A stretch of 64,000 bases of DNA. Source: Dorea longicatena. GTDB taxonomy: Bacteria; Bacillota; Clostridia; Lachnospirales; Lachnospiraceae. The notes under the pieces were generated by a model. The model ran no database searches. It was not told the origin of the DNA and was given only the letters and a program-made list of their open reading frames with translations. How positions within the stretch are numbered: the stretch's first letter is position 1; each line of letters begins with the position of its first letter. The stretch lies in contig NZ_CP100126.1 of NCBI RefSeq assembly GCF_024168045.1, forward strand, positions 203,501 through 267,500, given 5' to 3'. A program made the translations under genes and the position numbers. This document shows positions 1 to 64,000 of this stretch, in pieces.

Positions 1-1333
1 TCATTCCGTGGGAGGCTTTTACCAGAACATTGTCCCCATCTTTGATGATGTCCGGTATAGCCTGAATGAAGCTTTCATTATCAGCAAACCAAAGTGCCTG
101 GGTATGTGTGCCCCTGGATGCTTCTTCTACCAGAGCGTGTGTCAGGTCTCCGATTCCGCAGACAAGGTCTACATTCTGTTGTGCTGCGTAAGTACCGACT
201 TCTGCATGAAGAACTTCAGCAGTATCACCAAGTTCTCCCATATTACCAAGGACTGCAACCCTACGTCCGATTGCCATATTAAGGACATCGATGGAAGCCT
301 TCATAGAGATTGGATTGGCATTGTAGCAATCGTCTAAGATGATCATATGGTCTGTTTCTATGATATGGTTACGCCCCGGGATAGACGGCAGGGATTCGAT
401 GCCGGCTTTGATCTCGCTGGCAGTCAGTCCCAGTGTATATCCGACAGCAGCACCTGCAATCGCATTGCTTACCATATGGATGCCGGGTACAGGAACCAGA
501 CAGTCGAAAGAAGTTCCATCCTTTAATGTGATCGTGCAGGAAGTTCCGCGGAGTCCCTGAGGTTCAATGTTGTCGGCACGGAATGCACAGTTGCTTCCTG
601 TTCCGAAGAATACAGGAGCGACACCTTTGACAGGACTCATCTTGCAAAGCAGATCGTCATCACCGTTCAGAATGATGGAACCGCCGTTTTTCATATCCTG
701 GATCATCTGTGATTTTTCCTGAAGAATGCCCTCTCTTGTCTTGAAGAACTCCAGATGTGCGATACCGATATTGGTGATCACACAGATGTCAGGGCTGGAT
801 ACAGATGAAAGGCGGCGCATCTCACCAAAGTGATTGACACCCATCTCAAGTACGGCAACCTCTGTATCCTCCGGCATATCGAAGATTGTGATCGGAAGTC
901 CCCATTCGTTATTGAAGTTTCCAAGTGTTTTATGTACATGATATTTCTGAGCCAGAACAGAGGCAATCATCTCTTTGGTACTGGTCTTTCCGACACTTCC
1001 GGTAATTCCGACAACTTTCATATCAAAAGAATCACGATAAAGCTTGGCAATGTCAAGCAGTGCCTGCCCTGTGGATTCTACCAGAATATAAGGAAAATCC
1101 GTCTCACCGAGATCTTCGTGGGAGACAACACACATAGCACCGGCTTTTACAGTGTCCGGGATGAATTTGTGTGCGTTGACACGTTCTCCGTCAATGGCAA
1201 CGAATAAGTAACCAGGCTGGACTTTCCGGCTGTCAATCACGACACCGGATACTTCCTGGTTGAGAATACTCTCATCGCCGTGGAAAGTCCCTTTGCAGGC
1301 TCTGGTTATATTTTCAATTGAAAGATTTTTCAT
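1..1333 (-). CDS. murF: UDP-N-acetylmuramoyl-tripeptide--D-alanyl-D-alanine ligase, C-terminus cut by window edge
   Basis: Mur ligase that adds D-Ala-D-Ala to the UDP-MurNAc-tripeptide in the cytoplasm, the last soluble step of peptidoglycan precursor synthesis. The reverse strand reads open from ATG at 1333 to base 1, about 444 codons against a usual ~450, so only about 10-15 residues are missing. Visible motifs are the ATP-binding loop GITGSVGKTSTKE, the NEWG stretch after GNFNN, LDDCYNANP, and the C-terminal VLVKASHGM. The start has GGAGG nine bases upstream. It lies 15 bases downstream of ddl, whose product supplies its substrate, so the two are surely co-transcribed. Confidence 0.95.
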   Translation of the reverse strand, partial: MKNLSIENITRACKGTFHGDESILNQEVSGVVIDSRKVQPGYLFVAIDGERVNAHKFIPDTVKAGAMCVVSHEDLGETDFPYILVESTGQALLDIAKLYRDSFDMKVVGITGSVGKTSTKEMIASVLAQKYHVHKTLGNFNNEWGLPITIFDMPEDTEVAVLEMGVNHFGEMRRLSSVSSPDICVITNIGIAHLEFFKTREGILQEKSQMIQDMKNGGSIILNGDDDLLCKMSPVKGVAPVFFGTGSNCAFRADNIEPQGLRGTSCTITLKDGTSFDCLVPVPGIHMVSNAIAGAAVGYTLGLTASEIKAGIESLPSIPGRNHIIETDHMIILDDCYNANPISMKASIDVLNMAIGRRVAVLGNMGELGDTAEVLHAEVGTYAAQQNVDLVCGIGDLTHALVEEASRGTHTQALWFADNESFIQAIPDIIKDGDNVLVKASHGM

Positions 1334-1348
1334 GGATATTCATCCTCC

Positions 1349-2413
1349 TTAATAGCGGGCTTTCATGGATTCCTGAATAATGGCCTCACAAAGTTCGCTG
1401 TATTCATATCCGGCAGCTTTGGCAGCTTTCGGAAGAAGGCTTGCTGCGGTCATTCCCGGAAGGGCATTCATTTCCAGACAGTAGAATTCACCGTCTGCAT
1501 CGGATACGATAAAGTCTGCACGGGAGTATACATCCATGCGGAGTGCTTCAAAGGCACGTTCTCCGGCACGCTGGATCAGTTCTTGTGTCTCTGCATCCAG
1601 TGATACAGGAGGACAGATTTCGGAAGCACCGCCTGCCTGATATTTGTTCGCATAATCAAAGAGTCCGTCCTTTGGAACAATTTCAACGAGCGGAAGTGCT
1701 TTTCCGGCAAGAATACCGCAGGCAAATTCACGGCCTTTGATAAATGGTTCGATGACAACCTCGTCTGTGTTGTCTATATCAAAAGATTTGTGGATCGCAT
1801 CATAATAGTCTTCTTCTGTGTGACAGATGTATACACCAATACTAGATCCGTTTGAGCATGGCTTTACAACCAGTGGAAGGTAGTATCCAAGTTCATCCAG
1901 ACGGGTATCTTTCGTTTTTACTGTCAGTGAAGTTCCTCTTGGAGTTGGGACACCACTGGTTTTGAAAATCTGTTTTGTGACCAGTTTGTTCATGGATAAT
2001 GTACATCCAAGAGAGTTCGGTCCAGTGTATTTGATTCCCAGGTTATCAAAAGTTGCCTGAAGTTTTCCGTTTTCACCGATGGAACCGTGAAGAGCCATGA
2101 ATGTGATATCAGCCATCTGGCAGAGTTCAATAACATTTGGTCCGATTTCGGAAGGTGACTGATCCGGGCGTGATTTGCGAAGTGCACCCAGATCCGGTAC
2201 AGATGTTGAGATTCCCTTGGAAATCTCAAGCCCGCCGTCCGGACGGTCGAATATTTCTTCTAATTTATCGGAATCGTATGGAAGGCCGAAGAACACATCC
2301 AGAAGAAATGCCTGATGTCCCATCTCCCGGAGAGTTTTACAGATTCCGGCTCCCGAAAGTAAGGATACATCTCTTTCCGGACTGAGTCCGCCTGCTAATA
2401 CTATAATTTTCAT
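1349..2413 (-). CDS. ddl: D-alanine--D-alanine ligase
   Basis: ATP-grasp enzyme joining two D-alanines for the peptidoglycan stem peptide. It has the N-terminal LAGGLSPERDVSL motif, the ATP-grasp strand VVKPCSNGSSIGV, the EPFIKGREF segment and the metal-binding EMNALPGMT near the C-terminus; 354 residues is normal. I placed the start at ATG 2413, the usual MKIIVLAGG beginning. A TTG two codons earlier (2419) is nearer the AGGAGG and could be used instead. It lies between pncB and murF in one minus-strand operon. Confidence 0.95.
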   Translation of the reverse strand: MKIIVLAGGLSPERDVSLLSGAGICKTLREMGHQAFLLDVFFGLPYDSDKLEEIFDRPDGGLEISKGISTSVPDLGALRKSRPDQSPSEIGPNVIELCQMADITFMALHGSIGENGKLQATFDNLGIKYTGPNSLGCTLSMNKLVTKQIFKTSGVPTPRGTSLTVKTKDTRLDELGYYLPLVVKPCSNGSSIGVYICHTEEDYYDAIHKSFDIDNTDEVVIEPFIKGREFACGILAGKALPLVEIVPKDGLFDYANKYQAGGASEICPPVSLDAETQELIQRAGERAFEALRMDVYSRADFIVSDADGEFYCLEMNALPGMTAASLLPKAAKAAGYEYSELCEAIIQESMKARY

Positions 2414-2430
2414 GATCAATAAGTCCTCCT

Positions 2431-3885
2431 TTAATCTGTCATATTCATCTGATCCAGCAGTGATTTTTTAACATCGTAGAGTTTTTTGGAAAGATCCACA
2501 TAAACTCTGTGCGGATAGAAGAGACGCTTGGTCTCATCCCATAAAGTGTCTTTTTCCGTGCAGCAATATGAGGCAATCTCTTTTAATGTCGGAGATTTGT
2601 AAATGCATTCGCCGTTTTTGAAGACAGGTACAAGAATCTCGCGTACTGTATAGGTGCCACCGGAAAGTTTCGTCTTTTTCCATGTCTCTATCGGGTCGAA
2701 GAGAAGCAGATCCTGTTCGGTATCGATGACTTCATCGGCAAAACAGATAAGGTCTGCCTTGATCTTACCGCTCTCTTTTTCATAGATACGGTAGATCGTC
2801 TTATTACCAGGATTGGTGATCTTCTCGGTATTTTCAGATATTTTTATCTTCGGAACGAATTCGCCTTCTTCATTCTGGATGGCAGCCAGCTTGTACACAC
2901 CTCCGAAGGAAGGGCAGTCCTTGGATGTGATCAGGTTGGTACCGACACCCCAGGAATCAATGGCTGCGCCCTGCATCTTCAGATCGTGAAGAAGGAATTC
3001 ATCCAGATCATTGGAAGCACAGATGGTAGCTTCAGGGAAGCCTGCATCGTCCAGCATCTTCCGTGCTTCTTTTGAAAGGTATGCAAGATCACCGCTGTCC
3101 AGGCGGATTCCGTATTTGTTCAGTGGTTTTCCGGAATCTTTGAATTCCCGGAATACACGGATGGCATTCGGGACACCGGATTTTAACGTATCGTATGTGT
3201 CAACTAAGAGTGTGCAGTTGTCCGGATACATCTCTGCGTAAGTCCTGAATGCAGTGTATTCATCCGGAAAACTCATGATCCAGCTGTGTGCGTGGGTTCC
3301 CATAACAGGGACATCAAACATCTGTCCGGCAAGCACATTGGATGTGCCGACACATCCGCCGATCATCGCTGCTCTTGCACCATATAATCCCGCATCAGGA
3401 CCCTGTGCACGGCGCAGACCGAATTCCATAATACCATCGCCGTTAGCGGCAAATACAATACGGGAAGTCTTGGTTGCGATCAGTGACTGATGATTAATGA
3501 TATTCAGGATCGCTGTCTCAACAAGCTGCGCTTCCATAATCGGAGCAATCACTTTCAGAAGAGGCTCCTTCGGAAATATGACGGTTCCCTCAGGGATGGC
3601 ATAGATATCACCACTGAAGTGGAAACCGCTCAGATAATGAAGGAAGTCTTCTTTAAAAATCCCAAGACCTCTTAAATAATCTACATCTTCATAAGTAAAA
3701 TGCAGATTCTTTATATAATCAATTACCTGATCAAGACCGGCACATACAGAATATCCGTTGTTGCAAGGGTTCTGACGAAAAAATACATCAAAAATAACTT
3801 TTTCATTCTGCCCTTTTTCGTAATACCCTTGCATCATGGTGAGCTCGTACAGATCGGTCAGCAAGGTAAGATTGCGTTTGCTCAT
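2431..3885 (-). CDS. pncB: Nicotinate phosphoribosyltransferase
   Basis: Converts nicotinate and PRPP to nicotinate mononucleotide in NAD salvage. The 484-residue protein starts MSKRNLTLLTDLYELTMMQGYY, the family signature, and has THAHSWIMSF and GIRLDSGDL, which belong to the phosphoribosyl-binding core. The start is ATG 3885 with GGAG seven bases upstream; a TTG at 3889-3891 extends the frame but lies too close to the ribosome site. It is first in the minus-strand run to ddl and murF, with 17-45 base gaps. Linking NAD salvage with wall synthesis looks like shared transcription, not shared pathway. Confidence 0.95.
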   Translation of the reverse strand: MSKRNLTLLTDLYELTMMQGYYEKGQNEKVIFDVFFRQNPCNNGYSVCAGLDQVIDYIKNLHFTYEDVDYLRGLGIFKEDFLHYLSGFHFSGDIYAIPEGTVIFPKEPLLKVIAPIMEAQLVETAILNIINHQSLIATKTSRIVFAANGDGIMEFGLRRAQGPDAGLYGARAAMIGGCVGTSNVLAGQMFDVPVMGTHAHSWIMSFPDEYTAFRTYAEMYPDNCTLLVDTYDTLKSGVPNAIRVFREFKDSGKPLNKYGIRLDSGDLAYLSKEARKMLDDAGFPEATICASNDLDEFLLHDLKMQGAAIDSWGVGTNLITSKDCPSFGGVYKLAAIQNEEGEFVPKIKISENTEKITNPGNKTIYRIYEKESGKIKADLICFADEVIDTEQDLLLFDPIETWKKTKLSGGTYTVREILVPVFKNGECIYKSPTLKEIASYCCTEKDTLWDETKRLFYPHRVYVDLSKKLYDVKKSLLDQMNMTD

Positions 3886-3943
3886 TTTCAAACTCCTTTT
3901 TACTGCTGTTTGCAGTACATTTCTTTTTTAGTTATACCGTTTT

Positions 3944-3972
3944 ATTATAGCACTTAAGAGAATAAATGTAAA
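3944..3972 (-). promoter_or_regulatory. Sigma-A-type promoter of pncB-ddl-murF
   Basis: On the minus strand TTTACA (3967-3972) and TATAAT (3944-3949) are separated by exactly 17 bases, about 60 bases upstream of the pncB start. The leader also holds a short perfect inverted repeat, TACTGC-N5-GCAGTA at 3901-3917, whose role is unknown. Confidence 0.75.
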
Positions 3973-4002
3973 AGAAAAAAACAGGCACTAAACAAGTGCC
4001 TG
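3972..4002 (-). terminator. Terminator overlapping the end of plsC
   Basis: CAGGCACT (3982-3989) and AGTGCCTG (3995-4002) form a perfect 8-bp stem followed, on the minus strand, by a run of seven T. The stem contains the plsC stop codon, so the gene end and terminator share sequence. The far edge touches the -35 box of the pncB promoter. Confidence 0.85.
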
Positions 4003-4719
4003 ATTCTTATGAATAGTCTCGCGGATGATGTTACTGCAATGTTCGCCGATACGTTTTTTCTCGTCTTTGTCCAGTTCTTTCGGATAGATTGGTTTGCCAT
4101 ATTCCAAAATAACGTGTGTTTTCTTAATGAAAGGTATATGACCTTCAAAAATATCACAGGTATTATTCAGACTCATCGGTACAATCGGACATCCGGTCTT
4201 CTCTGCAATCTTAAAGGAACCGTTGTGGAACGGAAGTAAAGATAATTCTTCGCCGTTGTTCCTGGTACCTTCCGGAAAGATACAGATAGATACACCGTGT
4301 TTTACATAATCGATTGCCTGAAGGATAGTCTTTAAGCCTTCTTTCGGATTCTCCCTGTCAAGGAAGAGACAGTAGAGGCGCTTCATCCAGGTGCGGAGAA
4401 GCGGAATAGAGAGCATCTCTTTTTTGGCAATGTAACCGGTCAGGTTTTTGCATCTTGCATACGTGATCACGATATCAAAATAACTTCTGTGGTTTCCGAT
4501 AAAAAGAACCGGCTCGTCCGGAACATTCTCCTCACCGATGACAGTGAGCTCGATCCCGGCAAGGCGGACAATCACTTTAAATGCCCACTGGACGATCCGC
4601 AGACTGGAATAATCCATTGTCTTTTTGCTGATTTTCCCAATCAGCCATTCAATTCCAAGAACCGGAATGCCGATAATCAGGAATAAGATCACGAATAAGG
4701 CAACTGGTATAATTCTCAT
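3988..4719 (-). CDS. plsC: 1-acyl-sn-glycerol-3-phosphate acyltransferase
   Basis: Makes phosphatidic acid from lysophosphatidic acid at the inner face of the membrane. The 243-residue protein has an N-terminal membrane segment (about residues 5-25), the catalytic NHRSYFD box (76-82, the NHx4D motif) and the substrate-binding FPEGTR (148-153). AAGGAG lies eight bases before the ATG. It stands alone, with its own terminator, upstream of pncB on the same strand. Other acyltransferases of the PlsC superfamily are possible, but length and motifs fit the housekeeping enzyme. Confidence 0.9.
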   Translation of the reverse strand: MRIIPVALFVILFLIIGIPVLGIEWLIGKISKKTMDYSSLRIVQWAFKVIVRLAGIELTVIGEENVPDEPVLFIGNHRSYFDIVITYARCKNLTGYIAKKEMLSIPLLRTWMKRLYCLFLDRENPKEGLKTILQAIDYVKHGVSICIFPEGTRNNGEELSLLPFHNGSFKIAEKTGCPIVPMSLNNTCDIFEGHIPFIKKTHVILEYGKPIYPKELDKDEKKRIGEHCSNIIRETIHKNQALV

Positions 4720-4824
4720 AATGAATACTCCTTTTCATTCTAGTTATTTTATCATAGCATAAAATCCGCATTTTTTACACCCATAGTGTGTAAGATAGTA
4801 GAGAGAAAATAGAAGAAGGCTGTA

Positions 4825-5244
4825 TTGAAGAGAATAAAAATGTTCTTAACCGTGATCGCAGTTACAATGCTGCTTTCCGGTTGTAGTTTTGGCACGATAG
4901 AAGAACAGAAAACAGGAGATGTTATATATGAGATTGTAAAGAAAGAAGAGATTCCGGAACAATTGAAAGAAGAGATAAAAGAAGCTGGAAAAAAGGAAAT
5001 GTGGATCAGTTATGCAGATACAGGAAAGGAAGAAACATACCTGTATGTAGTGCGGGGGTACGGGACACAGCAGACGACCGGCTACAGCATTGAAGTAAAT
5101 GCATGTTATGAGACAGTGGATACAGTGGTTATCCGTACAACGCTTCAGGGCCCGGAGAAAAAGGAAAAAATACACAAGAAAAAGACATATCCATACATTG
5201 TCATAAAGATGCCGTACACGGAAAAGCAAATTATATATGAATAA
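4825..5244 (+). CDS. Small lipoprotein of unknown function
   Basis: 139 residues with a lipoprotein signal peptide: positive start MKRIK, hydrophobic core, and lipobox LSGC with the lipidated cysteine at residue 20. The mature part is charged and has no recognised domain; it is rich in lysine, glutamate and beta-prone stretches such as VDTVVIRTTL. I chose the TTG start at 4825 because it has GAAGG just upstream and gives the signal its positive charge; ATG 4840 would lose it. It is 27 bases upstream of the SPOCS-LysM gene and may be co-transcribed with it. Confidence 0.7.
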   Translation: MKRIKMFLTVIAVTMLLSGCSFGTIEEQKTGDVIYEIVKKEEIPEQLKEEIKEAGKKEMWISYADTGKEETYLYVVRGYGTQQTTGYSIEVNACYETVDTVVIRTTLQGPEKKEKIHKKKTYPYIVIKMPYTEKQIIYE

Positions 5245-5271
5245 AAGATGTTGTAAAAGGAGGCAGGAACA

Positions 5272-6828
5272 ATGGAATATCAGAAAAAAGAGATCCGTAT
5301 ATTTCAAAATGGAAGGACAGTAAATGACCAGTTCTATATTGACGGGGATTATAATGTTCCGGAGGCAAAACGGGATGTGGGAAAGATTATATTAAGTAAT
5401 GGGATGTTGCGGGTAGAGGAGATGAAACAGGTAGAAAGCTATCTGAAAGTATCGGGAAAACTGGAGTTCAAAGTTCTCTATATGGCAGATGAGATGGTTC
5501 CGGTACCGGCAAGCCTGGAAGGGCGGATCCCATTTGAAGAGATGATCTATCTGGAGCAGGAACCGGAAGGAAACCTGGTGCTTCAGACGTCTGACACCGA
5601 GGTTACTGTAACGATGATCCACTCAAGAAAACTGAACATCAAGACACTGGCAGAGATTTCCATCGGAACCGAAAAGTGTACCGGTGAAGAGATTACAACC
5701 GATGTAGAAGAGAAAGCTCCGGTTTTTAAGAAAATGAAAGAAGAAGAGATTCTAAAAGTATTTGCTACCGGAAAAGATACTTACAGGATTAAAGAAGAGG
5801 TCACATTGAGCGGTACAAAGGAGCATATCGGCACACTTTTGTGGACGGATGTGACAGGTGGAAAAGCGGATACACAGTTAGGAACAGATGAACTGCTGAT
5901 TAGTGGTGAACTTAACATGTTCTGCCTGTACGAAACGGCAGAAGGAAAGACGGATTGGATAAGCCGGACAGTTCCGTATGAGGGGCAGATCGAATGCATG
6001 GGTGTGATGCCCGGAATGTATCATCAGTCAGAATTACATCTTACGGATATCAATGTAGAGCCGCGGATGGATGAGAACGGCGAGATGCGTATTCTTGGCA
6101 TAGAAGCAACGCTGCAAGTCCGTCTGATTGTCTACGAGGAGGAGAAGATCCAGATACTGGAAGATCTGTATATGCTGGATCATATCTGTATTCCGGAGGT
6201 AAAAGAAAAGAGGTTCTTCCGATTAAAACTCCAGAATCATTCCAAATGCAGGATTAGTGAGGAATTAACACTGCCGGAACTGAAAGAGGATATCTTGCAG
6301 ATCTGTCACTGTAAAGGAAAGATTCAGATGGAAACAGTAAAAGCAGAAACGGATGGTGTACATATCGACGGTGTGCTGCACTTGCAGTTTTTATATGTGC
6401 GGGAAGATGATCAGACGCCGTTTGGCGTATGGAATGGAATGGTTCCGTTCAGTTATCTCCTGGAAAACGGGGGCGGCGAACCGGATATGGAAGATATGGA
6501 TTGTACGGTCGAGCAGCTTTCGGTAAATCTCATGGGAAGCGGTGAAGTAGAAGTGAAAGCCGTTCTGGCATTCAACTGTTTTCAGAAAGAACCGGTGCAG
6601 ATACAGAATATTGAATCTGCGGAATTCCGCCCGATGGATACCGAAGAGTTGGAAAGCCGTCCCGGAATTGTCGGATATTTCGTACAACAGGGGGATACAT
6701 TATGGAATCTTGCAAAAAAATATAACACAACGGTGGAAAATATAAAAGAAGTTAATTATATGGAAAAAGAAGGTATAAATAAAGGCGATAAAATATTGAT
6801 TTTTAAGCAAAATTTGGGTATACTGTAA
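5272..6828 (+). CDS. SPOCS (DUF3794) and LysM domain protein
   Basis: 518 residues. The body shows repeated DUF3794/SPOCS-type units, a domain found in spore-coat assembly proteins of Clostridia. The C-terminal 45 residues are a LysM peptidoglycan-binding module (VQQGDTLWNLAKKYN, then NIKEVN and the closing IL-F). The likely role is a spore envelope or cortex-associated structural protein, inferred from the family and from sporulation genes nearby. There is no signal peptide, as expected for a mother-cell protein that assembles on the forespore. GGAGG lies nine bases before the ATG. Confidence 0.85.
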   Translation: MEYQKKEIRIFQNGRTVNDQFYIDGDYNVPEAKRDVGKIILSNGMLRVEEMKQVESYLKVSGKLEFKVLYMADEMVPVPASLEGRIPFEEMIYLEQEPEGNLVLQTSDTEVTVTMIHSRKLNIKTLAEISIGTEKCTGEEITTDVEEKAPVFKKMKEEEILKVFATGKDTYRIKEEVTLSGTKEHIGTLLWTDVTGGKADTQLGTDELLISGELNMFCLYETAEGKTDWISRTVPYEGQIECMGVMPGMYHQSELHLTDINVEPRMDENGEMRILGIEATLQVRLIVYEEEKIQILEDLYMLDHICIPEVKEKRFFRLKLQNHSKCRISEELTLPELKEDILQICHCKGKIQMETVKAETDGVHIDGVLHLQFLYVREDDQTPFGVWNGMVPFSYLLENGGGEPDMEDMDCTVEQLSVNLMGSGEVEVKAVLAFNCFQKEPVQIQNIESAEFRPMDTEELESRPGIVGYFVQQGDTLWNLAKKYNTTVENIKEVNYMEKEGINKGDKILIFKQNLGIL

Positions 6829-6863
6829 GAACATTGTATACAAAATGTAAGGAGATAAATAAG

Positions 6864-7739
6864 ATGGATAAAATGGAATTGAAAGCACTTGGAAAGATTA
6901 ATCTGGGTCTGGATGTTCTGGGACGGAGAGAGAACGGTTATCACGATGTGCGGATGGTGATGCAGACGGTATACCTGTATGACCAGATCCGGATGGAAAA
7001 GACGAAAAAACCGGGTATAGAATTGTTGACGAATCTTTTTTATCTGCCCGTGAATGAGAATAACCTGGCGTATCAGGCAGCAGACCTTCTGATGAAGGAG
7101 TTTCATGTAAAGGAAGGCGTGAAGATCACATTAGATAAACATATACCGGTAGCGGCAGGAATGGCAGGCGGAAGTTCGAACGCGGCAGCCGTACTGTTCG
7201 GGATCAACCGTATGTTTTCGCTTGGACTTTCACAGAAAGAACTGATGGAAAGAGGCGTGACACTGGGAGCAGATGTTCCTTATTGTGTTATGCGCGGAAC
7301 CGTTCTTGCAGAAGGGATAGGAGAGATCCTCACACCACTTCCGGCATGTCCGAAATGCCATGTGCTGATCGCAAAACCGCCGATCAGTGTGTCGACAAAA
7401 CTGGTCTATGAGAAGCTGGATTCCCATGAGATTGAGAATCATCCGGATATTGACGGAATCATCGATGGGCTGTATGACCAGGATATTACAAAGGTAGCAT
7501 CCCGGATGGGAAATGTACTGGAGAAAGTAACAATCGAAGAATATCCGGTTATTGAACAGATTAAAAATGTCATGAAGGAGCAGGGGGCACTGAATGCGAT
7601 GATGAGCGGAAGTGGTCCAACGGTATTCGGCCTTTATGAGACGAAAGAGAAAGCAAGAAAAGCAGCAGCAAAGATAAGAGAAAAGCAATTAGCAAAGCAG
7701 GTGTATGTGACCGGCATACATAATGCAAGGAGGAAATAG
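6864..7739 (+). CDS. ispE: 4-diphosphocytidyl-2-C-methyl-D-erythritol kinase
   Basis: GHMP kinase of the non-mevalonate (MEP) isoprenoid pathway, phosphorylating CDP-methylerythritol. The N-terminus KALGKINLGLDVLGRRENGYHDV is characteristic (quoted in part: KINLGLDVLG). The ATP loop PVAAGMAGGSSNAA is at about residues 95-108 and MMSGSGPTVFG near the end. The start is ATG 6864 with AAGGAG nine bases upstream; the frame is open back to a TTG at 6834, which has no ribosome site. The GntR gene follows after 2 bases. Confidence 0.93.
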   Translation: MDKMELKALGKINLGLDVLGRRENGYHDVRMVMQTVYLYDQIRMEKTKKPGIELLTNLFYLPVNENNLAYQAADLLMKEFHVKEGVKITLDKHIPVAAGMAGGSSNAAAVLFGINRMFSLGLSQKELMERGVTLGADVPYCVMRGTVLAEGIGEILTPLPACPKCHVLIAKPPISVSTKLVYEKLDSHEIENHPDIDGIIDGLYDQDITKVASRMGNVLEKVTIEEYPVIEQIKNVMKEQGALNAMMSGSGPTVFGLYETKEKARKAAAKIREKQLAKQVYVTGIHNARRK

Positions 7740-7741
7740 GC

Positions 7742-8419
7742 ATGGAACCGAATTTTAAAGTAAACATGAATGAGTATCTGCCACTTAGAGATGTCGTGTT
7801 CAATACTTTGAGACAGGCGATTCTTCGAGGCGAGTTAAAACCGGGAGAAAGACTGATGGAGATCCAGCTTGCCAATAAACTGGGTGTCAGCCGTACTCCG
7901 ATTCGTGAAGCCATCCGTAAGCTGGAGCTGGAAGGACTTGTGCTGATGATCCCGAGAAAGGGCGCAGAAGTTGCAGAGATCACAGAGAAGAATATGCGGG
8001 ATGTTCTGGAAGTCAGAAAGGCTTTGGAAGAACTGGCGGTTCAGCTTGCATGTGAGAAGATTACGGCTGAAGAGATCGAAGAGATGAAGAAAGCGGCCGA
8101 AGAGTTCAGGATGATATTAAAAAACAAGGATATCACAGAGATTGCCGAAGCAGATGTACGTTTCCATGATATCATTTACATGGCAACGGATAATCAGAAA
8201 CTGATTCTGCTTCTGAATAACCTGCGTGAACAGATGTACCGTTATCGTGTGGAATATCTGAAGCGTGAAGAAGCACATCCACAGCTCATTGCAGAACATG
8301 CGGCAATTATCGAGTATATCAGCAAAGGTGAGAAGAAAGCTGCAACAGATGTTATGTGTAAACATATCGATAATCAGGTGACGACCGTGATCGATGTGAT
8401 TCGTACAAAGCAGAGCTAG
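7742..8419 (+). CDS. GntR-family (FadR/FCD type) transcriptional regulator
   Basis: 225 residues: a winged-helix DNA-binding domain (about 12-80, with LRGELKPGERLMEIQLANKLGVSRTPIREA, quoted here only as its core LGVSRTPIREA), then an all-helical FCD ligand-binding domain with the metal-site pattern ADVRFHDIIY and a later H in AEHAAII. FCD regulators usually answer organic acids; the ligand here is unknown. The start is 2 bases after ispE, so the two are co-transcribed, and its target may be elsewhere. Confidence 0.88.
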   Translation: MEPNFKVNMNEYLPLRDVVFNTLRQAILRGELKPGERLMEIQLANKLGVSRTPIREAIRKLELEGLVLMIPRKGAEVAEITEKNMRDVLEVRKALEELAVQLACEKITAEEIEEMKKAAEEFRMILKNKDITEIAEADVRFHDIIYMATDNQKLILLLNNLREQMYRYRVEYLKREEAHPQLIAEHAAIIEYISKGEKKAATDVMCKHIDNQVTTVIDVIRTKQS

Positions 8420-8478
8420 AAAACAAAAAATTCAGAAAGTATGCCAGGAGTGTATAGATAAGAACCATTGTGTCGAGA

Positions 8479-8539
8479 CTTCCTGTATCAGTAAAAATTA
8501 CCGTTCATGCAGTATCCGTGAACGGTAAGAGGCAGGAAG
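8479..8539 (+). promoter_or_regulatory. Nested hairpin in the spoIIR leader
   Basis: An inner perfect stem TTACCGTTCA (8498-8507) / TGAACGGTAA (8519-8528) with an 11-base loop sits inside an outer repeat CTTCCTG (8479-8485) / CAGGAAG (8533-8539). The outer right arm overlaps the GGAAGGAG ribosome site of spoIIR. There is no T-run, so it is not a simple terminator. Confidence 0.55.
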
Positions 8540-8550
8540 GAGATACATAG

Positions 8551-9222
8551 ATGAAACGGGAAAGAATTTGCCTGATCATAGCATGTCTGCTGTCATTTGC
8601 GCTGACAACCGGGATTATGGAACGGCGTATGGAAGTTGTTCATGCAGAGATTGCACAGACGCAGAAAACGCTGGCAGAGGAAGTGTTCCGCTTTCATGTG
8701 ATCGCAGAAAGCAACAGTGTGAAGGATCAGCGGATTAAATTGCACGTCCGGGATACGGTACTTAGCTATATGAAATCACAGATGCCGGAAACGGAGCGTA
8801 AAAGCGCACAGTTAACGAAAGACTGGGTGAAAAAGCATCAGAAGGAACTGGTGAAGACTGCTGATGAAGTGTTAAAAAAAGAAGGCGTGTCATACCGGGC
8901 ACAGGCAAAGGTGACGAGCTGCTATTTCCCGGATAAACGGTATGGTGATATCATATTTCCGGAAGGAGAGTATGAGGCGCTGAGGATCACTCTCGGAAGC
9001 GGAAAAGGACATAACTGGTGGTGCGTGCTGTACCCGAGCCTGTGCTTTACCAATGCGACCTGTGCGGTGGTTGATGAAGACGGAAAAAAAGAACTGAAAG
9101 AAGCACTCAGTGCAGAAGAATATGAGATGGTAACTGCTGCTTCGGAATTCAAGATAAAATGGTTTTTCTTCGGGAATTCCGATAAGAATACGGAAGAAGA
9201 GCATACAAAGGAGTCAGACTAA
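8551..9222 (+). CDS. spoIIR: Stage II sporulation protein R
   Basis: Forespore-secreted signalling protein that triggers SpoIIGA to process pro-sigma-E in the mother cell. 223 residues begin with a signal/anchor segment (about 5-25), followed by the family core LAEEVFRFHVIAESNS-KDQ-IKLHVRD and the conserved NWWCVLYPSLCF. In the known pathway it would be made under sigma-F; I did not find a convincing sigma-F promoter by eye. The thioesterase gene starts 2 bases after its stop. Confidence 0.92.
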   Translation: MKRERICLIIACLLSFALTTGIMERRMEVVHAEIAQTQKTLAEEVFRFHVIAESNSVKDQRIKLHVRDTVLSYMKSQMPETERKSAQLTKDWVKKHQKELVKTADEVLKKEGVSYRAQAKVTSCYFPDKRYGDIIFPEGEYEALRITLGSGKGHNWWCVLYPSLCFTNATCAVVDEDGKKELKEALSAEEYEMVTAASEFKIKWFFFGNSDKNTEEEHTKESD

Positions 9223-9224
9223 CT

Positions 9225-9944
9225 ATGAGAGACAATCAATATACTACAGAGGGAAGAATCCGGTTCAGTGAAGTGGATCATACCAGAAGAATCACACTGC
9301 CGGGGATCGTGAATTATTTTCAGGACTGCAGCACATTTCAGTCGGAAGATCTCGGACTGGGAATCATGCATTGCAGCGAGCGGAAAAGAGCCTGGATCCT
9401 GTCGTCGTGGCAGGTAGTCGTAGAACGGTATCCGGAGATAGGAGAGAAGATACAGACCAGTACCTGGGCGACAGATTTCAAGGGATTGTTCGGGGAGCGT
9501 AATTTCTGCATGACAGATGAGAATGGAAACGATGTCGCATATGCCAATTCCCTGTGGGTATACATGGATATAGAGAGAGGACGTCCGGCAAGACCGGATG
9601 AATCAGAGATTGCCCCATATGGAACCGGAGAGCCATATGAGATGACATACGAATCCAGAAAGATTCCTCTTCCAACAGAATCGGAAGAACTGGAAAGCTT
9701 TCCGGTGCGCAGATATCATATCGACACGAATGAGCATGTTAATAACTGCCAGTATGTACAGATGGCACTGGAGTCGCTTCCGAAAGACAAAGAAGTACAC
9801 CAGATGCGAGTGGAATATAAGAAATCTGCAGTATATGGTGATATGATCTATCCGCGGATTGCAGCAGAAGATGACAGAACAGTCGTTGAATTATGTGATG
9901 AAAATGCAAAGCCGTATGCAGTGATCGAATTCAGATTTGCGTAA
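9225..9944 (+). CDS. Acyl-ACP thioesterase
   Basis: Hot-dog-fold thioesterase that releases fatty acid from acyl carrier protein. The 239-residue protein has the two hot-dog repeats: the first with the helix LPGIVNYFQDCSTFQSEDLG, the second with the conserved D-x-N-x-HVNN-x-x-Y pattern (IDTNEHVNNCQYVQ, about residues 165-178), as in bacterial relatives of plant FatA/FatB. It is tightly downstream of spoIIR, though a direct sporulation role is not shown. Confidence 0.88.
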   Translation: MRDNQYTTEGRIRFSEVDHTRRITLPGIVNYFQDCSTFQSEDLGLGIMHCSERKRAWILSSWQVVVERYPEIGEKIQTSTWATDFKGLFGERNFCMTDENGNDVAYANSLWVYMDIERGRPARPDESEIAPYGTGEPYEMTYESRKIPLPTESEELESFPVRRYHIDTNEHVNNCQYVQMALESLPKDKEVHQMRVEYKKSAVYGDMIYPRIAAEDDRTVVELCDENAKPYAVIEFRFA

Positions 9945-9991
9945 GCAGGTAACAGATACATTAAAAAGAGAAGGAAACAGAGAGGAAATAT

Positions 9992-10831
9992 ATGGGATTA
10001 ACAGATTATTTGGGAAAGAAAAGAAGATTGATGATCGTCAAAGAAGTGGAGTTCGGAGTATATCTGGGAAACAAAGATGACAAAGTTCTGCTTCCGAAAA
10101 AACAGGTGCCGAAAGATGTAGAAGTCGGAGATCCGGTAGAAGTATTCTTATACAAAGATTCCTCCGACCGTCTGATCGCAACCACACAGGAACCGAAGAT
10201 CACGCTGGATGAACTGGCTGTACTGAAGGTTGCAGACACAGGAAGAATCGGTGCATTCCTTGACTGGGGACTGGAGAAAGATCTTCTTCTTCCATTCAAA
10301 GAGCAGACTGCGAAAGTGAAAAAAGGTGATGAAGTTCTGGTTGCACTTTACGTGGACAAGTCCGGAAGACTTTGTGCAACGATGAAAGTATATGAGAAGC
10401 TTCGTACAGATTCTCCATATAAAAAGGATGATCATGTAGAAGGAATCATTTACGAGACGAGTGATAACTTTGGCGTGTTTGTGGCAGTGGATAACTGTTA
10501 CAGTGCATTAATTCCAAAGAGAGAAGCTTTTGGCAGGTTAAAAGTAGGCGATCGTGTATCTGCCAGAGTCCTGAAAGTAAGAGAGGACGGAAAATTAGAC
10601 TTAAGTGTCAGAGAAAAAGCATTTCTTCAGATGGATGAGGATGCAGCGCTGATCATGAAACGCATGGAAGAATATGGCGGGAAGCTTCCGTTTAATGACA
10701 AGGCGGATCCGGAACTGATCAAACAGGAATTCGGATTGAGTAAAAATGCGTTCAAACGTGCTGTCGGAAGACTTCTTAAAGAAGGTCGTATAAAAATTTC
10801 AGAAAAGAATATTGAAATGAAAAAGAAATAA
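9992..10831 (+). CDS. cvfB: S1-domain RNA-binding protein CvfB
   Basis: 279 residues with three S1-like beta-barrel segments: residues 1-60 starting IVKEVEFGVYLGN, about 65-125 with VADTGRIGAFLDWGL-KDLLLPF, and about 145-205 with VEGIIYETSDNFGVFVAVDN. A C-terminal winged helix (QEFGLSKNAFKRAVGRLLKEGRI) follows. This is the CvfB/YitL arrangement; relatives modulate virulence gene expression in staphylococci by binding RNA. GGAAA and AGAGG lie upstream of the ATG. Confidence 0.88.
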   Translation: MGLTDYLGKKRRLMIVKEVEFGVYLGNKDDKVLLPKKQVPKDVEVGDPVEVFLYKDSSDRLIATTQEPKITLDELAVLKVADTGRIGAFLDWGLEKDLLLPFKEQTAKVKKGDEVLVALYVDKSGRLCATMKVYEKLRTDSPYKKDDHVEGIIYETSDNFGVFVAVDNCYSALIPKREAFGRLKVGDRVSARVLKVREDGKLDLSVREKAFLQMDEDAALIMKRMEEYGGKLPFNDKADPELIKQEFGLSKNAFKRAVGRLLKEGRIKISEKNIEMKKK

Positions 10832-10890
10832 GGTATAATAAAAGCGTTAAGACTATTAAAAACAAGATAAATAAAAAAGGAGAATGAGAA

Positions 10891-11139
10891 ATGAAAGTAC
10901 AGAACATTACCGATATCGAAGGATTTTTCAAAGTAGTTGATTCTTGTGAAGGAAAAGTTGAACTTGTAACAGGTGAAGGTGACAGACTGAACTTAAAGTC
11001 AAAATTATCTCAGTATGTATCTATGGCAAATATCTTCTCTAACGGAGGAATTCCGGAATTGGAAATCGTTGCTCATGAGCCACAGGATATCGATAAACTT
11101 GTAAAATTCATGGTTCTTGGAACTGGAAAAGAAGACTAA
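10891..11139 (+). CDS. HPr-like small protein (polya-polymerase-labelled family)
   Basis: 82 residues, cytoplasmic, no signal. It is a conserved Lachnospiraceae family often labelled polya polymerase, without evidence I know of. The pattern DRLNLKSKLSQYVSMANI followed by ELEIVAHEPQDIDKLVKFM resembles the HPr fold: a helix around the regulatory-serine position, a strand, then a last helix. A second such protein is at 47104-47334. The catalytic-histidine loop of true HPr is not recognisable. It is preceded by AAGGAG and followed by a strong terminator, so it ends a unit. Confidence 0.72.
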   Translation: MKVQNITDIEGFFKVVDSCEGKVELVTGEGDRLNLKSKLSQYVSMANIFSNGGIPELEIVAHEPQDIDKLVKFMVLGTGKED

Positions 11140-11161
11140 GGCAAACATGAATGTTTGATAG

Positions 11162-11189
11162 GGTGTTCCCTGAAGGGAGCACCTTTTTT
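11162..11189 (+). terminator. Rho-independent terminator
   Basis: GGTGTTCCC (11162-11170), TGAA loop, GGGAGCACC (11175-11183), then six T. One G-U pair. A second small inverted repeat, CAAACAT / ATGTTTG at 11142-11157, lies just before it. Confidence 0.92.
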
Positions 11190-11218
11190 CAATATATTTA
11201 ACAGGAAGGGAGAAAGCT

Positions 11219-14200
11219 ATGAGCTTTGCACATCTTCACGTCCATACAGAGTACAGCCTGTTGGATGGTTCAAATAAAATTAAAGAATGTGTAGCCAGGG
11301 TAAAAGAACTCGGGATGAACAGTGTGGCGATTACGGATCATGGTGTGATGTATGGCGTGATTGATTTTTACCGTGCGGCAAAAGCAGCAGGAATCAAACC
11401 GGTTCTCGGGTGCGAGGTCTATGTTGCACCGGGATCCCGATTCGATAAAGAAGCTGTCGGAAGCGGTGATGACCGTTACTACCATCTGGTACTTCTGGCA
11501 GAAAATGATATCGGATATCACAATCTGATGAAGATCGTATCCAGAGGATTTACGGAAGGCTATTATTATAAACCGAGGGTAGATATTGAAGTACTGCAGG
11601 AATTTCACGAAGGGATCATTGCGCTCAGTGCATGTCTGGCCGGTGAGGTACAGAAGAATATCCTGCGTGGGATGTATGAAGAAGGGAAGGCAGCAGCACT
11701 CCGGTATCAGGACATTTTCGGAAAAGGAAATTTTTTCCTGGAACTGCAGGATCATGGGATGCAGGAGCAGCAGATCGTGAATCAGTCGCTCCTTCGTATG
11801 GCTCAGGAGACGGGGATTGAGCTTGTTGCGACGAATGATGTACATTATACCTATGCCGAAGATGTAAAGCCACATGATATTCTGCTGTGTATCCAGACTG
11901 GAAAGAAACTGGAAGATGAAGACCGTATGCGGTATGAGGGCGGACAGTATTATATTAAGTCTGAGGAAGAGATGCGGCAGTTGTTTCCGTATGCGCTGCA
12001 GGCACTGGAGAATACACAGAAGATTGCGGACCGTTGTAATGTGGAGATTGAATTCGGTGTTACAAAATTGCCGAAATATGATGTGCCGGAGGGATATACT
12101 TCCTGGGAATATCTGAATAAGCTTTGCTTTGATGGCCTGAAAGAACGTTATCCGGACGGGGATCATTCGCTGAAAGAACGTCTGGAGTATGAGTTGTCGG
12201 TCATTCAATCTATGGGATATGTGGATTATTTTCTGATCGTGTGGGATTTTATCAATTATGCAAGAACACAGGGAATCAAGGTCGGACCGGGACGAGGTTC
12301 GGCGGCAGGAAGTATCGTATCGTATTGTCTGGGAATCACAAGTATTGATCCGATCAAGTATCAGCTGCTGTTCGAGCGGTTCCTGAACCCGGAACGAGTA
12401 TCCATGCCTGATATTGACGTGGACTTCTGTTTCGAAAGGCGGCAGGAAGTTATCGACTATGTAGGAAGAAAGTACGGTGCAGACCGGGTGGTACAGATCG
12501 TAACTTTTGGTACGATGGCGGCCCGCGGAGTCATCCGTGATGTGGGACGTGTGATGGATCTTCCATATGCATTTGTAGACAGCATTGCGAAGATGGTGCC
12601 GACAGAGCTGAATATTACGTTAGATAAAGCTCTGAAGATGAATCCGGAATTCAAGAAACTGTATCAGGAAGATGAACAGGTAAAGGAACTGATCGATATG
12701 TCGAGAAGACTGGAAGGTCTTCCGAGACATACATCCATGCATGCGGCAGGTGTCGTGATCGGTCAGAGGGCAATAGAGGAGTTTGTGCCTCTTTCACTTG
12801 GATCCGATGGCTCTGTGACGACACAGTTTACCATGACAACCCTGGAAGAACTGGGACTTTTGAAGATGGATTTCCTGGGACTCCGTACATTAACAGTTAT
12901 CCAGGATGCAGAACGTCTGGCAGGTATCAGCAGTGGAAAGACGATTGATATCAATAAGATAGATTATGATGATAAAGCAGTCCTTGCATCCATCGGAACA
13001 GGAAAGACGGACGGAGTATTCCAGCTTGAAAGCGCCGGTATGAAGAACTTCATGAAGGAACTGAAGCCACAGAATCTGGAAGATATTATCGCCGGTATTT
13101 CGTTATATCGTCCGGGTCCGATGGACTTCATCCCGCAGTATATCAAAGGCAAGAATAACCCGGAAAGCATTACCTATGACTGCCCGCAGCTGGAGCCGAT
13201 CCTTGCGCCGACTTATGGCTGTATCGTATATCAGGAGCAGGTTATGCAGATCGTGCGTGATCTGGCAGGTTATACACTCGGACGAAGTGACCTCCTGCGA
13301 AGAGCAATGTCCAAGAAGAAGGGCGACGTCATGCAGAAAGAACGTCAGAACTTTGTGTATGGGAATCCGGATGAGGGCGTACCAGGCTGTATTGCCAATG
13401 GAATCGACGAGAAGACGGCAAATAAGATCTATGATGAAATGATTGATTTTGCCAAATATGCATTTAACAAGTCGCATGCTGCGGCATATGCGGTGGTATC
13501 TTATCAGACAGCCTGGTTAAAATATTATTATCCGGTAGAATTTATGGCAGCACTTATGACTTCCGTGATCGATAATCCGGGGAAAGTGTCAGAGTATATT
13601 TACAGCTGCCGGCAGATGGGAATTAAGATCCTTCCGCCGGATATCAATAAAGGAGAGGGAAGCTTCTCCGTTGACAGCGGTAACATCCGTTATGGCCTGG
13701 CGGCGATCAAGAGTATCGGAAAGCCGGTGATAGAATCGATCATCAAAGAAAGAAAAAACGGAGGGCCATTCAGCAACCTGAAAGACTTTATCGAGCGGCT
13801 GTCCGGAAAAGAGGTCAATAAGCGTACGATAGAAAGCTTTATCAAGTCCGGAGCATTTGACAGTCTGGGTGGTACAAGAAAGCAGTTCATGGTGGTCTAT
13901 GTGCAGATTCTGGATCAGGTGAACCGGGAGCGGAAATACTCTATGACGGGACAGCTTTCACTGTTCGATATCGTAAGTGATGATCAGAAATCAGAATTTG
14001 ATATACCACTTCCGGATGTTGGCGAGTATGAAAAAGAGACAAAGCTTGCATTTGAAAAAGAAGTGCTCGGAGTATATCTGAGCGGACACCCACTGGAAGA
14101 CTATGAAGAAAAATGGAGAAAAAATATATCCAGGACGACGTTGGATTTCCAACTGGATGATGAAACCGGAAGAACGAAGGTGCATGACGGCGCAAAAGAG

Positions 14201-14695
14201 ATTGTCGGAGGTATGATTACGAATAAGACGATCAAGTATACTAAGACAAATAAAGTGATGGCATTTATCACACTGGAAGATCTGGTTGGATCGGTAGAAG
14301 TCGTGATCTTCCCGAGAGATTTTGAAAAGAATCAGATATATCTGAATGAGGAAGCCAAGGTATTCATCAAGGGCCGTGTATCAGAGGAAGATGATGCAGC
14401 GAGCAAACTGATCTGCGAACAGGTGATTCCATTTGCTCAGACGAGAAAAGAATTATGGCTGCAGTATCCGGATAAAGAGACATATCTTCGGCAGGAAGGA
14501 ATGCTGCAGGATATTTTGAAAGTCTCTGAAGGAATGGATGAAGTTATCATTTATTGCAAAAAAGAAAAAGCAGTAAAACGCCTGCCAAAAGGCTGGAATG
14601 TGACAGCAGATGAGGTGTTGTTGAGCAGATTGACGAATTATCTTGGTGAAAGTTGTGTAAAAGTTATAGAAAAACCCATTGAAAGCGTGCATTAA
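11219..14695 (+). CDS. dnaE: DNA polymerase III subunit alpha (DnaE)
   Basis: 1158 residues, full length for a DnaE1-type replicative polymerase. The N-terminal PHP domain begins FAHLHVHTEYSLLDG. The catalytic aspartates lie in PDIDVDF (about 396-402) and in KMDFLGL (about 550). A helix-hairpin-helix region and an OB-fold segment (GGMITNKTIKYTKTNK, about 995-1010) follow. Low-GC Firmicutes usually also carry PolC; this one may do lagging-strand or repair synthesis. It starts a unit after a terminator, with GGAAGGGAG eight bases before the ATG. Confidence 0.96.
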   Translation: MSFAHLHVHTEYSLLDGSNKIKECVARVKELGMNSVAITDHGVMYGVIDFYRAAKAAGIKPVLGCEVYVAPGSRFDKEAVGSGDDRYYHLVLLAENDIGYHNLMKIVSRGFTEGYYYKPRVDIEVLQEFHEGIIALSACLAGEVQKNILRGMYEEGKAAALRYQDIFGKGNFFLELQDHGMQEQQIVNQSLLRMAQETGIELVATNDVHYTYAEDVKPHDILLCIQTGKKLEDEDRMRYEGGQYYIKSEEEMRQLFPYALQALENTQKIADRCNVEIEFGVTKLPKYDVPEGYTSWEYLNKLCFDGLKERYPDGDHSLKERLEYELSVIQSMGYVDYFLIVWDFINYARTQGIKVGPGRGSAAGSIVSYCLGITSIDPIKYQLLFERFLNPERVSMPDIDVDFCFERRQEVIDYVGRKYGADRVVQIVTFGTMAARGVIRDVGRVMDLPYAFVDSIAKMVPTELNITLDKALKMNPEFKKLYQEDEQVKELIDMSRRLEGLPRHTSMHAAGVVIGQRAIEEFVPLSLGSDGSVTTQFTMTTLEELGLLKMDFLGLRTLTVIQDAERLAGISSGKTIDINKIDYDDKAVLASIGTGKTDGVFQLESAGMKNFMKELKPQNLEDIIAGISLYRPGPMDFIPQYIKGKNNPESITYDCPQLEPILAPTYGCIVYQEQVMQIVRDLAGYTLGRSDLLRRAMSKKKGDVMQKERQNFVYGNPDEGVPGCIANGIDEKTANKIYDEMIDFAKYAFNKSHAAAYAVVSYQTAWLKYYYPVEFMAALMTSVIDNPGKVSEYIYSCRQMGIKILPPDINKGEGSFSVDSGNIRYGLAAIKSIGKPVIESIIKERKNGGPFSNLKDFIERLSGKEVNKRTIESFIKSGAFDSLGGTRKQFMVVYVQILDQVNRERKYSMTGQLSLFDIVSDDQKSEFDIPLPDVGEYEKETKLAFEKEVLGVYLSGHPLEDYEEKWRKNISRTTLDFQLDDETGRTKVHDGAKEIVGGMITNKTIKYTKTNKVMAFITLEDLVGSVEVVIFPRDFEKNQIYLNEEAKVFIKGRVSEEDDAASKLICEQVIPFAQTRKELWLQYPDKETYLRQEGMLQDILKVSEGMDEVIIYCKKEKAVKRLPKGWNVTADEVLLSRLTNYLGESCVKVIEKPIESVH

Positions 14696-14707
14696 TTCAT
14701 GTACAAT
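14679..14707 (+). promoter_or_regulatory. Promoter of pfkA inside the dnaE 3' end
   Basis: TTGAAA (14679-14684), a 17-base spacer, and TACAAT (14702-14707). The -35 box lies in the last dnaE codons and the site is 69 bases before the pfkA start. Confidence 0.7.
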
Positions 14708-14775
14708 ATCATCGGAGAGAAATGATAATGGTTAAAAGATAATTGGAACAAACTAATACAATGGAGGAATGAATC

Positions 14776-15756
14776 ATGGCAGACAAAAAAGTAATTCGTA
14801 CAATAGGTGTATTGACAAGTGGTGGAGATGCTCCTGGAATGAACGCAGCAATCCGTGCCGTTGTTCGTACAGCACTGAGTAAAGGACTGAAAGTAAGAGG
14901 TATCAGAAGAGGATATCAGGGACTTTTAAACGAGGAAATTATCGATCTGTCAGCCAGAGACGTATCCGATACAATTGAGCGTGGAGGTACAATTCTTCAG
15001 ACAGCCCGTTGTGCAGAGATGCGTACAGAGGAAGGTCAGCAGAAAGCAGCAGCTATCTGTAAAAAATATGGTATTGATGGTCTGGTAGTCATCGGTGGTG
15101 ACGGATCATTTGCCGGAGCTCAGAAACTTGCTAACTTCGGAATCAACACAATCGGACTTCCGGGAACGATCGATCTGGATATTGCCTGTACGGAATATAC
15201 AATCGGATTCGATACAGCCGTTAATACAGCTATGCAGGCTATTGACAAAGTACGTGATACATCAACTTCTCATGAGAGATGCTCTATCATCGAGGTTATG
15301 GGTAGAGATGCAGGATACCTTGCACTGTGGTGCGGTATTGCAAACGGAGCAGAGAAGATCCTGATGCCTGAAGAGCATGATTATGACGAAGAGAAGATCA
15401 TTGAAGATATTCAGGAATCAAGAAAACGTGGAAAGAAGAACTACATCATCATCAATGCAGAGGGTGTTGGAGATTCTATGAACATGGCTAAGAGAATTGA
15501 AGAAGCAACCGGTATGGAGACAAGAGCAACGATTCTCGGACACATGCAGCGTGGTGGAAGCCCGACATGTAAAGACAGAGTATACGCTTCTATCATGGGA
15601 GCAAAAGCCGTAGATCTTCTGCTTGAAGGAAAGACAAACCGTGTTGTAGGTTACAAACATGGCGAGTATGTAGACTTCGATATTGATGAAGCACTTGGAA
15701 TGACAAAAGGAATTCCTGCTTACCAGTATGAGATTGCAAAAGAGCTGGCTCTGTAA
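14776..15756 (+). CDS. pfkA: ATP-dependent 6-phosphofructokinase
   Basis: Glycolytic enzyme making fructose 1,6-bisphosphate. 326 residues with TSGGDAPGMNAA at the N-terminus, GGDGS (about 107-111; a glycine here favours ATP over pyrophosphate) and the effector/substrate segment MGRDAGYLALW. The active-site loop reads GTIDLDI where the textbook form is GTIDNDI; the catalytic Asp is kept and the next Asn is Leu. GGAGG precedes the ATG. It has its own promoter and terminator. Confidence 0.95.
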   Translation: MADKKVIRTIGVLTSGGDAPGMNAAIRAVVRTALSKGLKVRGIRRGYQGLLNEEIIDLSARDVSDTIERGGTILQTARCAEMRTEEGQQKAAAICKKYGIDGLVVIGGDGSFAGAQKLANFGINTIGLPGTIDLDIACTEYTIGFDTAVNTAMQAIDKVRDTSTSHERCSIIEVMGRDAGYLALWCGIANGAEKILMPEEHDYDEEKIIEDIQESRKRGKKNYIIINAEGVGDSMNMAKRIEEATGMETRATILGHMQRGGSPTCKDRVYASIMGAKAVDLLLEGKTNRVVGYKHGEYVDFDIDEALGMTKGIPAYQYEIAKELAL

Positions 15757-15780
15757 TCAGAAAATAAAATAGAAAATTAT

Positions 15781-15842
15781 AAAAAAGTTATCTGTCCGGA
15801 TACAATGGCGTAAAGCTATGTGTCCGGATGGGTAACTTTTTT
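15781..15842 (+). terminator. Strong terminator after pfkA
   Basis: AAAAAAGTTATCTGTCCGGA (15781-15800) pairs with TCCGGATGGGTAACTTTTTT (15823-15842), with a few G-U pairs and an 18-20 base loop. The A and T tracts at the two ends could make it work in both directions. Confidence 0.9.
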
Positions 15843-16029
15843 GTTTCTGAGGATTATTTCAGAAGCGGAAGAAAAGGATTTTATAAAGTATGATTACAAA
15901 AGACAGGACGGATATTGTATAAATTGTAAGAAAATAATGGACATAGAATGTCGAAAGTTCGAAAATTAAACCAAAAATAAAAAAAGATATGATATACTGA
16001 GGTCATTAGTTAGGTATGAGGTGGTTAAA

Positions 16030-17643
16030 GTGTTAAAAGTACTGATAACAGACGATGAACAGATGATATGTAATTTGATTGCAAATATCCTGGACTGGGA
16101 GGATATGGGATTTCAGATCATAGGGATGGCCAATACGGGAACGGATGCATTTGATATTATTCAGAAAGAAAAGCCGGATGTAGTCATCAGCGATATCCGG
16201 ATGCCCGGGTATGATGGAATTCAGCTGATCCAGAAGACGGCAGAGGCAGGAATACAGGCAGTATTTGTAATGATCAGCGGGTATAAACAGTTCGAATATG
16301 CACAGAATGCAATGAAATACGGGGTCAAATATTATCTGCTGAAGCCGATTAGCGAAGAGAAACTAAGAGAAACGATGATGGAGATAGGCAGAGAACTGGA
16401 TGTGAAACAACAGAAGATCGTAGAAGAACGACATCTGCGCCGGAAGGTACAGGAAGCGAGGGACAAGATGAAGAGACGTTTCCTGACTACCGTTTTGGCG
16501 GCAAATGAGAAAGACAATCTGGAGTCAGATATCAGCCGAAATGCAGTCAACGCGGAATACAATACAGAATTTAAAGATGGAGAATACAGAGCCGTTTTTG
16601 TAAAAGTGGATATCCGTGGCGCGGTTGGAAAAAGTGCGGAATATCTGCAGGATAAAATCGAACAGTATGTGGAGAAATTTGGAAAAGATTTCTCTGAATC
16701 GATCAGTACATATACACATTCAGGCATTGTGGTACTTTTTAATTATAAAAACGAGGATGAAGAGGAAATAAAAAGAAAGATTGAAGAGCTGTGGACAGAT
16801 CTGGATGATTACGTCAAGAATTTTGAAGGATTTTCGGTTGTGATCGGAGTGAGTGAAGCAACCGGACAATTCAAAGAGACAAGAAAATGCATTGTCGAAT
16901 CCATGGATGCAGTAAAATACAGGATCAAAAACCCGGAGAGCAAGATTCTTTATTATGATGAATTTGATTATCAGAGAAGACCGGTCGGAACAATTATTAC
17001 ACCGGTGAAAAGACAGAATTATCTTGCAAAAATAGAAAGCGGATCGGCGGAAGATGCGGCTGCATGTATAGATGAGGCGGTAAGGATGATCCGCTATGAG
17101 ATTACCAACTATTCACCGGTTATGCTGTATGATACCCTGATCTACTATGTGGATCTGTTGAATAAGACGTTGGATAAAGCACAGAAAGAAAAGATGGAAG
17201 AATACTTCGAACAGTGGAACGAACGGATCGACAATGAACGGACAGAATTAAAGCTGACCGAAGCGACGAAAGCATATGTGACAAAAGTGATCCAGTATGT
17301 GCAAGAAGAAAAGAAAGACAAAGACATCAGACCGGTAAGAGAAGTCAAAACATATCTAGAAGAAAATTATCATCAGGAGATCAGCCTGAATGATCTGGCA
17401 GATATAGTAAGTCTGAATGCTTCATATCTGAGTGCACTGTTTAAAAAAGAAACCGGGATGACTTATACGGAATATGTGATGTTCTGCAGACTTGAAAAAG
17501 CAAAGGAATTATTGGCAGATACCGGAAAAAGCATTGCGGAGATCGCAGATGCTGTCGGCTATCATGATACCAGACATTTCAGCAAACTGTTTACAAGAAA
17601 TATAGGATTAAAACCATCCGAATACAGAAAATTGTATTCTTAA
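16030..17643 (+). CDS. YesN-like response regulator with AraC-type DNA-binding domain
   Basis: About 537 residues: receiver domain (1-120, phospho-acceptor Asp in VVISDIRMPG, Lys in YLLKPIS), a long central region, and a C-terminal AraC helix-turn-helix pair (last ~100 residues, with LNASYLSALFKKETG and IAEIADAVGYHDTRHFSKLF). The GTG at 16030 is favoured because AGGTGG lies five bases before it; the in-frame GTG at 16021 overlaps that site. It forms a unit with the kinase, degenerate ABC protein and sugar transporter that follow, which are its likely targets. Confidence 0.9.
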   Translation: MLKVLITDDEQMICNLIANILDWEDMGFQIIGMANTGTDAFDIIQKEKPDVVISDIRMPGYDGIQLIQKTAEAGIQAVFVMISGYKQFEYAQNAMKYGVKYYLLKPISEEKLRETMMEIGRELDVKQQKIVEERHLRRKVQEARDKMKRRFLTTVLAANEKDNLESDISRNAVNAEYNTEFKDGEYRAVFVKVDIRGAVGKSAEYLQDKIEQYVEKFGKDFSESISTYTHSGIVVLFNYKNEDEEEIKRKIEELWTDLDDYVKNFEGFSVVIGVSEATGQFKETRKCIVESMDAVKYRIKNPESKILYYDEFDYQRRPVGTIITPVKRQNYLAKIESGSAEDAAACIDEAVRMIRYEITNYSPVMLYDTLIYYVDLLNKTLDKAQKEKMEEYFEQWNERIDNERTELKLTEATKAYVTKVIQYVQEEKKDKDIRPVREVKTYLEENYHQEISLNDLADIVSLNASYLSALFKKETGMTYTEYVMFCRLEKAKELLADTGKSIAEIADAVGYHDTRHFSKLFTRNIGLKPSEYRKLYS

Positions 17644-17655
17644 TGGAGATGTAAT

Positions 17656-18702
17656 ATGCGGAAAAAGGAAGTAAGCTATTCAAAGAAAACAATCGTCAGA
17701 CTGATATGGACAGGAATCCTGGTTGCCGGAGTGATTATTCTGACGATGGGAGCGGTATGTTTTGCCGGAAGACTGAGTATGAAGGTGAAAGTCGGGCTTC
17801 TAGTGTTTGACTGTATTCTATTTGTGGTCTATTTTGCAGAAGTATACCGGGATATGTACCGCCCGTGGTGTGAACTGGAAAAGATAGTTCATGAACGGAA
17901 GGACAGGAAGACAGAGACGCTTGCGGATGCCAATATTGCCCAGAGAGACCTAATCAAAGAAATTCAGGAAATCATATCTTCTCTGGAAAATATAACGATC
18001 CGACAGAAAAATGCAGAGATACTGATGAAGGTGGCAGAGATCAATAATCTTCAGGATCAGATCAATCCACATTTCCTTTATAATACACTGGAAGTTATAA
18101 GGGGAGAGGCCCTGATCAACGGGGATAAAAAAGTGGCAGAGATGACGGAGGCGCTGGCGAATTACTTTAGATATAACATCAGCCGGAAAGAAACATTTGT
18201 ATACCTGAAAGATGAACTGAAGAATATCTGTAACTACTTCAAAATCCAGCAGCACCGATTCGGTGACCGTATTTCTTTTGAAATCGTCTATCACGGGATA
18301 GCGGAAAAGGATGTTCAGAACTGTTATATACCAAAACTGATTTTACAGCCGATCGTGGAGAACAGCATTTATCATGGTCTGGAGATGAAGATTGGAGGAG
18401 GCGTGATCAAGATCCATATATCTTCGGCGGATGATAAGCTGATGCTGACGATCGCTGATGATGGCCTTGGGATGACACAGGAAGATTTGGATAAGCTGAA
18501 TCGGGATGTAGATGCTGGAAAAACAGATGAAAATGCGGCGGGCAGTCATAACGGAGTGGCTTTACAGAATATCAAACGAAGATTGAAACTGTACTGGGGA
18601 AAGGAAGCGTATATGATCGCAACCAGTACGTTGAATTACGGGACGGAGATGCACCTGATGCTGCCACTGTTATTCACAAAAGAGGATTACATGAAGAGTT
18701 AA
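17656..18702 (+). CDS. YesM-like sensor histidine kinase lacking an extracellular sensor
   Basis: 348 residues, well short of the ~580 of typical YesM kinases. Two membrane segments (about 13-38 and 43-64) are joined by only a few residues, so there is no dCache sensor domain; a coiled linker leads to the His_kinase box INPHFLYNTLE (His about 139) and a HATPase domain (QPIVENSIYHGLE, then DDGLGM). The signal probably comes from a partner protein. The last base of its stop codon overlaps the A of the next gene's ATG (TAATG). Confidence 0.9.
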   Translation: MRKKEVSYSKKTIVRLIWTGILVAGVIILTMGAVCFAGRLSMKVKVGLLVFDCILFVVYFAEVYRDMYRPWCELEKIVHERKDRKTETLADANIAQRDLIKEIQEIISSLENITIRQKNAEILMKVAEINNLQDQINPHFLYNTLEVIRGEALINGDKKVAEMTEALANYFRYNISRKETFVYLKDELKNICNYFKIQQHRFGDRISFEIVYHGIAEKDVQNCYIPKLILQPIVENSIYHGLEMKIGGGVIKIHISSADDKLMLTIADDGLGMTQEDLDKLNRDVDAGKTDENAAGSHNGVALQNIKRRLKLYWGKEAYMIATSTLNYGTEMHLMLPLLFTKEDYMKS

Positions 18703-20171
18703 TGAAGAAGAATATTTTAATATTAAAACAGATATGCAAATGCATACAGAAGAAGACGGTACTGAATCAATTCTATATGAATATCCAGAACGGAGAAATT
18801 GTTAATCTGATCGGGATGGAAGACAGCGGGAAGGAAGATGTATTTTCCATTCTGTTCGGGCAGGAGAAGATTGACAGCGGGGAGATCGTGTTCAATCGCA
18901 GGAGTTATACACAGATGAGTCAAAGAATCGTGGAACATGCGGGTGGTATCTTTTTTATCAATAATGATGAACCGATGGTTGCGGAATTGTCTGTTGCGGA
19001 GAATTTGTATATCGTTGAGAAGATGAATTATTTCAAACGGAGCGTGTCACGAAAAAAGATGGAGACACAGGCGCAGTTTGTCTTTGCCAAATTCGGTATC
19101 GACATTGCGCCAGGGAAAAAAGTGGGAGAACTGAATGCATTCGAACAGCGTATCCTGAGAGTACTGCGGGCATATGTCAAGCGGGCAAAGCTGATTGTGA
19201 TCAATGACCTGATGGATGATTATCTTTGGCAGAGGATGGATAAGATTATCAGGATATTGAATCAGATCAAAGAAGAGGGGACCTCGATCTTATGGATTAA
19301 CAGTTATCCGGACAAGATTACCGAGATCGCAGACAAGACTTATGTGATCCGGCAGGGGAAAAATGTCACCACATTTTATAAAGGGGAATACGAGAAAGAG
19401 AAAATACTGAATTGCATGACCGGAAGTGCGAATACAGCAGAAAAAGATCTGAAACATAGTCTTAAGAACACCTATGCATTTGAGGTCAGAGACTTGAGTA
19501 ACTTTTATATCAGTAGTACAACCTTTGGCTGCAGAAGCGGTGAAATACTTGGAATCTATGACGTACAGAACAAATTTAGCCGGGAACTCAGAAGGACATT
19601 GTTGGGAAGAAGATTTTATAACGGTTCTATCAGGATTGGCGGAAAAGAATATCAAGCAGAGCAGGAATATGGAGCTGTCCGGAGCGGGCTTGGAATCATA
19701 GACGGAAGTAAATATCAGGATCATATATTTGAAGAACTGACGATTCTGGAGAATATAGAATTGCCAATATATAAGAAAAATGCGAGAAAACGAATGTTTG
19801 TAAACAGCAGAGTTACAGAGTATATCAGACAAAAAGAATATGAATTTTTGGATTTGAAGAAGAGGAACATCCAGGATAAGGCAATCGGTCTGACCAAAGG
19901 AGAGGCCATGAGGCTGATTTTCCACAGATGGTTGTGGGTGAATCCGAAAGCGATTTGCTGTTTTCAGCCATTTCTGCGGCTGGATGTGGAGAGCAGGGAG
20001 TTTTTGTACCGCATTTTTCTGGAATTTGCACATAAAGGGACGGGTGTGATTATAAGTAGTGCAAATGTAGCGGATCTGACACCAATCTGTGATCGGATCA
20101 TAGAAATTGACGGAAATAAGATAAAAGAATCTGTCGAAAAATCATATTTTCCGGATATGTTCCAAAATTAG
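18702..20171 (+). CDS. Degenerate tandem ABC-ATPase-like protein, probably regulatory
   Basis: 489 residues with the two-domain layout of sugar ABC ATPases (RbsA/MglA), but the catalytic motifs have decayed. The first Walker A reads GMEDSGKED (38-46), with E replacing S/T; its Walker B reads LIVINDL in place of the hhhhDE form; the signature reads LNAFEQR. The second domain has no Walker A lysine (GIYDVQNKFSRE), a Walker B of ICCFQPF, and the signature LTKGEAM. The gene is not broken, so the loss looks selected. Sitting between a two-component system and a true ABC transporter, it may couple transporter state to the kinase. That is inference. Confidence 0.75.
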   Translation: MKKNILILKQICKCIQKKTVLNQFYMNIQNGEIVNLIGMEDSGKEDVFSILFGQEKIDSGEIVFNRRSYTQMSQRIVEHAGGIFFINNDEPMVAELSVAENLYIVEKMNYFKRSVSRKKMETQAQFVFAKFGIDIAPGKKVGELNAFEQRILRVLRAYVKRAKLIVINDLMDDYLWQRMDKIIRILNQIKEEGTSILWINSYPDKITEIADKTYVIRQGKNVTTFYKGEYEKEKILNCMTGSANTAEKDLKHSLKNTYAFEVRDLSNFYISSTTFGCRSGEILGIYDVQNKFSRELRRTLLGRRFYNGSIRIGGKEYQAEQEYGAVRSGLGIIDGSKYQDHIFEELTILENIELPIYKKNARKRMFVNSRVTEYIRQKEYEFLDLKKRNIQDKAIGLTKGEAMRLIFHRWLWVNPKAICCFQPFLRLDVESREFLYRIFLEFAHKGTGVIISSANVADLTPICDRIIEIDGNKIKESVEKSYFPDMFQN

Positions 20172-20264
20172 ACCACTTTTTCCAAAATCCCCCACATTGT
20201 TTGAGGATGGGCGGGACAATATAATAGAGACATAATCAATCACTTAAACGAAGGAGGAGAAGAA

Positions 20265-21260
20265 ATGAAAAAGATCGTGAAAAAATTAGTGGCAGCAGCA
20301 CTTGCATTGACGATGGTTCTGTCAATGGCAGCCTGCAGCATGGGAGATGAGAAGAAAGAATCTTCCGATTCAGGTAAGAAGAGTGACGGAGAGGTAAAAG
20401 TCGGATTTGTTGTAAGTGATATGTCGGACGCATTCTTTGCACATCTGATCAAGAACATTGAAAAATATGCGAAAGAAGAAGGCGTAACTTTCACAGCAAA
20501 AGAGTGTCCGGAGATCAGCGATAAGATCACAGGAATCGAGAACTTTGTACAGTCAGGATGTGACGTTATTATTTGTCATGTAACAGACGCAGATGCATTA
20601 AAAGATGCTGCAACAAGTGCAGAAGATGCAGGTGTACGTTTTATTTCCTATGACTCAGATATCGACGGAACATCAGGATTCATCGGAATCGACAACCATG
20701 AATATGGATATGCAATCGGTAAAAATGCAGCAGAATGGATCAACGATAACTTTGAAGAGAACGAAAAAGTTAAAGTTGGTGTCTGCAACTACCCGGATTA
20801 TCCATTCCTGGTAACAAGAGAAGAAGGTATCCTTGACGCATTAAAAGAACTTGCTCCAAATGCAAATGTAGAAGTAACTGCAAAAGCAGGATACACTCCG
20901 GAAGGTGTAGATGTCGGAGATGCATGGGTACAGTCTAACAAAGACTTAAATGTTGTTGTAGGAATCAACGATGCTGGTGTATTAGGTGTATACGAATCAT
21001 TTAAATCAGCAGGAATTAAAAATGATAAATTAGGTATGTTCGGCGGAGATGCAGTAGATGATGCACTTGCAGCAATCGAAGAAGGCGGAGCTTTCAAAGC
21101 AACTGTAAGTACAAACATGCTGAAAAATGCTAACTATTTCATCGATATGGCAGTTGAACTTGCTAAGAACGGAAAATTAGAAGAAAGAGAAAAATTATTC
21201 CCATTAGAAGGAATTACTGCAGATAACGTAGCAGAATATAAGAAGAGCATCGAAGAGTAG
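20265..21260 (+). CDS. Sugar ABC transporter substrate-binding lipoprotein (RbsB-like)
   Basis: 331 residues: lipoprotein signal with lipobox SMAAC (Cys 24), a Ser/Lys-rich linker, then a type I periplasmic-binding fold beginning VKVGFVVSDMSDAFFAHLIKNIEKYA (in part FVVSDMSDAFFAHL) and including GIDNHEYGYAIGKNAAEW. This family binds ribose, galactose, xylose or autoinducer-like sugars; the sugar cannot be told here. It opens the transporter part of the cluster with AGGAGGAG upstream. A weak promoter (TTGTTT-17-TATAAT, ending near 20225) lies in the gap after the degenerate ABC gene. Confidence 0.9.
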   Translation: MKKIVKKLVAAALALTMVLSMAACSMGDEKKESSDSGKKSDGEVKVGFVVSDMSDAFFAHLIKNIEKYAKEEGVTFTAKECPEISDKITGIENFVQSGCDVIICHVTDADALKDAATSAEDAGVRFISYDSDIDGTSGFIGIDNHEYGYAIGKNAAEWINDNFEENEKVKVGVCNYPDYPFLVTREEGILDALKELAPNANVEVTAKAGYTPEGVDVGDAWVQSNKDLNVVVGINDAGVLGVYESFKSAGIKNDKLGMFGGDAVDDALAAIEEGGAFKATVSTNMLKNANYFIDMAVELAKNGKLEEREKLFPLEGITADNVAEYKKSIEE

Positions 21261-21355
21261 CAGACGAAGAAAGAACGTATGGAAGATTAATGGTATGAGG
21301 CGTCGTACTCATACCATTAATTTTTCCAGAAAGAGCATAAGGACGGTGAAGCTAT

Positions 21356-22840
21356 ATGGAAAACATTTTGGAAATAAAAGATGTTACAAAACGATATCCG
21401 GGCGTAGTTGCTTTAAATCACGTTTCTTTTGAAGTTGCGAAGGGCGAGGTACATGCACTGGTAGGAGAAAACGGTGCAGGTAAATCGACGATGATTAAAA
21501 CGATTACGGGGGCAATCACACCAGATGAAGGTAAAGTTATTTATGAGGGAAAAGAATATACAGAACTGAATCCGATCTTATCGAGCCAGATCGGAATCGA
21601 AGCAATCTACCAGGAATTCAATCTGGCACCGGAACTGACTGTACAGGAAAATATATATATGGGTACGAAAGTCAACCAGAGCATATTCATTGACCGAAAG
21701 GAACTGGCAGAGCGTACAAAAAAGATATTAAAAGAATTAAATACGAATATTGATCCAAATGTAAGAATCAAAGATTTGACTGTAGCGTATATGCAGCTGG
21801 TAGAGATCGCAAAGGCACTGGCAAAAAATGTAAAGCTTCTGATCATGGATGAGCCGACGGCACCGCTTACGGATAATGAAGTTGAGATTTTATTTAAACT
21901 CGTAAGGAATCTGAAAAAAAGGGGCGTTTCGATTATTTATATCTCTCACCGTATGGACGAGATATTTGAACTGGCTGACCGCATTACGGTAATGCGTGAC
22001 GGCGAAGTAATCAAAACAGTTAACAAAGAAGATACGAATAAGAATCAGTTAATATATGATATGGTTGGCCGTAAACTGACAGAGACCTATCCGGAAAGAC
22101 ATCCAAAATTAGGAAAAACATTGCTGGAAGTAAAGAATCTGTGCGGATCATCCAATGAAGAGACAACATTCTCCGTCCGTGAGGGTGAGATCGTCGGACT
22201 GGCAGGATTGGTCGGTGCTGGCAGAACAGAAATCGCAAGATTGATCATCGGAGCAGATAAAAAATATTCCGGTACGGTCTGCGTAGACGGAAAAGAAGTT
22301 ACCATACATTCTCCGAAAGATGCGATCCAGCATGGAATTGCATATGTTTCGGAAGACCGTAAGAATCAAGGAGTACTTCTGAAGATGTCGATCCGGTGGA
22401 ACATTACATTGCCAATCTTAAGAGAACTGTCAAAGATGACATTCATTAATTTTAAAGAGGAAAATAAGTGTGTAGACAAATACAAAGATGCACTTCGGAT
22501 AAAAACTCCTTCCATCAATCAACTGGTAGGAAATCTGTCAGGAGGTAACCAACAGAAAGTTGCAGTTGCGAAATGGTTGGCAAGCGAGTCGAAGATCCTG
22601 ATACTGGATGAGCCAACAAGAGGTATCGACGTAGGGGCAAAACAGGAGATTTACGAACTGATCAACCGTCTGACGGACGAAGGGCTTGCAATCATCATGA
22701 TCTCATCAGAGATGGAAGAGATCATGGGAATGTCAGACAGAATGCTGGTCATGGCAGAAGGACGAATTGTAGGCGAACTTGACAGAGAAGAATTCTCGCA
22801 GAATCAGATTATGAAGTATGCGTCGAATATAACGGACTAA
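21356..22840 (+). CDS. Sugar ABC transporter ATP-binding protein (RbsA/MglA-like)
   Basis: 494 residues, two ABC domains in one chain. Domain 1 has Walker A GENGAGKST (37-45) and Walker B LLIMDEPT. Domain 2 has the GLVGAGRTE loop usual for this family, signature LSGGNQQKV and Walker B ILILDEPTRGIDVG. It powers uptake through the permease encoded next, 16 bases on. The contrast with the degenerate paralogue at 18702-20171 is sharp: every motif is intact here. Confidence 0.93.
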   Translation: MENILEIKDVTKRYPGVVALNHVSFEVAKGEVHALVGENGAGKSTMIKTITGAITPDEGKVIYEGKEYTELNPILSSQIGIEAIYQEFNLAPELTVQENIYMGTKVNQSIFIDRKELAERTKKILKELNTNIDPNVRIKDLTVAYMQLVEIAKALAKNVKLLIMDEPTAPLTDNEVEILFKLVRNLKKRGVSIIYISHRMDEIFELADRITVMRDGEVIKTVNKEDTNKNQLIYDMVGRKLTETYPERHPKLGKTLLEVKNLCGSSNEETTFSVREGEIVGLAGLVGAGRTEIARLIIGADKKYSGTVCVDGKEVTIHSPKDAIQHGIAYVSEDRKNQGVLLKMSIRWNITLPILRELSKMTFINFKEENKCVDKYKDALRIKTPSINQLVGNLSGGNQQKVAVAKWLASESKILILDEPTRGIDVGAKQEIYELINRLTDEGLAIIMISSEMEEIMGMSDRMLVMAEGRIVGELDREEFSQNQIMKYASNITD

Positions 22841-22856
22841 GATGGGAGGAAGAGAT

Positions 22857-23825
22857 ATGGATAAGTTGAAAAGCTTTATAAAACAATACTTTGTTTTGGT
22901 AATATTAATAGTACTGATTATTTTATTTGGATGTTTGCGGCCAGAGTCATTCTTGACGATGTCGAATATGTTTACGGTTATCAGACAATCTTCGATCATG
23001 GGAATTGCAACGATCGGACTGTTATTTGTAATGGTTGCAGGTGGTATCGACCTGTCGCTTGGTTCCGTTATTTCCGTTGAATCGGTACTGGTTGCAGTAT
23101 TATTGACCAAGTTCGGATGGGGACTGTTACCGGCTTACTTATGCGGACTTGCCGGTGGAACACTGGTTGGACTGGTTACAGGAGCGATCATTGTAAAGAC
23201 AGGAATCTTCCCGATGATCGGAACACTGGCACTTCAGATCATCTTACAGGGAATTGCATACCTCGTATGCGGAGGAATGCCGGTATCTAATCTGCCGCTG
23301 AATGCAAAGATGATCGGACAGGGTTATATCGGACCAATCCCAATCCCGGTAATCGTATTCATTATTGTGATTATTATCGCGGCACTGGTACTGAACCGTA
23401 CATATATCGGAAGACACTTCTACGCAATCGGAAGTAACGAAGAAGCAGCAAGATTATCCGGTATCAATACGAATAAATTAAAAGTTGCTACATATGCAAT
23501 CGGTGGATTCTTATCAGGACTTGCCGGAATCATCATGCTGGCACGTATCAGTTCCGGACAGCCGACAGCAGGAAAGAATATGGAGATGGACTGTCTGACA
23601 GCAGCAGTCATCGGTGGTGTCAGTCTGACAGGCGGAGAAGGAAAAATCTCTACAGCTGTATGTGGCGTACTGATCATCGGAGTTCTGACCAATGGTATGA
23701 CAATCATGAATATCAGCGAATATTATCAGTTGGTCATCAGAGGATGCATCTTCCTTGGAGCTGTATGTCTGGATGGAATCCAGAAACAGATTGCAGGAGG
23801 AAAGAAGGTTAAGAAAGCAGCATAG
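22857..23825 (+). CDS. Sugar ABC transporter permease (RbsC-like)
   Basis: 322 residues, strongly hydrophobic, with about eight to ten membrane segments and the family motif GGIDLSLGSV near residue 60. The cytoplasmic loop AIGSNEEAARLSGINTNKLK, typical of RbsC, contacts the ATPase. I chose ATG 22857, which has GGGAGGA seven bases upstream; the ATG at 22842 lies inside that ribosome site. It ends the transporter unit at a terminator. Confidence 0.92.
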   Translation: MDKLKSFIKQYFVLVILIVLIILFGCLRPESFLTMSNMFTVIRQSSIMGIATIGLLFVMVAGGIDLSLGSVISVESVLVAVLLTKFGWGLLPAYLCGLAGGTLVGLVTGAIIVKTGIFPMIGTLALQIILQGIAYLVCGGMPVSNLPLNAKMIGQGYIGPIPIPVIVFIIVIIIAALVLNRTYIGRHFYAIGSNEEAARLSGINTNKLKVATYAIGGFLSGLAGIIMLARISSGQPTAGKNMEMDCLTAAVIGGVSLTGGEGKISTAVCGVLIIGVLTNGMTIMNISEYYQLVIRGCIFLGAVCLDGIQKQIAGGKKVKKAA

Positions 23826-23854
23826 ATCAAATCATAGATATATCCTCGCGCAGG

Positions 23855-23881
23855 GATGTGGTGTAAACCACATCTTTGTGT
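23855..23881 (+). terminator. Terminator after the sugar transporter operon
   Basis: Perfect 8-bp stem GATGTGGT (23855-23862) / ACCACATC (23867-23874) with a GTAA loop, followed by TTTGTGTT. Confidence 0.85.
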
Positions 23882-23928
23882 TATTCGGAAGAGTGTATGA
23901 AAGAAAATAGGGAAAGGCAGGGGAAGAC

Positions 23929-24894
23929 ATGACAAATTACAGAAAATTCATGGAACCGGAATATGGAGAGCCGGCACCAGAGGTAATCATTTATCCATCT
24001 CAGGAAATGGATATGGAACATCTAGCAAGATGGAGAAAAAAGAATGATTATGAATCTGTTGCTGAGATAACGGAAGAAATCAGGCATTGCATCTGTTATC
24101 CGAATCTGATGAAGATTGATACAGAAGATGTAAAGATTTTGGGACCGCAAGGAAATGTGAATACAAGAATCTACAAACCAGAAGGGGAAGAACTATTTCC
24201 AGTTCTGATCTATTACCATGGCGGAAGTTTTTCGATGAACAGTATAGAAGTATATGAGTATGTGTGCAGATATCTTGCATATACCGGTAATATGATTGTG
24301 GTGGCACCAGATTATCATCTGGCGCCGGAGTATAAGTTTCCGGCAGGACTAAATGAGGCATATGAAACTCTAGTATGGACAAAAAATAATATTGGATTAT
24401 ACTATGGAGATGAGGGAAATATTAGTGTGGCAGGTGATAGTTCTGGCGGAAATTTTGCAGCAGCAGTTTCGATTATGGCAAGGGATCAAGAAGGACCGAA
24501 AATTCGGAAACAGATACTCTTCTATCCACTGACCACAAATTATGAAGAAGAAATCACAGATTCAGAACAACATTATCAAGTCGGATATTTTCTTAATTAT
24601 AATTGTATGAATAATCCGATGGCACATTATTTTGAAAATGAGGAAGATGTTAAAAATTCATTAGCATCGCCACTGTTGGAAGATAATTTGAAAGGACTTC
24701 CGCCTGCGTGTTTTATTTCGGCGGAATGTGATCCACTTTTAGATCAGGGCTTACAGTATGCGGCGAAACTTCAAGATGCAGGAGTGAAGGTAGAATATCA
24801 TATTTTGAAAGGGATGCTTCATGGATTCATTAATCGTACTTATGGAAAAAGCTTTGAAGCATTGGAATTAGCAGCTGACTTTGTTAATAATTAA
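23929..24894 (+). CDS. Alpha/beta-hydrolase esterase (HSL family)
   Basis: 321 residues with the hormone-sensitive-lipase oxyanion motif YYHGGSF (about 95-101), the nucleophile elbow GDSSGG (about 169-174), an Asp in ECDPLLDQG and a His in LHGFI near the C-terminus. A soluble cytoplasmic carboxylesterase; perhaps it deacetylates sugars or esters brought in by the adjacent transporter, by position only. The ATG follows GGAAAGGCAGGGG. It follows a terminator, so it forms a new unit. Confidence 0.88.
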   Translation: MTNYRKFMEPEYGEPAPEVIIYPSQEMDMEHLARWRKKNDYESVAEITEEIRHCICYPNLMKIDTEDVKILGPQGNVNTRIYKPEGEELFPVLIYYHGGSFSMNSIEVYEYVCRYLAYTGNMIVVAPDYHLAPEYKFPAGLNEAYETLVWTKNNIGLYYGDEGNISVAGDSSGGNFAAAVSIMARDQEGPKIRKQILFYPLTTNYEEEITDSEQHYQVGYFLNYNCMNNPMAHYFENEEDVKNSLASPLLEDNLKGLPPACFISAECDPLLDQGLQYAAKLQDAGVKVEYHILKGMLHGFINRTYGKSFEALELAADFVNN

Positions 24895-24976
24895 ATCTTT
24901 GCTGCCTGCCTGTAACAAGCGAACATTTTTCATGATGTTTTGTGCCTTGAGCAGTGCGAAAGGAATGAATGTAAAA

Positions 24977-25558
24977 ATGGATAAAACGTGGACAACAATT
25001 TTTTATCAGGAAACAAATCCAGTAAGAAGAATGGAATTGTTGAGAGAAAATACAGGTAATGGAGAAAGGAAAGAAGAACAGTATCGGAACCAACTCTGGA
25101 TTGCAAGATATGGAAAAAGTAGTCCTGTGAAAGATGAATTTGTAGGATGCCTTTTGGATTTAAAATATCTGGCAGAGGTCATAACGATAGATTGGGGAGG
25201 AAAACGAAGAAAGCAGGGAATGCAGATTATTGATACTTTGGGAATGTCGGAAATAGAGAGTCGGGACGAATTGTATCATAAAATTCTTCTAGAAGAACTT
25301 CAGAATGTATTTTTGAAATATATTGAGGTTAGCAGAAATGGTCGAGATTTTACATCATTTGTATTTGGAGTGGGACAACTAACAGAAGAAGGAATTGCGA
25401 AAAAAATAGCACAACAAATTAATATGATCGCATTTCAGGCACCACATTTGCTTCATATGGACAAAGAGTTTGCATTATTACAGGAAGCAGCACTTTTGGC
25501 TTTTAGACAATTATACCCGAATAAAGAATATTTTTCGGAAAATAATCTGCCATTTTAG
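24977..25558 (+). CDS. Conserved hypothetical protein (possibly DUF6553 family)
   Basis: 193 residues from ATG 24977, mostly helical, no signal or membrane segment. The pattern IFYQETNPVRRMELL at the start and FVGCLLDLKYLAEV in the middle look like a Lachnospiraceae family I recall as DUF6553; this is not certain. The frame is open back to 24881, overlapping the esterase end, but AAAGGA at 24959-24964 supports a start at 24965 or 24977. Function unknown. Confidence 0.6.
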   Translation: MDKTWTTIFYQETNPVRRMELLRENTGNGERKEEQYRNQLWIARYGKSSPVKDEFVGCLLDLKYLAEVITIDWGGKRRKQGMQIIDTLGMSEIESRDELYHKILLEELQNVFLKYIEVSRNGRDFTSFVFGVGQLTEEGIAKKIAQQINMIAFQAPHLLHMDKEFALLQEAALLAFRQLYPNKEYFSENNLPF

Positions 25559-25631
25559 AATAATCTTATTTCTAAATTTTATGTAGAACGAATGTTTATT
25601 TTTATAGTTTGGTCTTTGAGAATTTAAAAAT

Positions 25632-25681
25632 AAAAAATCGCTGAATCCATTGAATTTATTGGATTACAGCGATTTTTTGTT
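25632..25681. terminator. Bidirectional terminator before murI
   Basis: AAATCGCTG then ATCCA pairs with TGGAT then CAGCGATTT, with A and T tracts at the two ends. Confidence 0.85.
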
Positions 25682-25706
25682 TTTAAAAATGTCGGAGAAT
25701 TACTAC

Positions 25707-25735
25707 TTGAAAATGCACGTCCAAGACGGTACAAT
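25707..25735 (+). promoter_or_regulatory. Sigma-A-type promoter of murI
   Basis: TTGAAA (25707-25712), 17-base spacer, TACAAT (25730-25735), 43 bases before the GTG start. Confidence 0.75.
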
Positions 25736-25777
25736 AGTAAAATATGGTGGAGTATTCATAAAAGGAGATTTAATATC

Positions 25778-26599
25778 GTGGAAAATAAAAACAGGAACAC
25801 TGCAGCAATCGGTGTGTTTGATTCGGGAGTCGGCGGTTTGACCGTCACAAGAGAGATCATGCGTCAGCTGCCGAATGAAAATGTAGTATATTTTGGGGAT
25901 ACAGCAAGAGTTCCATACGGAAGTAAGTCAAAGAATAACATTATCCGTTTTTCCAGACAGATCATCCGTTTCCTGAAGACAAAGAATGTAAAGGCAATCG
26001 TGATCGCATGCAACACGGCCAGTGCACTGGCGCTGGAGACGGTGAAGGAAGAATTTGATATTCCGATCATTGGAGTGATCGTACCCGGAGCAAGAGCTGC
26101 CGTAAGAGAGACGAAAAACGGTCAGATCGGCGTACTTGGTACAGAGGCAACGATCAAGAGCGAGACTTATACCAAAGAGATCAGAAAACTTATGCCGGAA
26201 GCGGAAGTTATAGGAAAACCATGTCCGTTATTTGTTCCGCTGGTAGAAGAAGGATTTGCAAAGCATAAGATCACAGAAGAAGTGATCGATATCTATCTGT
26301 CTGATATGAGAAAGTCGGAGATTGATACACTGATTCTGGGATGTACCCATTATCCGCTTCTCAGATCCCGGATTATGGCATATTTTGGAGAGTCTGTACA
26401 TATTGTAAATCCGGCGTACGAGACAGCGATGGATTTGAAGCAGATACTGGAAGAGCAGAAAATTGCCAATACATCGGGAGAACCGGCGGCATATGATTTT
26501 TATGTCAGTGATGCAGCAGAAAAATTTAAGAAATTTGCCAATTCAATCCTGCCATATGATGTAGATAAGACACAGGCAATTGATATTGAAGATTATTAG
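25778..26599 (+). CDS. murI: Glutamate racemase
   Basis: Provides D-glutamate for peptidoglycan. 273 residues with GVFDSGVGGLTV near the start and the two catalytic cysteines in VIACNTAS (about 75) and GCTHYPLL (about 188). The GTG start is preceded by AAAGGAG. The DUF1934 gene follows after 8 bases, a pairing seen in related genomes. Confidence 0.95.
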   Translation: MENKNRNTAAIGVFDSGVGGLTVTREIMRQLPNENVVYFGDTARVPYGSKSKNNIIRFSRQIIRFLKTKNVKAIVIACNTASALALETVKEEFDIPIIGVIVPGARAAVRETKNGQIGVLGTEATIKSETYTKEIRKLMPEAEVIGKPCPLFVPLVEEGFAKHKITEEVIDIYLSDMRKSEIDTLILGCTHYPLLRSRIMAYFGESVHIVNPAYETAMDLKQILEEQKIANTSGEPAAYDFYVSDAAEKFKKFANSILPYDVDKTQAIDIEDY

Positions 26600-26607
26600 G
26601 AGAATAT

Positions 26608-27063
26608 ATGACAAAAGACGTATTATTAAGTATATCCGGTCTGCATCAGGATGTGACCGGGATAGAAGCGCAGGGTGATGAGCCGGGAAATGAACCGATC
26701 GAAGTGATCGCACCTGCGAATTATTATGAAAAAAACGGAAAACATTATGTGATTTATGATGAACTGGTAGAAGGAATTCCGGGAACGATCAAGAATAAGG
26801 TCAGAATTATGGATGACCGGAAGGTTGAGATCATTAAGAGCGGGATTACAAATACGCATATGGTATTCGAGAAAGACAAGATCAATATGACACAGTATGA
26901 GACACCATACGGTGAGATGATGATCGGGGTATTTACAAAAGATATCCGGTTCGAAGAACAGGATGAAAAGATCACGGTACATGTGAACTATGCGCTGGAC
27001 ATCAACGGAGATCCGGTTGCAGACTGTAATATAGACATAAAAATAACAGCATTGGGTCGATAG
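26608..27063 (+). CDS. DUF1934 beta-barrel protein
   Basis: 151 residues, lipocalin-like all-beta pattern (EVIAPANYYEKNGKHYVIYDE, in part YYEKNGKHYVIYDE; NTHMVFEKDK; VHVNYALDINGD). DUF1934 proteins such as B. subtilis YwiB have no proven function. It shares a transcript with murI; its last codons form one arm of the terminator that follows. Confidence 0.85.
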   Translation: MTKDVLLSISGLHQDVTGIEAQGDEPGNEPIEVIAPANYYEKNGKHYVIYDELVEGIPGTIKNKVRIMDDRKVEIIKSGITNTHMVFEKDKINMTQYETPYGEMMIGVFTKDIRFEEQDEKITVHVNYALDINGDPVADCNIDIKITALGR

Positions 27064-27086
27064 GTTCCAATGCTGTTATTTATTAA
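27041..27086. terminator. Bidirectional terminator shared by convergent genes
   Basis: Perfect 14-bp stem AATAACAGCATTGG (27042-27055) / CCAATGCTGTTATT (27067-27080). It contains the end of the DUF1934 gene and serves the convergent gene at 27091-27531. Confidence 0.9.
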
Positions 27087-27090
27087 GTAC

Positions 27091-27531
27091 TTATTTGTTT
27101 CTTAATCTTGCAAAAAATCCCTTTTTCTTTTCCGGTACGTCCAGCGGACCTCTTACACCTTTTACTGCTGTGATGTAAATACCGCTGATAGTAGCTTTTA
27201 CTTCTTTCTTAACCGGAATCAAAGGATAAACCTGTGCGTCGCACATAAGTGTCATGATCTTTGGTCCGACTTTGGCTTTTACTACCGGTACTTTAGAACG
27301 ACGAAGATACTTTGGTGTATTTTCGATTACGATATCCGGTAAGCCGGCTTCTTTTAATTTCATACGACCTTTATCGATAACCAGGATGGAAACAGTCTGT
27401 GCAACTGCATCAAGTTGTGCCTGCTGATCTGCCTGTTTCTTCTCGGCTTTCTTTCCAACGAAATATAATACAACACATGCAACGATCAAAATCACAAGGA
27501 TTACCAATAATACAATTGTAAATGTCTTCAC
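27091..27531 (-). CDS. Single-pass membrane protein of unknown function
   Basis: 146 residues: one N-terminal membrane helix (about 3-25), a charged Lys/Gln-rich coil, then a soluble domain with ILVIDKGRMKLKEAGLPD and VVKAKVGPKIMTLMCDAQVY. The tail is basic (KKKGFFARLRNK). I placed the start at GTG 27531, six bases after AGGAGG; upstream in-frame codons have no ribosome site. It looks conserved in the family, but I recognise no function. Confidence 0.75.
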   Translation of the reverse strand: MKTFTIVLLVILVILIVACVVLYFVGKKAEKKQADQQAQLDAVAQTVSILVIDKGRMKLKEAGLPDIVIENTPKYLRRSKVPVVKAKVGPKIMTLMCDAQVYPLIPVKKEVKATISGIYITAVKGVRGPLDVPEKKKGFFARLRNK

Positions 27532-27780
27532 AATAAACCTCCTATATTCTATATTCCATAACAAATATTCTAACATTGTTTTGGTGGGAGTGCAAGAAGT
27601 ATACGGGAAAAGTAGACGATTTCAAAATGAAAAATTTGATAAAAGAATGAAATATATGTGAAAATGCTATGAAAGTTTTTCTAAATGTGATATAACAAAA
27701 TAGTATGCGTAAACGTATACCAAGAAATCAGATGGGATTATGATGCCCACCTTAAAATGAATAATAAAACGAGGTGCACT

Positions 27781-28896
27781 ATGAAAAAGAAAGTGGCAAT
27801 GTTATTAACAGGTGTTATGGCAGTCTCTCTTATGATGACTGGTTGCCAGTCTGCCAAAGGTCTGGAAACAGAGAATATTAAGATTTCTGTTTATAAAGGC
27901 GTTGAAGTAGATAAGGTTGACAAACCAAGTGAAGTAACGGATGATGATGTGAATACACAGATTCAATCAGTACTGGATGAAAATTCGACAACAGAAGAAG
28001 TAACAGGCCGTGCAGTAAAGAAAGGTGATACAGCGACAATTGATTTTGTCGGAAAGATGAACGGAGAAGCATTTGACGGCGGATCATCCACAGATTATCC
28101 ATTGGAGATAGGTTCAAACTCTTTCATCGATGGATTTGAAGACAGTATCATCGGACATAATGCAGGCGATACCTTTGACTGGAACGGAAAGTTTCCGGAG
28201 AATTACGGAAGTTCTGACCTGGCAGGAAAAGATGTTACATTTACAATTACAGTAAAATCTATTTCCAAAAAGAAGACACCGAAGCTTACGGACAAGTTTG
28301 TAAAGAAGGTGTCAAAGGAATCTAAGACAGTAAAAGAATATAAAGAAGAAGTGAAGAAGTCTCTCGAGGAAGATAACGAGAAGACATATAATGATTCTTT
28401 ACAGCAGGCAGCATGGCAGAAGGTTCTTGATAATACAAAAGTTAAGAAATACCCTGAGAAAGATGTAAAGAAGATTGAAGATTCTCTGATCTCTCAGTAC
28501 AAATCTGTTGCAGAAGCTTACAATATGTCATATGATGATCTGATCGAACAGCAGATGGGAACAACTGTTGAGAAATTCGAAAAGCAGGTAACAAAAGCTG
28601 CAAAATCCAGTGTAAAGCAGACATTGGTAACAAAGGCAATTGCAGATAAAGAGAACATTAAGTTAGATGATGAGACTTATAAGACAGAGCTTAAGAAGAT
28701 TGCGGATGCATACGGATACGACAGTGTGAAGGCTCTGAAGAAAGCCGCATCCAAGTCAGAACTGAAAGAGATTGCACTGAATGATCTTGTAAAAGAATGG
28801 CTGGCTAACCAGTGCATTCAGGTTGAGACAAGCTCAAGCAGTTCATCAAGCTCGAGTGATTCATCAAGTTCAAGTAGTTCAGACTCAGGCAATTAA
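27781..28896 (+). CDS. FKBP/trigger-factor-like peptidyl-prolyl isomerase lipoprotein
   Basis: 371 residues: lipoprotein signal (MKKKVAMLL, lipobox MTGC), a trigger-factor-type N-terminal segment, an FKBP-type isomerase domain (GDTATIDFVGKMNGEAFDGG, then FIDGFEDSIIGHNAGDTF), a helical trigger-factor C-domain, and a serine-rich tail of about 20 residues. The trigger-factor ribosome-docking loop is absent, so it is likely a surface foldase acting on exported proteins, in the manner of PrsA. The ATG at 27781 has GAGG just upstream; an in-frame ATG at 27757 lacks one. Confidence 0.88.
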   Translation: MKKKVAMLLTGVMAVSLMMTGCQSAKGLETENIKISVYKGVEVDKVDKPSEVTDDDVNTQIQSVLDENSTTEEVTGRAVKKGDTATIDFVGKMNGEAFDGGSSTDYPLEIGSNSFIDGFEDSIIGHNAGDTFDWNGKFPENYGSSDLAGKDVTFTITVKSISKKKTPKLTDKFVKKVSKESKTVKEYKEEVKKSLEEDNEKTYNDSLQQAAWQKVLDNTKVKKYPEKDVKKIEDSLISQYKSVAEAYNMSYDDLIEQQMGTTVEKFEKQVTKAAKSSVKQTLVTKAIADKENIKLDDETYKTELKKIADAYGYDSVKALKKAASKSELKEIALNDLVKEWLANQCIQVETSSSSSSSSSDSSSSSSSDSGN

Positions 28897-28930
28897 GCCG
28901 GACTGAATTGAAAGCAAAAGAAAATATAAA

Positions 28931-28948
28931 GATAAAAAAACTTCCCCG
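28931..28948 (+). terminator. Left arm of a terminator split by the insertion sequence
   Basis: The A-rich arm GATAAAAAAACTTCCCCG (28931-28948) complements CGGGGAGTTTTTTTATC at 30708-30724 with one bulged T. The two arms would be a bidirectional terminator between the foldase gene and rsuA. The insertion sequence now separates them by 1.7 kb. Confidence 0.7.
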
Positions 28949-29030
28949 GAGTTTGGTATGCTCCCCGTCAAGAGGACAATAAAAAATAATAAATTTTTGT
29001 ATCGTCAGCCATGCTATGGCTGGCGATATT

Positions 29031-29966
29031 TTATGCTGCTTTTGTATATTGCTCATGATATTTCATTGGTGTCATTACATGCAGTTTCCTTTGAAGTCGT
29101 TGGTTGTTGTAGTAATCTATGTAATTAGCTATCGCAGTAATCAAAGAGCTTCTGTCATTAAAACGCTGTTTATAATACATTTCTCGTTTTAGAATTCCCC
29201 AAAACCCTTCCATTGGTCCATTGTCAATACAGTGGGCAACTCTAGACATACTCTGCTTCATATGATGTTTTTTTAATCTAGTATAAAACTGTGCGCTTGT
29301 ATATTGAAAGCCTCGATCAGAATGAACTAATGGGTGTGCATCTGGCTCCTGACGAACAGCCTCATCAAACGTGTCCATAACTAATGGATTATCATTATGA
29401 TCGCTGATTTTAAAGGAAACAATCCTTCTATCATATAAATCTAAAATAGCACTCAGATAAACTTTATGAACTTCTATTCCGTTGTAGTATTTAAATTCAG
29501 AAACATCTGTAAGCCACTTTTCATTCGGTTTTTCGGCGTGAAATTCACGGTGTAAATAGTTTTTTGCTATGTGATCAGGATTTCTGTCTCCTCTGGTACA
29601 ACTCTTAGGTTTCCATTTAATATTTGATTTTATATCGTATTTCCTACAAATACGAAGTACTCGTTTATCATTCACATGAATTCCTTTATGTCCATCTAAT
29701 TCATCACGAATCCTTCGGTATCCCATATCTGGATGCTGGTGATGAATCCTTTGGATTTCAGTGGATAGTCTTTCGTTTCGAAGTTCATTATTACTTTTCG
29801 GATATTTTCCCCAGCGGTAATACGCAGAACGTGTAACATTAAGATATTTACAAAGTCTATCTATGGGATAATGCTTAGTAGACGATAGTTTTTGGATGGC
29901 TTCATATTCGGCTAACCGATGGATTAAAGATAGCGACCCCTCCTTTCCAGTTCTCTGACTTTTTTT
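29031..29966 (-). CDS. IS3-family transposase OrfB, made by -1 frameshift
   Basis: The DDE integrase-type frame is open from the slippery site to its stop. It holds an HTH_21-like region (MGYRRIRDEL), the first Asp in EKWLTDVSEF, the second in HSDRGFQYTS and the Glu in MEGFWGILKREMYY, completing the D-D-E triad. The frame extends well upstream of the first ATG (29726) with typical OrfB sequence (LCKYLNVTRSAYYRW), so it is expected as an OrfAB fusion. Confidence 0.9.
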   Translation of the reverse strand, partial: KKSQRTGKEGSLSLIHRLAEYEAIQKLSSTKHYPIDRLCKYLNVTRSAYYRWGKYPKSNNELRNERLSTEIQRIHHQHPDMGYRRIRDELDGHKGIHVNDKRVLRICRKYDIKSNIKWKPKSCTRGDRNPDHIAKNYLHREFHAEKPNEKWLTDVSEFKYYNGIEVHKVYLSAILDLYDRRIVSFKISDHNDNPLVMDTFDEAVRQEPDAHPLVHSDRGFQYTSAQFYTRLKKHHMKQSMSRVAHCIDNGPMEGFWGILKREMYYKQRFNDRSSLITAIANYIDYYNNQRLQRKLHVMTPMKYHEQYTKAA

Positions 29967-30610
29967 AACAGATCATTCTCCATTTGTAAGTCTAGATTTC
30001 TTCTTTCCAGTTCAGCTATCTTGTCACGTAGCTCTTCTTCAGGTGTTCTGCTTGGAAGAGAAGCTATACGACGTCCACGTCTGTCTTCCAGACCCGCTTG
30101 ACCCATCTTTTCGTATCGTATTACCCAATTGCGAACTTGTTGATAGGAACAATCATATTTGAGTGCCATTGCACCATAATTCTTATCATTTGCAAGACAA
30201 TCTGTTACTATTTTTAATCTCTCATCAAGTGTAGTGTTCTTTGCCTTTTTCATGTAAGCACCTCCAGTGGATGTTTTTAATATTCCACCAGAATTATACA
30301 CCTTAATCCAATCGGAAAGCTGTCTGTGTGAACGAATTCCGTATTTTGTGCAAATATCCTGAAGAGATCCTTCTCCGTTAAGATAATCATTTATAGCAGA
30401 TATTTTTAAATCTTTTGAATAAGATTTGTTTTTCGGTTGATTGAGTAATCCAGTTGGTCCATCATACTGATAAATAGAAATCCAATTTCGAATACTATGA
30501 TGATCAACTCCTAATTCTTTTCCTGCTTGCTGTATGCCAATTTCTCCTGCAAGGTAGCGTTCGACTATTTTTACTTTTTCTACTGGTTCTATCTTACTCT
30601 TTCTGAACAT
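29924..30610 (-). CDS. IS3-family transposase OrfA
   Basis: 228 residues with two helix-turn-helix units (about 10-60 and 65-110), a third HTH-like unit (about 125-175), and a leucine-zipper coil at the C-terminus (ELERRNLDLQMENDLLKK). It binds the IS ends and dimerises. GGGGG lies seven bases before the ATG. OrfB lies in the -1 frame and overlaps its end. Confidence 0.9.
   Translation of the reverse strand: MFRKSKIEPVEKVKIVERYLAGEIGIQQAGKELGVDHHSIRNWISIYQYDGPTGLLNQPKNKSYSKDLKISAINDYLNGEGSLQDICTKYGIRSHRQLSDWIKVYNSGGILKTSTGGAYMKKAKNTTLDERLKIVTDCLANDKNYGAMALKYDCSYQQVRNWVIRYEKMGQAGLEDRRGRRIASLPSRTPEEELRDKIAELERRNLDLQMENDLLKKVRELERRGRYL
29959..29966 (-). promoter_or_regulatory. Slippery site for programmed -1 frameshift
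   Basis: On the minus strand the OrfA codons TTA AAA AAA GTC give A-AAA-AAA followed by G. Slipping back one base joins OrfA to OrfB, which is open from here on. This matches the A-rich frameshift signals of the IS3 family. Confidence 0.75.
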
Positions 30611-30707
30611 GAAAATACCCCCATATAGGACTTTTATATTTCATTGTCCTATATGAGGGTAGCATATCAGTTTCTGGCATGGCACCATTCTGGTGCGGCA
30701 GAATAGA

Positions 30708-30724
30708 CGGGGAGTTTTTTTATC
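30708..30724 (-). terminator. Right arm of the split terminator, next to rsuA
   Basis: CGGGGAGTTTTTTTATC, the complement of 28931-28948. It ends just before the rsuA stop codon. Alone it cannot form the original hairpin. A separate short hairpin, GCACCA-TTC-TGGTGC (about 30682-30696), lies in the old loop. Confidence 0.6.
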
Positions 30725-31315
30725 TTAAGCATTATCCGGAAAGATTTCTTTCCACTCACCGGGACGCAGCGATTCATCAAGTACAATATTTCCGATGGAA
30801 ATGCGTTTCAATTCAATCACGCAGCAGTGGACCGATTTCATCATGCGCCGGATCTGACGTTTCTTCCCTTCGGAAATGGTAATTATTCCATAGGTAACAG
30901 GGTGTTCAGGACGGTTTTTGTGGATATCTTTCTGAATCTCCACCGGTAATGTGGAAAGAATATCGGACATTACCGCATGTCCTGTTACGGTAATTTCAGC
31001 CGGGACGGTCGGGGTATCGGCGCCTTTCAGAATGACACCTGTTTCCAGCTTGTGTACCAGTTCCGGTGTCAGATTGCCGAGAAGGGTGAATTCATAAGTT
31101 TTCTCTTTGTGATAGGAAGGATGAGTGAGCTTCTGATTGAAGATACCGTCATCCGTGATCAGGAGAAGTCCGGTCGTCTCACGGTCAAGGCGTCCGACCG
31201 GAGAAAGCCTGTCATTATGTAATTCTTCAAAATAGTCCATAACCGTCGGATAGCGGTCATCGCGTCTGGCAGTGACACAGCCGAAAGGTTTGTGAAACAT
31301 GTAGTAGTGAGGCAT
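30725..31315 (-). CDS. Pseudouridine synthase, RsuA/RluE-type, without S4 domain
   Basis: 196 residues. It isomerises a uridine in ribosomal RNA. The catalytic motif GRLDRETTGLLL and the family end GKKRQIRRM are present. The N-terminus begins directly with MPHYYMFHKPFG, so the S4 RNA-binding domain of classical RsuA is missing, as in RluE. The start is ATG 31315 with AAGGAG eight bases upstream; the frame open to 31378 has no ribosome site. The exact rRNA position cannot be told. Confidence 0.88.
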   Translation of the reverse strand: MPHYYMFHKPFGCVTARRDDRYPTVMDYFEELHNDRLSPVGRLDRETTGLLLITDDGIFNQKLTHPSYHKEKTYEFTLLGNLTPELVHKLETGVILKGADTPTVPAEITVTGHAVMSDILSTLPVEIQKDIHKNRPEHPVTYGIITISEGKKRQIRRMMKSVHCCVIELKRISIGNIVLDESLRPGEWKEIFPDNA

Positions 31316-31454
31316 TGTTGTGACTCCTTTATTGGTTCTTTTCAGAGTTGTTCCGGGGAAAATCTCTGTGTAAAGCATACCACAGAAAAAGGAATAAATG
31401 ATTGCTTATTGACAAAATTTATTAATTATGATATTTTCTTTTAGATGATAAATG

Positions 31455-31541
31455 ACCGATGGGGGAGTAACAGGCGTATAACGCAACAAGTCAACATACT
31501 GATCGATGGATCTGGCTTGTTTTAATTTGTGAGACTCATGT
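31455..31541 (+). promoter_or_regulatory. yybP-ykoY manganese riboswitch
   Basis: Upstream of mntP the leader has the class consensus: GGGGGAGTAA (31461-31470), then TCAACATACTGATCGATGGA (31491-31510), then TCTGGCTTG, and a closing GAGAC. These are the conserved L1/L3 loops that bind Mn2+. The aptamer is followed by a terminator, so manganese binding probably lets transcription continue into the exporter gene. Confidence 0.9.
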
Positions 31542-31593
31542 GTAGCTGTAATATCTATGCGTGGACTCTCTCTATCCTATAAAGAAAGTATAG

Positions 31594-31631
31594 ACCAGGT
31601 ATGGCAGGCAGCTGCTGTATCTGGTTTTTTT
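31594..31631 (+). terminator. Riboswitch-controlled terminator
   Basis: ACCAGGTATGGCAG pairs with CTGCTGTATCTGGT (G-U pairs included), followed by seven T. It lies between the aptamer and the mntP ribosome site, the expected position of an expression platform. Confidence 0.82.
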
Positions 31632-31670
31632 GTTGTCATGCGTTTGAACTTAATTTTGGAGGAAATGATA

Positions 31671-32252
31671 ATGGAGTGGAATTTTTTATTCTTTATGAAC
31701 AGTGTCTTACTTGGAGTGGGACTGGCAATGGATGCATTTTCTGTCTCGCTGGCAAATGGAATGAATGAAAAAAATATGAAGAAATCAAGAATGGCTTATA
31801 TTGCGGGAGTATATGCATTCTTTCAGTTCCTGATGCCTATGATAGGATGGATATGTGTGCATACGATCGTACAGGTTTTTGGACAGTTTCAGAAGTTCAT
31901 TCCGTGGATCGCATTGATTTTGCTTTTGTATATCGGAGGAAGCATGATCAAAGAATCTATGCAGAGTGAAGAGGAAAAGGAAGAAGTGAAAAGATTAAGT
32001 TTTGCCGTGCTTATGATGCAGGGGATTGCAACATCGATTGATGCGTTGTCGGTAGGATTTACCACTGCCGGGTATGATTTGGTTATGGCTGTAGTCTGTT
32101 CACTGATCGTGGCAGTGGTAACGTTTGTGATATGTGAGACAGGGCTGTGCCTCGGTAAGACTCTGGGAACAAAGCTGTCAGGAAAGGCAGATGTTCTGGG
32201 AGGTGTAATCTTGATAGGAATCGGAATTGTGTCATGGGGACGGGGAATGTGA
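31671..32252 (+). CDS. mntP: Manganese efflux pump MntP
   Basis: 193 residues, six membrane segments, two MntP repeats with the acidic metal motifs GLAMDAFSVSLANGM (near residue 20) and IATSIDALSVGF (near 125). It exports Mn2+. The start is ATG 31671, eight bases after GGAGG. The frame is open back to 31557 but that part lies in the riboswitch leader and its terminator, so it is not coding. Confidence 0.93.
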   Translation: MEWNFLFFMNSVLLGVGLAMDAFSVSLANGMNEKNMKKSRMAYIAGVYAFFQFLMPMIGWICVHTIVQVFGQFQKFIPWIALILLLYIGGSMIKESMQSEEEKEEVKRLSFAVLMMQGIATSIDALSVGFTTAGYDLVMAVVCSLIVAVVTFVICETGLCLGKTLGTKLSGKADVLGGVILIGIGIVSWGRGM

Positions 32253-32405
32253 CTTTTTTTCTGTCCCCGGTGGCAGGCTGCGTAAATACGCTGTGTAAAA
32301 TAATTTTGACACGAAAATTGATGCGAAAAACGGTCATGTAAAGGAAGTTTGATAGACATTGGACACGCAATGTGGAAAGATGTTCCTGAAAGGAGAAACG
32401 CAGAT

Positions 32406-32813
32406 ATGGAAATTGGGAAAAAATTAAAAGACGCTCGTACGAAATCCGGATTTACCCAGGAAACAGTTGCAGAAAAGATCAATGTGTCCAGACAGACCAT
32501 TTCAAACTGGGAAAATGAAAAATCCTATCCGGATATTATAAGCGTCATTGAGTTGAGCAGCCTTTATTCCATAAGTCTTGATGATTTATTGAAAGGGGAC
32601 GAAAGAATGATGGAACATCTGGAAGAAAGCACAAATGTAGTCAAAAGCAATCAAAAATTGATAGGAGCGATCATACTTAATATTATCACGGTTATTCTAT
32701 TGATTACCTTAAGTATGTTCCTGCCGGATAAGATATATTATCTGATTATGGTATTTTGTCTGGCTATTGTGAGCTCAGCAGTATTGCTTTATCAGATTAT
32801 CAGACGTATTTAA
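32406..32813 (+). CDS. XRE-family regulator with membrane anchor
   Basis: 135 residues: Cro/C1 helix-turn-helix (about 5-60, SGFTQETVAEKINVSRQTISNWE), then a linker and two membrane segments (about 85-105 and 108-128). Membrane-tied HTH regulators of this type are common in Firmicutes. It is 9 bases before the next membrane protein gene, which may be its partner. Start ATG 32406 with AGGAG ten bases upstream. Confidence 0.83.
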   Translation: MEIGKKLKDARTKSGFTQETVAEKINVSRQTISNWENEKSYPDIISVIELSSLYSISLDDLLKGDERMMEHLEESTNVVKSNQKLIGAIILNIITVILLITLSMFLPDKIYYLIMVFCLAIVSSAVLLYQIIRRI

Positions 32814-32822
32814 GGGAGAAAT

Positions 32823-33161
32823 ATGATGGATAAAAATATTGTATTGGCTGTGATATTTGGTGCGGCCGCAGTTGTCGGAGCTATGGAAACGGTATATCAG
32901 ATCTATCAGTTAACGGTGATGGATGCAGCCGCCCGTGGATTAAAACATCCAAAATTATGGGGACTGCTTGCTGCGAACGGGAATAATTCGAGTGGGTTGT
33001 TACTATATCTAATAGGTCGAAGGAACTATCCGATGAATTCCATAGACAGCAGACAGTTAGTGGTTATGGAGAAAAGGAAAAAGGCAGCCGGTATGGGGTT
33101 AGTGTTTGTGGCTGTCGGAGCGATTGGATTGCTGGTGTGTCTAGGAAGAGTTGGTTTATAA
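32823..33161 (+). CDS. Small membrane protein of unknown function
   Basis: 112 residues with a membrane helix at about 5-28 and another near the C-terminus (about 90-108). The middle holds KLWGLLAANGNNSSGLLLYLIGRR. Function not recognised. It is co-transcribed with the membrane-tied XRE regulator, the last intact core gene before the interrupted spoIIID. Confidence 0.65.
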   Translation: MMDKNIVLAVIFGAAAVVGAMETVYQIYQLTVMDAAARGLKHPKLWGLLAANGNNSSGLLLYLIGRRNYPMNSIDSRQLVVMEKRKKAAGMGLVFVAVGAIGLLVCLGRVGL

Positions 33162-33220
33162 GGCTTATATAAGGGAAACTCCGAAAGTACAAAAGGAAAA
33201 TGCAGACATACATCAAAATG

Positions 33221-33257
33221 CCCTTGCATAGATTGTAAAAAACAATTTATGCAGGGG
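33221..33257 (+). promoter_or_regulatory. Hairpin over the spoIIID ribosome site
   Basis: CCCTTGCATAGATTGT (33221-33236) pairs with ACAATTTATGCAGGGG (33242-33257) over 16 bp, two of them G-U, with a 5-base loop. The right arm contains the AGGGG ribosome site, and TTATTTTT then the ATG follow. It could be an attenuator or a translational switch. Confidence 0.7.
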
Positions 33258-33265
33258 TTATTTTT

Positions 33266-33397
33266 ATGAAAGATTACATTGAGGAGAGGGCAGTAGAAAT
33301 CGCATATTATATCATCGAACATAAAGCCACTGTGCGTCAGACCGCGAAGGAGTTTGGGGTTAGTAAGAGTACGATACATATAGTAGTAATAAAATAG
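33266..33397 (+). CDS. spoIIID: SpoIIID, 5' half of an interrupted gene
   Basis: Encodes 43 residues: MKDYIEERAVEIAYYII, then EHKATVRQTAKEFGVSKSTIH, which is the N-terminal half of sporulation regulator SpoIIID, then five foreign residues (IVVIK) and a stop. SpoIIID is the mother-cell DNA-binding protein that works with sigma-E and is needed for sigK expression in B. subtilis. The break is inside the helix-turn-helix, after the His codon CAT. The rest of the gene is at 42874-43026 in the frame that continues this one. AGGGG is eight bases before the ATG. Confidence 0.93.
   Translation: MKDYIEERAVEIAYYIIEHKATVRQTAKEFGVSKSTIHIVVIK
33376..33380 (+). other. Left attachment core (attL) of the spoIIID element
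   Basis: ACATA at 33376-33380 also occurs at 42873-42877. The bases just outside differ on both sides, so the shared core is exactly 5 bp, as small as expected for a serine recombinase. Within spoIIID it spans the codons ATA and CAT and the first base of the next codon. Confidence 0.88.
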
Positions 33398-33661
33398 AAC
33401 GTTATACAAATATAATATATTCAATCAAATAAGATATAGAAGGAAGCAAGTTTGAAGAAATATTTGGGTGGAAATATTTGTTTGGGCTTGCTTTTAGTGT
33501 TTTTATATGAAGTTAGATAGCAGATTGAAAAGGAAATAGATAGGTGTTATATTTTAGATAATGAAAATGGAATTATTGATTAGGATAATTGATTTACATT
33601 AAAAATATACCAGAAGAAAATAAAAAGGAAGATATATTGAAAGGATTGGGGGACCATTTAA
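33398..33661. other. AT-rich gap inside the left end of the element
   Basis: No complete gene. It contains a hairpin AAGCAAG (33444-33450) / CTTGCTT (33487-33493) with an inner AAATATTT repeat and a following TTTT, which may be a terminator. An open fragment (about 33594-33674; IKNIPEENKKEDILKGLGD) looks like the tail of a lost gene. Confidence 0.45.
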
Positions 33662-35386
33662 TTGAGAAAATGTGAGAATATTTATGAAGAAATATGTGCT
33701 CTCGAACCAGTTGTTGATTCCTTGCCTTGTGTACATAATAATATGACAATGCAGGGAAGAAGAAAAGTTTTTTATATAAGTGATATTCATTGTGATATGA
33801 AAATGAAAAAGGGATTTAAGGATTTTTCTGATAAGGAATATATAAATCATGTTATTAAAAAGATGAACGGAGATGATCCATTTGGGGATAATCCATTGAT
33901 TATAGTGGGAGATATTGATTGTTGTACAGAAAATGTGGATTATTTTTTTTCACAGCTTAGAATGCGCAGAGATGGTATTATAATTTTTGTATTGGGAAAT
34001 CATGAGATATGGGCTTATGACATGGCGGTTTCTGATTTAGATGAAATAATTAAAAGGTATCGAGTTATTTGTAAAAAACATGATGTGATAATGCTACAAA
34101 ATGAATTGGCATTCTTTTATGATGATAGAACAGGAAATGGAGAATTACTTTCGTTCAGTCATCATCATGTAATTTCGGAAAATGAATTATCAGAGTTAGC
34201 AATTGATGAAATACAAGTGTATGCAGAAAAAGCAAAAATGATTGTATTTGGAGGACTAGGTTTTTCCGGAAAGTGTAAAACTTTAACATCAGAAGGTAGT
34301 ATATATAATGCTGATATAGGATTATATAGAGATGCTGTTCCTACGCTTGCGGAAGATATTATACAAGCAGAAAAAAGTGAAAAAGCATATTTAAAAGTAT
34401 TAGAAGCATTATCTAATTATAATGTTATTATTGCAACCCATTGTCCGCTGGATAATTGGAGTGAAAGGGGCTATAATTCTAATTTCATCTATCTTAGTGG
34501 GCATACACACCATAATATATTTCATATGTCCTCAGATAAAACAGTTTTCGCAGACAATCAGGTTGGATATTCTAGTGATGATTACGATTTGAGATACTTT
34601 TTAATTAACGGTACATATGATAGCTTTATAAATTATTCTGATGGTATTTATAAGATTACATATGAACAATATATTGATTTTAATATTGGGAAAAATGTTA
34701 GATTAAAAAAGAAAAATGATGGAAAGCAAATTGTATTATTAAAAAAGGGCTTTGCACATATGTTTGTATATTATAATCGTAGTAATAAACTGATGCTATT
34801 AAATGGAGGTAGTCCAAAACAGCTTTATCATGAATTGAATTATTATTACAAAAATCTCGATAAATATGTGTCTAATATAAAAACAATAATGAATTCTTAC
34901 ATGGATAAATTGTTGAATATCTCTAAAGTAATTAAATCAATTGGTGGAGATGGTAGTATTCATGGCTGCATTGTCGATATTGATTATTATAATCATATAT
35001 ATATTAATCCGGTGGATGGAAAAATTACCCCATATTTTGCGTATGATATGGAACAAAAATATGTATATAAAGATTTATATACACTTCTTGCAGAAAAGAA
35101 GCCTTCTTTACTTTCAGGATATGTTGAATGGCAAAAAATCGATTCAAATAATGAAATAGTTGTTCGAAACACAGAATTAACAGATTTAGCTGTTTTAGTG
35201 ACGGATAAAAAAATATATAGTGCTTCGAAAATTATAAAATCAATTCAATATCTTTTATTTCAAGATGTTGTTAGAGAGTGGAACGATAAAATATTGCGTA
35301 TAAGTAATAGAGAAGAGACTATTGGAGAAATGGAAAGACTAGAAATTGATAATAGCATTTATCAGTCAATTCTGCAAAGTAATTAA
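33662..35386 (+). CDS. Calcineurin-like metallophosphoesterase with large C-terminal domain
   Basis: 574 residues, cytoplasmic. Residues about 35-290 carry the phosphoesterase motifs in order: YISDIHCD, VGDIDCC, LGNHEIW, ATHCPLDN and LSGHTHHN, all metal ligands present. The C-terminal ~280 residues match nothing I know. The TTG start has GGGGG ten bases upstream; no better start is visible. It is the first cargo gene after attL and stands alone, very AT-rich. It may be a nucleic-acid or nucleotide hydrolase used in defence, by context only. Confidence 0.75.
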   Translation: MRKCENIYEEICALEPVVDSLPCVHNNMTMQGRRKVFYISDIHCDMKMKKGFKDFSDKEYINHVIKKMNGDDPFGDNPLIIVGDIDCCTENVDYFFSQLRMRRDGIIIFVLGNHEIWAYDMAVSDLDEIIKRYRVICKKHDVIMLQNELAFFYDDRTGNGELLSFSHHHVISENELSELAIDEIQVYAEKAKMIVFGGLGFSGKCKTLTSEGSIYNADIGLYRDAVPTLAEDIIQAEKSEKAYLKVLEALSNYNVIIATHCPLDNWSERGYNSNFIYLSGHTHHNIFHMSSDKTVFADNQVGYSSDDYDLRYFLINGTYDSFINYSDGIYKITYEQYIDFNIGKNVRLKKKNDGKQIVLLKKGFAHMFVYYNRSNKLMLLNGGSPKQLYHELNYYYKNLDKYVSNIKTIMNSYMDKLLNISKVIKSIGGDGSIHGCIVDIDYYNHIYINPVDGKITPYFAYDMEQKYVYKDLYTLLAEKKPSLLSGYVEWQKIDSNNEIVVRNTELTDLAVLVTDKKIYSASKIIKSIQYLLFQDVVREWNDKILRISNREETIGEMERLEIDNSIYQSILQSN

Positions 35387-35980
35387 TATATAAGAAATTC
35401 TACATGAATAATAAAGAGCAAGATCCATCCGGGTAATACCGTATCGTAATAATTGAAAATAATATTTAGAAATTAGGAATATTATATTGGCTACATTGAA
35501 AATGTAAGCAGGTAAAAATTGAATATTTTTTACAGAGCATCTGGCAGAAGCCGGGTGCTTTTTTGAATATTTTGAAAGAAAATATCATGTAAATGGTGCG
35601 GAAATCTTTGATGGAAGCTAATTAGATGAAGATGAAATTGAATCAAGAGGATAAAAATAGAATATTCATCAAGAATAAACTTGTTAAACACAGGTGAATC
35701 TTGCTCTTGTATAAAAATTCAGATTAAAAAGAAGAAAGAAATAACAAAGAGCGAGATTCACTAGGGATTTATAGTACCTTAACTGGTTCTCTGCTTATCT
35801 TTAAGATTATGCGGAATTTTGGGATGCACAGTAATGAAATTATGAAAAAATTAAAAAAATTCTGATGAGGGGGCTGTATTTTATGCCCTCTCCCTTTGTA
35901 TATATAGAGGGATAAATTTTTGTGGATATAAAATTCAAAAATATATTTCCTCAAATATTGAGAAGGTGAGGAAGAAACAA
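35387..35980. other. Non-coding stretch with repeats and a terminator
   Basis: No intact gene. It holds a terminator (35536-35564), a decayed open fragment just after it (FFEYFERKYHVNGAEIFDGS then a stop), and a repeated 14-mer AAGAGCRAGATYCA at 35414-35427 (+), 35695-35708 (-) and 35747-35760 (+). The last two form an imperfect ~17-bp inverted repeat 33 bases apart. It lies just before the replication initiator gene. Confidence 0.5.
35536..35564 (+). terminator. Terminator after the metallophosphoesterase gene
   Basis: AGCATCTGGC (35536-35545), AGAA loop, GCCGGGTGCT (35550-35559), with three G-U pairs and six T. Confidence 0.8.
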
Positions 35981-36538
35981 ATGAAATATTTGTACATGAA
36001 TGAGCAGGAGCGGCAGAAGCAGTATTATTAATTTCCAAAATTCTTGCTGGAATTACAGCTAAGTCAGAATGCAAGAATTATTTATATGCTGTTGTATGAC
36101 CGGGCGAGAATATCACGAAAGAATAATTGGACAGATGAGGATGGAAGAGTATATGCAATATTTCCAATTGAAGAACTATCACAGAAAACCTGGAAGTGCA
36201 AATCTTCTGTTAAAAAGGCTTTGAAAGAACTAGATGATGCAGGACTGCTAATTCGGAAATTTGGTGGATTTTCAAAACCAAGACATATGTATGTAATGAT
36301 ACCAGACAAAGTAGAGGTTTCTGGAAAGGTACAATTACAGACAGATATAAAGAAAGCCGATAGAGAGTTAAAAAATGAGCTTTCATATGGTCAGAATGAT
36401 AACTCTACGAAGGATATAAATACGGCATCTAATAAAGTAATAGAGAAAAATAACTCAAGTAATAAGTATGGAGTAAGTAGTTACAGTATAAAGAATCAAA
36501 AGATGAATTATGAGTGTGGGGAGGGAGAAAGCCTGTGA
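35981..36538 (+). pseudogene. RepA_N-type replication initiator with an internal nonsense codon
   Basis: Reading from ATG 35981 gives MKYLYMNEQERQKQYY, then TAA at 36029-36031, then in the same frame FPKFLLELQLSQNARIIY and YDRARISRKNNW, the RepA_N winged-helix pattern (family: YYQ-x-PKFLL). One base change, CAA to TAA, explains the stop. The remaining 164-codon frame could restart at TTG 36044 but lacks a clear ribosome site. The C-terminal part is short and Asn/Ser-rich. Its stop overlaps the start of the DnaC-like gene (TGATG). Confidence 0.75.
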
Positions 36539-37326
36539 TGTATGAGATACAAACATATTTAGGCGCAGATGGATTGATGCATTGTACTGTTTGTAAAGAA
36601 CCCGTAGAAGCATTTTATCCAAAAGGTTCTTTGCTTGAAATGAGAAAGCATCACAGGCAGTGTGCGTGTGAAAGGAAGGCATATGCAGAAGAGGCACAAT
36701 ATTATAAAGAAAAAGAGCATCGGGAGCTAATCGCAAGAAATAAGAAAATCTGCTTTGAGGAAAAAGAAATGGAGGGATTTACATTTCAAAATGTAGAAAG
36801 AGATAGTGGCGTTATAAGAATCGCAGAAGAATATGTAACAAACTGGCAAAAAATGAAGCAAAACCATATGGGATATTTGTTCTGGGGACCAGTTGGAACA
36901 GGAAAAAGTTATCTGGCTGCTTGTATTGCGAATGCATTGCTGGAAAAAGAAGTTACCGTGAAAATGACAAATTTCAACACCATATTAAATGATTTGTTTG
37001 CAGCTGAAGACAAGACAGAATATATCAGATTATTGAATGGATATGAGCTTTTAATTATTGATGATCTTGGTGTAGAACGGAGCAGTGAGTATGCATTAGA
37101 AAATATTTTCGGTGTGATTGATTGGAGATATCGATCGGGGAAACCTTTGATTATCACAACAAATCTTCCTTTAGCACAATTAAAACAAGAGACAAAAATT
37201 GAGAAGAAAAGAATTTATGACAGAATTCTGGAAAGATGTATTCCGGTAAAAATTGATGGAGTCAGCAGACGAGAAGCCATGGCAAATGACAATATGCAGA
37301 CTATGAAAAACATTCTGAAAATCTAG
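36538..37326 (+). CDS. DnaC/IstB-like helicase-loader ATPase
   Basis: 262 residues. N-terminal cysteines (CTVCKE, later CACER) suggest a zinc site; the AAA+ core has Walker A WGPVGTGKSY (about 117-126), Walker B LLIIDDLG, sensor ITTNLP and an Arg-finger region IYDRILERC. It loads the replicative helicase onto an element origin, in partnership with RepA_N initiators. The start ATG overlaps the stop of the initiator gene, so translation is coupled. Confidence 0.85.
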   Translation: MYEIQTYLGADGLMHCTVCKEPVEAFYPKGSLLEMRKHHRQCACERKAYAEEAQYYKEKEHRELIARNKKICFEEKEMEGFTFQNVERDSGVIRIAEEYVTNWQKMKQNHMGYLFWGPVGTGKSYLAACIANALLEKEVTVKMTNFNTILNDLFAAEDKTEYIRLLNGYELLIIDDLGVERSSEYALENIFGVIDWRYRSGKPLIITTNLPLAQLKQETKIEKKRIYDRILERCIPVKIDGVSRREAMANDNMQTMKNILKI

Positions 37327-37394
37327 GACTATTTCAGGAGGAATTTTCATAGTAATGGACAAAGAGTGAGCAGGGAGGAGGTGGAAACTTCACC

Positions 37395-37559
37395 GTGGCG
37401 AAAAGAAAACTGAACTATCGATTTCATAATCCAAATCCGGTGGAAGTAACCGCCGATTACATATTGAAAGTGATGATAGAAGCGAATACTGAGAAGGTGG
37501 AGAAGATATTGCGGGAGAATATGGTGCAGATGGAAGTAAATGAATGTGAACTGGGATAA
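37395..37559 (+). CDS. Small element-borne protein of unknown function
   Basis: 54 residues from GTG 37395: MAKRKLNYRFHNPNP, VEVTADYILKVMIEAN, then a charged helix. Similar short proteins follow dnaC-like genes in Clostridia elements. AGGAGG is 13 bases upstream, which is far. No known function. Confidence 0.6.
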   Translation: MAKRKLNYRFHNPNPVEVTADYILKVMIEANTEKVEKILRENMVQMEVNECELG

Positions 37560-37655
37560 AGCGGATAGATGAGGAATGGATTGAAAGTCATTAATATGAA
37601 GTCTAAGGTGTATAATTTTGCCGAAAATTGCCGAAATGTAAATTATAATATAAAA

Positions 37656-37674
37656 TATGAGATTTCATCTCATA
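37656..37674. promoter_or_regulatory. Palindrome upstream of the AbiL-like operon
   Basis: TATGAGAT-TTC-ATCTCATA, perfect 8-bp arms, 77 bases before the operon start. A TTGCCGAAA direct repeat lies just upstream (about 37618-37636). Possibly an operator; no regulator is identified. Confidence 0.45.
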
Positions 37675-37750
37675 AAACTATTGCTAAAATAAAAAAACGG
37701 AATATAATAAGGATATAGGCAAGAAGTTTGGACTAATGGAGGTAAATAAG

Positions 37751-38977
37751 ATGTTATGCCAATTTACAGTGAAAAATTTTAAGAGTATACGGGATGAGGT
37801 AACATTTGACATGCAGGCTGCCGCCATTTCTGAGCATGAAGACAGAATTATAAAAGATAAAGATGAGGAATTATATTTACCGGTATCTGCTGTATACGGA
37901 CCAAATGGTGGAGGCAAATCTAATGTTCTTGAAGCGTTACACAGTCTGGTTACGAAGGTGTTGAGACCATTATATGCTACAAGTAATAACGAAGAGATTG
38001 CAATAAAAATGAAAAAGCTTGTGATAGAGCCGTTTGCTTTTGATGAAGAAACAAGAAATGAGCCAACAGAATTTGAACTGTTTTTTAGAACGGCAATGGC
38101 AGAGTATCGCTATGAATTAACCGTAAAAAAAGAAGTAATCGAATACGAAAGGTTGGATCGTATAAAATTAGAAACAGGGCGGAAATCAGCACTTTTTGAA
38201 CGAGATGAAGATGAAATTAATTTGAAAGGTGCATTTGCAAGATTGAAAACCAGTGATGAATTATCCGATACATTGCCGTTGTTATCGTATCTTGGAATTA
38301 CTTACAGCAAAAATGAAGTGGTACAGGATGTGCTTGACTGGTTTGATGAAGAGATTGATTTCCTGAATTATGGAAATCCTATGCAGGAATTACGAATGGC
38401 TGTTTCTAAGTCAGAGGATGTAAAAAGACTGATGCTTCAGATGATTCAGGAGATGGATTTGGATATTGTAGATTTCCGTGTAGAAGAAAAGGAGAATGAC
38501 CGGATCGAAGTATTTACAAAACACGTAGTAGATGAATATGAAGCAGAATTGAATTTATTTGATGAATCCAGTGGAACAAAGAAATTATTTGGATTGCTCC
38601 CATTTATTGCAAAAAGTTTATTGAGAGGAACGACACTTGTGATTGATGAATTGGATGCAAAGATACATCCGGTATTACTTAAATACCTTATTATGACTTT
38701 CAGTAATATGGAAAAAAATAAAAAGGGTGCACAGTTGATTTTTACATCACATGATCTGTCTACTATGAACAGTGAAGTATTCAGAAGAGATGAAATCTGG
38801 TTTGTAGCAAAAGGAAACCGTCAGAACTCAAAATTATATTCTCTTGTAGAATTTAAAAATAAGAAAGGTGAATCTGTACGAAAGGATGCCAAGTTCGATA
38901 AACAGTATCTGGAAGGGAAATATGGTGCAGATCCATACCTCAGAAAGATTATAGATTGGGGGACGGTGAATGGCTAA
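37751..38977 (+). CDS. AAA family ATPase, AbiLi/RloA-like
   Basis: 408 residues of the AAA_15/AAA_21 SMC-like kind: KNFKSIRDEVTFDM at the start, Walker A GPNGGGKSN (about 54-62), and near the end VIDELDAKIHPVLLK and FTSHDLSTM. With RloB encoded next it matches the AbiL abortive-infection pair. In such pairs the ATPase senses or regulates and the partner acts, a view taken from related systems. The start is ATG 37751, eight bases after GGAGG; the next gene overlaps by 8 bases. Confidence 0.82.
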   Translation: MLCQFTVKNFKSIRDEVTFDMQAAAISEHEDRIIKDKDEELYLPVSAVYGPNGGGKSNVLEALHSLVTKVLRPLYATSNNEEIAIKMKKLVIEPFAFDEETRNEPTEFELFFRTAMAEYRYELTVKKEVIEYERLDRIKLETGRKSALFERDEDEINLKGAFARLKTSDELSDTLPLLSYLGITYSKNEVVQDVLDWFDEEIDFLNYGNPMQELRMAVSKSEDVKRLMLQMIQEMDLDIVDFRVEEKENDRIEVFTKHVVDEYEAELNLFDESSGTKKLFGLLPFIAKSLLRGTTLVIDELDAKIHPVLLKYLIMTFSNMEKNKKGAQLIFTSHDLSTMNSEVFRRDEIWFVAKGNRQNSKLYSLVEFKNKKGESVRKDAKFDKQYLEGKYGADPYLRKIIDWGTVNG

Positions 38978-39674
38978 AAGAGGCAGAAAAGAGAAAGACA
39001 ACTGGAAGAAGAAACGTCGGCAGGAATATCTGGAGAAGAAAGAATTCCGCTACTACATTTTCTGCGAGGGACAAGCAACGGAACCTAAATATTTTCAAGG
39101 ATTCAAACGGTATATTGAAGATAATCCCATTTATCGAGATATGGTTTTGATTGAAATTGAAGGCTGCCAGGCTGAGACGATGCGGGTAATCGGAAAGGCT
39201 GAAGAGTATGTGCGTGAGAATAAGATTACGAAAGGGCAGATATGGTGTGTCTATGATAAAGACAGTTTCCCATCCAGTGATGTCAATGGAGTAGTCCAGC
39301 GGGCAGAAGTATTAAATCAAAAGAATCCGGATATTCAGTATCATGCGGCGTGGAGTAACGAGTGTATCGAATTCTGGTTCATGTTACATTTTGCATATTA
39401 TACGGCAAATAATCACAGATCTGAGTATAAAAAGTTTTTGAATGAGAAATTTCAGGAACTGGGAATTGGGAAGTATGAGAAGAATATGGATGACATATTT
39501 GAGACGCTGATGAATGGTGGAAATCCGAAGTTGGCAATTCGATATGCAAGACGGATTATTAACAATGGAAAAGGGAAAACACCTGCGGAGATAGCACCAG
39601 GAACGAAGGTGTATGAGTTGGTGGAGGAACTGGCGAAGTATTTGCCGGGGAAACAGAAGAAATGTTTTGACTAG
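38970..39674 (+). CDS. RloB-like protein, AbiLii-type partner
   Basis: 234 residues. The basic N-terminus (KRGRKEKDNWKKKRR) is followed by the RloB core: YYIFCEGQATEPKYF, then VWCVYDKDSFP-like (IWCVYDKDSF) and SNECIEFWFMLHF. The acidic residues in CEG and YDKDSF recall a Toprim-type metal site, so it is the candidate nuclease of the pair; that assignment is inference. It overlaps the ATPase gene by 8 bases. Confidence 0.83.
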   Translation: MAKRGRKEKDNWKKKRRQEYLEKKEFRYYIFCEGQATEPKYFQGFKRYIEDNPIYRDMVLIEIEGCQAETMRVIGKAEEYVRENKITKGQIWCVYDKDSFPSSDVNGVVQRAEVLNQKNPDIQYHAAWSNECIEFWFMLHFAYYTANNHRSEYKKFLNEKFQELGIGKYEKNMDDIFETLMNGGNPKLAIRYARRIINNGKGKTPAEIAPGTKVYELVEELAKYLPGKQKKCFD

Positions 39675-39689
39675 AGAGGAAGAGTGTGA

Positions 39690-39956
39690 ATGAAAGATTT
39701 AAGTAGAAATGTAAAATTATATTGTGATGTATGCGGTAATGATCAATTTTCAATAATAAATGATATTGACTGTGAATTAAAGGAGGCTCCAGATGAAACA
39801 AAGATGCAATGTTCGGATTGTGGAAAGATTTTCACGAAAGCTGAGTTGATTGAATTAAATCAAGAAGTAATAGAGGCTAATATAGAGGATATAAAAAAAG
39901 AGGCTGTTAAGGAATTTGAAAAAGAATTATCGAAAGTACTAAAGAAATGGAGATAG
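39690..39956 (+). CDS. Small zinc-ribbon protein in the AbiL-like operon
   Basis: 88 residues: CDVCGN and CSDCGK form a four-cysteine zinc ribbon (about residues 12-48), followed by a charged coiled coil (VKEFEKELSKVLKKW). It is 15 bases after rloB and 6 bases before the next gene, so it belongs to the operon. Function not known; perhaps it binds nucleic acid or a subunit. Confidence 0.65.
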   Translation: MKDLSRNVKLYCDVCGNDQFSIINDIDCELKEAPDETKMQCSDCGKIFTKAELIELNQEVIEANIEDIKKEAVKEFEKELSKVLKKWR

Positions 39957-39962
39957 TCTTAG

Positions 39963-40487
39963 ATGAACGAGGAAATTGTGAATTGTTTTAATATTGTAAT
40001 AGAAGTTGTAAAAGGCGTAGCATTGTACGTTATGCCGATAGCGGCTTTTATTGTCTCACTTATTGCATTGAAACGTTCTAATGATACGATGAAGGTACAA
40101 GTTCAGTTATCAGAAGTGGAAGAAAAATTAAAGGAATATGAATTGGCATTAAAGAAACGTGAATTAGAAAAGATTCAAGCAGAAGAAAATAAGGAGAAAA
40201 AAGCTAATATAGAAGCAAGAGTTATTAAGATTTCAAAAGGAAGTTATAGATTGAAAGTGTGGAATTCAGGTAATGAAACAGCATATAATGTTGAGGTTTC
40301 TATTCCTAAAGAATATAGTGTCATTATTATGAAAGACAAGATGCCATTTGAATATCTTGAACCAGGAAATAGCTTTGAAGAATGTGTTGTAATACATATG
40401 CAATCAGCTCCTAAGTTTAAGGTGATTTCGAAATGGGAAGATGAAATGGGAAATGAATTTTTGAACGAGCAATTGCGTAGTTGTTGA
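39963..40487 (+). CDS. Membrane-anchored coiled-coil protein
   Basis: 174 residues: one membrane helix (about 15-35), a coiled coil (about 48-85, VEEKLKEYELALKKRELE), and a beta-sandwich-like domain with LKVWNSGNETAYNVEVSIP, similar to CARDB/Ig-like folds. Topology suggests the sandwich is cytoplasmic if the N-terminus is outside. Third gene downstream of the AbiL-like ATPase; role unknown. Confidence 0.6.
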   Translation: MNEEIVNCFNIVIEVVKGVALYVMPIAAFIVSLIALKRSNDTMKVQVQLSEVEEKLKEYELALKKRELEKIQAEENKEKKANIEARVIKISKGSYRLKVWNSGNETAYNVEVSIPKEYSVIIMKDKMPFEYLEPGNSFEECVVIHMQSAPKFKVISKWEDEMGNEFLNEQLRSC

Positions 40488-40520
40488 AAATATGAATAGG
40501 GAATACAGAAGGAGAAAACA

Positions 40521-41180
40521 GTGAAATTAAAGAATGTGATAGATAAGATCGAAAAATCAAAAAATCTGATAGAACTAATTATAATGTTTATAACTGCAAT
40601 ATGTACGGTCATTGGTGTATATTTGGGGTTTGCACAAATTAATTCAACTCTCAAAGAACAACGATTTTCTAATAGGTTAGAATTGGCAGATGATTTGATG
40701 AGTGAATATATGACTTTATCAAGTCATGGAAGTAAAGCAGTATTCTATTTAGTTGCCGATGCTAATGGTGAAGCTGATGAACTTATAAAAATAGATAGTA
40801 ATTATCCTAATTATATGCAAATGCATTCGGAAGAGTTAGAGAACATTAAAGGGAAGATTGCGGCGTATGGTTCTACTGAACTTGTAAATCTATTTTTTGA
40901 TTCCTATAATAGTATTCAAATGAAACTTGAAAATGGTAAAGGAGATTTAGAATCATATAAATATTATTTCTATTCAATGCCTTTGTTAGCATCGTGTATT
41001 AGATATGATTTGATAGGAGAAAAAGTAAATCCTTCAATTTTTTATAATTCTTCTATGCGCGAACTGAAAACATTGGAGGCAGCAAGCGGAATGGAAGATT
41101 TTCATGAGAAAATGATTTCTACAAATGATGAATTAGTGGAAAAGTATGGCTTGCCCAAGAAATTTATTTGGAAAGAATAA
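40521..41180 (+). CDS. Membrane-anchored helical protein of unknown function
   Basis: 219 residues: membrane helix at about 18-38 (LIEYLIIMF-like, here LIELIIMFITAICTVIGVYLG), then a helical soluble part with RFSNRLELADDLMSEYM. It resembles DUF4760-type membrane proteins in layout but I do not recognise it surely. It ends the putative five-gene defence operon and is followed by a terminator. Confidence 0.6.
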   Translation: MKLKNVIDKIEKSKNLIELIIMFITAICTVIGVYLGFAQINSTLKEQRFSNRLELADDLMSEYMTLSSHGSKAVFYLVADANGEADELIKIDSNYPNYMQMHSEELENIKGKIAAYGSTELVNLFFDSYNSIQMKLENGKGDLESYKYYFYSMPLLASCIRYDLIGEKVNPSIFYNSSMRELKTLEAASGMEDFHEKMISTNDELVEKYGLPKKFIWKE

Positions 41181-41196
41181 TAAAGTATGTGTTGAA

Positions 41197-41244
41197 GAAA
41201 GTAGAACACTTATTAATGAAAGGGGTGATCTACTTCCTTTTTTT
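41197..41244 (+). terminator. Terminator isolating the recombinase gene
   Basis: GAAAGTAGA (41197-41205) / TCTACTTCC (41229-41237) with seven T. It separates the cargo operon from the recombinase. Confidence 0.75.
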
Positions 41245-41245
41245 G

Positions 41246-41273
41246 TTTACAAATTCTTTTTTGGATATATAAT
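41246..41273 (+). promoter_or_regulatory. Vegetative-looking promoter of the recombinase
   Basis: TTTACA (41246-41251), 16-base spacer, TATAAT (41268-41273), 45 bases before the ATG. This is sigma-A-like. I could not convince myself of a sigma-E promoter here. Confidence 0.6.
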
Positions 41274-41318
41274 AAAAGATGTAACAGAACGATACAGCTA
41301 TAACAGAGAGGTGATACT

Positions 41319-42878
41319 ATGAACATTGCAGCCTATTGTCGAGTCTCCACCGACAAAGCCGATCAGCTCAACAGTCTGGAAGCCCAAAAGGAATTTTTCT
41401 CAGAATACACAAAACGCACAGGGGACACTTTAGTAAGAGTATATGCAGATGAAGGCATTTCCGGAACTAAAATTAAAAATCGTAAAGAATTTCTTCGCAT
41501 GATGGCTGATGCAGAGCAGGGATTATTTGATATGGTTGTTGTAAAAGACATCTCTCGTTTTGCAAGAAATACTGTAGATCTTTTACAAAATGTCCGTAAG
41601 CTAAAATCATTGGGAATCGAAACGCAGTTCTTAACCGCAAATATGACCAGCATGGGAAACAGCGAATTTGTACTTACCATCTTTGGAGCTCTAGCACAGG
41701 AAGAAAGTGCCAATACTTCCAAGCGTGTAAAATTTGGAAAGAAGATGAACGCAGAAAAAGGACGAGTTCCGAATATTGTATATGGATACGACAAAACAAT
41801 CGGAGATTATTTTAATCTTGCAATCAATAAAGAAGAATCTAAAGTTGTACAGCAGATTTACAAGTGGTACACAGAAGAAGGTTACGGTGCTGCTAAGATT
41901 GCCAATATGCTAAATGAAAAAGGTTATAAGACAAAACGAAATTGCAAATGGAGTCAGAATGCAACTTGCCGTATTTTGACAAATGAAATATATACTGGAA
42001 AAATTATCAATGGCAAGCAAGAAGTCAGTGATTTCCTAACAGGTCAGAGAAGAGATAAGGACGAGACAGAATGGATGGTAGTGGAGCGGCCGGAACTTCG
42101 AATCATAGAAGATGAGACATTTGAAAAAGCACAGGAGATTTTAAGAGGCAGACATGATGCATTTAATCTTAGTCACGAACGGCAGAGTAATAAGCATCTG
42201 TTTTCGACATTGATCAAATGTAAAGAATGTGGCTGGTCCTTCCGTAGAACGGTTCGTACTTATAAGAACACGTATGTACGGTGGGTATGCTCGGGGCGAA
42301 ATGGCCGGGGCGTAGATAGCTGCCCCAATAAAACGGTTGTGGATGAGGAAGAACTCATTGAAGTTCTGCAGGAATATTTTACAAATGTATTGAAACAAAA
42401 GAAAAAAGTGATTGCTCATGTGGTAAATGAGTTTCAGCGTGTATATAAAGCTAAAGATGAAAATGTAGAGTACGAAAAAGAATTAAATGCAGAACTTGCT
42501 AAATTGCAAAAGACCAGACAAAAATATATGGATATGTATACGGATGATTTGATTTCTCGTGAAGAGTTGAATGAGAAGATTGGTGGTTCTCGCCAGGAAA
42601 TGGAACGAATAGAAAATGAACTCAAGATGGTATCTTATCATTTAACCAAAGGGGAACAGTTAGAGAATATTTTAAATAATACATTTAAAGAAATTGAAGA
42701 CATTACTGATGTACACCAGATGACCAATCAGCAGTTAAAGCGATTGATTCAGAAGATAGAAGTAGATAAGGATGGAAATGTAGATATTTATTTACGCTTG
42801 CTTGGAGATCTTGGGTTAGATGAGTCTGTATTAATTGAAGAAAATGAAACCGTTCTAAATTGTGACGACCAAACATAA
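41319..42878 (+). CDS. Large serine recombinase of the spoIIID element
   Basis: 519 residues: resolvase domain with the catalytic Ser in YCRVSTDKADQ (Ser 10) and the arginine helix DISRFARN, the Recombinase domain (about 170-270), a zinc ribbon (CKECGW ... CSGRNGRGVDSCPN, about 303-340) and a coiled coil (about 365-450). This is the size and layout of the skin recombinase SpoIVCA and Tn4451-type TnpX. GAGAGGTG precedes the ATG. Its stop codon TAA (42876-42878) overlaps the attachment core ACATA, so excision would remove the stop. Confidence 0.94.
   Translation: MNIAAYCRVSTDKADQLNSLEAQKEFFSEYTKRTGDTLVRVYADEGISGTKIKNRKEFLRMMADAEQGLFDMVVVKDISRFARNTVDLLQNVRKLKSLGIETQFLTANMTSMGNSEFVLTIFGALAQEESANTSKRVKFGKKMNAEKGRVPNIVYGYDKTIGDYFNLAINKEESKVVQQIYKWYTEEGYGAAKIANMLNEKGYKTKRNCKWSQNATCRILTNEIYTGKIINGKQEVSDFLTGQRRDKDETEWMVVERPELRIIEDETFEKAQEILRGRHDAFNLSHERQSNKHLFSTLIKCKECGWSFRRTVRTYKNTYVRWVCSGRNGRGVDSCPNKTVVDEEELIEVLQEYFTNVLKQKKKVIAHVVNEFQRVYKAKDENVEYEKELNAELAKLQKTRQKYMDMYTDDLISREELNEKIGGSRQEMERIENELKMVSYHLTKGEQLENILNNTFKEIEDITDVHQMTNQQLKRLIQKIEVDKDGNVDIYLRLLGDLGLDESVLIEENETVLNCDDQT
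42873..42877 (+). other. Right attachment core (attR) of the spoIIID element
   Basis: ACATA, identical to 33376-33380. Left of it is recombinase coding sequence; right of it is the 3' half of spoIIID, beginning AAGACTGCACC in frame. Confidence 0.88.
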
Positions 42879-43026
42879 AGACTGCACCGACCGCCTGGAG
42901 CAGATCAACCCGACCCTGGCGCAGAGCGTCCGCAAAGTTCTTGACGTGAACAAACAGGAACGCCACATCCGCGGCGGACTTGCCACCCGGGAGAAATATC
43001 TTCATCAGCATCGGCACGCAGGATAA
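42874..43026 (+). CDS. spoIIID: SpoIIID, 3' half of an interrupted gene
   Basis: From CAT 42874 the frame reads H-KDCTDRLEQINPTLAQSV, RKVLDVNKQERHIRGGLATR, EKYLHQHRHAG and TAA at 43024. This is the C-terminal half of SpoIIID with its basic HIRGG-ATR-KYL tail. It has no start of its own. Joined to codon 38 of the 5' half it gives 87 residues, the normal size. It is clearly GC-richer than the 5' half and the element. The reading frame is free of stops, so it looks maintained. Confidence 0.93.
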   Translation, partial: HKDCTDRLEQINPTLAQSVRKVLDVNKQERHIRGGLATREKYLHQHRHAG

Positions 43027-43106
43027 AGAGAGTAACAGAACAAAAAGCTCTTATAATTTCGGACAGCAACGAGTCGATTTCATGGGATAAAAGATAACAA
43101 CAGAAC

Positions 43107-43181
43107 AAAAAACTCCGCACAGATATTCTGGAGAAGCATCATATATAGACGATTCATTCGAATATCCTTGCGGAGTTTTTA
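43107..43181. terminator. Terminator after spoIIID
   Basis: AAAACTCCGCA (to 43119) pairs with TGCGGAGTTTTT (43169-43180), with an inner GATATTC / GAATATC pair and a long loop. Usable in both directions, serving spoIIID and the convergent gene at 43242. A near copy of AACAGAACAAAAA-CTC occurs at 43035 and 43099. Confidence 0.8.
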
Positions 43182-43241
43182 TACAACTAATTATTTCCAA
43201 GAATTATGATGTCTCGAATTGTAAAAACACAGCCTTCATAA

Positions 43242-44411
43242 TCATAAGAACAACATCACCAGTTTAAAGATCCAGTTGGCGGCGACCCCGGCGCAGAGTC
43301 CACCGATCGTGTGGCTTAAAATTGCTTTTCCGGTTAGCTTGTTCACTTTAAGTGAAGACATCATAGCCACATGTGTGCTGAGGTATCCGCTCCAGCACAT
43401 GCACATTGCAGTGAATACGGCTACGTCATTGGCGAGGACGGTTCCGGCTTCTGCCATGTGCGGTACCAGTCCGATTGCGGCACCGGCAGCACCGAGTGCC
43501 GTGATCGGAACGGAGATTCCGGATGCATCTGTGAATCCAAAAAGCGGTGATAAGATGAATTCAAGCTTCTTTCCAAGCCATGGAAGGAAAGCGATTCCTT
43601 CATAAGCGGCACCGGTGTAAGTTCCGTCTGCAGATGCGCCGTTGGTCAGCATCATGACCAGTGTACAGATGGTGATAACGCCCGGGATGATGGCAAGGCC
43701 GACATCCACACCGTTTTTACCACCCTCAAGAAGTGCCTCGATGGCACGTCCGCCGATGCCTCCGTCACGGATCTCGCGGGTATTCATGATGGCATCCATG
43801 TCTTCATGTTCTTCGAACTGTATGCAGTATTCTTCGGTTCCATATTCTTTCTTGGTGAAATGAAGCATGATGCGGACACTGATGATACTGCCGATTATAG
43901 CGGAAAAGTTACCGACCAGTACAGCAGTTCCGGCGTGTCCACCTTTTAACTTCAGACCGATCATGAATGTACTTACAATCAGTCCCATTCCGAAAGATGT
44001 TCCAAGGTTCGTTAAAGCCGGAAGCTGGAATTTCTTGAAATATTTACGGAAATTCTTATCTTCAGCAAGTCCCAGGATTGCCGGATTGTCGGACAGATAA
44101 GTAGTGATTACACCGAGTGCTGCGGCACCCGGCAGATTATAAAGTGGCTTCATCAGCGGTGACAGTAATTTATTCACCATCGAAATGACACCGAATTCTG
44201 AGAACAGTCCTGAAATGGCTCCGGCAAGAACCGCGATTGCCATAATATAGAAGACTGTCTCAAGAAGCAGCTGGTAGCCGGTGTTCATCAATGTGTTCAG
44301 CATATTGACACCGCCCATTTTCATACCCATACCACCGAAAATTCCTAAAAAGATTGCCAGAAAGACGAATCCTTCAAGACTGATGGATTTTTTTGTTCTT
44401 TTGTTTCCCAT
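43242..44411 (-). CDS. Nucleoside-recognition (Gate) domain membrane protein
   Basis: 389 residues, about ten membrane helices in two halves. Gate-type helices GAISGLFSEFGVISMVNKLL and LSDNPAILGLAEDKNFRKYF appear in the first half; the second has FTDASGISVPITALGAAGAAIG (in part). Relatives include SpmA/SpmB and YjiH-like proteins. The substrate is unknown. GGAGG precedes the ATG on the minus strand. Confidence 0.72.
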   Translation of the reverse strand: MGNKRTKKSISLEGFVFLAIFLGIFGGMGMKMGGVNMLNTLMNTGYQLLLETVFYIMAIAVLAGAISGLFSEFGVISMVNKLLSPLMKPLYNLPGAAALGVITTYLSDNPAILGLAEDKNFRKYFKKFQLPALTNLGTSFGMGLIVSTFMIGLKLKGGHAGTAVLVGNFSAIIGSIISVRIMLHFTKKEYGTEEYCIQFEEHEDMDAIMNTREIRDGGIGGRAIEALLEGGKNGVDVGLAIIPGVITICTLVMMLTNGASADGTYTGAAYEGIAFLPWLGKKLEFILSPLFGFTDASGISVPITALGAAGAAIGLVPHMAEAGTVLANDVAVFTAMCMCWSGYLSTHVAMMSSLKVNKLTGKAILSHTIGGLCAGVAANWIFKLVMLFL

Positions 44412-44722
44412 AAAAAACCTCCAATATTTTATACACGTATTTTATCCAAGTTTCCCAGCTTATATAAAACGCATAGTAATAAGATACTATATAATTAAAT
44501 AGAAGTCAATCGTTGTTTACAAATTGTGCACATAAGATAAAATGATAGTAGATAATAAAAATAAACTATGCATAATTATTATGAATTGAAAAAATTTTAT
44601 TGAAATGCTAATATAAAAATGGATATATTAATAGAAGAGATAAATAAATCGGATGTATGAAATGTTGTTAAAAATTGCAAAAAGTTAAAATTAAGGAAGA
44701 GAATGAAGGAGGACAGCAGACT
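44412..44722. other. Divergent promoter region
   Basis: Between the Gate-protein gene and the TetR gene. It carries the minus-strand promoter at 44481-44509 and, for the plus strand, a possible TTGAAA-18-TATATT ending near 44630. Very AT-rich; no gene or stable RNA seen. Confidence 0.5.
44481..44509 (-). promoter_or_regulatory. Promoter of the Gate-domain protein gene
   Basis: On the minus strand TTGACT (44504-44509), 17 bases, TATCTT (44481-44486), about 70 bases before the start. Confidence 0.65.
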
Positions 44723-45400
44723 GTGGTAACAGTTGGAGGAAACAGACAGGAAAAGAGAAAAAGGATTATGTCGTATTTCATCAATGCGACAATTGAATTA
44801 ATGGAAAAAGAAGGAATAGAGAATCTGACGATCAGGAAGGTTGCAGAACAGGCAAAATACAACAGTGCAACGCTGTATCATTATTTCTCTAATCTGGATG
44901 AACTGGAATTATTTGCAAGTGTAAAATGTCTGGATGAATATATGCAGGAAACGTTGATACACAAGGCCGAGGGAAAGGATTTTCAGGAGTGGTATCTGGG
45001 ACAGTGGCGCTGCTTTTGCAGACATTCGTTCCAGAGACCGAGAATCTATAACTTCTTATTCTTCAGTCCGGAAGGGACACAGAACCTGAATGAGGTTTTC
45101 CGGAGATATTATGAGATTTATCCAAATGAAAAGGAAGAAAAGACAGAAGATTACGAAGGATTTTTGAAAGAAGGAGATTTCTTCAAACGCAACGAAGATC
45201 TGCTAAGAGATGTGATCAGAGAAAGAAATTATGAGATATCTGAGCAGGAGATCAAAGAACTGAATGAAATGAGTGTGCTGATCTATCGGGGAATGCTTGC
45301 AATCATGCGAAGTGACAGGGACAAGCCGACGGTAGACGAGGCGGTGGATAAGACAGTCAGATATCTGGCGAAGACACTGGATGCGTATCATCTGGGATAG
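44723..45400 (+). CDS. TetR-family transcriptional regulator
   Basis: 225 residues from GTG 44723, ten bases after GGAGG. The HTH is clear: FINATIELMEKEGIENLTIR, then KVAEQAKYNSATLYHYFSNL. The ligand domain is about residues 75-225 with FQRPRIYNFLFFSPEG. It lies opposite the Gate-domain transporter gene and upstream of an orphan response regulator; either may be its target. Confidence 0.85.
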   Translation: MVTVGGNRQEKRKRIMSYFINATIELMEKEGIENLTIRKVAEQAKYNSATLYHYFSNLDELELFASVKCLDEYMQETLIHKAEGKDFQEWYLGQWRCFCRHSFQRPRIYNFLFFSPEGTQNLNEVFRRYYEIYPNEKEEKTEDYEGFLKEGDFFKRNEDLLRDVIRERNYEISEQEIKELNEMSVLIYRGMLAIMRSDRDKPTVDEAVDKTVRYLAKTLDAYHLG

Positions 45401-45433
45401 AGTAAGATATAATCTGGAAGGAGGTATTTCCTT

Positions 45434-46978
45434 ATGAGGATAGTTGTTGTAGAAGACAATGAATTGTATAGAGATGAACTGTTACAATGTCTGGAGCAGG
45501 AAGAATCAGATATAGAGATCATAGGAAGTGCAGCCAATGGAGCCAGAGGGCTTGCGCTGGTGGAAAAGCTGGTCCGGGAAAAAGCTGGTCCGGACGTGAT
45601 ATTTACAGACATCCGGATGCCGGAGATGGATGGATTCGAGATGATCGAAGCCCTGCAGAAAAGAAAGATATCCTGCAAAATTGTGATTACAAGTTCCTGT
45701 CCAGAATTTCTGTATGCAAAACGTGCAATGGAGCTTGGTGCTGTTGACTTTCTGGTCAAACCATTGAAAACTTATGAAGTCCGCAATATACTAAGAAGAT
45801 TGAGAAGAGAGCTGGAAAGCGAGAAGAAGTGGAAACACATACTGAATCTGGATTACATTTTCCCGAATGCGATGGCAGGAAAGCTGAAAGATGACCTGCA
45901 GATAAAAGAACTCATAAAAGAAGGTTATGGAATCGCACCGGACGAAAGGATTGGCGTTCTGGGAATCGGCATGGGCTCAAATTATGAGAAATATAAAGAA
46001 CAGGTGAAGCAGATTCTGAAAGAACTGGAGATTTTTAATCAGAAACAGGATTTCTGTGCGTATGCAATAGAGATGCGTGGACGTCACAGCTTTGTGGTTC
46101 TTTTTTATCATATGGGAAATGAACAGGAGACGTATCGGTATCTGGAACAGACAATTGTTCCGATGATCTGTAATACTGCACGTGGAAGGGTGATATGTAC
46201 CTGGGCGGTCAGTGATGGATTTGAAAATATGCATGAAGCGGTCAGAGAACTAGATCATGCGGCAGAATGGAATCTGATTCTGAAGAAGGGAACATTAATC
46301 TGTAAGGAAAAGATACAGGAAATTAAGCTGCATTCATATAAGTATCCGCTGCACCTTGAAATAGAAGCCAAAGAAGCACTGATGAATAAGGATTTGAAGC
46401 GTTTTAAAGAGATATTTTTCAGGTATCAGGCATATTGCAGGGAACTTCCATGTACACCACAGGAGGCAAAGGAAGGATGTACACATATCGCATTGGTCCT
46501 GATCCAGATGGCGGCAGAAGCAGGGGCACTACAGGCGCAGAGAAAAGGACAGGCTTTTCTTCAGGGAATATCGAGAGCCAATGGATGGACGGACGTAGAA
46601 GAAAAAGCAGATGAATTCTTCGAATATCTGACAAGCAAAGAAGAATGCCACAATAATATAAGTCTTCTGGTGCAAAAGGCACTGGAGAATATCCGGGAAT
46701 ATTATGATCAGGGAATCACGTTGGAAGAAATTGCAGAAAAACTGCATGTGACAGAGGAGTACTTAAGTACTCAGTTCCGAAAAGAAACAGGACGGACATT
46801 TACCGAGACGATCCGAGGGTACAGGCTTGAACACGTAAAAAAACTTTTGACGGTTACAAACTGGAAACTGACGAAGATTGCTGAAATGGTGGGTTATACA
46901 GACCCTAAATATATGAGCCGTGTATTCAAAGAAGAGACTGGAATGCTGCCTCTCGAATACCGAAAAAAGAACAGTTAG
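45434..46978 (+). CDS. Orphan YesN-like response regulator with AraC domain
   Basis: 514 residues: receiver (1-125; Asp in IFTDIRMPEMDG, Lys in FLVKPLK), a central linker domain, and an AraC DNA-binding pair at the end (LHVTEEYLSTQFRKETG; IAEMVGYTDPKYMSRVFKEE). No histidine kinase is adjacent, so its signal is unknown. GGAGG is about ten bases before the ATG and the gene is 33 bases after the TetR gene, so they may form one unit. Confidence 0.88.
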   Translation: MRIVVVEDNELYRDELLQCLEQEESDIEIIGSAANGARGLALVEKLVREKAGPDVIFTDIRMPEMDGFEMIEALQKRKISCKIVITSSCPEFLYAKRAMELGAVDFLVKPLKTYEVRNILRRLRRELESEKKWKHILNLDYIFPNAMAGKLKDDLQIKELIKEGYGIAPDERIGVLGIGMGSNYEKYKEQVKQILKELEIFNQKQDFCAYAIEMRGRHSFVVLFYHMGNEQETYRYLEQTIVPMICNTARGRVICTWAVSDGFENMHEAVRELDHAAEWNLILKKGTLICKEKIQEIKLHSYKYPLHLEIEAKEALMNKDLKRFKEIFFRYQAYCRELPCTPQEAKEGCTHIALVLIQMAAEAGALQAQRKGQAFLQGISRANGWTDVEEKADEFFEYLTSKEECHNNISLLVQKALENIREYYDQGITLEEIAEKLHVTEEYLSTQFRKETGRTFTETIRGYRLEHVKKLLTVTNWKLTKIAEMVGYTDPKYMSRVFKEETGMLPLEYRKKNS

Positions 46979-47103
46979 ATTAAAAAACGTTAAAAAAACA
47001 CAAATTCAGTCAAAAAAAGTCATCCTTTTTTAAATATTTCCCCCTTGTAGAAATACGGGAGAATGTTAAGATATTTCCAATAAGAAAAAAGGAGGGACCA
47101 ATA

Positions 47104-47334
47104 ATGAGTACGAAAAGTGTTATTTTTTCGAATCCAGATGATGTAATAGATTTTGTAAAGATTGTTGAAAAATATCCTTTTGACATGGATATGAAACGGG
47201 GCAGATATATTGTAGATGCAAAGTCCCTGTTAGGTCTTATGAATCTTGGATTTGACCATAAAATAGAACTGAAAGTATATGAAGAAGAATGCGAAAATCT
47301 TTGGAAAGAACTGGATAAATTTGTAGCTGCATAA
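47104..47334 (+). CDS. HPr-like protein
   Basis: 76 residues with the HPr pattern: IVDAKSLLGLMNLG (the regulatory-serine helix, Ser 40) and IELKVYEEECENLWKELDKFV. The loop where HPr has its phospho-His carries no His, so it is not a standard phosphocarrier. It may bind regulators, as Crh does. The upstream gap has a possible promoter TTGTAG-16-TAAGAT (about 47045-47072) and GGAGG precedes the ATG. It forms its own small unit. Confidence 0.75.
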   Translation: MSTKSVIFSNPDDVIDFVKIVEKYPFDMDMKRGRYIVDAKSLLGLMNLGFDHKIELKVYEEECENLWKELDKFVAA

Positions 47335-47370
47335 GTTTACTTCTGCAGTAACTGGATATTGTATGAGAAG

Positions 47371-47412
47371 AATCCTCAGCGTATAATAAGAATATACGTT
47401 GGGGAATTTTTT
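47371..47412 (+). terminator. Terminator after the HPr-like gene
   Basis: AATCCTCAGCGTATA pairs with TATACGTTGGGGAATT (G-U pairs included), followed by six T. Confidence 0.85.
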
Positions 47413-47440
47413 CGGCATATAAACATTACAGGAGAAGAAA

Positions 47441-48802
47441 ATGGGAAAGAGTAAAAAAGAGAAACAGCAGGCATATTTCTTTGACAACAAAGCTCTGCTG
47501 GCGCTGATCCTGCCACTGGTGGTTGAGCAGCTCCTGGCGGTCATGGTAGGAATGGCAGATTCCATTATGATCGCAAGCGTCGGCGAGGCGGCGGTGTCGG
47601 GAGTATCGTTGGTGGATCAGATAATGGTACTTTTGATTAATGCATTTGCCGCACTGGCGACCGGAGGTGCAGTAGTCGCAGGACAGTTTTTGGGACAGGA
47701 TAGAAAAGAGGAGGCCTGTAAATCGGCAACTCAGATGGTATGGTTTATTACTATATGTGCAATCGGTATTACCGTACTTGTATATTTAGGGAAATCATTT
47801 ATCCTGCATACGGTATTCGGCAAGATTGATCAGGATGTAATGCATCATGCAGACGTTTATTTGTTGATCGTGGCGGCATCGATTCCATTCCTGGCATTGT
47901 ATAACGCAGGAGCGGCAATCTTCCGTACAATGGGCAATTCGAAAGTGACAATGCAGATATCGATCATTATGAATATTATTAATATAGGAGGAAATGCACT
48001 TCTGATCTATGGATTTCATCGGGGAACGGAAGGTGTCGCAATTCCGACACTGGTGTCCAGAATAACGGCAGCGGTTATTGTAATTGTGATGTTGTGTGAT
48101 GAGAAACGGATACTTCATATAGAACGGACATGGCATTACCGAATCAATTGGGAGATGGTTAAGAAGATTCTGAGCATTGGTGTGCCGAATGGTCTGGAGA
48201 ACAGTATGTTCCAGCTTGGCAAGATCATCGTACTCAGTCTTGTATCGACATTCGGAACTTATGCGATTGCGGCGAATGCAGTGTCGAATGCGATCGCATT
48301 GTTTCAGATCCTTCCGGGAATGGCAGTTACGCTGGCGATCACACCGGTTATTTCAAGATGTGTGGGTGCTGGTGATTATGAACAGGCAGGATATTATAAT
48401 AAAAAATTAATGGTTATTACTTATGTCAGTATGACAGCGATGGTATTATTCATATTTTCATTATTGCCGGTTATATTAAAGGCATATAATCTGTCGGATC
48501 TTACAGCAAGAACGACGGCAGATATCATACATTTCCACGGAATCGGTGCGATCTTCATCTGGCCGATTGCGTTCAGTTTGCCTGCGACATTCCGTGCGGC
48601 GGGAGATGCGAAAGCGTGTATGTATATTTCAAGTATATCCATGTGGATATTCCGGATCGGATTCAGTTACGTGCTTGGGAAATATCTGGGCATGGGTGTA
48701 TTTGGTGTCTGGGTTGCGATGGTCATTGACTGGGTATTCCGTGCGCTCTGCTTTGTGATCCGTTATTTCAAAGGAAGCTGGAAGAAAAAGGCGATCGTAT
48801 AA
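47441..48802 (+). CDS. MATE-family efflux transporter
   Basis: 453 residues with twelve predicted membrane segments in two bundles. The pattern LILPLVVEQLLAVMVGMADS at the start and the second-half motif IGVPNGLENSMFQLGK are typical of MATE proteins (NorM/DinF-like). It exports drugs or metabolites in exchange for Na+ or H+; the substrate is not predictable. Confidence 0.92.
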   Translation: MGKSKKEKQQAYFFDNKALLALILPLVVEQLLAVMVGMADSIMIASVGEAAVSGVSLVDQIMVLLINAFAALATGGAVVAGQFLGQDRKEEACKSATQMVWFITICAIGITVLVYLGKSFILHTVFGKIDQDVMHHADVYLLIVAASIPFLALYNAGAAIFRTMGNSKVTMQISIIMNIINIGGNALLIYGFHRGTEGVAIPTLVSRITAAVIVIVMLCDEKRILHIERTWHYRINWEMVKKILSIGVPNGLENSMFQLGKIIVLSLVSTFGTYAIAANAVSNAIALFQILPGMAVTLAITPVISRCVGAGDYEQAGYYNKKLMVITYVSMTAMVLFIFSLLPVILKAYNLSDLTARTTADIIHFHGIGAIFIWPIAFSLPATFRAAGDAKACMYISSISMWIFRIGFSYVLGKYLGMGVFGVWVAMVIDWVFRALCFVIRYFKGSWKKKAIV

Positions 48803-48814
48803 GATAGAAGTCTC

Positions 48815-48843
48815 TTGTAAAAACAGGTCTTCTATTTTATAAT
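48815..48843 (+). promoter_or_regulatory. Promoter of guaA, overlapping a terminator-like hairpin
   Basis: TTGTAA (48815-48820), 17-base spacer, TATAAT (48838-48843). The hairpin ATAGAAG (48804-48810) / CTTCTAT (48829-48835) with TTTT after it covers the same bases and may end the MATE transcript. Confidence 0.65.
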
Positions 48844-48883
48844 AGAGATTAGCCATATAGAAAACAAATAGGAGGAAGTTCTT

Positions 48884-50431
48884 GTGAAAAAAGAATTAGT
48901 AATTGTCATTGACTTTGGTGGACAGTACAATCAGCTGGTAGCAAGACGTGTCAGAGAATGCAATGTATATTGCGAGATCTACTCATATAAGACAGATATT
49001 GAGAAGATCAAAGCTATGAATCCTAAGGGAATCATCCTGACAGGCGGACCAAACAGCTGTTATGAAGCAGATTCCCCGACATATAAAAAAGAATTGTTCG
49101 AACTTGGTATCCCGGTTCTTGGATTATGTTACGGTGCACAGCTTATGATGCATGTACTTGGAGGAAAGGTAGAATCCGCTCCGGTACGTGAGTATGGTAA
49201 GACAGAAGTGCTGGTAGATAAGAAAGATTCCAAGATTTTCGAAGGTGTATCTGAGAAGACCATCTGCTGGATGAGCCATTTTGACTATATCTCACAGGTT
49301 GCACCTGGATTCGAGATCACAGCACACACAGCAGACTGCCCGGTCGCAGCAGCTGAGAATACAGAAGCTGGATTATATGCGATCCAGTATCATCCGGAAG
49401 TACTTCACACAGCAGAAGGAACTAAGATGTTATCGAACTTCGTATTAGGTGTCTGCGGATGTGCAGGCGACTGGAAGATGGATGCATTCGTAGAGAATAC
49501 AATCCGGGAGATCCGCGAAAAAGTCGGCGACGGAAGAGTACTTCTTGCACTGTCAGGCGGAGTAGATTCTTCAGTGGCAGCAGGATTGTTATCCAGAGCT
49601 ATCGGAAAGCAGTTGACATGTGTATTTGTCGATCATGGTCTTCTCCGTAAAGATGAAGGTGATGAAGTAGAAGGTGTATTCGGACCAAATGGACAGTTCG
49701 ACCTGAACTTTATCCGTGTAAATGCGCAGCAGAGATATTACGATAAACTAGCCGGAGTAACAGAACCGGAAGCAAAACGTAAGATCATCGGTGAAGAATT
49801 CATTCGTATCTTCGAAGAAGAAGCCAAGAAGATTGGTGCTGTAGACTTCCTCGCACAGGGGACCATTTATCCGGACGTTGTAGAAAGCGGACTCGGTGGA
49901 GAATCCGGAGTGATTAAATCTCACCACAATGTAGGTGGACTTCCGGAGCATGTAGATTTTAAAGATATCATTGAGCCTCTTCGTGATCTGTTCAAAGACG
50001 AAGTACGTAAGGCAGGATTGGAGCTTGGAATTCCGGAGAGACTGGTATTCCGTCAGCCATTCCCTGGACCTGGACTTGGAATCCGTATCATCGGTGAAGT
50101 AACAGAAGAAAAAGTTAAGATCGTTCAGGATGCAGATGCCATTTACAGAGAAGAGATTGCAAACGCAGGACTTGACAAGAATATTAACCAGTATTTCGCA
50201 GCACTGACAAATATGAGAAGTGTCGGAGTTATGGGGGATGAGAGAACATACGATTATGCTGTTGCTTTAAGAGCAGTAACAACTGTAGATTTCATGACAG
50301 CTGAGGCTGCTGAAATTCCTTATGATGTACTGAATAAGGTGATGAGCAGAATTATTAATGAGGTTAAGGGAGTTAACAGAGTATTTTACGATCTGACTTC
50401 TAAACCGCCTGGAACGATTGAGTTTGAATAA
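48884..50431 (+). CDS. guaA: GMP synthase (glutamine-hydrolysing)
   Basis: Amidates XMP to GMP. 515 residues: class-I glutamine amidotransferase with catalytic Cys in GLCYGAQ (about 84-90) and His-Glu in QYHPEV; ATP-pyrophosphatase loop [10 protein letters not shown] (about 223-232); C-terminal dimer domain ending [16 protein letters not shown] start with GGAGG upstream. Its 3' end is the integration site of the island that follows. Confidence 0.96.
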
Positions 50432-50559
50432 TCCACACAATCACGAGAAACCAGTATTCATGCGGGTTACAAACAAATTTGTTTAGTGATTGGCAACAAA
50501 ATGGCAACATTTTGTGATTATTCAAGAGATAAAAATTTTATTTCATAACGTATATAAAG

Positions 50560-50611
50560 AAACCTTACTGATTTTCAGAAGTAAAAAACTGAATATCGGT
50601 AAGGTTTTTCT
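50560..50611. terminator. Bidirectional terminator at the island's left edge
   Basis: AAACCTTACTGATTTTCAG (from 50560) pairs with CTGAATATCGGTAAGGTTT (to 50607), with A and T tracts. It lies between guaA and the convergent XRE gene. Just before it, TGGCAACA occurs twice (50490-50512), a possible integrase arm site. Confidence 0.82.
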
Positions 50612-50617
50612 TTTCTC

Positions 50618-51142
50618 TTATTTTTCTTTTTTAGTCAATTCTTTTACGAGGTAATCACTTAGTTCCTGAGATGGTACCTTGGCACGTTTCTGGTAAGTAT
50701 CCAGTTCCGGGTACTTATATCTCCATTCATCATATTCTTCCTTGCTGATTTCACCGTTTTCCAATTTGTCAGCCTGTTCCATCCATGAACGAAGCATTTC
50801 ATCAACAGATGAGCCGGGAGCAGATATGGAAGAGTCAAGGCAGATATGAGGCTGCCCATCTACATTTCTTACTTTCAGACCATACATATCTTCCAGTGCA
50901 AATAGTGTATGCATCAGACCTATGTGAGTATCAATATCTGGAACTGTTAAAGCATGAGTATTGACATCGAAGATCTGAGACATTTGTTTTACAAGATCGA
51001 TTTTAGGAACTCTGGCTTCAGATTCATACTGAGCCATGCGGACATCTGAGGTTTTTCCTTTGAATCCCAGTTGCTCTCCGAGTTGCTTTTGTGTCATGCC
51101 TTTGCGGTTGCGAAAAAATTTGATACGTTGTCCGATTGCCAT
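50618..51142 (-). CDS. XRE-family repressor of the island
   Basis: 174 residues from ATG 51142, nine bases after GGAGG. HTH at about 1-65 (FFRNRKGMTQKQLGEQLGFK), then a C-terminal region common to such repressors in Clostridia elements (IDTHIGLMHTLFALEDMYGL). It is divergent from xis-int and very likely controls them. The frame open to 51265 lacks a ribosome site. Confidence 0.85.
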   Translation of the reverse strand: MAIGQRIKFFRNRKGMTQKQLGEQLGFKGKTSDVRMAQYESEARVPKIDLVKQMSQIFDVNTHALTVPDIDTHIGLMHTLFALEDMYGLKVRNVDGQPHICLDSSISAPGSSVDEMLRSWMEQADKLENGEISKEEYDEWRYKYPELDTYQKRAKVPSQELSDYLVKELTKKEK

Positions 51143-51255
51143 TTTTGTTTGCCTCCTTATAGTGGTCATTCGTGTTGCCATAATTAATTGTGAAGAAAAT
51201 AAAACAATTCTGTTTAGGTTCAGTATAGCATGAGCAATTTTAGATAGCAAGAAGA

Positions 51256-51344
51256 ACTTAAACAAAAAAATTTAATATTCTTATAAAACTGCTTGACTTA
51301 AATTAAAATGTTTAGTATCATGCAAATGTAACGACTTAAACAAA
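51256..51344. promoter_or_regulatory. Divergent control region with repeated operator-like sites
   Basis: ACTTAAACAAA occurs at 51256-51266 and 51334-51344. A promoter for xis-int lies between: TTGACT (51293-51298), 17 bases, TATCAT (51316-51321). The repeats flank the promoter, as expected for repressor sites of the adjacent XRE protein. Confidence 0.6.
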
Positions 51345-51374
51345 TTGCGTTAAGATAGAGAGGGGAGATGCGAT

Positions 51375-51557
51375 GTGACGAACAGAACTTTTATGACAGT
51401 AGAAGAAGTTGCAGCGGAACTGGGAGTTTCCAAGTCTTATGCTTATAAGATTGTCAAACAATTAAATGATGAATTACAGAAGCTGGGTTATCTTACGGTA
51501 GCTGGCAGAGTAAACACCAATTATTTCCGCAAAAAAGTATGTTACAGCGAAGTGTAA
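51375..51557 (+). CDS. xis: Excisionase-like HTH protein
   Basis: 60 residues, MerR-like winged HTH: FMTVEEVAAELGVSKSYAYK, then IVKQLNDELQKLGYLTVAGR. Small DNA-bending proteins like this direct tyrosine integrases toward excision. GTG start with GGGGAG upstream. It ends 17 bases before the integrase start. Confidence 0.82.
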   Translation: MTNRTFMTVEEVAAELGVSKSYAYKIVKQLNDELQKLGYLTVAGRVNTNYFRKKVCYSEV

Positions 51558-51574
51558 GAGAGAGGAGAATTTGT

Positions 51575-52675
51575 ATGAGTATTTACAAAGATAATGTCAC
51601 TGGGAAGTGGCGAGTGGTTTATCGGTATACCGACTGGACAGGGAAAACGAAACAGACTTCAAAACGAGGATTTCCTACGAAGCGAGAAGCGCAGATGTGG
51701 GAACACGAACAAATGTTAAAGCATGATGCAAAACTGGATATGACTTTCGCAAGTTTTTATGAAATCTATGTAGAAGATAAAAAGGAACGAATCCGGGATA
51801 ACACATGGGGAACTAAGAATAATATTGCCAGAACAAAAATTCTTCCATACTTTGGGGAGAGAAAGATTGCAGAAATTGAACCAAAAGATGTGATTGCATG
51901 GCAGAATCATTTGCTTGCATTTAAGAGAGCGAATGGAAAAGGGTATTCTGCTTCATATCTGCGGAAAATCCACAGCCAGTTAAGTGCCATTTTCAATCAT
52001 GCAGTTGATTTTTATCATTTGCCTTCTAATCCGGCACAGAAAGCTGGAAATATAGCAATAGAGGAATATAAGGAAATGTTGTTCTGGACGAAAGAAGAGT
52101 ATTTGAAATTTGCAGATGTGATGATGGATAAACCAGTTTCTTACTACGCTTTTGAAATGCTTTACTGGTGTGGTATCCGTGAAGGAGAGTTGCTTGCCCT
52201 GACACCAGCGGATTTTGACTTTACAACGCATACACTGCGAATTAACAAATCATATCAAAGATTAAACCGGGAAGATGTGATTACCCCACCAAAGACATTT
52301 AAAAGTAACAGATTTATCAAGATGCCACAATTTATATGTGATGAGATGCAGGATTATATGGAAATGCTTTACGGTCTGAAGGAAGATGAAAGAATTTTCA
52401 CAATTTCCAAATCTTATCTGCATCATGAAATGAACAGAGGATCAAAAGTGTCTGGGGTGAAGCGAATCCGTGTGCATGATTTGAGACATTCCCATGTATC
52501 GTTATTGATCAATATGGGATTTACGGTATTGGCAATCGCAGACCGAATGGGACATGAGAGCATTGATATCACTTACCGATATGCGCATCTGTTTCCAAGT
52601 GAGCAGACACAGATGGCAGAACAGTTGGATATTGAAAGGATGGAAAAATTAAATGGAGAAAAATCTGGACAGTAA
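51575..52675 (+). CDS. int: Tyrosine integrase of the island
   Basis: 366 residues: an AP2-like arm-binding N-domain (YKDNVTGKWRVVYRYTDWTG), a SAM-like core-binding domain (about 65-160), and the catalytic domain with Arg in CGIREGELLAL, HDLRHSH and the Tyr nucleophile in ITYRYAHLF. It should insert the island at the guaA end. ATG 51575 has GAGGAG nine bases upstream. It overlaps the next gene. Confidence 0.93.
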   Translation: MSIYKDNVTGKWRVVYRYTDWTGKTKQTSKRGFPTKREAQMWEHEQMLKHDAKLDMTFASFYEIYVEDKKERIRDNTWGTKNNIARTKILPYFGERKIAEIEPKDVIAWQNHLLAFKRANGKGYSASYLRKIHSQLSAIFNHAVDFYHLPSNPAQKAGNIAIEEYKEMLFWTKEEYLKFADVMMDKPVSYYAFEMLYWCGIREGELLALTPADFDFTTHTLRINKSYQRLNREDVITPPKTFKSNRFIKMPQFICDEMQDYMEMLYGLKEDERIFTISKSYLHHEMNRGSKVSGVKRIRVHDLRHSHVSLLINMGFTVLAIADRMGHESIDITYRYAHLFPSEQTQMAEQLDIERMEKLNGEKSGQ

Positions 52676-52976
52676 AGGAAGATGGAGAAACAAAATCGTA
52701 GCATTCCGGGTATCACCGGAAGAAGCAGAGCAGATTGATGCATGTGTCCGATTGTCAGGACTTAGCAAGCAGGACTATATCACAAAACGATTAACTGATC
52801 GGGAAATTGTGGTACAGGGAAATCCAAGAGTGTATAAAGCATTGCGAAATCAGATGGCAGAGATTTATGAAGAATTGAAACATCTGGAAAAATGCAGTGA
52901 GGAAAACGAAGAGTTGCTGAGTACCCTGAGATTGGTCGCAGAGACATTGTATGGATTGAAAGGGGAAAATGAATGA
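52653..52976 (+). CDS. MobC-like relaxosome protein
   Basis: 107 residues: ribbon-helix-helix N-terminus (KIVAFRVSPEEAEQIDACVR, LSGLSKQDYITKRL), then a coiled coil (EIYEELKHLEKCSEENEELL). MobC-type proteins melt DNA at oriT for the relaxase. It overlaps both the integrase and the helicase genes, so the three are translated together. Confidence 0.75.
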   Translation: MEKNLDSKGRWRNKIVAFRVSPEEAEQIDACVRLSGLSKQDYITKRLTDREIVVQGNPRVYKALRNQMAEIYEELKHLEKCSEENEELLSTLRLVAETLYGLKGENE

Positions 52977-54127
52977 CAGCAAAAGAAAAAATGACTGCTC
53001 CGATTGCATCTGTTGGCGCAGATGTGGAACAGTCATCAAGTAATAAATTAACCAACCAAAGTATAGCAGATTTGCCCGGTAAGGGCAATCTGCAAGCCAC
53101 AAATAATGCGGAAAATACAGCAAAATCAGCAAATAAAAAGAATCTAGATGATCTGGAAACAGTTTCTATGATGGAATTATACGATACTGCATATCCACCA
53201 AAATTGCCGATTGTAGATGGACTTCTGTATAACGGAACTTATCTGTTTGTTGGTTCGCCGAAAATTGGAAAATCATTCTTTATGGCACAGATCGGGTATC
53301 ACATCAGTAAAGGACTTCCATTGTGGGGCTTTTCAGTCAGACAGGGAACGGTTCTGTATCTGGCATTGGAAGATGATTATGCAAGGTTGCAAAAGCGGTT
53401 ATCACAGATGTTTGGAATGGAAGGCAGTGAGAATTTTTATTTCGCTACAAAATCAAAATCGCTCAATGACGGACTGGAAAAACAGCTTGTAACGTTTGTA
53501 ACAGAGCATAAAGACGCAAGATTGATTATCATTGATACTCTTCAGAAGGTTCGAGAGGTCGGTGGAGATAAATTCAGTTATGCCAGCGATTACGAAATTG
53601 TAACGAAGCTGAAAGCATTCAGCGATAAATATGGTATCTGTTTTCTGGTTGTGCATCATACAAGGAAAATGGAATCTTCAGATAGTTTTGATATGATTTC
53701 TGGCACAAATGGATTGCTTGGAGCTGCGGATGGAGCGTTCGTCATGCAGAAAGAAAAACGGACAGATAATAAGGCAGTTCTGGAAGTGGCAGGACGTGAC
53801 CAGCAGGATCAGAAACTATGGTTGAACTTTAACCGGGAGAGATGTGTCTGGGAACTTATCAAGACAGAGACAGAACTTTGGAAAGAACCAGAAGATCCAG
53901 TGTTGGAAAAAATCAAAGAGCTTGTAACAGAAACTACGCCAGAGTGGGCAGGAACAGCAACAGAGCTTGTGGAAGTATTGCAGGTGGAAATGCAGCCGAA
54001 CGCATTATCACGAAAATTAAATGTCAGCCTTGAACGATTGATTCTGGAATATGGAATCCAGTATAAAGCGGAACGAGGACATGATGGAAGAAAGATCAGA
54101 TTAGCCTTTGTTGGAAACCAAGTGTGA
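52973..54127 (+). CDS. RepA-like AAA_25 helicase/primase-type ATPase
   Basis: 384 residues with an AAA_25/RecA-like core: Walker A GSPKIGKSF (about 96-104), TVLYLALEDDYARLQKRL, and Walker B RLIIIDTL. Related to RSF1010 RepA helicase and common in Clostridia mobilizable islands, where it may allow replication of the excised circle. The C-terminal part looks like a winged helix (LSRKLNVSLERLI). Its TGA stop lies in the first iteron of the array that follows. Confidence 0.83.
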   Translation: MTAKEKMTAPIASVGADVEQSSSNKLTNQSIADLPGKGNLQATNNAENTAKSANKKNLDDLETVSMMELYDTAYPPKLPIVDGLLYNGTYLFVGSPKIGKSFFMAQIGYHISKGLPLWGFSVRQGTVLYLALEDDYARLQKRLSQMFGMEGSENFYFATKSKSLNDGLEKQLVTFVTEHKDARLIIIDTLQKVREVGGDKFSYASDYEIVTKLKAFSDKYGICFLVVHHTRKMESSDSFDMISGTNGLLGAADGAFVMQKEKRTDNKAVLEVAGRDQQDQKLWLNFNRERCVWELIKTETELWKEPEDPVLEKIKELVTETTPEWAGTATELVEVLQVEMQPNALSRKLNVSLERLILEYGIQYKAERGHDGRKIRLAFVGNQV

Positions 54128-54205
54128 CGATATGTGACGGTTGTGACGGTATTTTATATAGCGTGTCAGTAGTGAAAATATCGTCACTATCGTCACGACC
54201 GTCAC
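54124..54205. repeat. Inverted array of six short iterons
   Basis: GTGACGR at 54124, 54134 and 54143 on the plus strand, and YCGTCAC at 54181, 54190 and 54199 on the opposite strand. Spacing is 9-10 bases, about one helical turn, with an AT-rich centre (54150-54180). Layout of a replication origin or of a control site next to a RepA-like gene. Confidence 0.75.
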
Positions 54206-54218
54206 GGAAAGGAGAAAC

Positions 54219-54461
54219 ATGGAAAGAAAATTACAGGTGCAGATACCAAAAGATTTATTACTGGCATTGTTCCAGTATCATCTTGCCGGGAATGAGGAAT
54301 ATCAACCGGAGATAGAAAAAGCATTGATGGAAAAATTAGACAGTATGGTAAGACGTCAGTTATATACAACATTCAAAACAGCACCAACCGAGGAAGAACG
54401 GGAAAAGGCAAGACAAGAGTATTTGGATAAGTGTGGAATGCATGAGAACTTTCGTTGGTAA
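54219..54461 (+). CDS. Small conserved island protein
   Basis: 80 residues, helical: LQVQIPKDLLLALFQYHLAG and a charged tail. No recognised function; such a gene commonly follows the helicase in related islands. AAAGGAG precedes the ATG and the gene starts 14 bases after the iteron array. Confidence 0.65.
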   Translation: MERKLQVQIPKDLLLALFQYHLAGNEEYQPEIEKALMEKLDSMVRRQLYTTFKTAPTEEEREKARQEYLDKCGMHENFRW

Positions 54462-54635
54462 AGATTCTGCTTGATGACCTTATGACAGGAGCGTGCCACG
54501 CACCTGTAAATAGCAGACAAAGAGAAGGTTTGTAAGGTGTAGCCGGTAGTTGATTGGCGAAGAAAAAACTTTTCAAAAGGGGGCCCTGATTCAGGGCGTC
54601 CCTGCGGAAATGATAAATGAAGGGAGAATGACACC
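54462..54635. other. Gap with small hairpins
   Basis: CAGGAGCGTG / CACGCACCTG (near 54486-54508) and GCCCTGA / TCAGGGC (near 54584-54599) can form hairpins. No gene seen. Confidence 0.4.
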
Positions 54636-54863
54636 ATGAGAGAAGGAAGATTAGGTTACAACAGTTATAACAAAAGATATGGATTATTGTCCTCAGACTT
54701 ATGGATTGATCCAGGATTTCACTGCGGAGAATGTCTGGAAGTTCTAGTTGATAATCAGTGGGTAAAGACACGAATGGAAATGAATCTGGCGAGAGAATGG
54801 TATTTGGTTGGAACACCATATTGTGGAGATCTGGAGTATGTACGGGCAAGGATACAGGAATAA
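54636..54863 (+). CDS. DUF5348 family island protein
   Basis: 75 residues, small beta-rich protein: RLGYNSYNKRYGLLSSDLWI, CGECLEVLVDNQWVKTRMEM, and a WYLVGTPYCGDLEY end. This family is widespread in Lachnospiraceae mobile elements; its function is unknown. GGGAG lies upstream. Confidence 0.8.
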   Translation: MREGRLGYNSYNKRYGLLSSDLWIDPGFHCGECLEVLVDNQWVKTRMEMNLAREWYLVGTPYCGDLEYVRARIQE

Positions 54864-55178
54864 AGCAGACAGAAAGAGAAATAGCCGCTTGGTTGTTAGT
54901 GATAAAAAATAAGCCCGGATACGGGCAGAAAAAAGAGGGCGGATACGCCCAAAATGAAAGGAAAAAGCCAAGTTGTGGTAGATGTAAGAAGCATCTCACA
55001 AAGCCCTCGGCGTTTGAGAGCGAAATACACCCATCGCACAAACTTCGTTTATGCTCTGTGTATTTCGCCCTGCCGGGAGCTAATATAGCCGGAAACGGCA
55101 GTTAGTTCGTAAACGGATGCCGATTCATCCACTCACAAATGAAATGGCGGAATTTATTTTGCCGAAGACAAGGAGGGA
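54864..55178. other. Probable oriT region upstream of the relaxase
   Basis: No credible gene. Two GATA-loop hairpins, GCCCG-GATA-CGGGC (about 54911-54925) and GGGCG-GATA-CGCCC (about 54938-54951). Then an 11-bp inverted repeat GCGAAATACAC (55020-55030) / GTGTATTTCGC (55058-55068) encloses a smaller GCACAAAC / GTTTATGC hairpin. Repeats of this kind next to mobA-like genes are typical of transfer origins. Confidence 0.6.
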
Positions 55179-56729
55179 GTGCCTATCGGAAGAAATTCAT
55201 TTATTCAAATGACAAAACTAAGCAATGTAAAAGGCAGAATCACTTATATATCCAGTCATGCAAAACAGGAAAATCTCTATGCAGTTTATGAAACTACAGA
55301 ACGGAAATTCTGGCGGGAACTTGCAAAATGTAATCAGGAAGAATTTGTAAAAAGCGGGACAGAAGGAAAATGCATTGAGGCAAGAGAATTGATTATTGCT
55401 TTGCCAGAGAGTTTCGCAGAATATCAGCCGGATAGATTGCTACAGCTTTTTACAAATCATTTTAAACAGAATTATGGAACAGAGTGTATTGCTGCTTTGC
55501 ACCACAATAAAAGAAAGACCAATTATCACATTCATTTGATATTTGCAGAACGGAAACTACTGGATGAACCAATCATTAAGACTGCCAACAGAAATATGTT
55601 TTATGATGAAAATGGAAAACATGTCCGAACCAAGAAAGAAATATTAGGAGAAGATGGAGAAATCCGGGAAGGCTGCCACATCGTAAAGAAGGGCGAGATT
55701 TATGAGAAGAAGTTGTTTACAGTTAAAGATGAACGGTTTAAAAGCAATTCCTTCCTTGATGAAGTGAAGCGTTCCTATACTGAACTGATTAATCTTTATG
55801 TGAAAGATGAAAACCAGAAGTTGCAGGTATTTCAACGTGGCAGCGTTTATCTTGCAACAAAGAAAATCGGGAAGCGTAATCCCAAAGCACTGGAAATCGA
55901 AGCGGATAATCGGAAACGCCAGGAATGGAATCGGGCGGTGGATATGGCACTGATTAGCGGCATTCAAGAGCCGCAGATTATGGAAGTGAAACAAAAAAGA
56001 ATTTCGGAGCCGATCAAGAGTGCAATTTCCCGGAAAGGAAGAAAACCAAACTTATTTGCAAAAGTTGTCGCAATGGCGATTGAGACATTGGAACTGATGA
56101 TAGAAACTGTACTTGTGAAAAAGTATAAGGAATCATTGGAGCAGAAAGAGCAATTACAGAAAACAGATGCTTCTGATATGGAGTCCGTAATGCCAGAAAC
56201 AGAACGAACAGAAGTAGAAATAAAAGAGCCAGTGGAAAGACAGCCAGAGCCAAAGCAGCCGGAAATGACAAGGCTAGCATCAAAATATCCGAGATTTTTT
56301 AAGATCAACAATGAACTGGAGCAGCAGAATAATGCAATTTACAAGAAAGAGAAACAGCGTGCTACTAAGAAAAAAGAATTGTCTGAGATCAAAGGCTGGT
56401 TTAAAGGAAGAAAGAAAAAAGAATTGCAGGAAGAAATCGATGATCTGACAAGCCAGATCCGGAATATGAAAGATTATCTTCCGAAGATTGTACAGAAAGT
56501 AGGCTATAGAAGTGTACAGGAATTTCTGAAAGACTTCAAAACAGCAAAGTCCGAGTACAATCAGTATCAGAAGGCAATCGCACAATGGCAACAAGAAACT
56601 GGAAAAGAGCCAGAGCCGCAGCCGCATGGTGTCAGGGCAAAGCTGGCAGCAAACAGAAAGAAAATAGAACAGGAACAGAAAAACACACAACGTACCCAAA
56701 ATCAGAGCAAGGATCGAGGGGCAAGATAG
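55179..56729 (+). CDS. MobA/MobL-family relaxase
   Basis: 516 residues. The relaxase domain fills about residues 1-250: FIQMTKLSNVKGRITYIS at the start, the acid-rich EARELIIALPE, and the metal-binding histidines in AALHHNKRKTNYHIHLIF (motif III HxH). The C-terminal half is a lysine/glutamate coiled coil. It nicks oriT and leads the strand into a recipient using a helper's secretion system. GTG start, close behind AGGAGGG. Confidence 0.88.
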   Translation: MPIGRNSFIQMTKLSNVKGRITYISSHAKQENLYAVYETTERKFWRELAKCNQEEFVKSGTEGKCIEARELIIALPESFAEYQPDRLLQLFTNHFKQNYGTECIAALHHNKRKTNYHIHLIFAERKLLDEPIIKTANRNMFYDENGKHVRTKKEILGEDGEIREGCHIVKKGEIYEKKLFTVKDERFKSNSFLDEVKRSYTELINLYVKDENQKLQVFQRGSVYLATKKIGKRNPKALEIEADNRKRQEWNRAVDMALISGIQEPQIMEVKQKRISEPIKSAISRKGRKPNLFAKVVAMAIETLELMIETVLVKKYKESLEQKEQLQKTDASDMESVMPETERTEVEIKEPVERQPEPKQPEMTRLASKYPRFFKINNELEQQNNAIYKKEKQRATKKKELSEIKGWFKGRKKKELQEEIDDLTSQIRNMKDYLPKIVQKVGYRSVQEFLKDFKTAKSEYNQYQKAIAQWQQETGKEPEPQPHGVRAKLAANRKKIEQEQKNTQRTQNQSKDRGAR

Positions 56730-56741
56730 GAGGACAAAATC

Positions 56742-57116
56742 ATGGAGAAACACATTATGGGAGAAAATGGCATCAGCTATACTTTGGGAGAGGATGGTCT
56801 GTATTATCCAGACCTGTACCTTCCGGAGGATACGGAGTATCCGATTGGAAAGTATGGAATGTTACGAAAGACGTATTTAAAGGAGCATCGGAAAGGGCTG
56901 TATCTGGAGCTGGTACTTGACGGGAAACTGAATGAGCATTTGCACCAGATTGACGAGGAGTGTCATCAGATGATGGATAGGCTGGTGGAGCAGATGAAAG
57001 AACAGCAGGGCGTGACAGAAGAATTGAAGATGCAGGATCCGATGGAATGGGTTGGGAGAATGAATAATATCCGGGCTTGTGCGGAGGAGATGATATTGAA
57101 AAAAATTGAATGTTAA
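56742..57116 (+). CDS. tnpV: Transposon-encoded protein TnpV
   Basis: 124 residues with the TnpV pattern YTLGEDGLYYPDLYLPED, then YGMLRKTYLKEHRKGLYLEL (in part). First described in Tn4451-type elements; its function is not established. GGAGG is eight bases upstream. It is the last gene of the mobility module; the cargo follows after an AT-rich gap. Confidence 0.83.
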   Translation: MEKHIMGENGISYTLGEDGLYYPDLYLPEDTEYPIGKYGMLRKTYLKEHRKGLYLELVLDGKLNEHLHQIDEECHQMMDRLVEQMKEQQGVTEELKMQDPMEWVGRMNNIRACAEEMILKKIEC

Positions 57117-57200
57117 AAATAGGATTGCGAATAATAAAGATATATCTTTATTATTGAAGATATATATAGTATGATATAAAAAAAAGATTGGAGAATGTAT

Positions 57201-59303
57201 ATGTCAGAGCAAACTATTCAAGAGGGATTATATTCAATACCGGTACAACTTGATAAATATATTTGTAGAAGTTTAGGAGCAACTACAATTAAAGATTTAG
57301 TAAAAAATAAAGAAGTCACAGGTCTTACAATTAAAGAATGCGACAAAATAAAAGCAAATAGGCCAGATGTATTAATTCTTAATAAAGATAAACAGATTGT
57401 AGTTTTTATAGAGATGAAAGAACCAGATAAATTAAAGACGGAAAAGCTTCAGCGATTAGCAAAATACCAAGAATTAGGAGTTGCAAGACAGGTAAAGGCA
57501 AAAATATATATGTTGTCGGATGGGGAAACTTTTATATGGATTAATCCTATTACAGGTGCTCGTATTACGGATGAAAATGATAAACCAATAACACGAAAGA
57601 TTAATCCAAAGAACTTGTCACCTGAGCAGAATAAGGAACTTGCTGAGTTTATAGATGATGTATGCTATTGTATAAATGATTCAAACAATAAAATAATGCC
57701 AAAGGAGTATATTGATCCAACGCCTTTGGCACAAAAAGTAGCACGTATCTTGCAGAATATGTCATTATCTTCAGCTAAAAATTCGCTATATACATTTGTA
57801 GAATTTTTTACTTTTAAATTTTTATCAGATATAAGCGTTTTAAGGGGGATTTATTCATTTGAAGGGATATATTCTGTTTATGCAGAACAGAGTTCAAAAG
57901 ATGCATTTATTCAATATCTGACTACAGTAAGAAAAAAATTATTAGAGCTTTTTCCATATAATCCAGAAGATGGAACAACAATAATAAATGGAAGAATTTT
58001 TCATACAGAGACAGATGATATCGGTAATCCTGTAATACATGAAAGTTCGGCGGATTGTTTTGGTAAGCTACTCGATTGTTTTAAAGAATATGAAGATGAA
58101 CATGGAAAGTTCTTATATATAAATAAAGATTTCAAATCAAAGCTTTTCGAAACTTTTATGAAAAATAGTACGGATAAAGATGGAATGGGGCAGTTTTTTA
58201 CACCGCTAAAAGTAGTGCAAGAGATGGTTCGCATGGTTGATGTAAAGGAAGGAATGAGTATATGTGATCCGGCATGCGGAGTTGGTAAATTTTTGCTTGA
58301 AGCAGCATCGAAAATTTCTTCACCATTTTATTTTGAAAATGGAAAGTTAAAAGCCAAAATTGAATTAGTAGGTATGGAAAAGAAAATGGAAGATAACACA
58401 TACGATTTAACAACAATACTTGCGAAATCAAACATGTTAATCTATTATTCGGACTTGTTTAAAAATAATTGTGATTCTATTGAAAAAATACAAGAATTAT
58501 CAGAACAACTGTTAAATAAAGTGATTACTTCCAGTCATACTACTTTAGGAACTTTAGAAAATTTATATTTAGACAAATATGATTTAATACTTGCTAATCC
58601 ACCATATTATCAGAGTGCTGCGATTAGTGAGGCGAGCAAGTCGGTTAAAATATATGGAACAGAGACTAAAGCATATACATCTGGAGGAAGAGGAATAGAG
58701 GCTCTTTTTACAGAATGGATTGTTAAGTCCATAAAGAAAGGTGGAATAGCGAATATTATATTGCCAGATGGTATCTTTACTAACATAGGAAATAATAAGT
58801 TAAAACAATTGATAATAGAAAATTGCTATATAGATAGTATTATTTCATTACCGGTGGGGACATTCTTCAATACTCCCAAAAAGACATTTATTCTTACAAT
58901 CCATAAACGTACGGAAGAAGAAATGAATAAGATACAGTCATATCCGGTTTATACATATCTTTGTAGTACAATAGGCGAAACTATGGATACTTATAGATTT
59001 GATATTGATGAAAATGATCTTCATGATGCGGTTGATTTATATAATTTGTATCGTGGAAATAAAGAAAATAAAATTGCAATATCTGCGGTAAATGATAATC
59101 CAAGAGCAAAATTAATTCCGGTAGATAAATTTGGAATCGAGGAGAATTGGAATATTGAACTGTTTTGGTCGGATGAAGAAAAAATAGAATTAGGTATTAA
59201 AAAGAAAGATACAATTATGTCATTAGAAGAATTTCACGGATATATATCAGAATTAATTGATGATATAAAAAATTATCAGGAGGCTATAGAATGCCTGAAG
59301 TAA
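57201..59303 (+). CDS. Fused restriction nuclease and N6-adenine methyltransferase (BcgI/type IIG-like)
   Basis: About 700 residues. The N-terminal domain carries a PD-(D/E)XK site: PDVLI (about 55-59) and EMK (71-73), resembling type I HsdR N-domains. The methyltransferase has DPACGVGKFLLEA (SAM-binding, about 356) and the catalytic NPPY (about 466). Next to a separate specificity gene, this is the BcgI-type arrangement, one RM chain plus one S chain. GGAG supports ATG 57201. The N-domain could also serve as a regulator; cleavage is not proven. Confidence 0.85.
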   Translation: MSEQTIQEGLYSIPVQLDKYICRSLGATTIKDLVKNKEVTGLTIKECDKIKANRPDVLILNKDKQIVVFIEMKEPDKLKTEKLQRLAKYQELGVARQVKAKIYMLSDGETFIWINPITGARITDENDKPITRKINPKNLSPEQNKELAEFIDDVCYCINDSNNKIMPKEYIDPTPLAQKVARILQNMSLSSAKNSLYTFVEFFTFKFLSDISVLRGIYSFEGIYSVYAEQSSKDAFIQYLTTVRKKLLELFPYNPEDGTTIINGRIFHTETDDIGNPVIHESSADCFGKLLDCFKEYEDEHGKFLYINKDFKSKLFETFMKNSTDKDGMGQFFTPLKVVQEMVRMVDVKEGMSICDPACGVGKFLLEAASKISSPFYFENGKLKAKIELVGMEKKMEDNTYDLTTILAKSNMLIYYSDLFKNNCDSIEKIQELSEQLLNKVITSSHTTLGTLENLYLDKYDLILANPPYYQSAAISEASKSVKIYGTETKAYTSGGRGIEALFTEWIVKSIKKGGIANIILPDGIFTNIGNNKLKQLIIENCYIDSIISLPVGTFFNTPKKTFILTIHKRTEEEMNKIQSYPVYTYLCSTIGETMDTYRFDIDENDLHDAVDLYNLYRGNKENKIAISAVNDNPRAKLIPVDKFGIEENWNIELFWSDEEKIELGIKKKDTIMSLEEFHGYISELIDDIKNYQEAIECLK

Positions 59304-60379
59304 GAAAACAATCTTTTTACATTTATGAAATATGTGATGTGGCTAATAGTGATAAAACCATTACGAAAATAAAGGCCAAAAATAATGTGGGAGAATATCC
59401 AGTTTATGCAGCAACAATAAACAAGCCATTTGCATATATTAATTTTTATAATAATGAAAAACCATGCTTGGTTGTAATTAATGATGGAGCGGCAGGATGT
59501 ACATATTTAGTTAATGATAATAAATATACAATAGGAAAACATGCTACGGGGCTAATTCCACATGATGGAATTGATATAAGATATTTGCAGAAAGTAGTAG
59601 AACCAATATTTACCAATATTGCTAAAGGATATGGATTAGGAAACTTGCCAAAAGCAGATATATTAAATACTAAAGTTGAAATTCCTGTTAATAAAGACGG
59701 AACTTTTAATTTAAATCTGCAGAAAGAGTTAGCAGAAAAATATTCAGTTATAGAGGAACAGAGAAATGTTCTTTTGCAAAAGAGAATGAAATTACAGAAT
59801 ATGTCTGTTATCCTGCCAGAGGATAAGAATATAAAATGGGCTCATCCGTTAGTTACTGATTTATTTTATCCTAAAGGCGGAAATGCTGACTTTACAAAAA
59901 CATGGGTGTCAAGAAATAAAGGAGAAATACCACTGTACTCAGGTACAACTACTAGTGAATATGCTAGAGTAAATATTGCTGAATACTCAGGAGAATATTT
60001 AACATGGTGTATTGATGGATTGGCTGGTTATATTATGTATCATAATGAGAAGTTCAGTATAACGTGCCATAGAGGCATTTTGTTACCAACAGATAAATGT
60101 GTAGATATTGATTTGAGATATATAAAATATGTGTTAGAACCTATTTTTAGAAAACGGAAAAAAGGAAGGGAAGGTGATATGGGTAAGAATGAATACACAT
60201 CACTAAAACCTATAGCAATAAAAAGAATGACAGATACTATACCTATTCCGGTTTCTGAGGATGGAAAATATGATTTTCAAAAACAAAAAGAATTGGCAGA
60301 TAAATATGAACAAATTGAAGAAATAAAGAGAAGTATCGCTCAAAAGATCTTAACCTTATCTGAAATAATAGTATTGTAG
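59291..60379 (+). CDS. Restriction-modification specificity subunit (HsdS-like)
   Basis: 362 residues in two repeated halves. Each has a target-recognition domain (first: GEYPVYAATINKPFAYINFY; second: GEIPLYSGTTTSEYARVNIA) and a helical spacer (QKELAEKYSVIEEQRNVLLQ; QKELADKYEQIEEIKRSIAQ). It would guide the upstream enzyme to a bipartite DNA site. It overlaps the upstream gene by 13 bases with GGAGG, so expression is coupled. Confidence 0.88.
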   Translation: MPEVRKQSFYIYEICDVANSDKTITKIKAKNNVGEYPVYAATINKPFAYINFYNNEKPCLVVINDGAAGCTYLVNDNKYTIGKHATGLIPHDGIDIRYLQKVVEPIFTNIAKGYGLGNLPKADILNTKVEIPVNKDGTFNLNLQKELAEKYSVIEEQRNVLLQKRMKLQNMSVILPEDKNIKWAHPLVTDLFYPKGGNADFTKTWVSRNKGEIPLYSGTTTSEYARVNIAEYSGEYLTWCIDGLAGYIMYHNEKFSITCHRGILLPTDKCVDIDLRYIKYVLEPIFRKRKKGREGDMGKNEYTSLKPIAIKRMTDTIPIPVSEDGKYDFQKQKELADKYEQIEEIKRSIAQKILTLSEIIVL

Positions 60380-60393
60380 GAGGAAATATCAAA

Positions 60394-60561
60394 ATGGCAC
60401 GAGAAAAAAAAGATGGACGACATATAAATTTGTATATTGAACGCGAAATAATAGAATCATTAGAAAAATATTGTGAAAGAATGGGACAAACGAAAACAGT
60501 TGCTATAGAGAGAGCTTTAAAGCAATATTTATCGGAATATCAAAATAACCAAGAAAAATAA
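60394..60561 (+). CDS. Small ribbon-helix-helix protein
   Basis: 55 residues: HINLYIEREIIESLEKYCER then MGQTKTVAIERALKQYLSEY, a CopG/MetJ-like DNA-binding pattern. GGAGG is nine bases upstream, and it starts 14 bases after the specificity subunit gene. It is probably a local repressor controlling the restriction genes, or an antitoxin-like regulator. Confidence 0.7.
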   Translation: MAREKKDGRHINLYIEREIIESLEKYCERMGQTKTVAIERALKQYLSEYQNNQEK

Positions 60562-60662
60562 TGTATTGAATAATATACTGTGTTTTCTGAAAATAAAGAG
60601 AAATACGGTTTATAGTGTTATTAGATTTAAGATAAATGAATGGCATTGAAAATAATTGAAAT

Positions 60663-60681
60663 CTCGCACCATTGGTGCGAG
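60663..60681. repeat. 19-bp palindrome in the leader of the DUF1016 gene
   Basis: CTCGCACCA-T-TGGTGCGAG, perfect 9-bp arms. The same palindrome, changed only at the central base, lies inside the gene at 60989-61007. It ends five bases before the GGAG ribosome site. Confidence 0.85.
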
Positions 60682-60697
60682 AAATGGAGACCAGAAT

Positions 60698-61723
60698 ATG
60701 GAAAAGAATGAAATTCGAGGGTATGAACCATTAGTTGAGGAATTAAAACAATTAATACATAAAAAACAATATCATGTGTTAAAAGTAATAAATGCAGAAA
60801 CTATCAATCTTTACTGGGAAATTGGAGAAGAGATTTATAAACAGCAGCAAGAAAAAGGATGGGGGAAATCTATTGTTCAGGTTTTATCAAGAGAATTACA
60901 AAAAGAATTCCCTGGAGCAAAGGGATATTCAGCAGCAAATTTGTGGAGAATGCGGAACTTCTATTTAACATATCGTCATTCAGAAAAACTCGCACCAATG
61001 GTGCGAGAAATTAGCTGGAGCAATAATATTATTATTATGGAGAAATGCAAAGACGATTTAGAACGAGAATTTTATATACAGATGGCAAAGCGTTATGGTT
61101 GGACAAAACGGGTTTTGACAAATTTTGTTGAGGCAAGGACTTATGAAAAGTATTTGCTAAACCAGACGAATTTTGATTTAACGATTCCAGAGGATAGAAG
61201 AATACAGGCGAAATTGGCTGTAAAAGACGAATATACTTTTGATTTTGCGGAATTATCTCCAGAATATTCGGAGCATGAACTGGAATTGCAATTGGTCAAT
61301 AATATCAGGGATTTTTTGATCGAGATGGGTGGAGATTTTACTTTTATAGGAAATCAATATCACTTAATGGCGGGGAATAGAGATTTATATATAGATCTTT
61401 TATTGTTTCATAGACGTTTGAGAAGTTTAGTTGCCATAGAACTAAAAATAGGAGAGTTTGAGGCAGAATATGCAGGAAAAATGCAATTATATTTGACAGC
61501 GTTGGATGAACAGATAAAGTTACCGGATGAAAATCCATCTATTGGAATTATTATATGCAAAAGCAAGGACAAGACATATGTAGAGTATGCTTTGAAAAAT
61601 ATTAATATGCCAATTGGTGTAGCTACATATCAGTTGAGAAATACATTGCCTGAAGAGATGAAGGAAATGTTACCAGAACCGGAAGAAATTGTAAAGAGAT
61701 TAAAAGTATTTGAGAAATTGTAA
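60698..61723 (+). CDS. DUF1016 (YhcG-type) PD-(D/E)XK nuclease family protein
   Basis: 341 residues: N-terminal DUF1016_N (about 1-150; NLYWEIGEEIYKQQQEKGWG and YSAANLWRMRNFY), then the C-terminal nuclease-like domain with DLYIDLLLFHRRL and VAIELKIGEFEAEYAGKM, whose D...ELK residues fit PD-(D/E)XK. Members occur in defence islands and with restriction systems; their biochemical role is not settled. ATG 60698 is supported by GGAG eight bases upstream; the frame open to 60656 crosses the palindrome and is not needed. Confidence 0.87.
   Translation: MEKNEIRGYEPLVEELKQLIHKKQYHVLKVINAETINLYWEIGEEIYKQQQEKGWGKSIVQVLSRELQKEFPGAKGYSAANLWRMRNFYLTYRHSEKLAPMVREISWSNNIIIMEKCKDDLEREFYIQMAKRYGWTKRVLTNFVEARTYEKYLLNQTNFDLTIPEDRRIQAKLAVKDEYTFDFAELSPEYSEHELELQLVNNIRDFLIEMGGDFTFIGNQYHLMAGNRDLYIDLLLFHRRLRSLVAIELKIGEFEAEYAGKMQLYLTALDEQIKLPDENPSIGIIICKSKDKTYVEYALKNINMPIGVATYQLRNTLPEEMKEMLPEPEEIVKRLKVFEKL
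60989..61007. repeat. Copy of the 19-bp palindrome inside the DUF1016 gene
   Basis: CTCGCACCA-A-TGGTGCGAG. It encodes LAPMVRE in the N-terminal domain. Both copies are followed by AAAT or AAATT. Confidence 0.85.
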
Positions 61724-61798
61724 TGATGGATTGATGGGGAACTAAATGAACAATGACGGATTAACGATGGATTAACACAAGTGAGAAGGAGCGAGCAT

Positions 61799-64000
61799 AT
61801 GGCTTTAGCAAAGTGGTATAAGATAGATTTTCATACGCATACACCGGAAAGTAAATGTTTTCCAGATAAGAAAGTGACACCAAAAGAATGGTTAAAATCG
61901 GCTAAAGAATCGGGCATTAATGCAGTTGTAGTAAGTGATCATAATTCTGTTGGATGGATTAGTAAAATAGAGGAGGTGAAATCGGAGTTCGAGGACGAAA
62001 ATTTTAAGGTATTTTATGGAATTGAACTTTGTGTATCTTCGGATTTTACACATTTTCTCATTATTTTTGATGATAAGATGTCCGTAACAGAAATTGAAGA
62101 TGCAGTTGTTAGCAATTTGGGATTATTAAGAAAAGACTGGGCTGACACAACGATTAACGTATCTGAAGATAGGTTAAAAACATTATGTACGGAATTAAGG
62201 GAAAAAATATTTGTAATTCCTGCTCATTTTGCATCTAATAAAGGGCTTGGAAAAAGTGCAGAAAATGCCATAAAAAAATATCAAGAGTTTCTTTTGTTTT
62301 CGGCTGTTGAAGTAAGAAATGAAGAGGATGTTAGGGAATATAATAACAAATTAAAAAATAAGGCTATTAATAAAGCAGTATTAATAACAGGATCAGATAA
62401 TCCGTCGAATAGAGATGAAGCACAGCATTCAATCGAAGGGTTCGGGAAAATGTTTACATGGATTAAGCTTTCAACATTATCTTTTGAAGGACTTCGCCAA
62501 GTATTTATTGATCCGGAACATAGATGCATTAATTGGTTATCACTTCAAAAAATAGGTGTGCAGTTTGATCCTAATGAAACTACTTATAATTACATAAGTG
62601 GCATTGCGTTTGAAGGAATCTCTCATATGACAAAAATGAATATGAGATTTTCGCCTAATTTAAATTGTATTGTAGGAGGGAGAGGAACAGGAAAATCTAC
62701 TATTGTTGATGCAATAAACTATGGCGTATGTAATGAACATGATCTTTCGAAATGTAGATTGTTGGAAAAAACATTAACAAAAGATGCAAAAATTTCAACA
62801 TATTTTAATTTTGGTAGCAATAAACCATATGTGATAAAAGCCTCAAGAAAAGGAAAACAAATTGTAACGGATGTTGAAGATAATAATGGTAGTGTTGAGA
62901 ATCCTCCAGAATTTAAGATAGATTTTTATGGACAAAAAGAAATCTTTAATTTAATAGATGAAGATGATAATATTGCAAATCAAACAATGAGTCCATTAGT
63001 AAAGATGATTGATGATAAAGTATCGGCTGATATGTATTCATATTCTGATGAAATTGATAGTGCAATATTAAATATGCAAAAATATTCAGATGAATTCAAG
63101 AGCAATAGAAAGAAAATTAAGGAATTGCCTACAATAAAAGCGGAAATTGAAAAGGCAGATACTATCTTAAAAAAATTTAAAGCAAGTGGAATAGAAGAAT
63201 CGAGAAAAGATTTTGAAAATATAGACAATAAGATAAAAAATGTGGAAAAATCGTTTGCTTCAGAATTGAACGCTGTAACTGTAGCTGTTGCTAGCTTCGA
63301 GGAACAGAATAGAGGATTGGATAATCAGATGGAAGCACTTGATATATCTGTAGAAAATGCAATTGAACTCGAAGTAATTGAAAAGTTAAAAAGCATCAAT
63401 CAAAGTCTCATTGAAATTTTAAATCATAAAAAGGAATCTGTTGAAACGTTGAAGAGAGAATATGAAATATCCACTACTTATGAAAAACGTGAGGAAATCC
63501 ATAGAAAATATTTAAATGCGTTAGATGAAGTGAAAAATACTGGTGGAGAAGATATTAATGCAATTCAGGATCAATTACAAAAAAATAAAAAAAGGTATGA
63601 CGATTTGATGTCATTACAAAATGAACAAGGTAATATCGAAAAGAAAATTGAAGAGAGTATAGACAATTTTATTGATAAGCGGATTGAACTATCAAAAAAA
63701 AGACAGGCTGTAATTGATAACTTGAAGTTGGAAAACATATCAATTAAAGTTATTCCATTAGGTCATTTGGCACGATGGAAGGCAAATTTACAGAAGGAAT
63801 TTGGAAAAGAAGGAACATTTGATAATGATTTTCAAAATTTGGCTGATAAAGTACTATCTAAAGATAATAGCTGGGAACAGTATAGAGCATTTTTGAAGTT
63901 CATGTTGATTACAGATTCTGGAAATGTTGAAAAGTTTTTGAATTGTTCTACAGATACAAGATTTGCTAAGCTTTGGACAGATAAATATAATAATGACACA
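61799..64000 (+). CDS. TrlF-family protein: PHP phosphoesterase fused to SMC-like ATPase, partial
   Basis: 734 residues up to the window edge, no stop yet. N-terminal PHP-type phosphoesterase (KIDFHTHTPESKCF, VVVSDHNSVGW, IPAHFAS; about 1-230), then an ATPase with Walker A GGRGTGKST (about 292-300) and a long coiled coil (about 400-640). The Walker B end lies beyond 64000. TrlF-like proteins appear in defence islands and near RNA-ligase genes. GGAG is seven bases before the ATG. The protein is unusually AT-rich and lies in the defence cargo. Confidence 0.85.
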   Translation, partial: MALAKWYKIDFHTHTPESKCFPDKKVTPKEWLKSAKESGINAVVVSDHNSVGWISKIEEVKSEFEDENFKVFYGIELCVSSDFTHFLIIFDDKMSVTEIEDAVVSNLGLLRKDWADTTINVSEDRLKTLCTELREKIFVIPAHFASNKGLGKSAENAIKKYQEFLLFSAVEVRNEEDVREYNNKLKNKAINKAVLITGSDNPSNRDEAQHSIEGFGKMFTWIKLSTLSFEGLRQVFIDPEHRCINWLSLQKIGVQFDPNETTYNYISGIAFEGISHMTKMNMRFSPNLNCIVGGRGTGKSTIVDAINYGVCNEHDLSKCRLLEKTLTKDAKISTYFNFGSNKPYVIKASRKGKQIVTDVEDNNGSVENPPEFKIDFYGQKEIFNLIDEDDNIANQTMSPLVKMIDDKVSADMYSYSDEIDSAILNMQKYSDEFKSNRKKIKELPTIKAEIEKADTILKKFKASGIEESRKDFENIDNKIKNVEKSFASELNAVTVAVASFEEQNRGLDNQMEALDISVENAIELEVIEKLKSINQSLIEILNHKKESVETLKREYEISTTYEKREEIHRKYLNALDEVKNTGGEDINAIQDQLQKNKKRYDDLMSLQNEQGNIEKKIEESIDNFIDKRIELSKKRQAVIDNLKLENISIKVIPLGHLARWKANLQKEFGKEGTFDNDFQNLADKVLSKDNSWEQYRAFLKFMLITDSGNVEKFLNCSTDTRFAKLWTDKYNNDT

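Follow-up and report, generated by a model that had tools for sequence, protein, structure and literature searches.

Predicted mother-cell excision of a recombinase-bearing element that splits spoIIID

Described elements in sporulation genes

Intervening elements are known in the sporulation genes sigK, spsM, spoVFB, gerE and yabG. The literature searched names no such element in spoIIID, and, according to an earlier note on the DNA studied here, a skin-like element in that gene is not known to have been described. In the window, the whole stretch of 64,000 nucleotides that was analysed, spoIIID is interrupted and appears to be a new target for this known class of elements.

According to the available part of its description (PMC5595907), the gin element lies in gerE of Bacillus cereus ATCC 10987 and belongs to the sigma-K stage, with three recombinases, a length of 28.6 kb and a 9-bp core. 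It combines a serine recombinase with an extra excision factor, carries a restriction-modification system and restores its gene exactly. On that partial account, gin and the spoIIID element are alike as non-prophage elements in a small gene for a mother-cell transcription factor, with a serine recombinase and exact restoration. The spoIIID element, however, has a target earlier in the cascade and, in the window, one recombinase, a length of 9.5 kb and a 5-bp core.

In the skin element of C. difficile, the recombinase is expressed constitutively from a sigma-A promoter and the directionality factor under sigma-E, and the gene of the directionality factor needs SpoIIID as well (available part of PMC5025042). 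As far as this account goes, the element described here would share a sigma-A recombinase, a small sigma-E directionality factor and an excision that restores a mother-cell regulator, whereas the target of skin is sigK. Since SpoIIID would itself be the product of the excision, the need for SpoIIID described for skin could not hold here.

The yin element in yabG of Clostridium botulinum is, like the spoIIID element, a serine-recombinase element in a sporulation gene, and it excises as a circle (available part of PMC10747680). In contrast to the spoIIID element, yin is prophage-like, is reported in one strain, occupies a later gene and, in that part of the report, gives circles at all time points. 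The accessible part of PMC11352710, on Schaedlerella, says nothing about sporulation of this bacterium, and that of PMC12888040 contains only a mention of spoIIID differences in two Anaerostipes strains.

The split gene and the element

The halves of spoIIID and their junctions lie in the window as follows.

33205..33234, plus strand: spoIIID promoter-like site, GACATACA, 14-base gap, CATAGATT, about 39 bases 5' of the ATG
33266..33379, plus strand: spoIIID N-terminal half, codons 1-38, ATG at 33266
33376..33380, strand not applicable: left core ACATA (attL), from junction comparison
42873..42877, strand not applicable: right core ACATA (attR), from junction comparison
42877..43026, plus strand: spoIIID C-terminal half, codons 39-87 and stop

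An element of 9,497 bp interrupts spoIIID at codon 38. The ACATA copies are 9,497 bp apart, and joining the halves gives 87 codons and a stop that ends at 43026. With 134 bits, the joined protein passes the cut-off of TIGR02844 spore_III_D (111.5). This score and the coordinates agree with the earlier note, which had described two halves sharing ACATA and joining in frame to 87 codons. The joined protein also matches SpoIIID 2L0K over residues 1-80 and scores 160.0 bits against a model of intact SpoIIID. On the same model, 17 joined genes score 132.6-161.0 bits, three of them under the range of 142.5-161.9 bits found for the 56 intact SpoIIID from which the model itself was built. Since a five-base match could arise by chance, the proof of the junction rests on the external loci described below. 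The promoter-like site matches other spoIIID genes in position and spacing, and is presumably active.

The element contains the following features.

33381..42877: intervening element, 9,497 bp between equivalent core positions
33380..33404, strand not applicable: attL inner arm, ATAGTAGTAATAAAATAGAACGTTA
33662..35386, plus strand: 574-aa protein that weakly resembles a phosphoesterase (TIGR03729, E 5.9e-4, well under the cut-off)
36044..36538, plus strand: RepA_N-like protein
36514..37326, plus strand: DnaC/IstB-like ATPase (NF005992, above cut-off)
37326..37355, plus strand: conserved sigma-E-type site of the small gene, GGACTATT, 14-base gap, CATAGTAA
37395..37559, plus strand: 54-aa small protein, likely recombination directionality factor
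37736..38977, plus strand: AbiLi-like AAA ATPase (E 3.5e-85)
38970..39674, plus strand: AbiLii/RloB-like protein (E 4.9e-30)
39690..41180, plus strand: three ORFs (39690-39956, 39963-40487, 40521-41180), no Pfam match over cut-off
41246..41273, plus strand: sigma-A-like promoter of the recombinase, TTTACA, 16-base gap, TATAAT
41282..41311, plus strand: two TAACAG repeats 5' of the recombinase start
41319..42878, plus strand: large serine recombinase, 519 aa, TAA stop (42876-42878) on the attR core
42845..42872, strand not applicable: attR inner arm, ACCGTTCTAAATTGTGACGACCAA region

The protein at 41319-42878 has the Resolvase, Recombinase and zinc-ribbon domains and the size (~500 aa) of a large serine recombinase, the enzyme with which the 9,497-bp element had been said to end. 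Its best NCBIfam matches, CcrB and XisF, were rejected as family assignments, the scores being below cut-off (157 vs 900 and 124 vs 375 bits, respectively). The recombinase of a sigK element from a relative is 25% identical over 253 residues. Matches in 554 PLSDB plasmid records and in 565 phage records are all below 60% identity, and the best phage-record match (58.8%) itself ends in a spoIIID C-terminal half. The att arms of spoIIID elements show dyad symmetry. For one protein of the window, the named relatives come from Dorea and Faecalicatena, with 47-49% identity.

The element thus lies in a sporulation gene with exact frame restoration on removal, encodes a site-specific recombinase of its own and is flanked by short core repeats. 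Together with the retention of other sporulation genes in such genomes (see below), these facts uphold the proposal of a skin-like site-specific element. The skin element proper is ruled out, because the target is spoIIID and not sigK.

Spread among relatives and the fate of the gene

In 76 of 79 informative loci, relatives of the recombinase adjoin a spoIIID C-terminal half at one and the same codon, and the N-terminal half and left junction are also present at this codon in 16 of the 76. This codon is the target in many genomes from two families. Of 80 related loci, 75 have a readable C-terminal half that starts right after the recombinase, again at this codon; in another locus (L027), counted beyond the 75, the first C-half codons are visible before the contig ends. 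One locus (L054) was rejected as a case of an uncut gene after the recombinase, since its junction showed that the alignment had merely run into the recombinase end. No uncut spoIIID was found in any of 20 interrupted genomes of relatives (E <= 0.01).

When 80 genomes were sorted on spoIIID alone, 16 of the 22 with a split gene had the recombinase, as did 1 of the 58 with an intact gene; the 16 matches in split genomes end within 80 bases of the C-terminal half. The small gene was found in 13 of the 22 split genomes (three of these matches are weak, and that of G191 is on the opposite strand) and in 0 of the 58 uncut ones. Among the sampled species with spoIIID, the gene is split in about one tenth of those from one family and about one seventh of those from another. 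The earlier note had treated the split as a feature of one strain; instead, it belongs to a widespread family that moves horizontally and includes phages.

Many of these relatives are metagenome assemblies, in which unrelated pieces might have been joined or strains mixed. The same layout is present in isolate genomes, for example those of Blautia massiliensis GD8, Schaedlerella arabinosiphila and Extibacter muris, and an assembly or binning artefact is extremely improbable.

Divergence of the recombinase is often far below that of spoIIID (dS 0.039 vs 1.66 for the pair L015/L017), and the elements spread horizontally. Many insertions may therefore be recent, in which case an open C-terminal half need not mean use. 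For this reason we rejected the open C-terminal halves (75 of 75 readable) as proof that spoIIID is used.

These data bear on another possible interpretation, that a purely parasitic element at a preferred site simply breaks spoIIID and that the carriers are non-sporulating or losing sporulation. Recombinases that move between hosts faster than spoIIID diverges would fit young insertions, no excision of the spoIIID element was seen, and 48 of 150 sampled Lachnospiraceae gave no spoIIID match. Yet spoIVA and sigK-family genes are each kept in 42 of 42 split genomes vs 3 of 20 spoIIID-less genomes. The uniformly open C-terminal halves also count against simple breakage, as does a small-gene promoter like that of spoIIID in most tested copies. 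We consider a broken gene improbable.

Small protein, promoters and proposed excision

The uncharacterised small protein is encoded in 17 of 17 complete elements, whatever their cargo, and all 17 also have the recombinase. The small gene is constant and linked to the recombinase, and the 54-aa protein is likely to be the directionality factor of a skin-like element. The protein might instead be a repressor or serve in copy control, with excision triggered by something else. Profile searches linked the protein to no named family, AlphaFold models it as a single long helix, and it occurs in phages too, all of which would suit such a role; its presence regardless of cargo and its tie to the recombinase family speak for a directionality factor, and we regard another role as rather unlikely.

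A promoter matrix was made from 47 intact spoIIID genes, with the 95% shuffle level (7.33) as threshold. A sigma-E-type site exceeded this level in 37 of 49 small-gene upstreams, 17 of 65 copies having been dropped beforehand, and in 2 of 79 upstreams of the recombinase, for which we therefore rejected a sigma-E promoter. Sigma-A hexamers with at most two mismatches precede 34 of 79 recombinases, vs 3.9 expected. This wiring, with most tested small-gene promoters sigma-E-type and the recombinase ones sigma-A-like, is that published for C. difficile skin.

The small-gene site of the window itself is weak (5.92, below the threshold). This weakness would also fit occasional or growth-phase-dependent excision throughout the population, after which cells with an empty site sporulate. 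The circles of yin at all time points (available part of PMC10747680) offer a precedent, and phage members must also exit by another route. The unequal distribution of sigma-E-type sites between small-gene and recombinase upstreams points to developmental control, and population-wide excision appears quite improbable.

We therefore prefer, with a probability of roughly three in four, the reading that the element, with its recombinase and likely directionality factor, is excised in the mother cell to restore the 87-codon spoIIID. The recombinase would be made in growing cells from its sigma-A promoter and would not excise the element alone. In the mother cell, sigma-E would turn on the small protein, and the two proteins would recombine attL with attR, which would release a circle and make spoIIID whole again. 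Without active sigma-E, the forespore would retain the element and hand it down, so that the host would pay little. Since excision of the spoIIID element was not seen, we infer this gating of spoIIID from the arrangement of genes and promoters. The earlier note had proposed mother-cell excision as a gate on late sporulation; the small gene in all 17 complete elements and its sigma-E-type sites in 37 of 49 upstreams give this proposal indirect support.

The predicted excision product was also sought in other sequences. Four viral contigs have a joined attP together with the small gene. Judged by the region that was read, they represent two distinct phages, and these related phages carry the attP predicted from spoIIID elements. 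For the small elements, pattern searches of viral contigs for the excised attP gave 0 matches or solely the known phage contigs. There was no match in plasmids, and phage records gave only weak partial matches (E 0.03-0.4, 4 records), which we took as chance.

In the circle form, the recombinase frame would gain a C-terminal tail, usually of 14-18 residues, which integration would remove. Loss of this tail may help to set the direction of recombination. Beyond the att arm, a codon-position test gave a flat result for the tail.

A broader proposal seems to us evenly balanced: excision from spoIIID may be a common developmental switch in gut Clostridia, in which one recombinase family and a new class of directionality factor serve both small defence-carrying elements and temperate phages. 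The first mother-cell regulator would then depend on rearrangement in roughly one tenth or more of species, some genomes would require two serial excisions (spoIIID, then sigK), and the recombinase would report its own state through the tail trimmed by integration.

If excision is required to restore spoIIID, sporulation in many gut Lachnospiraceae and Oscillospiraceae would hinge on a mobile element that they carry. In such genomes, spoIIID would come out of gene calling divided or not at all, and spore formers could be labelled non-sporulating. A new recombinase becomes available, along with its predicted attB, attP and directionality factor, and serial control of development by DNA rearrangement becomes testable. 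A single codon of a sporulation gene also emerges as a site where defence genes and phages have landed repeatedly.

Defence-like genes are found in at least 9 of 17 complete elements. In the window, an adjacent AbiLi ATPase and AbiLii partner were both identified with PADLOC, here as cargo of a sporulation-gene element, and the AbiL-like pair is predicted to act in defence. A matching AbiL pair is carried by the sigK-interrupting element of another genome (G016).

The interrupted spoIIID gene of the window

The spoIIID gene of the window is interrupted at His38 by a stretch of 9,497 bp. When the two pieces (hereafter the N-half and the C-half) are joined, they give 87 codons. The joined product exceeds the TIGR02844 cut-off (134 against 111.5 bits) and aligns over residues 1-80 with the solved SpoIIID 2L0K. 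The break falls between SKSTIH and KDCTDRL, which we take to be the recognition helix of the SpoIIID DNA-binding domain. The sequence thus bears out the earlier note, which had claimed that the gene can be restored exactly and that an element with ACATA at both edges ends in a large serine recombinase.

Features of the window element and its flanks
33266 to 33379: N-half of spoIIID, from its start and in frame up to His38 (33377-33379)
33376-33380 and 42873-42877: ACATA, common to both element edges
37395-37559: gene for a 54-aa protein (hereafter the small gene), no Pfam or NCBIfam match; candidate recombination directionality factor
37736..38977 and 38970..39674: AbiLi/AbiLii pair (PADLOC)
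Within the element: RepA_N-like gene
Within the element: DnaC/IstB-like gene
Within the element: phosphoesterase (weak match)
Within the element: three ORFs, no Pfam match over cut-off
Last gene, stop at 42876-42878: large serine recombinase, 519 aa
42877 to 43026: C-half of spoIIID

A 2023 paper (PMC10747680) names sigK, spsM, spoVFB, gerE and yabG as targets of intervening elements. No paper on a spoIIID element was found in the open-access PMC literature, as far as its searchable excerpts go and with bioRxiv outside the scope; within these bounds the element was undescribed, as the earlier note had supposed.

PADLOC was run on the window pair, and genes of other elements were assigned by BLAST clustering with it; relatives of AbiLi occur in 7 of the 17 complete elements and those of AbiLii in 6/17. 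Type II restriction-modification genes are carried by L033 and L063, and type IIG genes by L024. With part of the cargo scanned, at least 9/17 complete elements carry AbiL or restriction-modification genes.

Distribution of the split gene and its element

The genome scan gave 187 recombinase relatives, the best 80 of which were retained, so that the counts describe close relatives. A readable C-half, cut at the same codon, directly follows the recombinase in 75 of these 80 loci. In L027 the contig ends after the first C-half codons, and in L071 the sequence ends at the junction; spoIIID is therefore the target in 76/79 informative loci. At L010, L029 and L032 the recombinase lies at other sites. 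The left att arm is still present in L029 and L032, an indication of off-target integration; the L029 flanks resemble an IS66 transposase gene. The hosts are mostly named Lachnospiraceae, Oscillospiraceae or other Clostridia, with a few metagenome bins under odd names (e.g. Bacteroidales, Muribaculum). Both junctions are visible in 16 loci, with element lengths of 3.8-10.8 kb. In G108, 75 kb separate the two halves; this stretch was read in part, and a recombinase of 81.5% identity adjoins the C-half.

A second intact spoIIID elsewhere in the genome had been named as evidence against a role for excision. None was found (E <= 0.01) in 20/20 relatives' genomes with an interrupted locus, G003 among them with the C-half alone matched; to this extent, for the relatives, the earlier reading stands. 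Between hosts, the recombinases are often much more similar than the spoIIID halves adjoining them. The elements have thus been passed on horizontally and have landed at this codon many times over, and open C-halves are therefore no proof of use.

The frequency of the split was counted in 150 genomes from the family of Blautia massiliensis (centre G006) and 100 from that of a Pseudoflavonifractor (centre G012), with family labels taken from the centre loci. In the first sample spoIIID was matched in 102 genomes, 90 of them at full length. G037 is counted among the 90, its full-length match being a paralogue (59% identical, directly upstream of the split gene in locus L152) and its other copy split. 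Both halves were found in nine of the remaining 12 (G006, G002, G042, G063, G080, G108, G125, G131, G164); G162 has the C-half only, G022 is ambiguous and G117 probably reflects a contig end. In the second sample 86 genomes had a match, 70 at full length, and 14 had both halves (G012, G181, G187, G191, G194, G199, G205, G207, G234, G237, G241, G243, G263, G267); matches in G219 and G260 were partial. The halves of G243 overlap, and this split may be an assembly break. Since both centres were picked for being split, they were removed, giving 9/101 (eight plus G037; 10 with G162) and 13/85 (12 without G243).

Linkage was examined in 22 genomes called split from spoIIID alone (both centres and G002 omitted) against 58 whose spoIIID matched at full length. 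At E <= 1e-100, the recombinase was found in 16/22 split genomes, always ending within 80 bases of the C-half (44-84% identity), versus 1/58 intact genomes (G182, 44% identity); at this threshold it was not found in split G080, G131, G162, G234, G241 and G243. The small gene was found in 13/22 versus 0/58, three matches being weak (G037, G191, G080; E 5e-6 to 2e-4) and that of G191 on the opposite strand. It is present in 17/17 complete elements and 69/80 loci; in the other 11 loci, less than 6 kb of sequence precedes the recombinase. The protein set holds 3,206 relatives of the small protein, with no Pfam domain among the 120 matches listed. In L022, L024, L025, L026 and L028 no ATG, GTG or TTG precedes the conserved part of the small gene; ORF calling overlooked these copies, which may use a rarer start codon.

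Junctions, phage relatives and the recombinase tail

The inner arms of attR and attL (right and left junctions) of 17 elements, joined via ACATA, give a dyad-symmetric consensus with the centre ACCATA-CA-TATGGT; the window attR row stood one base off in this alignment. Four IMG/VR contigs carry a recombinase 72-73% identical, an unbroken attP (the joined site of the circle) of this type and the small gene. As three read alike, they appear to represent two phages; a phage DNA polymerase is present in L141 and L144, and tail proteins in L141. Their attP sites agree with the consensus at 45/57 and 43/57 positions. Phage relatives thus provide a natural example of the predicted joined attP.

Of 75 integrated cases (the window and 74 loci), 63 have a recombinase stop that is a TAA formed with the host His-Lys codons at attR. 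On joining of the circle the frame usually extends by 14-18 codons, and such a tail is seen directly in the free phages (L142, YRSNKIERLIWRIK; also L141). Since the stop lies on the attR core, integration deprives the recombinase of the C-terminal tail encoded in its free form. Fifteen of 25 tails end at codon 14; exceptions stop after four (L025) or nine codons (L152), and in integrated L031 the frame continues into the C-half. Past the att arm, entropy differs little between codon positions (1.38, 1.43, 1.49), which leaves selection on the tail protein unproven. The tail may affect the direction of recombination.

Promoters and sporulation genes of the carriers

Expression of spoIIID under sigma-E is established in B. 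subtilis and C. difficile and was assumed for the genomes compared. A matrix was built from 47 of 56 intact spoIIID promoters, picked by CATA 33-43 bases before the start. Of 65 small-gene matches, 17 were removed (15 for a variant start motif, two for a short upstream); the remaining 48 and the window made 49. In 42/49 the top-scoring sigma-E-type site is one shared conserved motif (GACTATT, 14-base gap, CATAG), whose -35 and -10 are preserved while the spacer varies. Above the 95% shuffle level were 37/49 small-gene upstreams versus 2/79 recombinase upstreams; the window site scores 5.92 against its threshold of 7.33. PMC3789822 gives ATA for the sigma-E -35 and a -10 common to sigma-E and sigma-K. 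Sigma-A hexamers (at most two mismatches) occur in 34/79 recombinase upstreams versus 3.9 expected, and TAACAG in 61/79 versus 3.1.

Two TAACAG repeats lie between recombinase promoter and start, at 41282-41311 in the window and also in relatives. Their sequence is similar to the SpoIIID box of C. difficile, KRTAACARK (PMC5025042), and to the att arms as well, so feedback by SpoIIID or by the recombinase itself would be possible. In that paper the C. difficile skin element has the promoter layout of the spoIIID elements; its directionality factor also needs SpoIIID, a requirement that the factor of a spoIIID element could not have.

Split genomes came from both families, and intact and spoIIID-less ones from the first only; spoIVA was found in 42/42, 18/18 and 3/20, respectively, and the sigK family (a search that also catches sigE) in 42/42, 17/18 and 3/20. 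sigK, too, is divided into two halves in G016, G037, G187 and G267, which would imply two successive rearrangements. A split sigK is also found in G041, G043 and G044, whose spoIIID is not split. The G016 sigK-element serine recombinase is 25% identical to that of the window over 253 residues. This element (L155, C23:3000-13000) has its own AbiLi/AbiLii pair and shares a contig with the split spoIIID, at a distance of about 50 kb.

G012 and G263 have spoIVA in two pieces. Those of G012 (C20:236830 and C20:489488) are about 252 kb apart on one contig and may represent a further interrupted sporulation gene or else a rearrangement. Extra N-halves of spoIIID were also observed: three in L151 (G018), all accompanied by a promoter-like sequence and a left att arm (one decayed); one in L153 (G113), upstream of intact spoIIID; and likewise a decayed one in L154 (G036).
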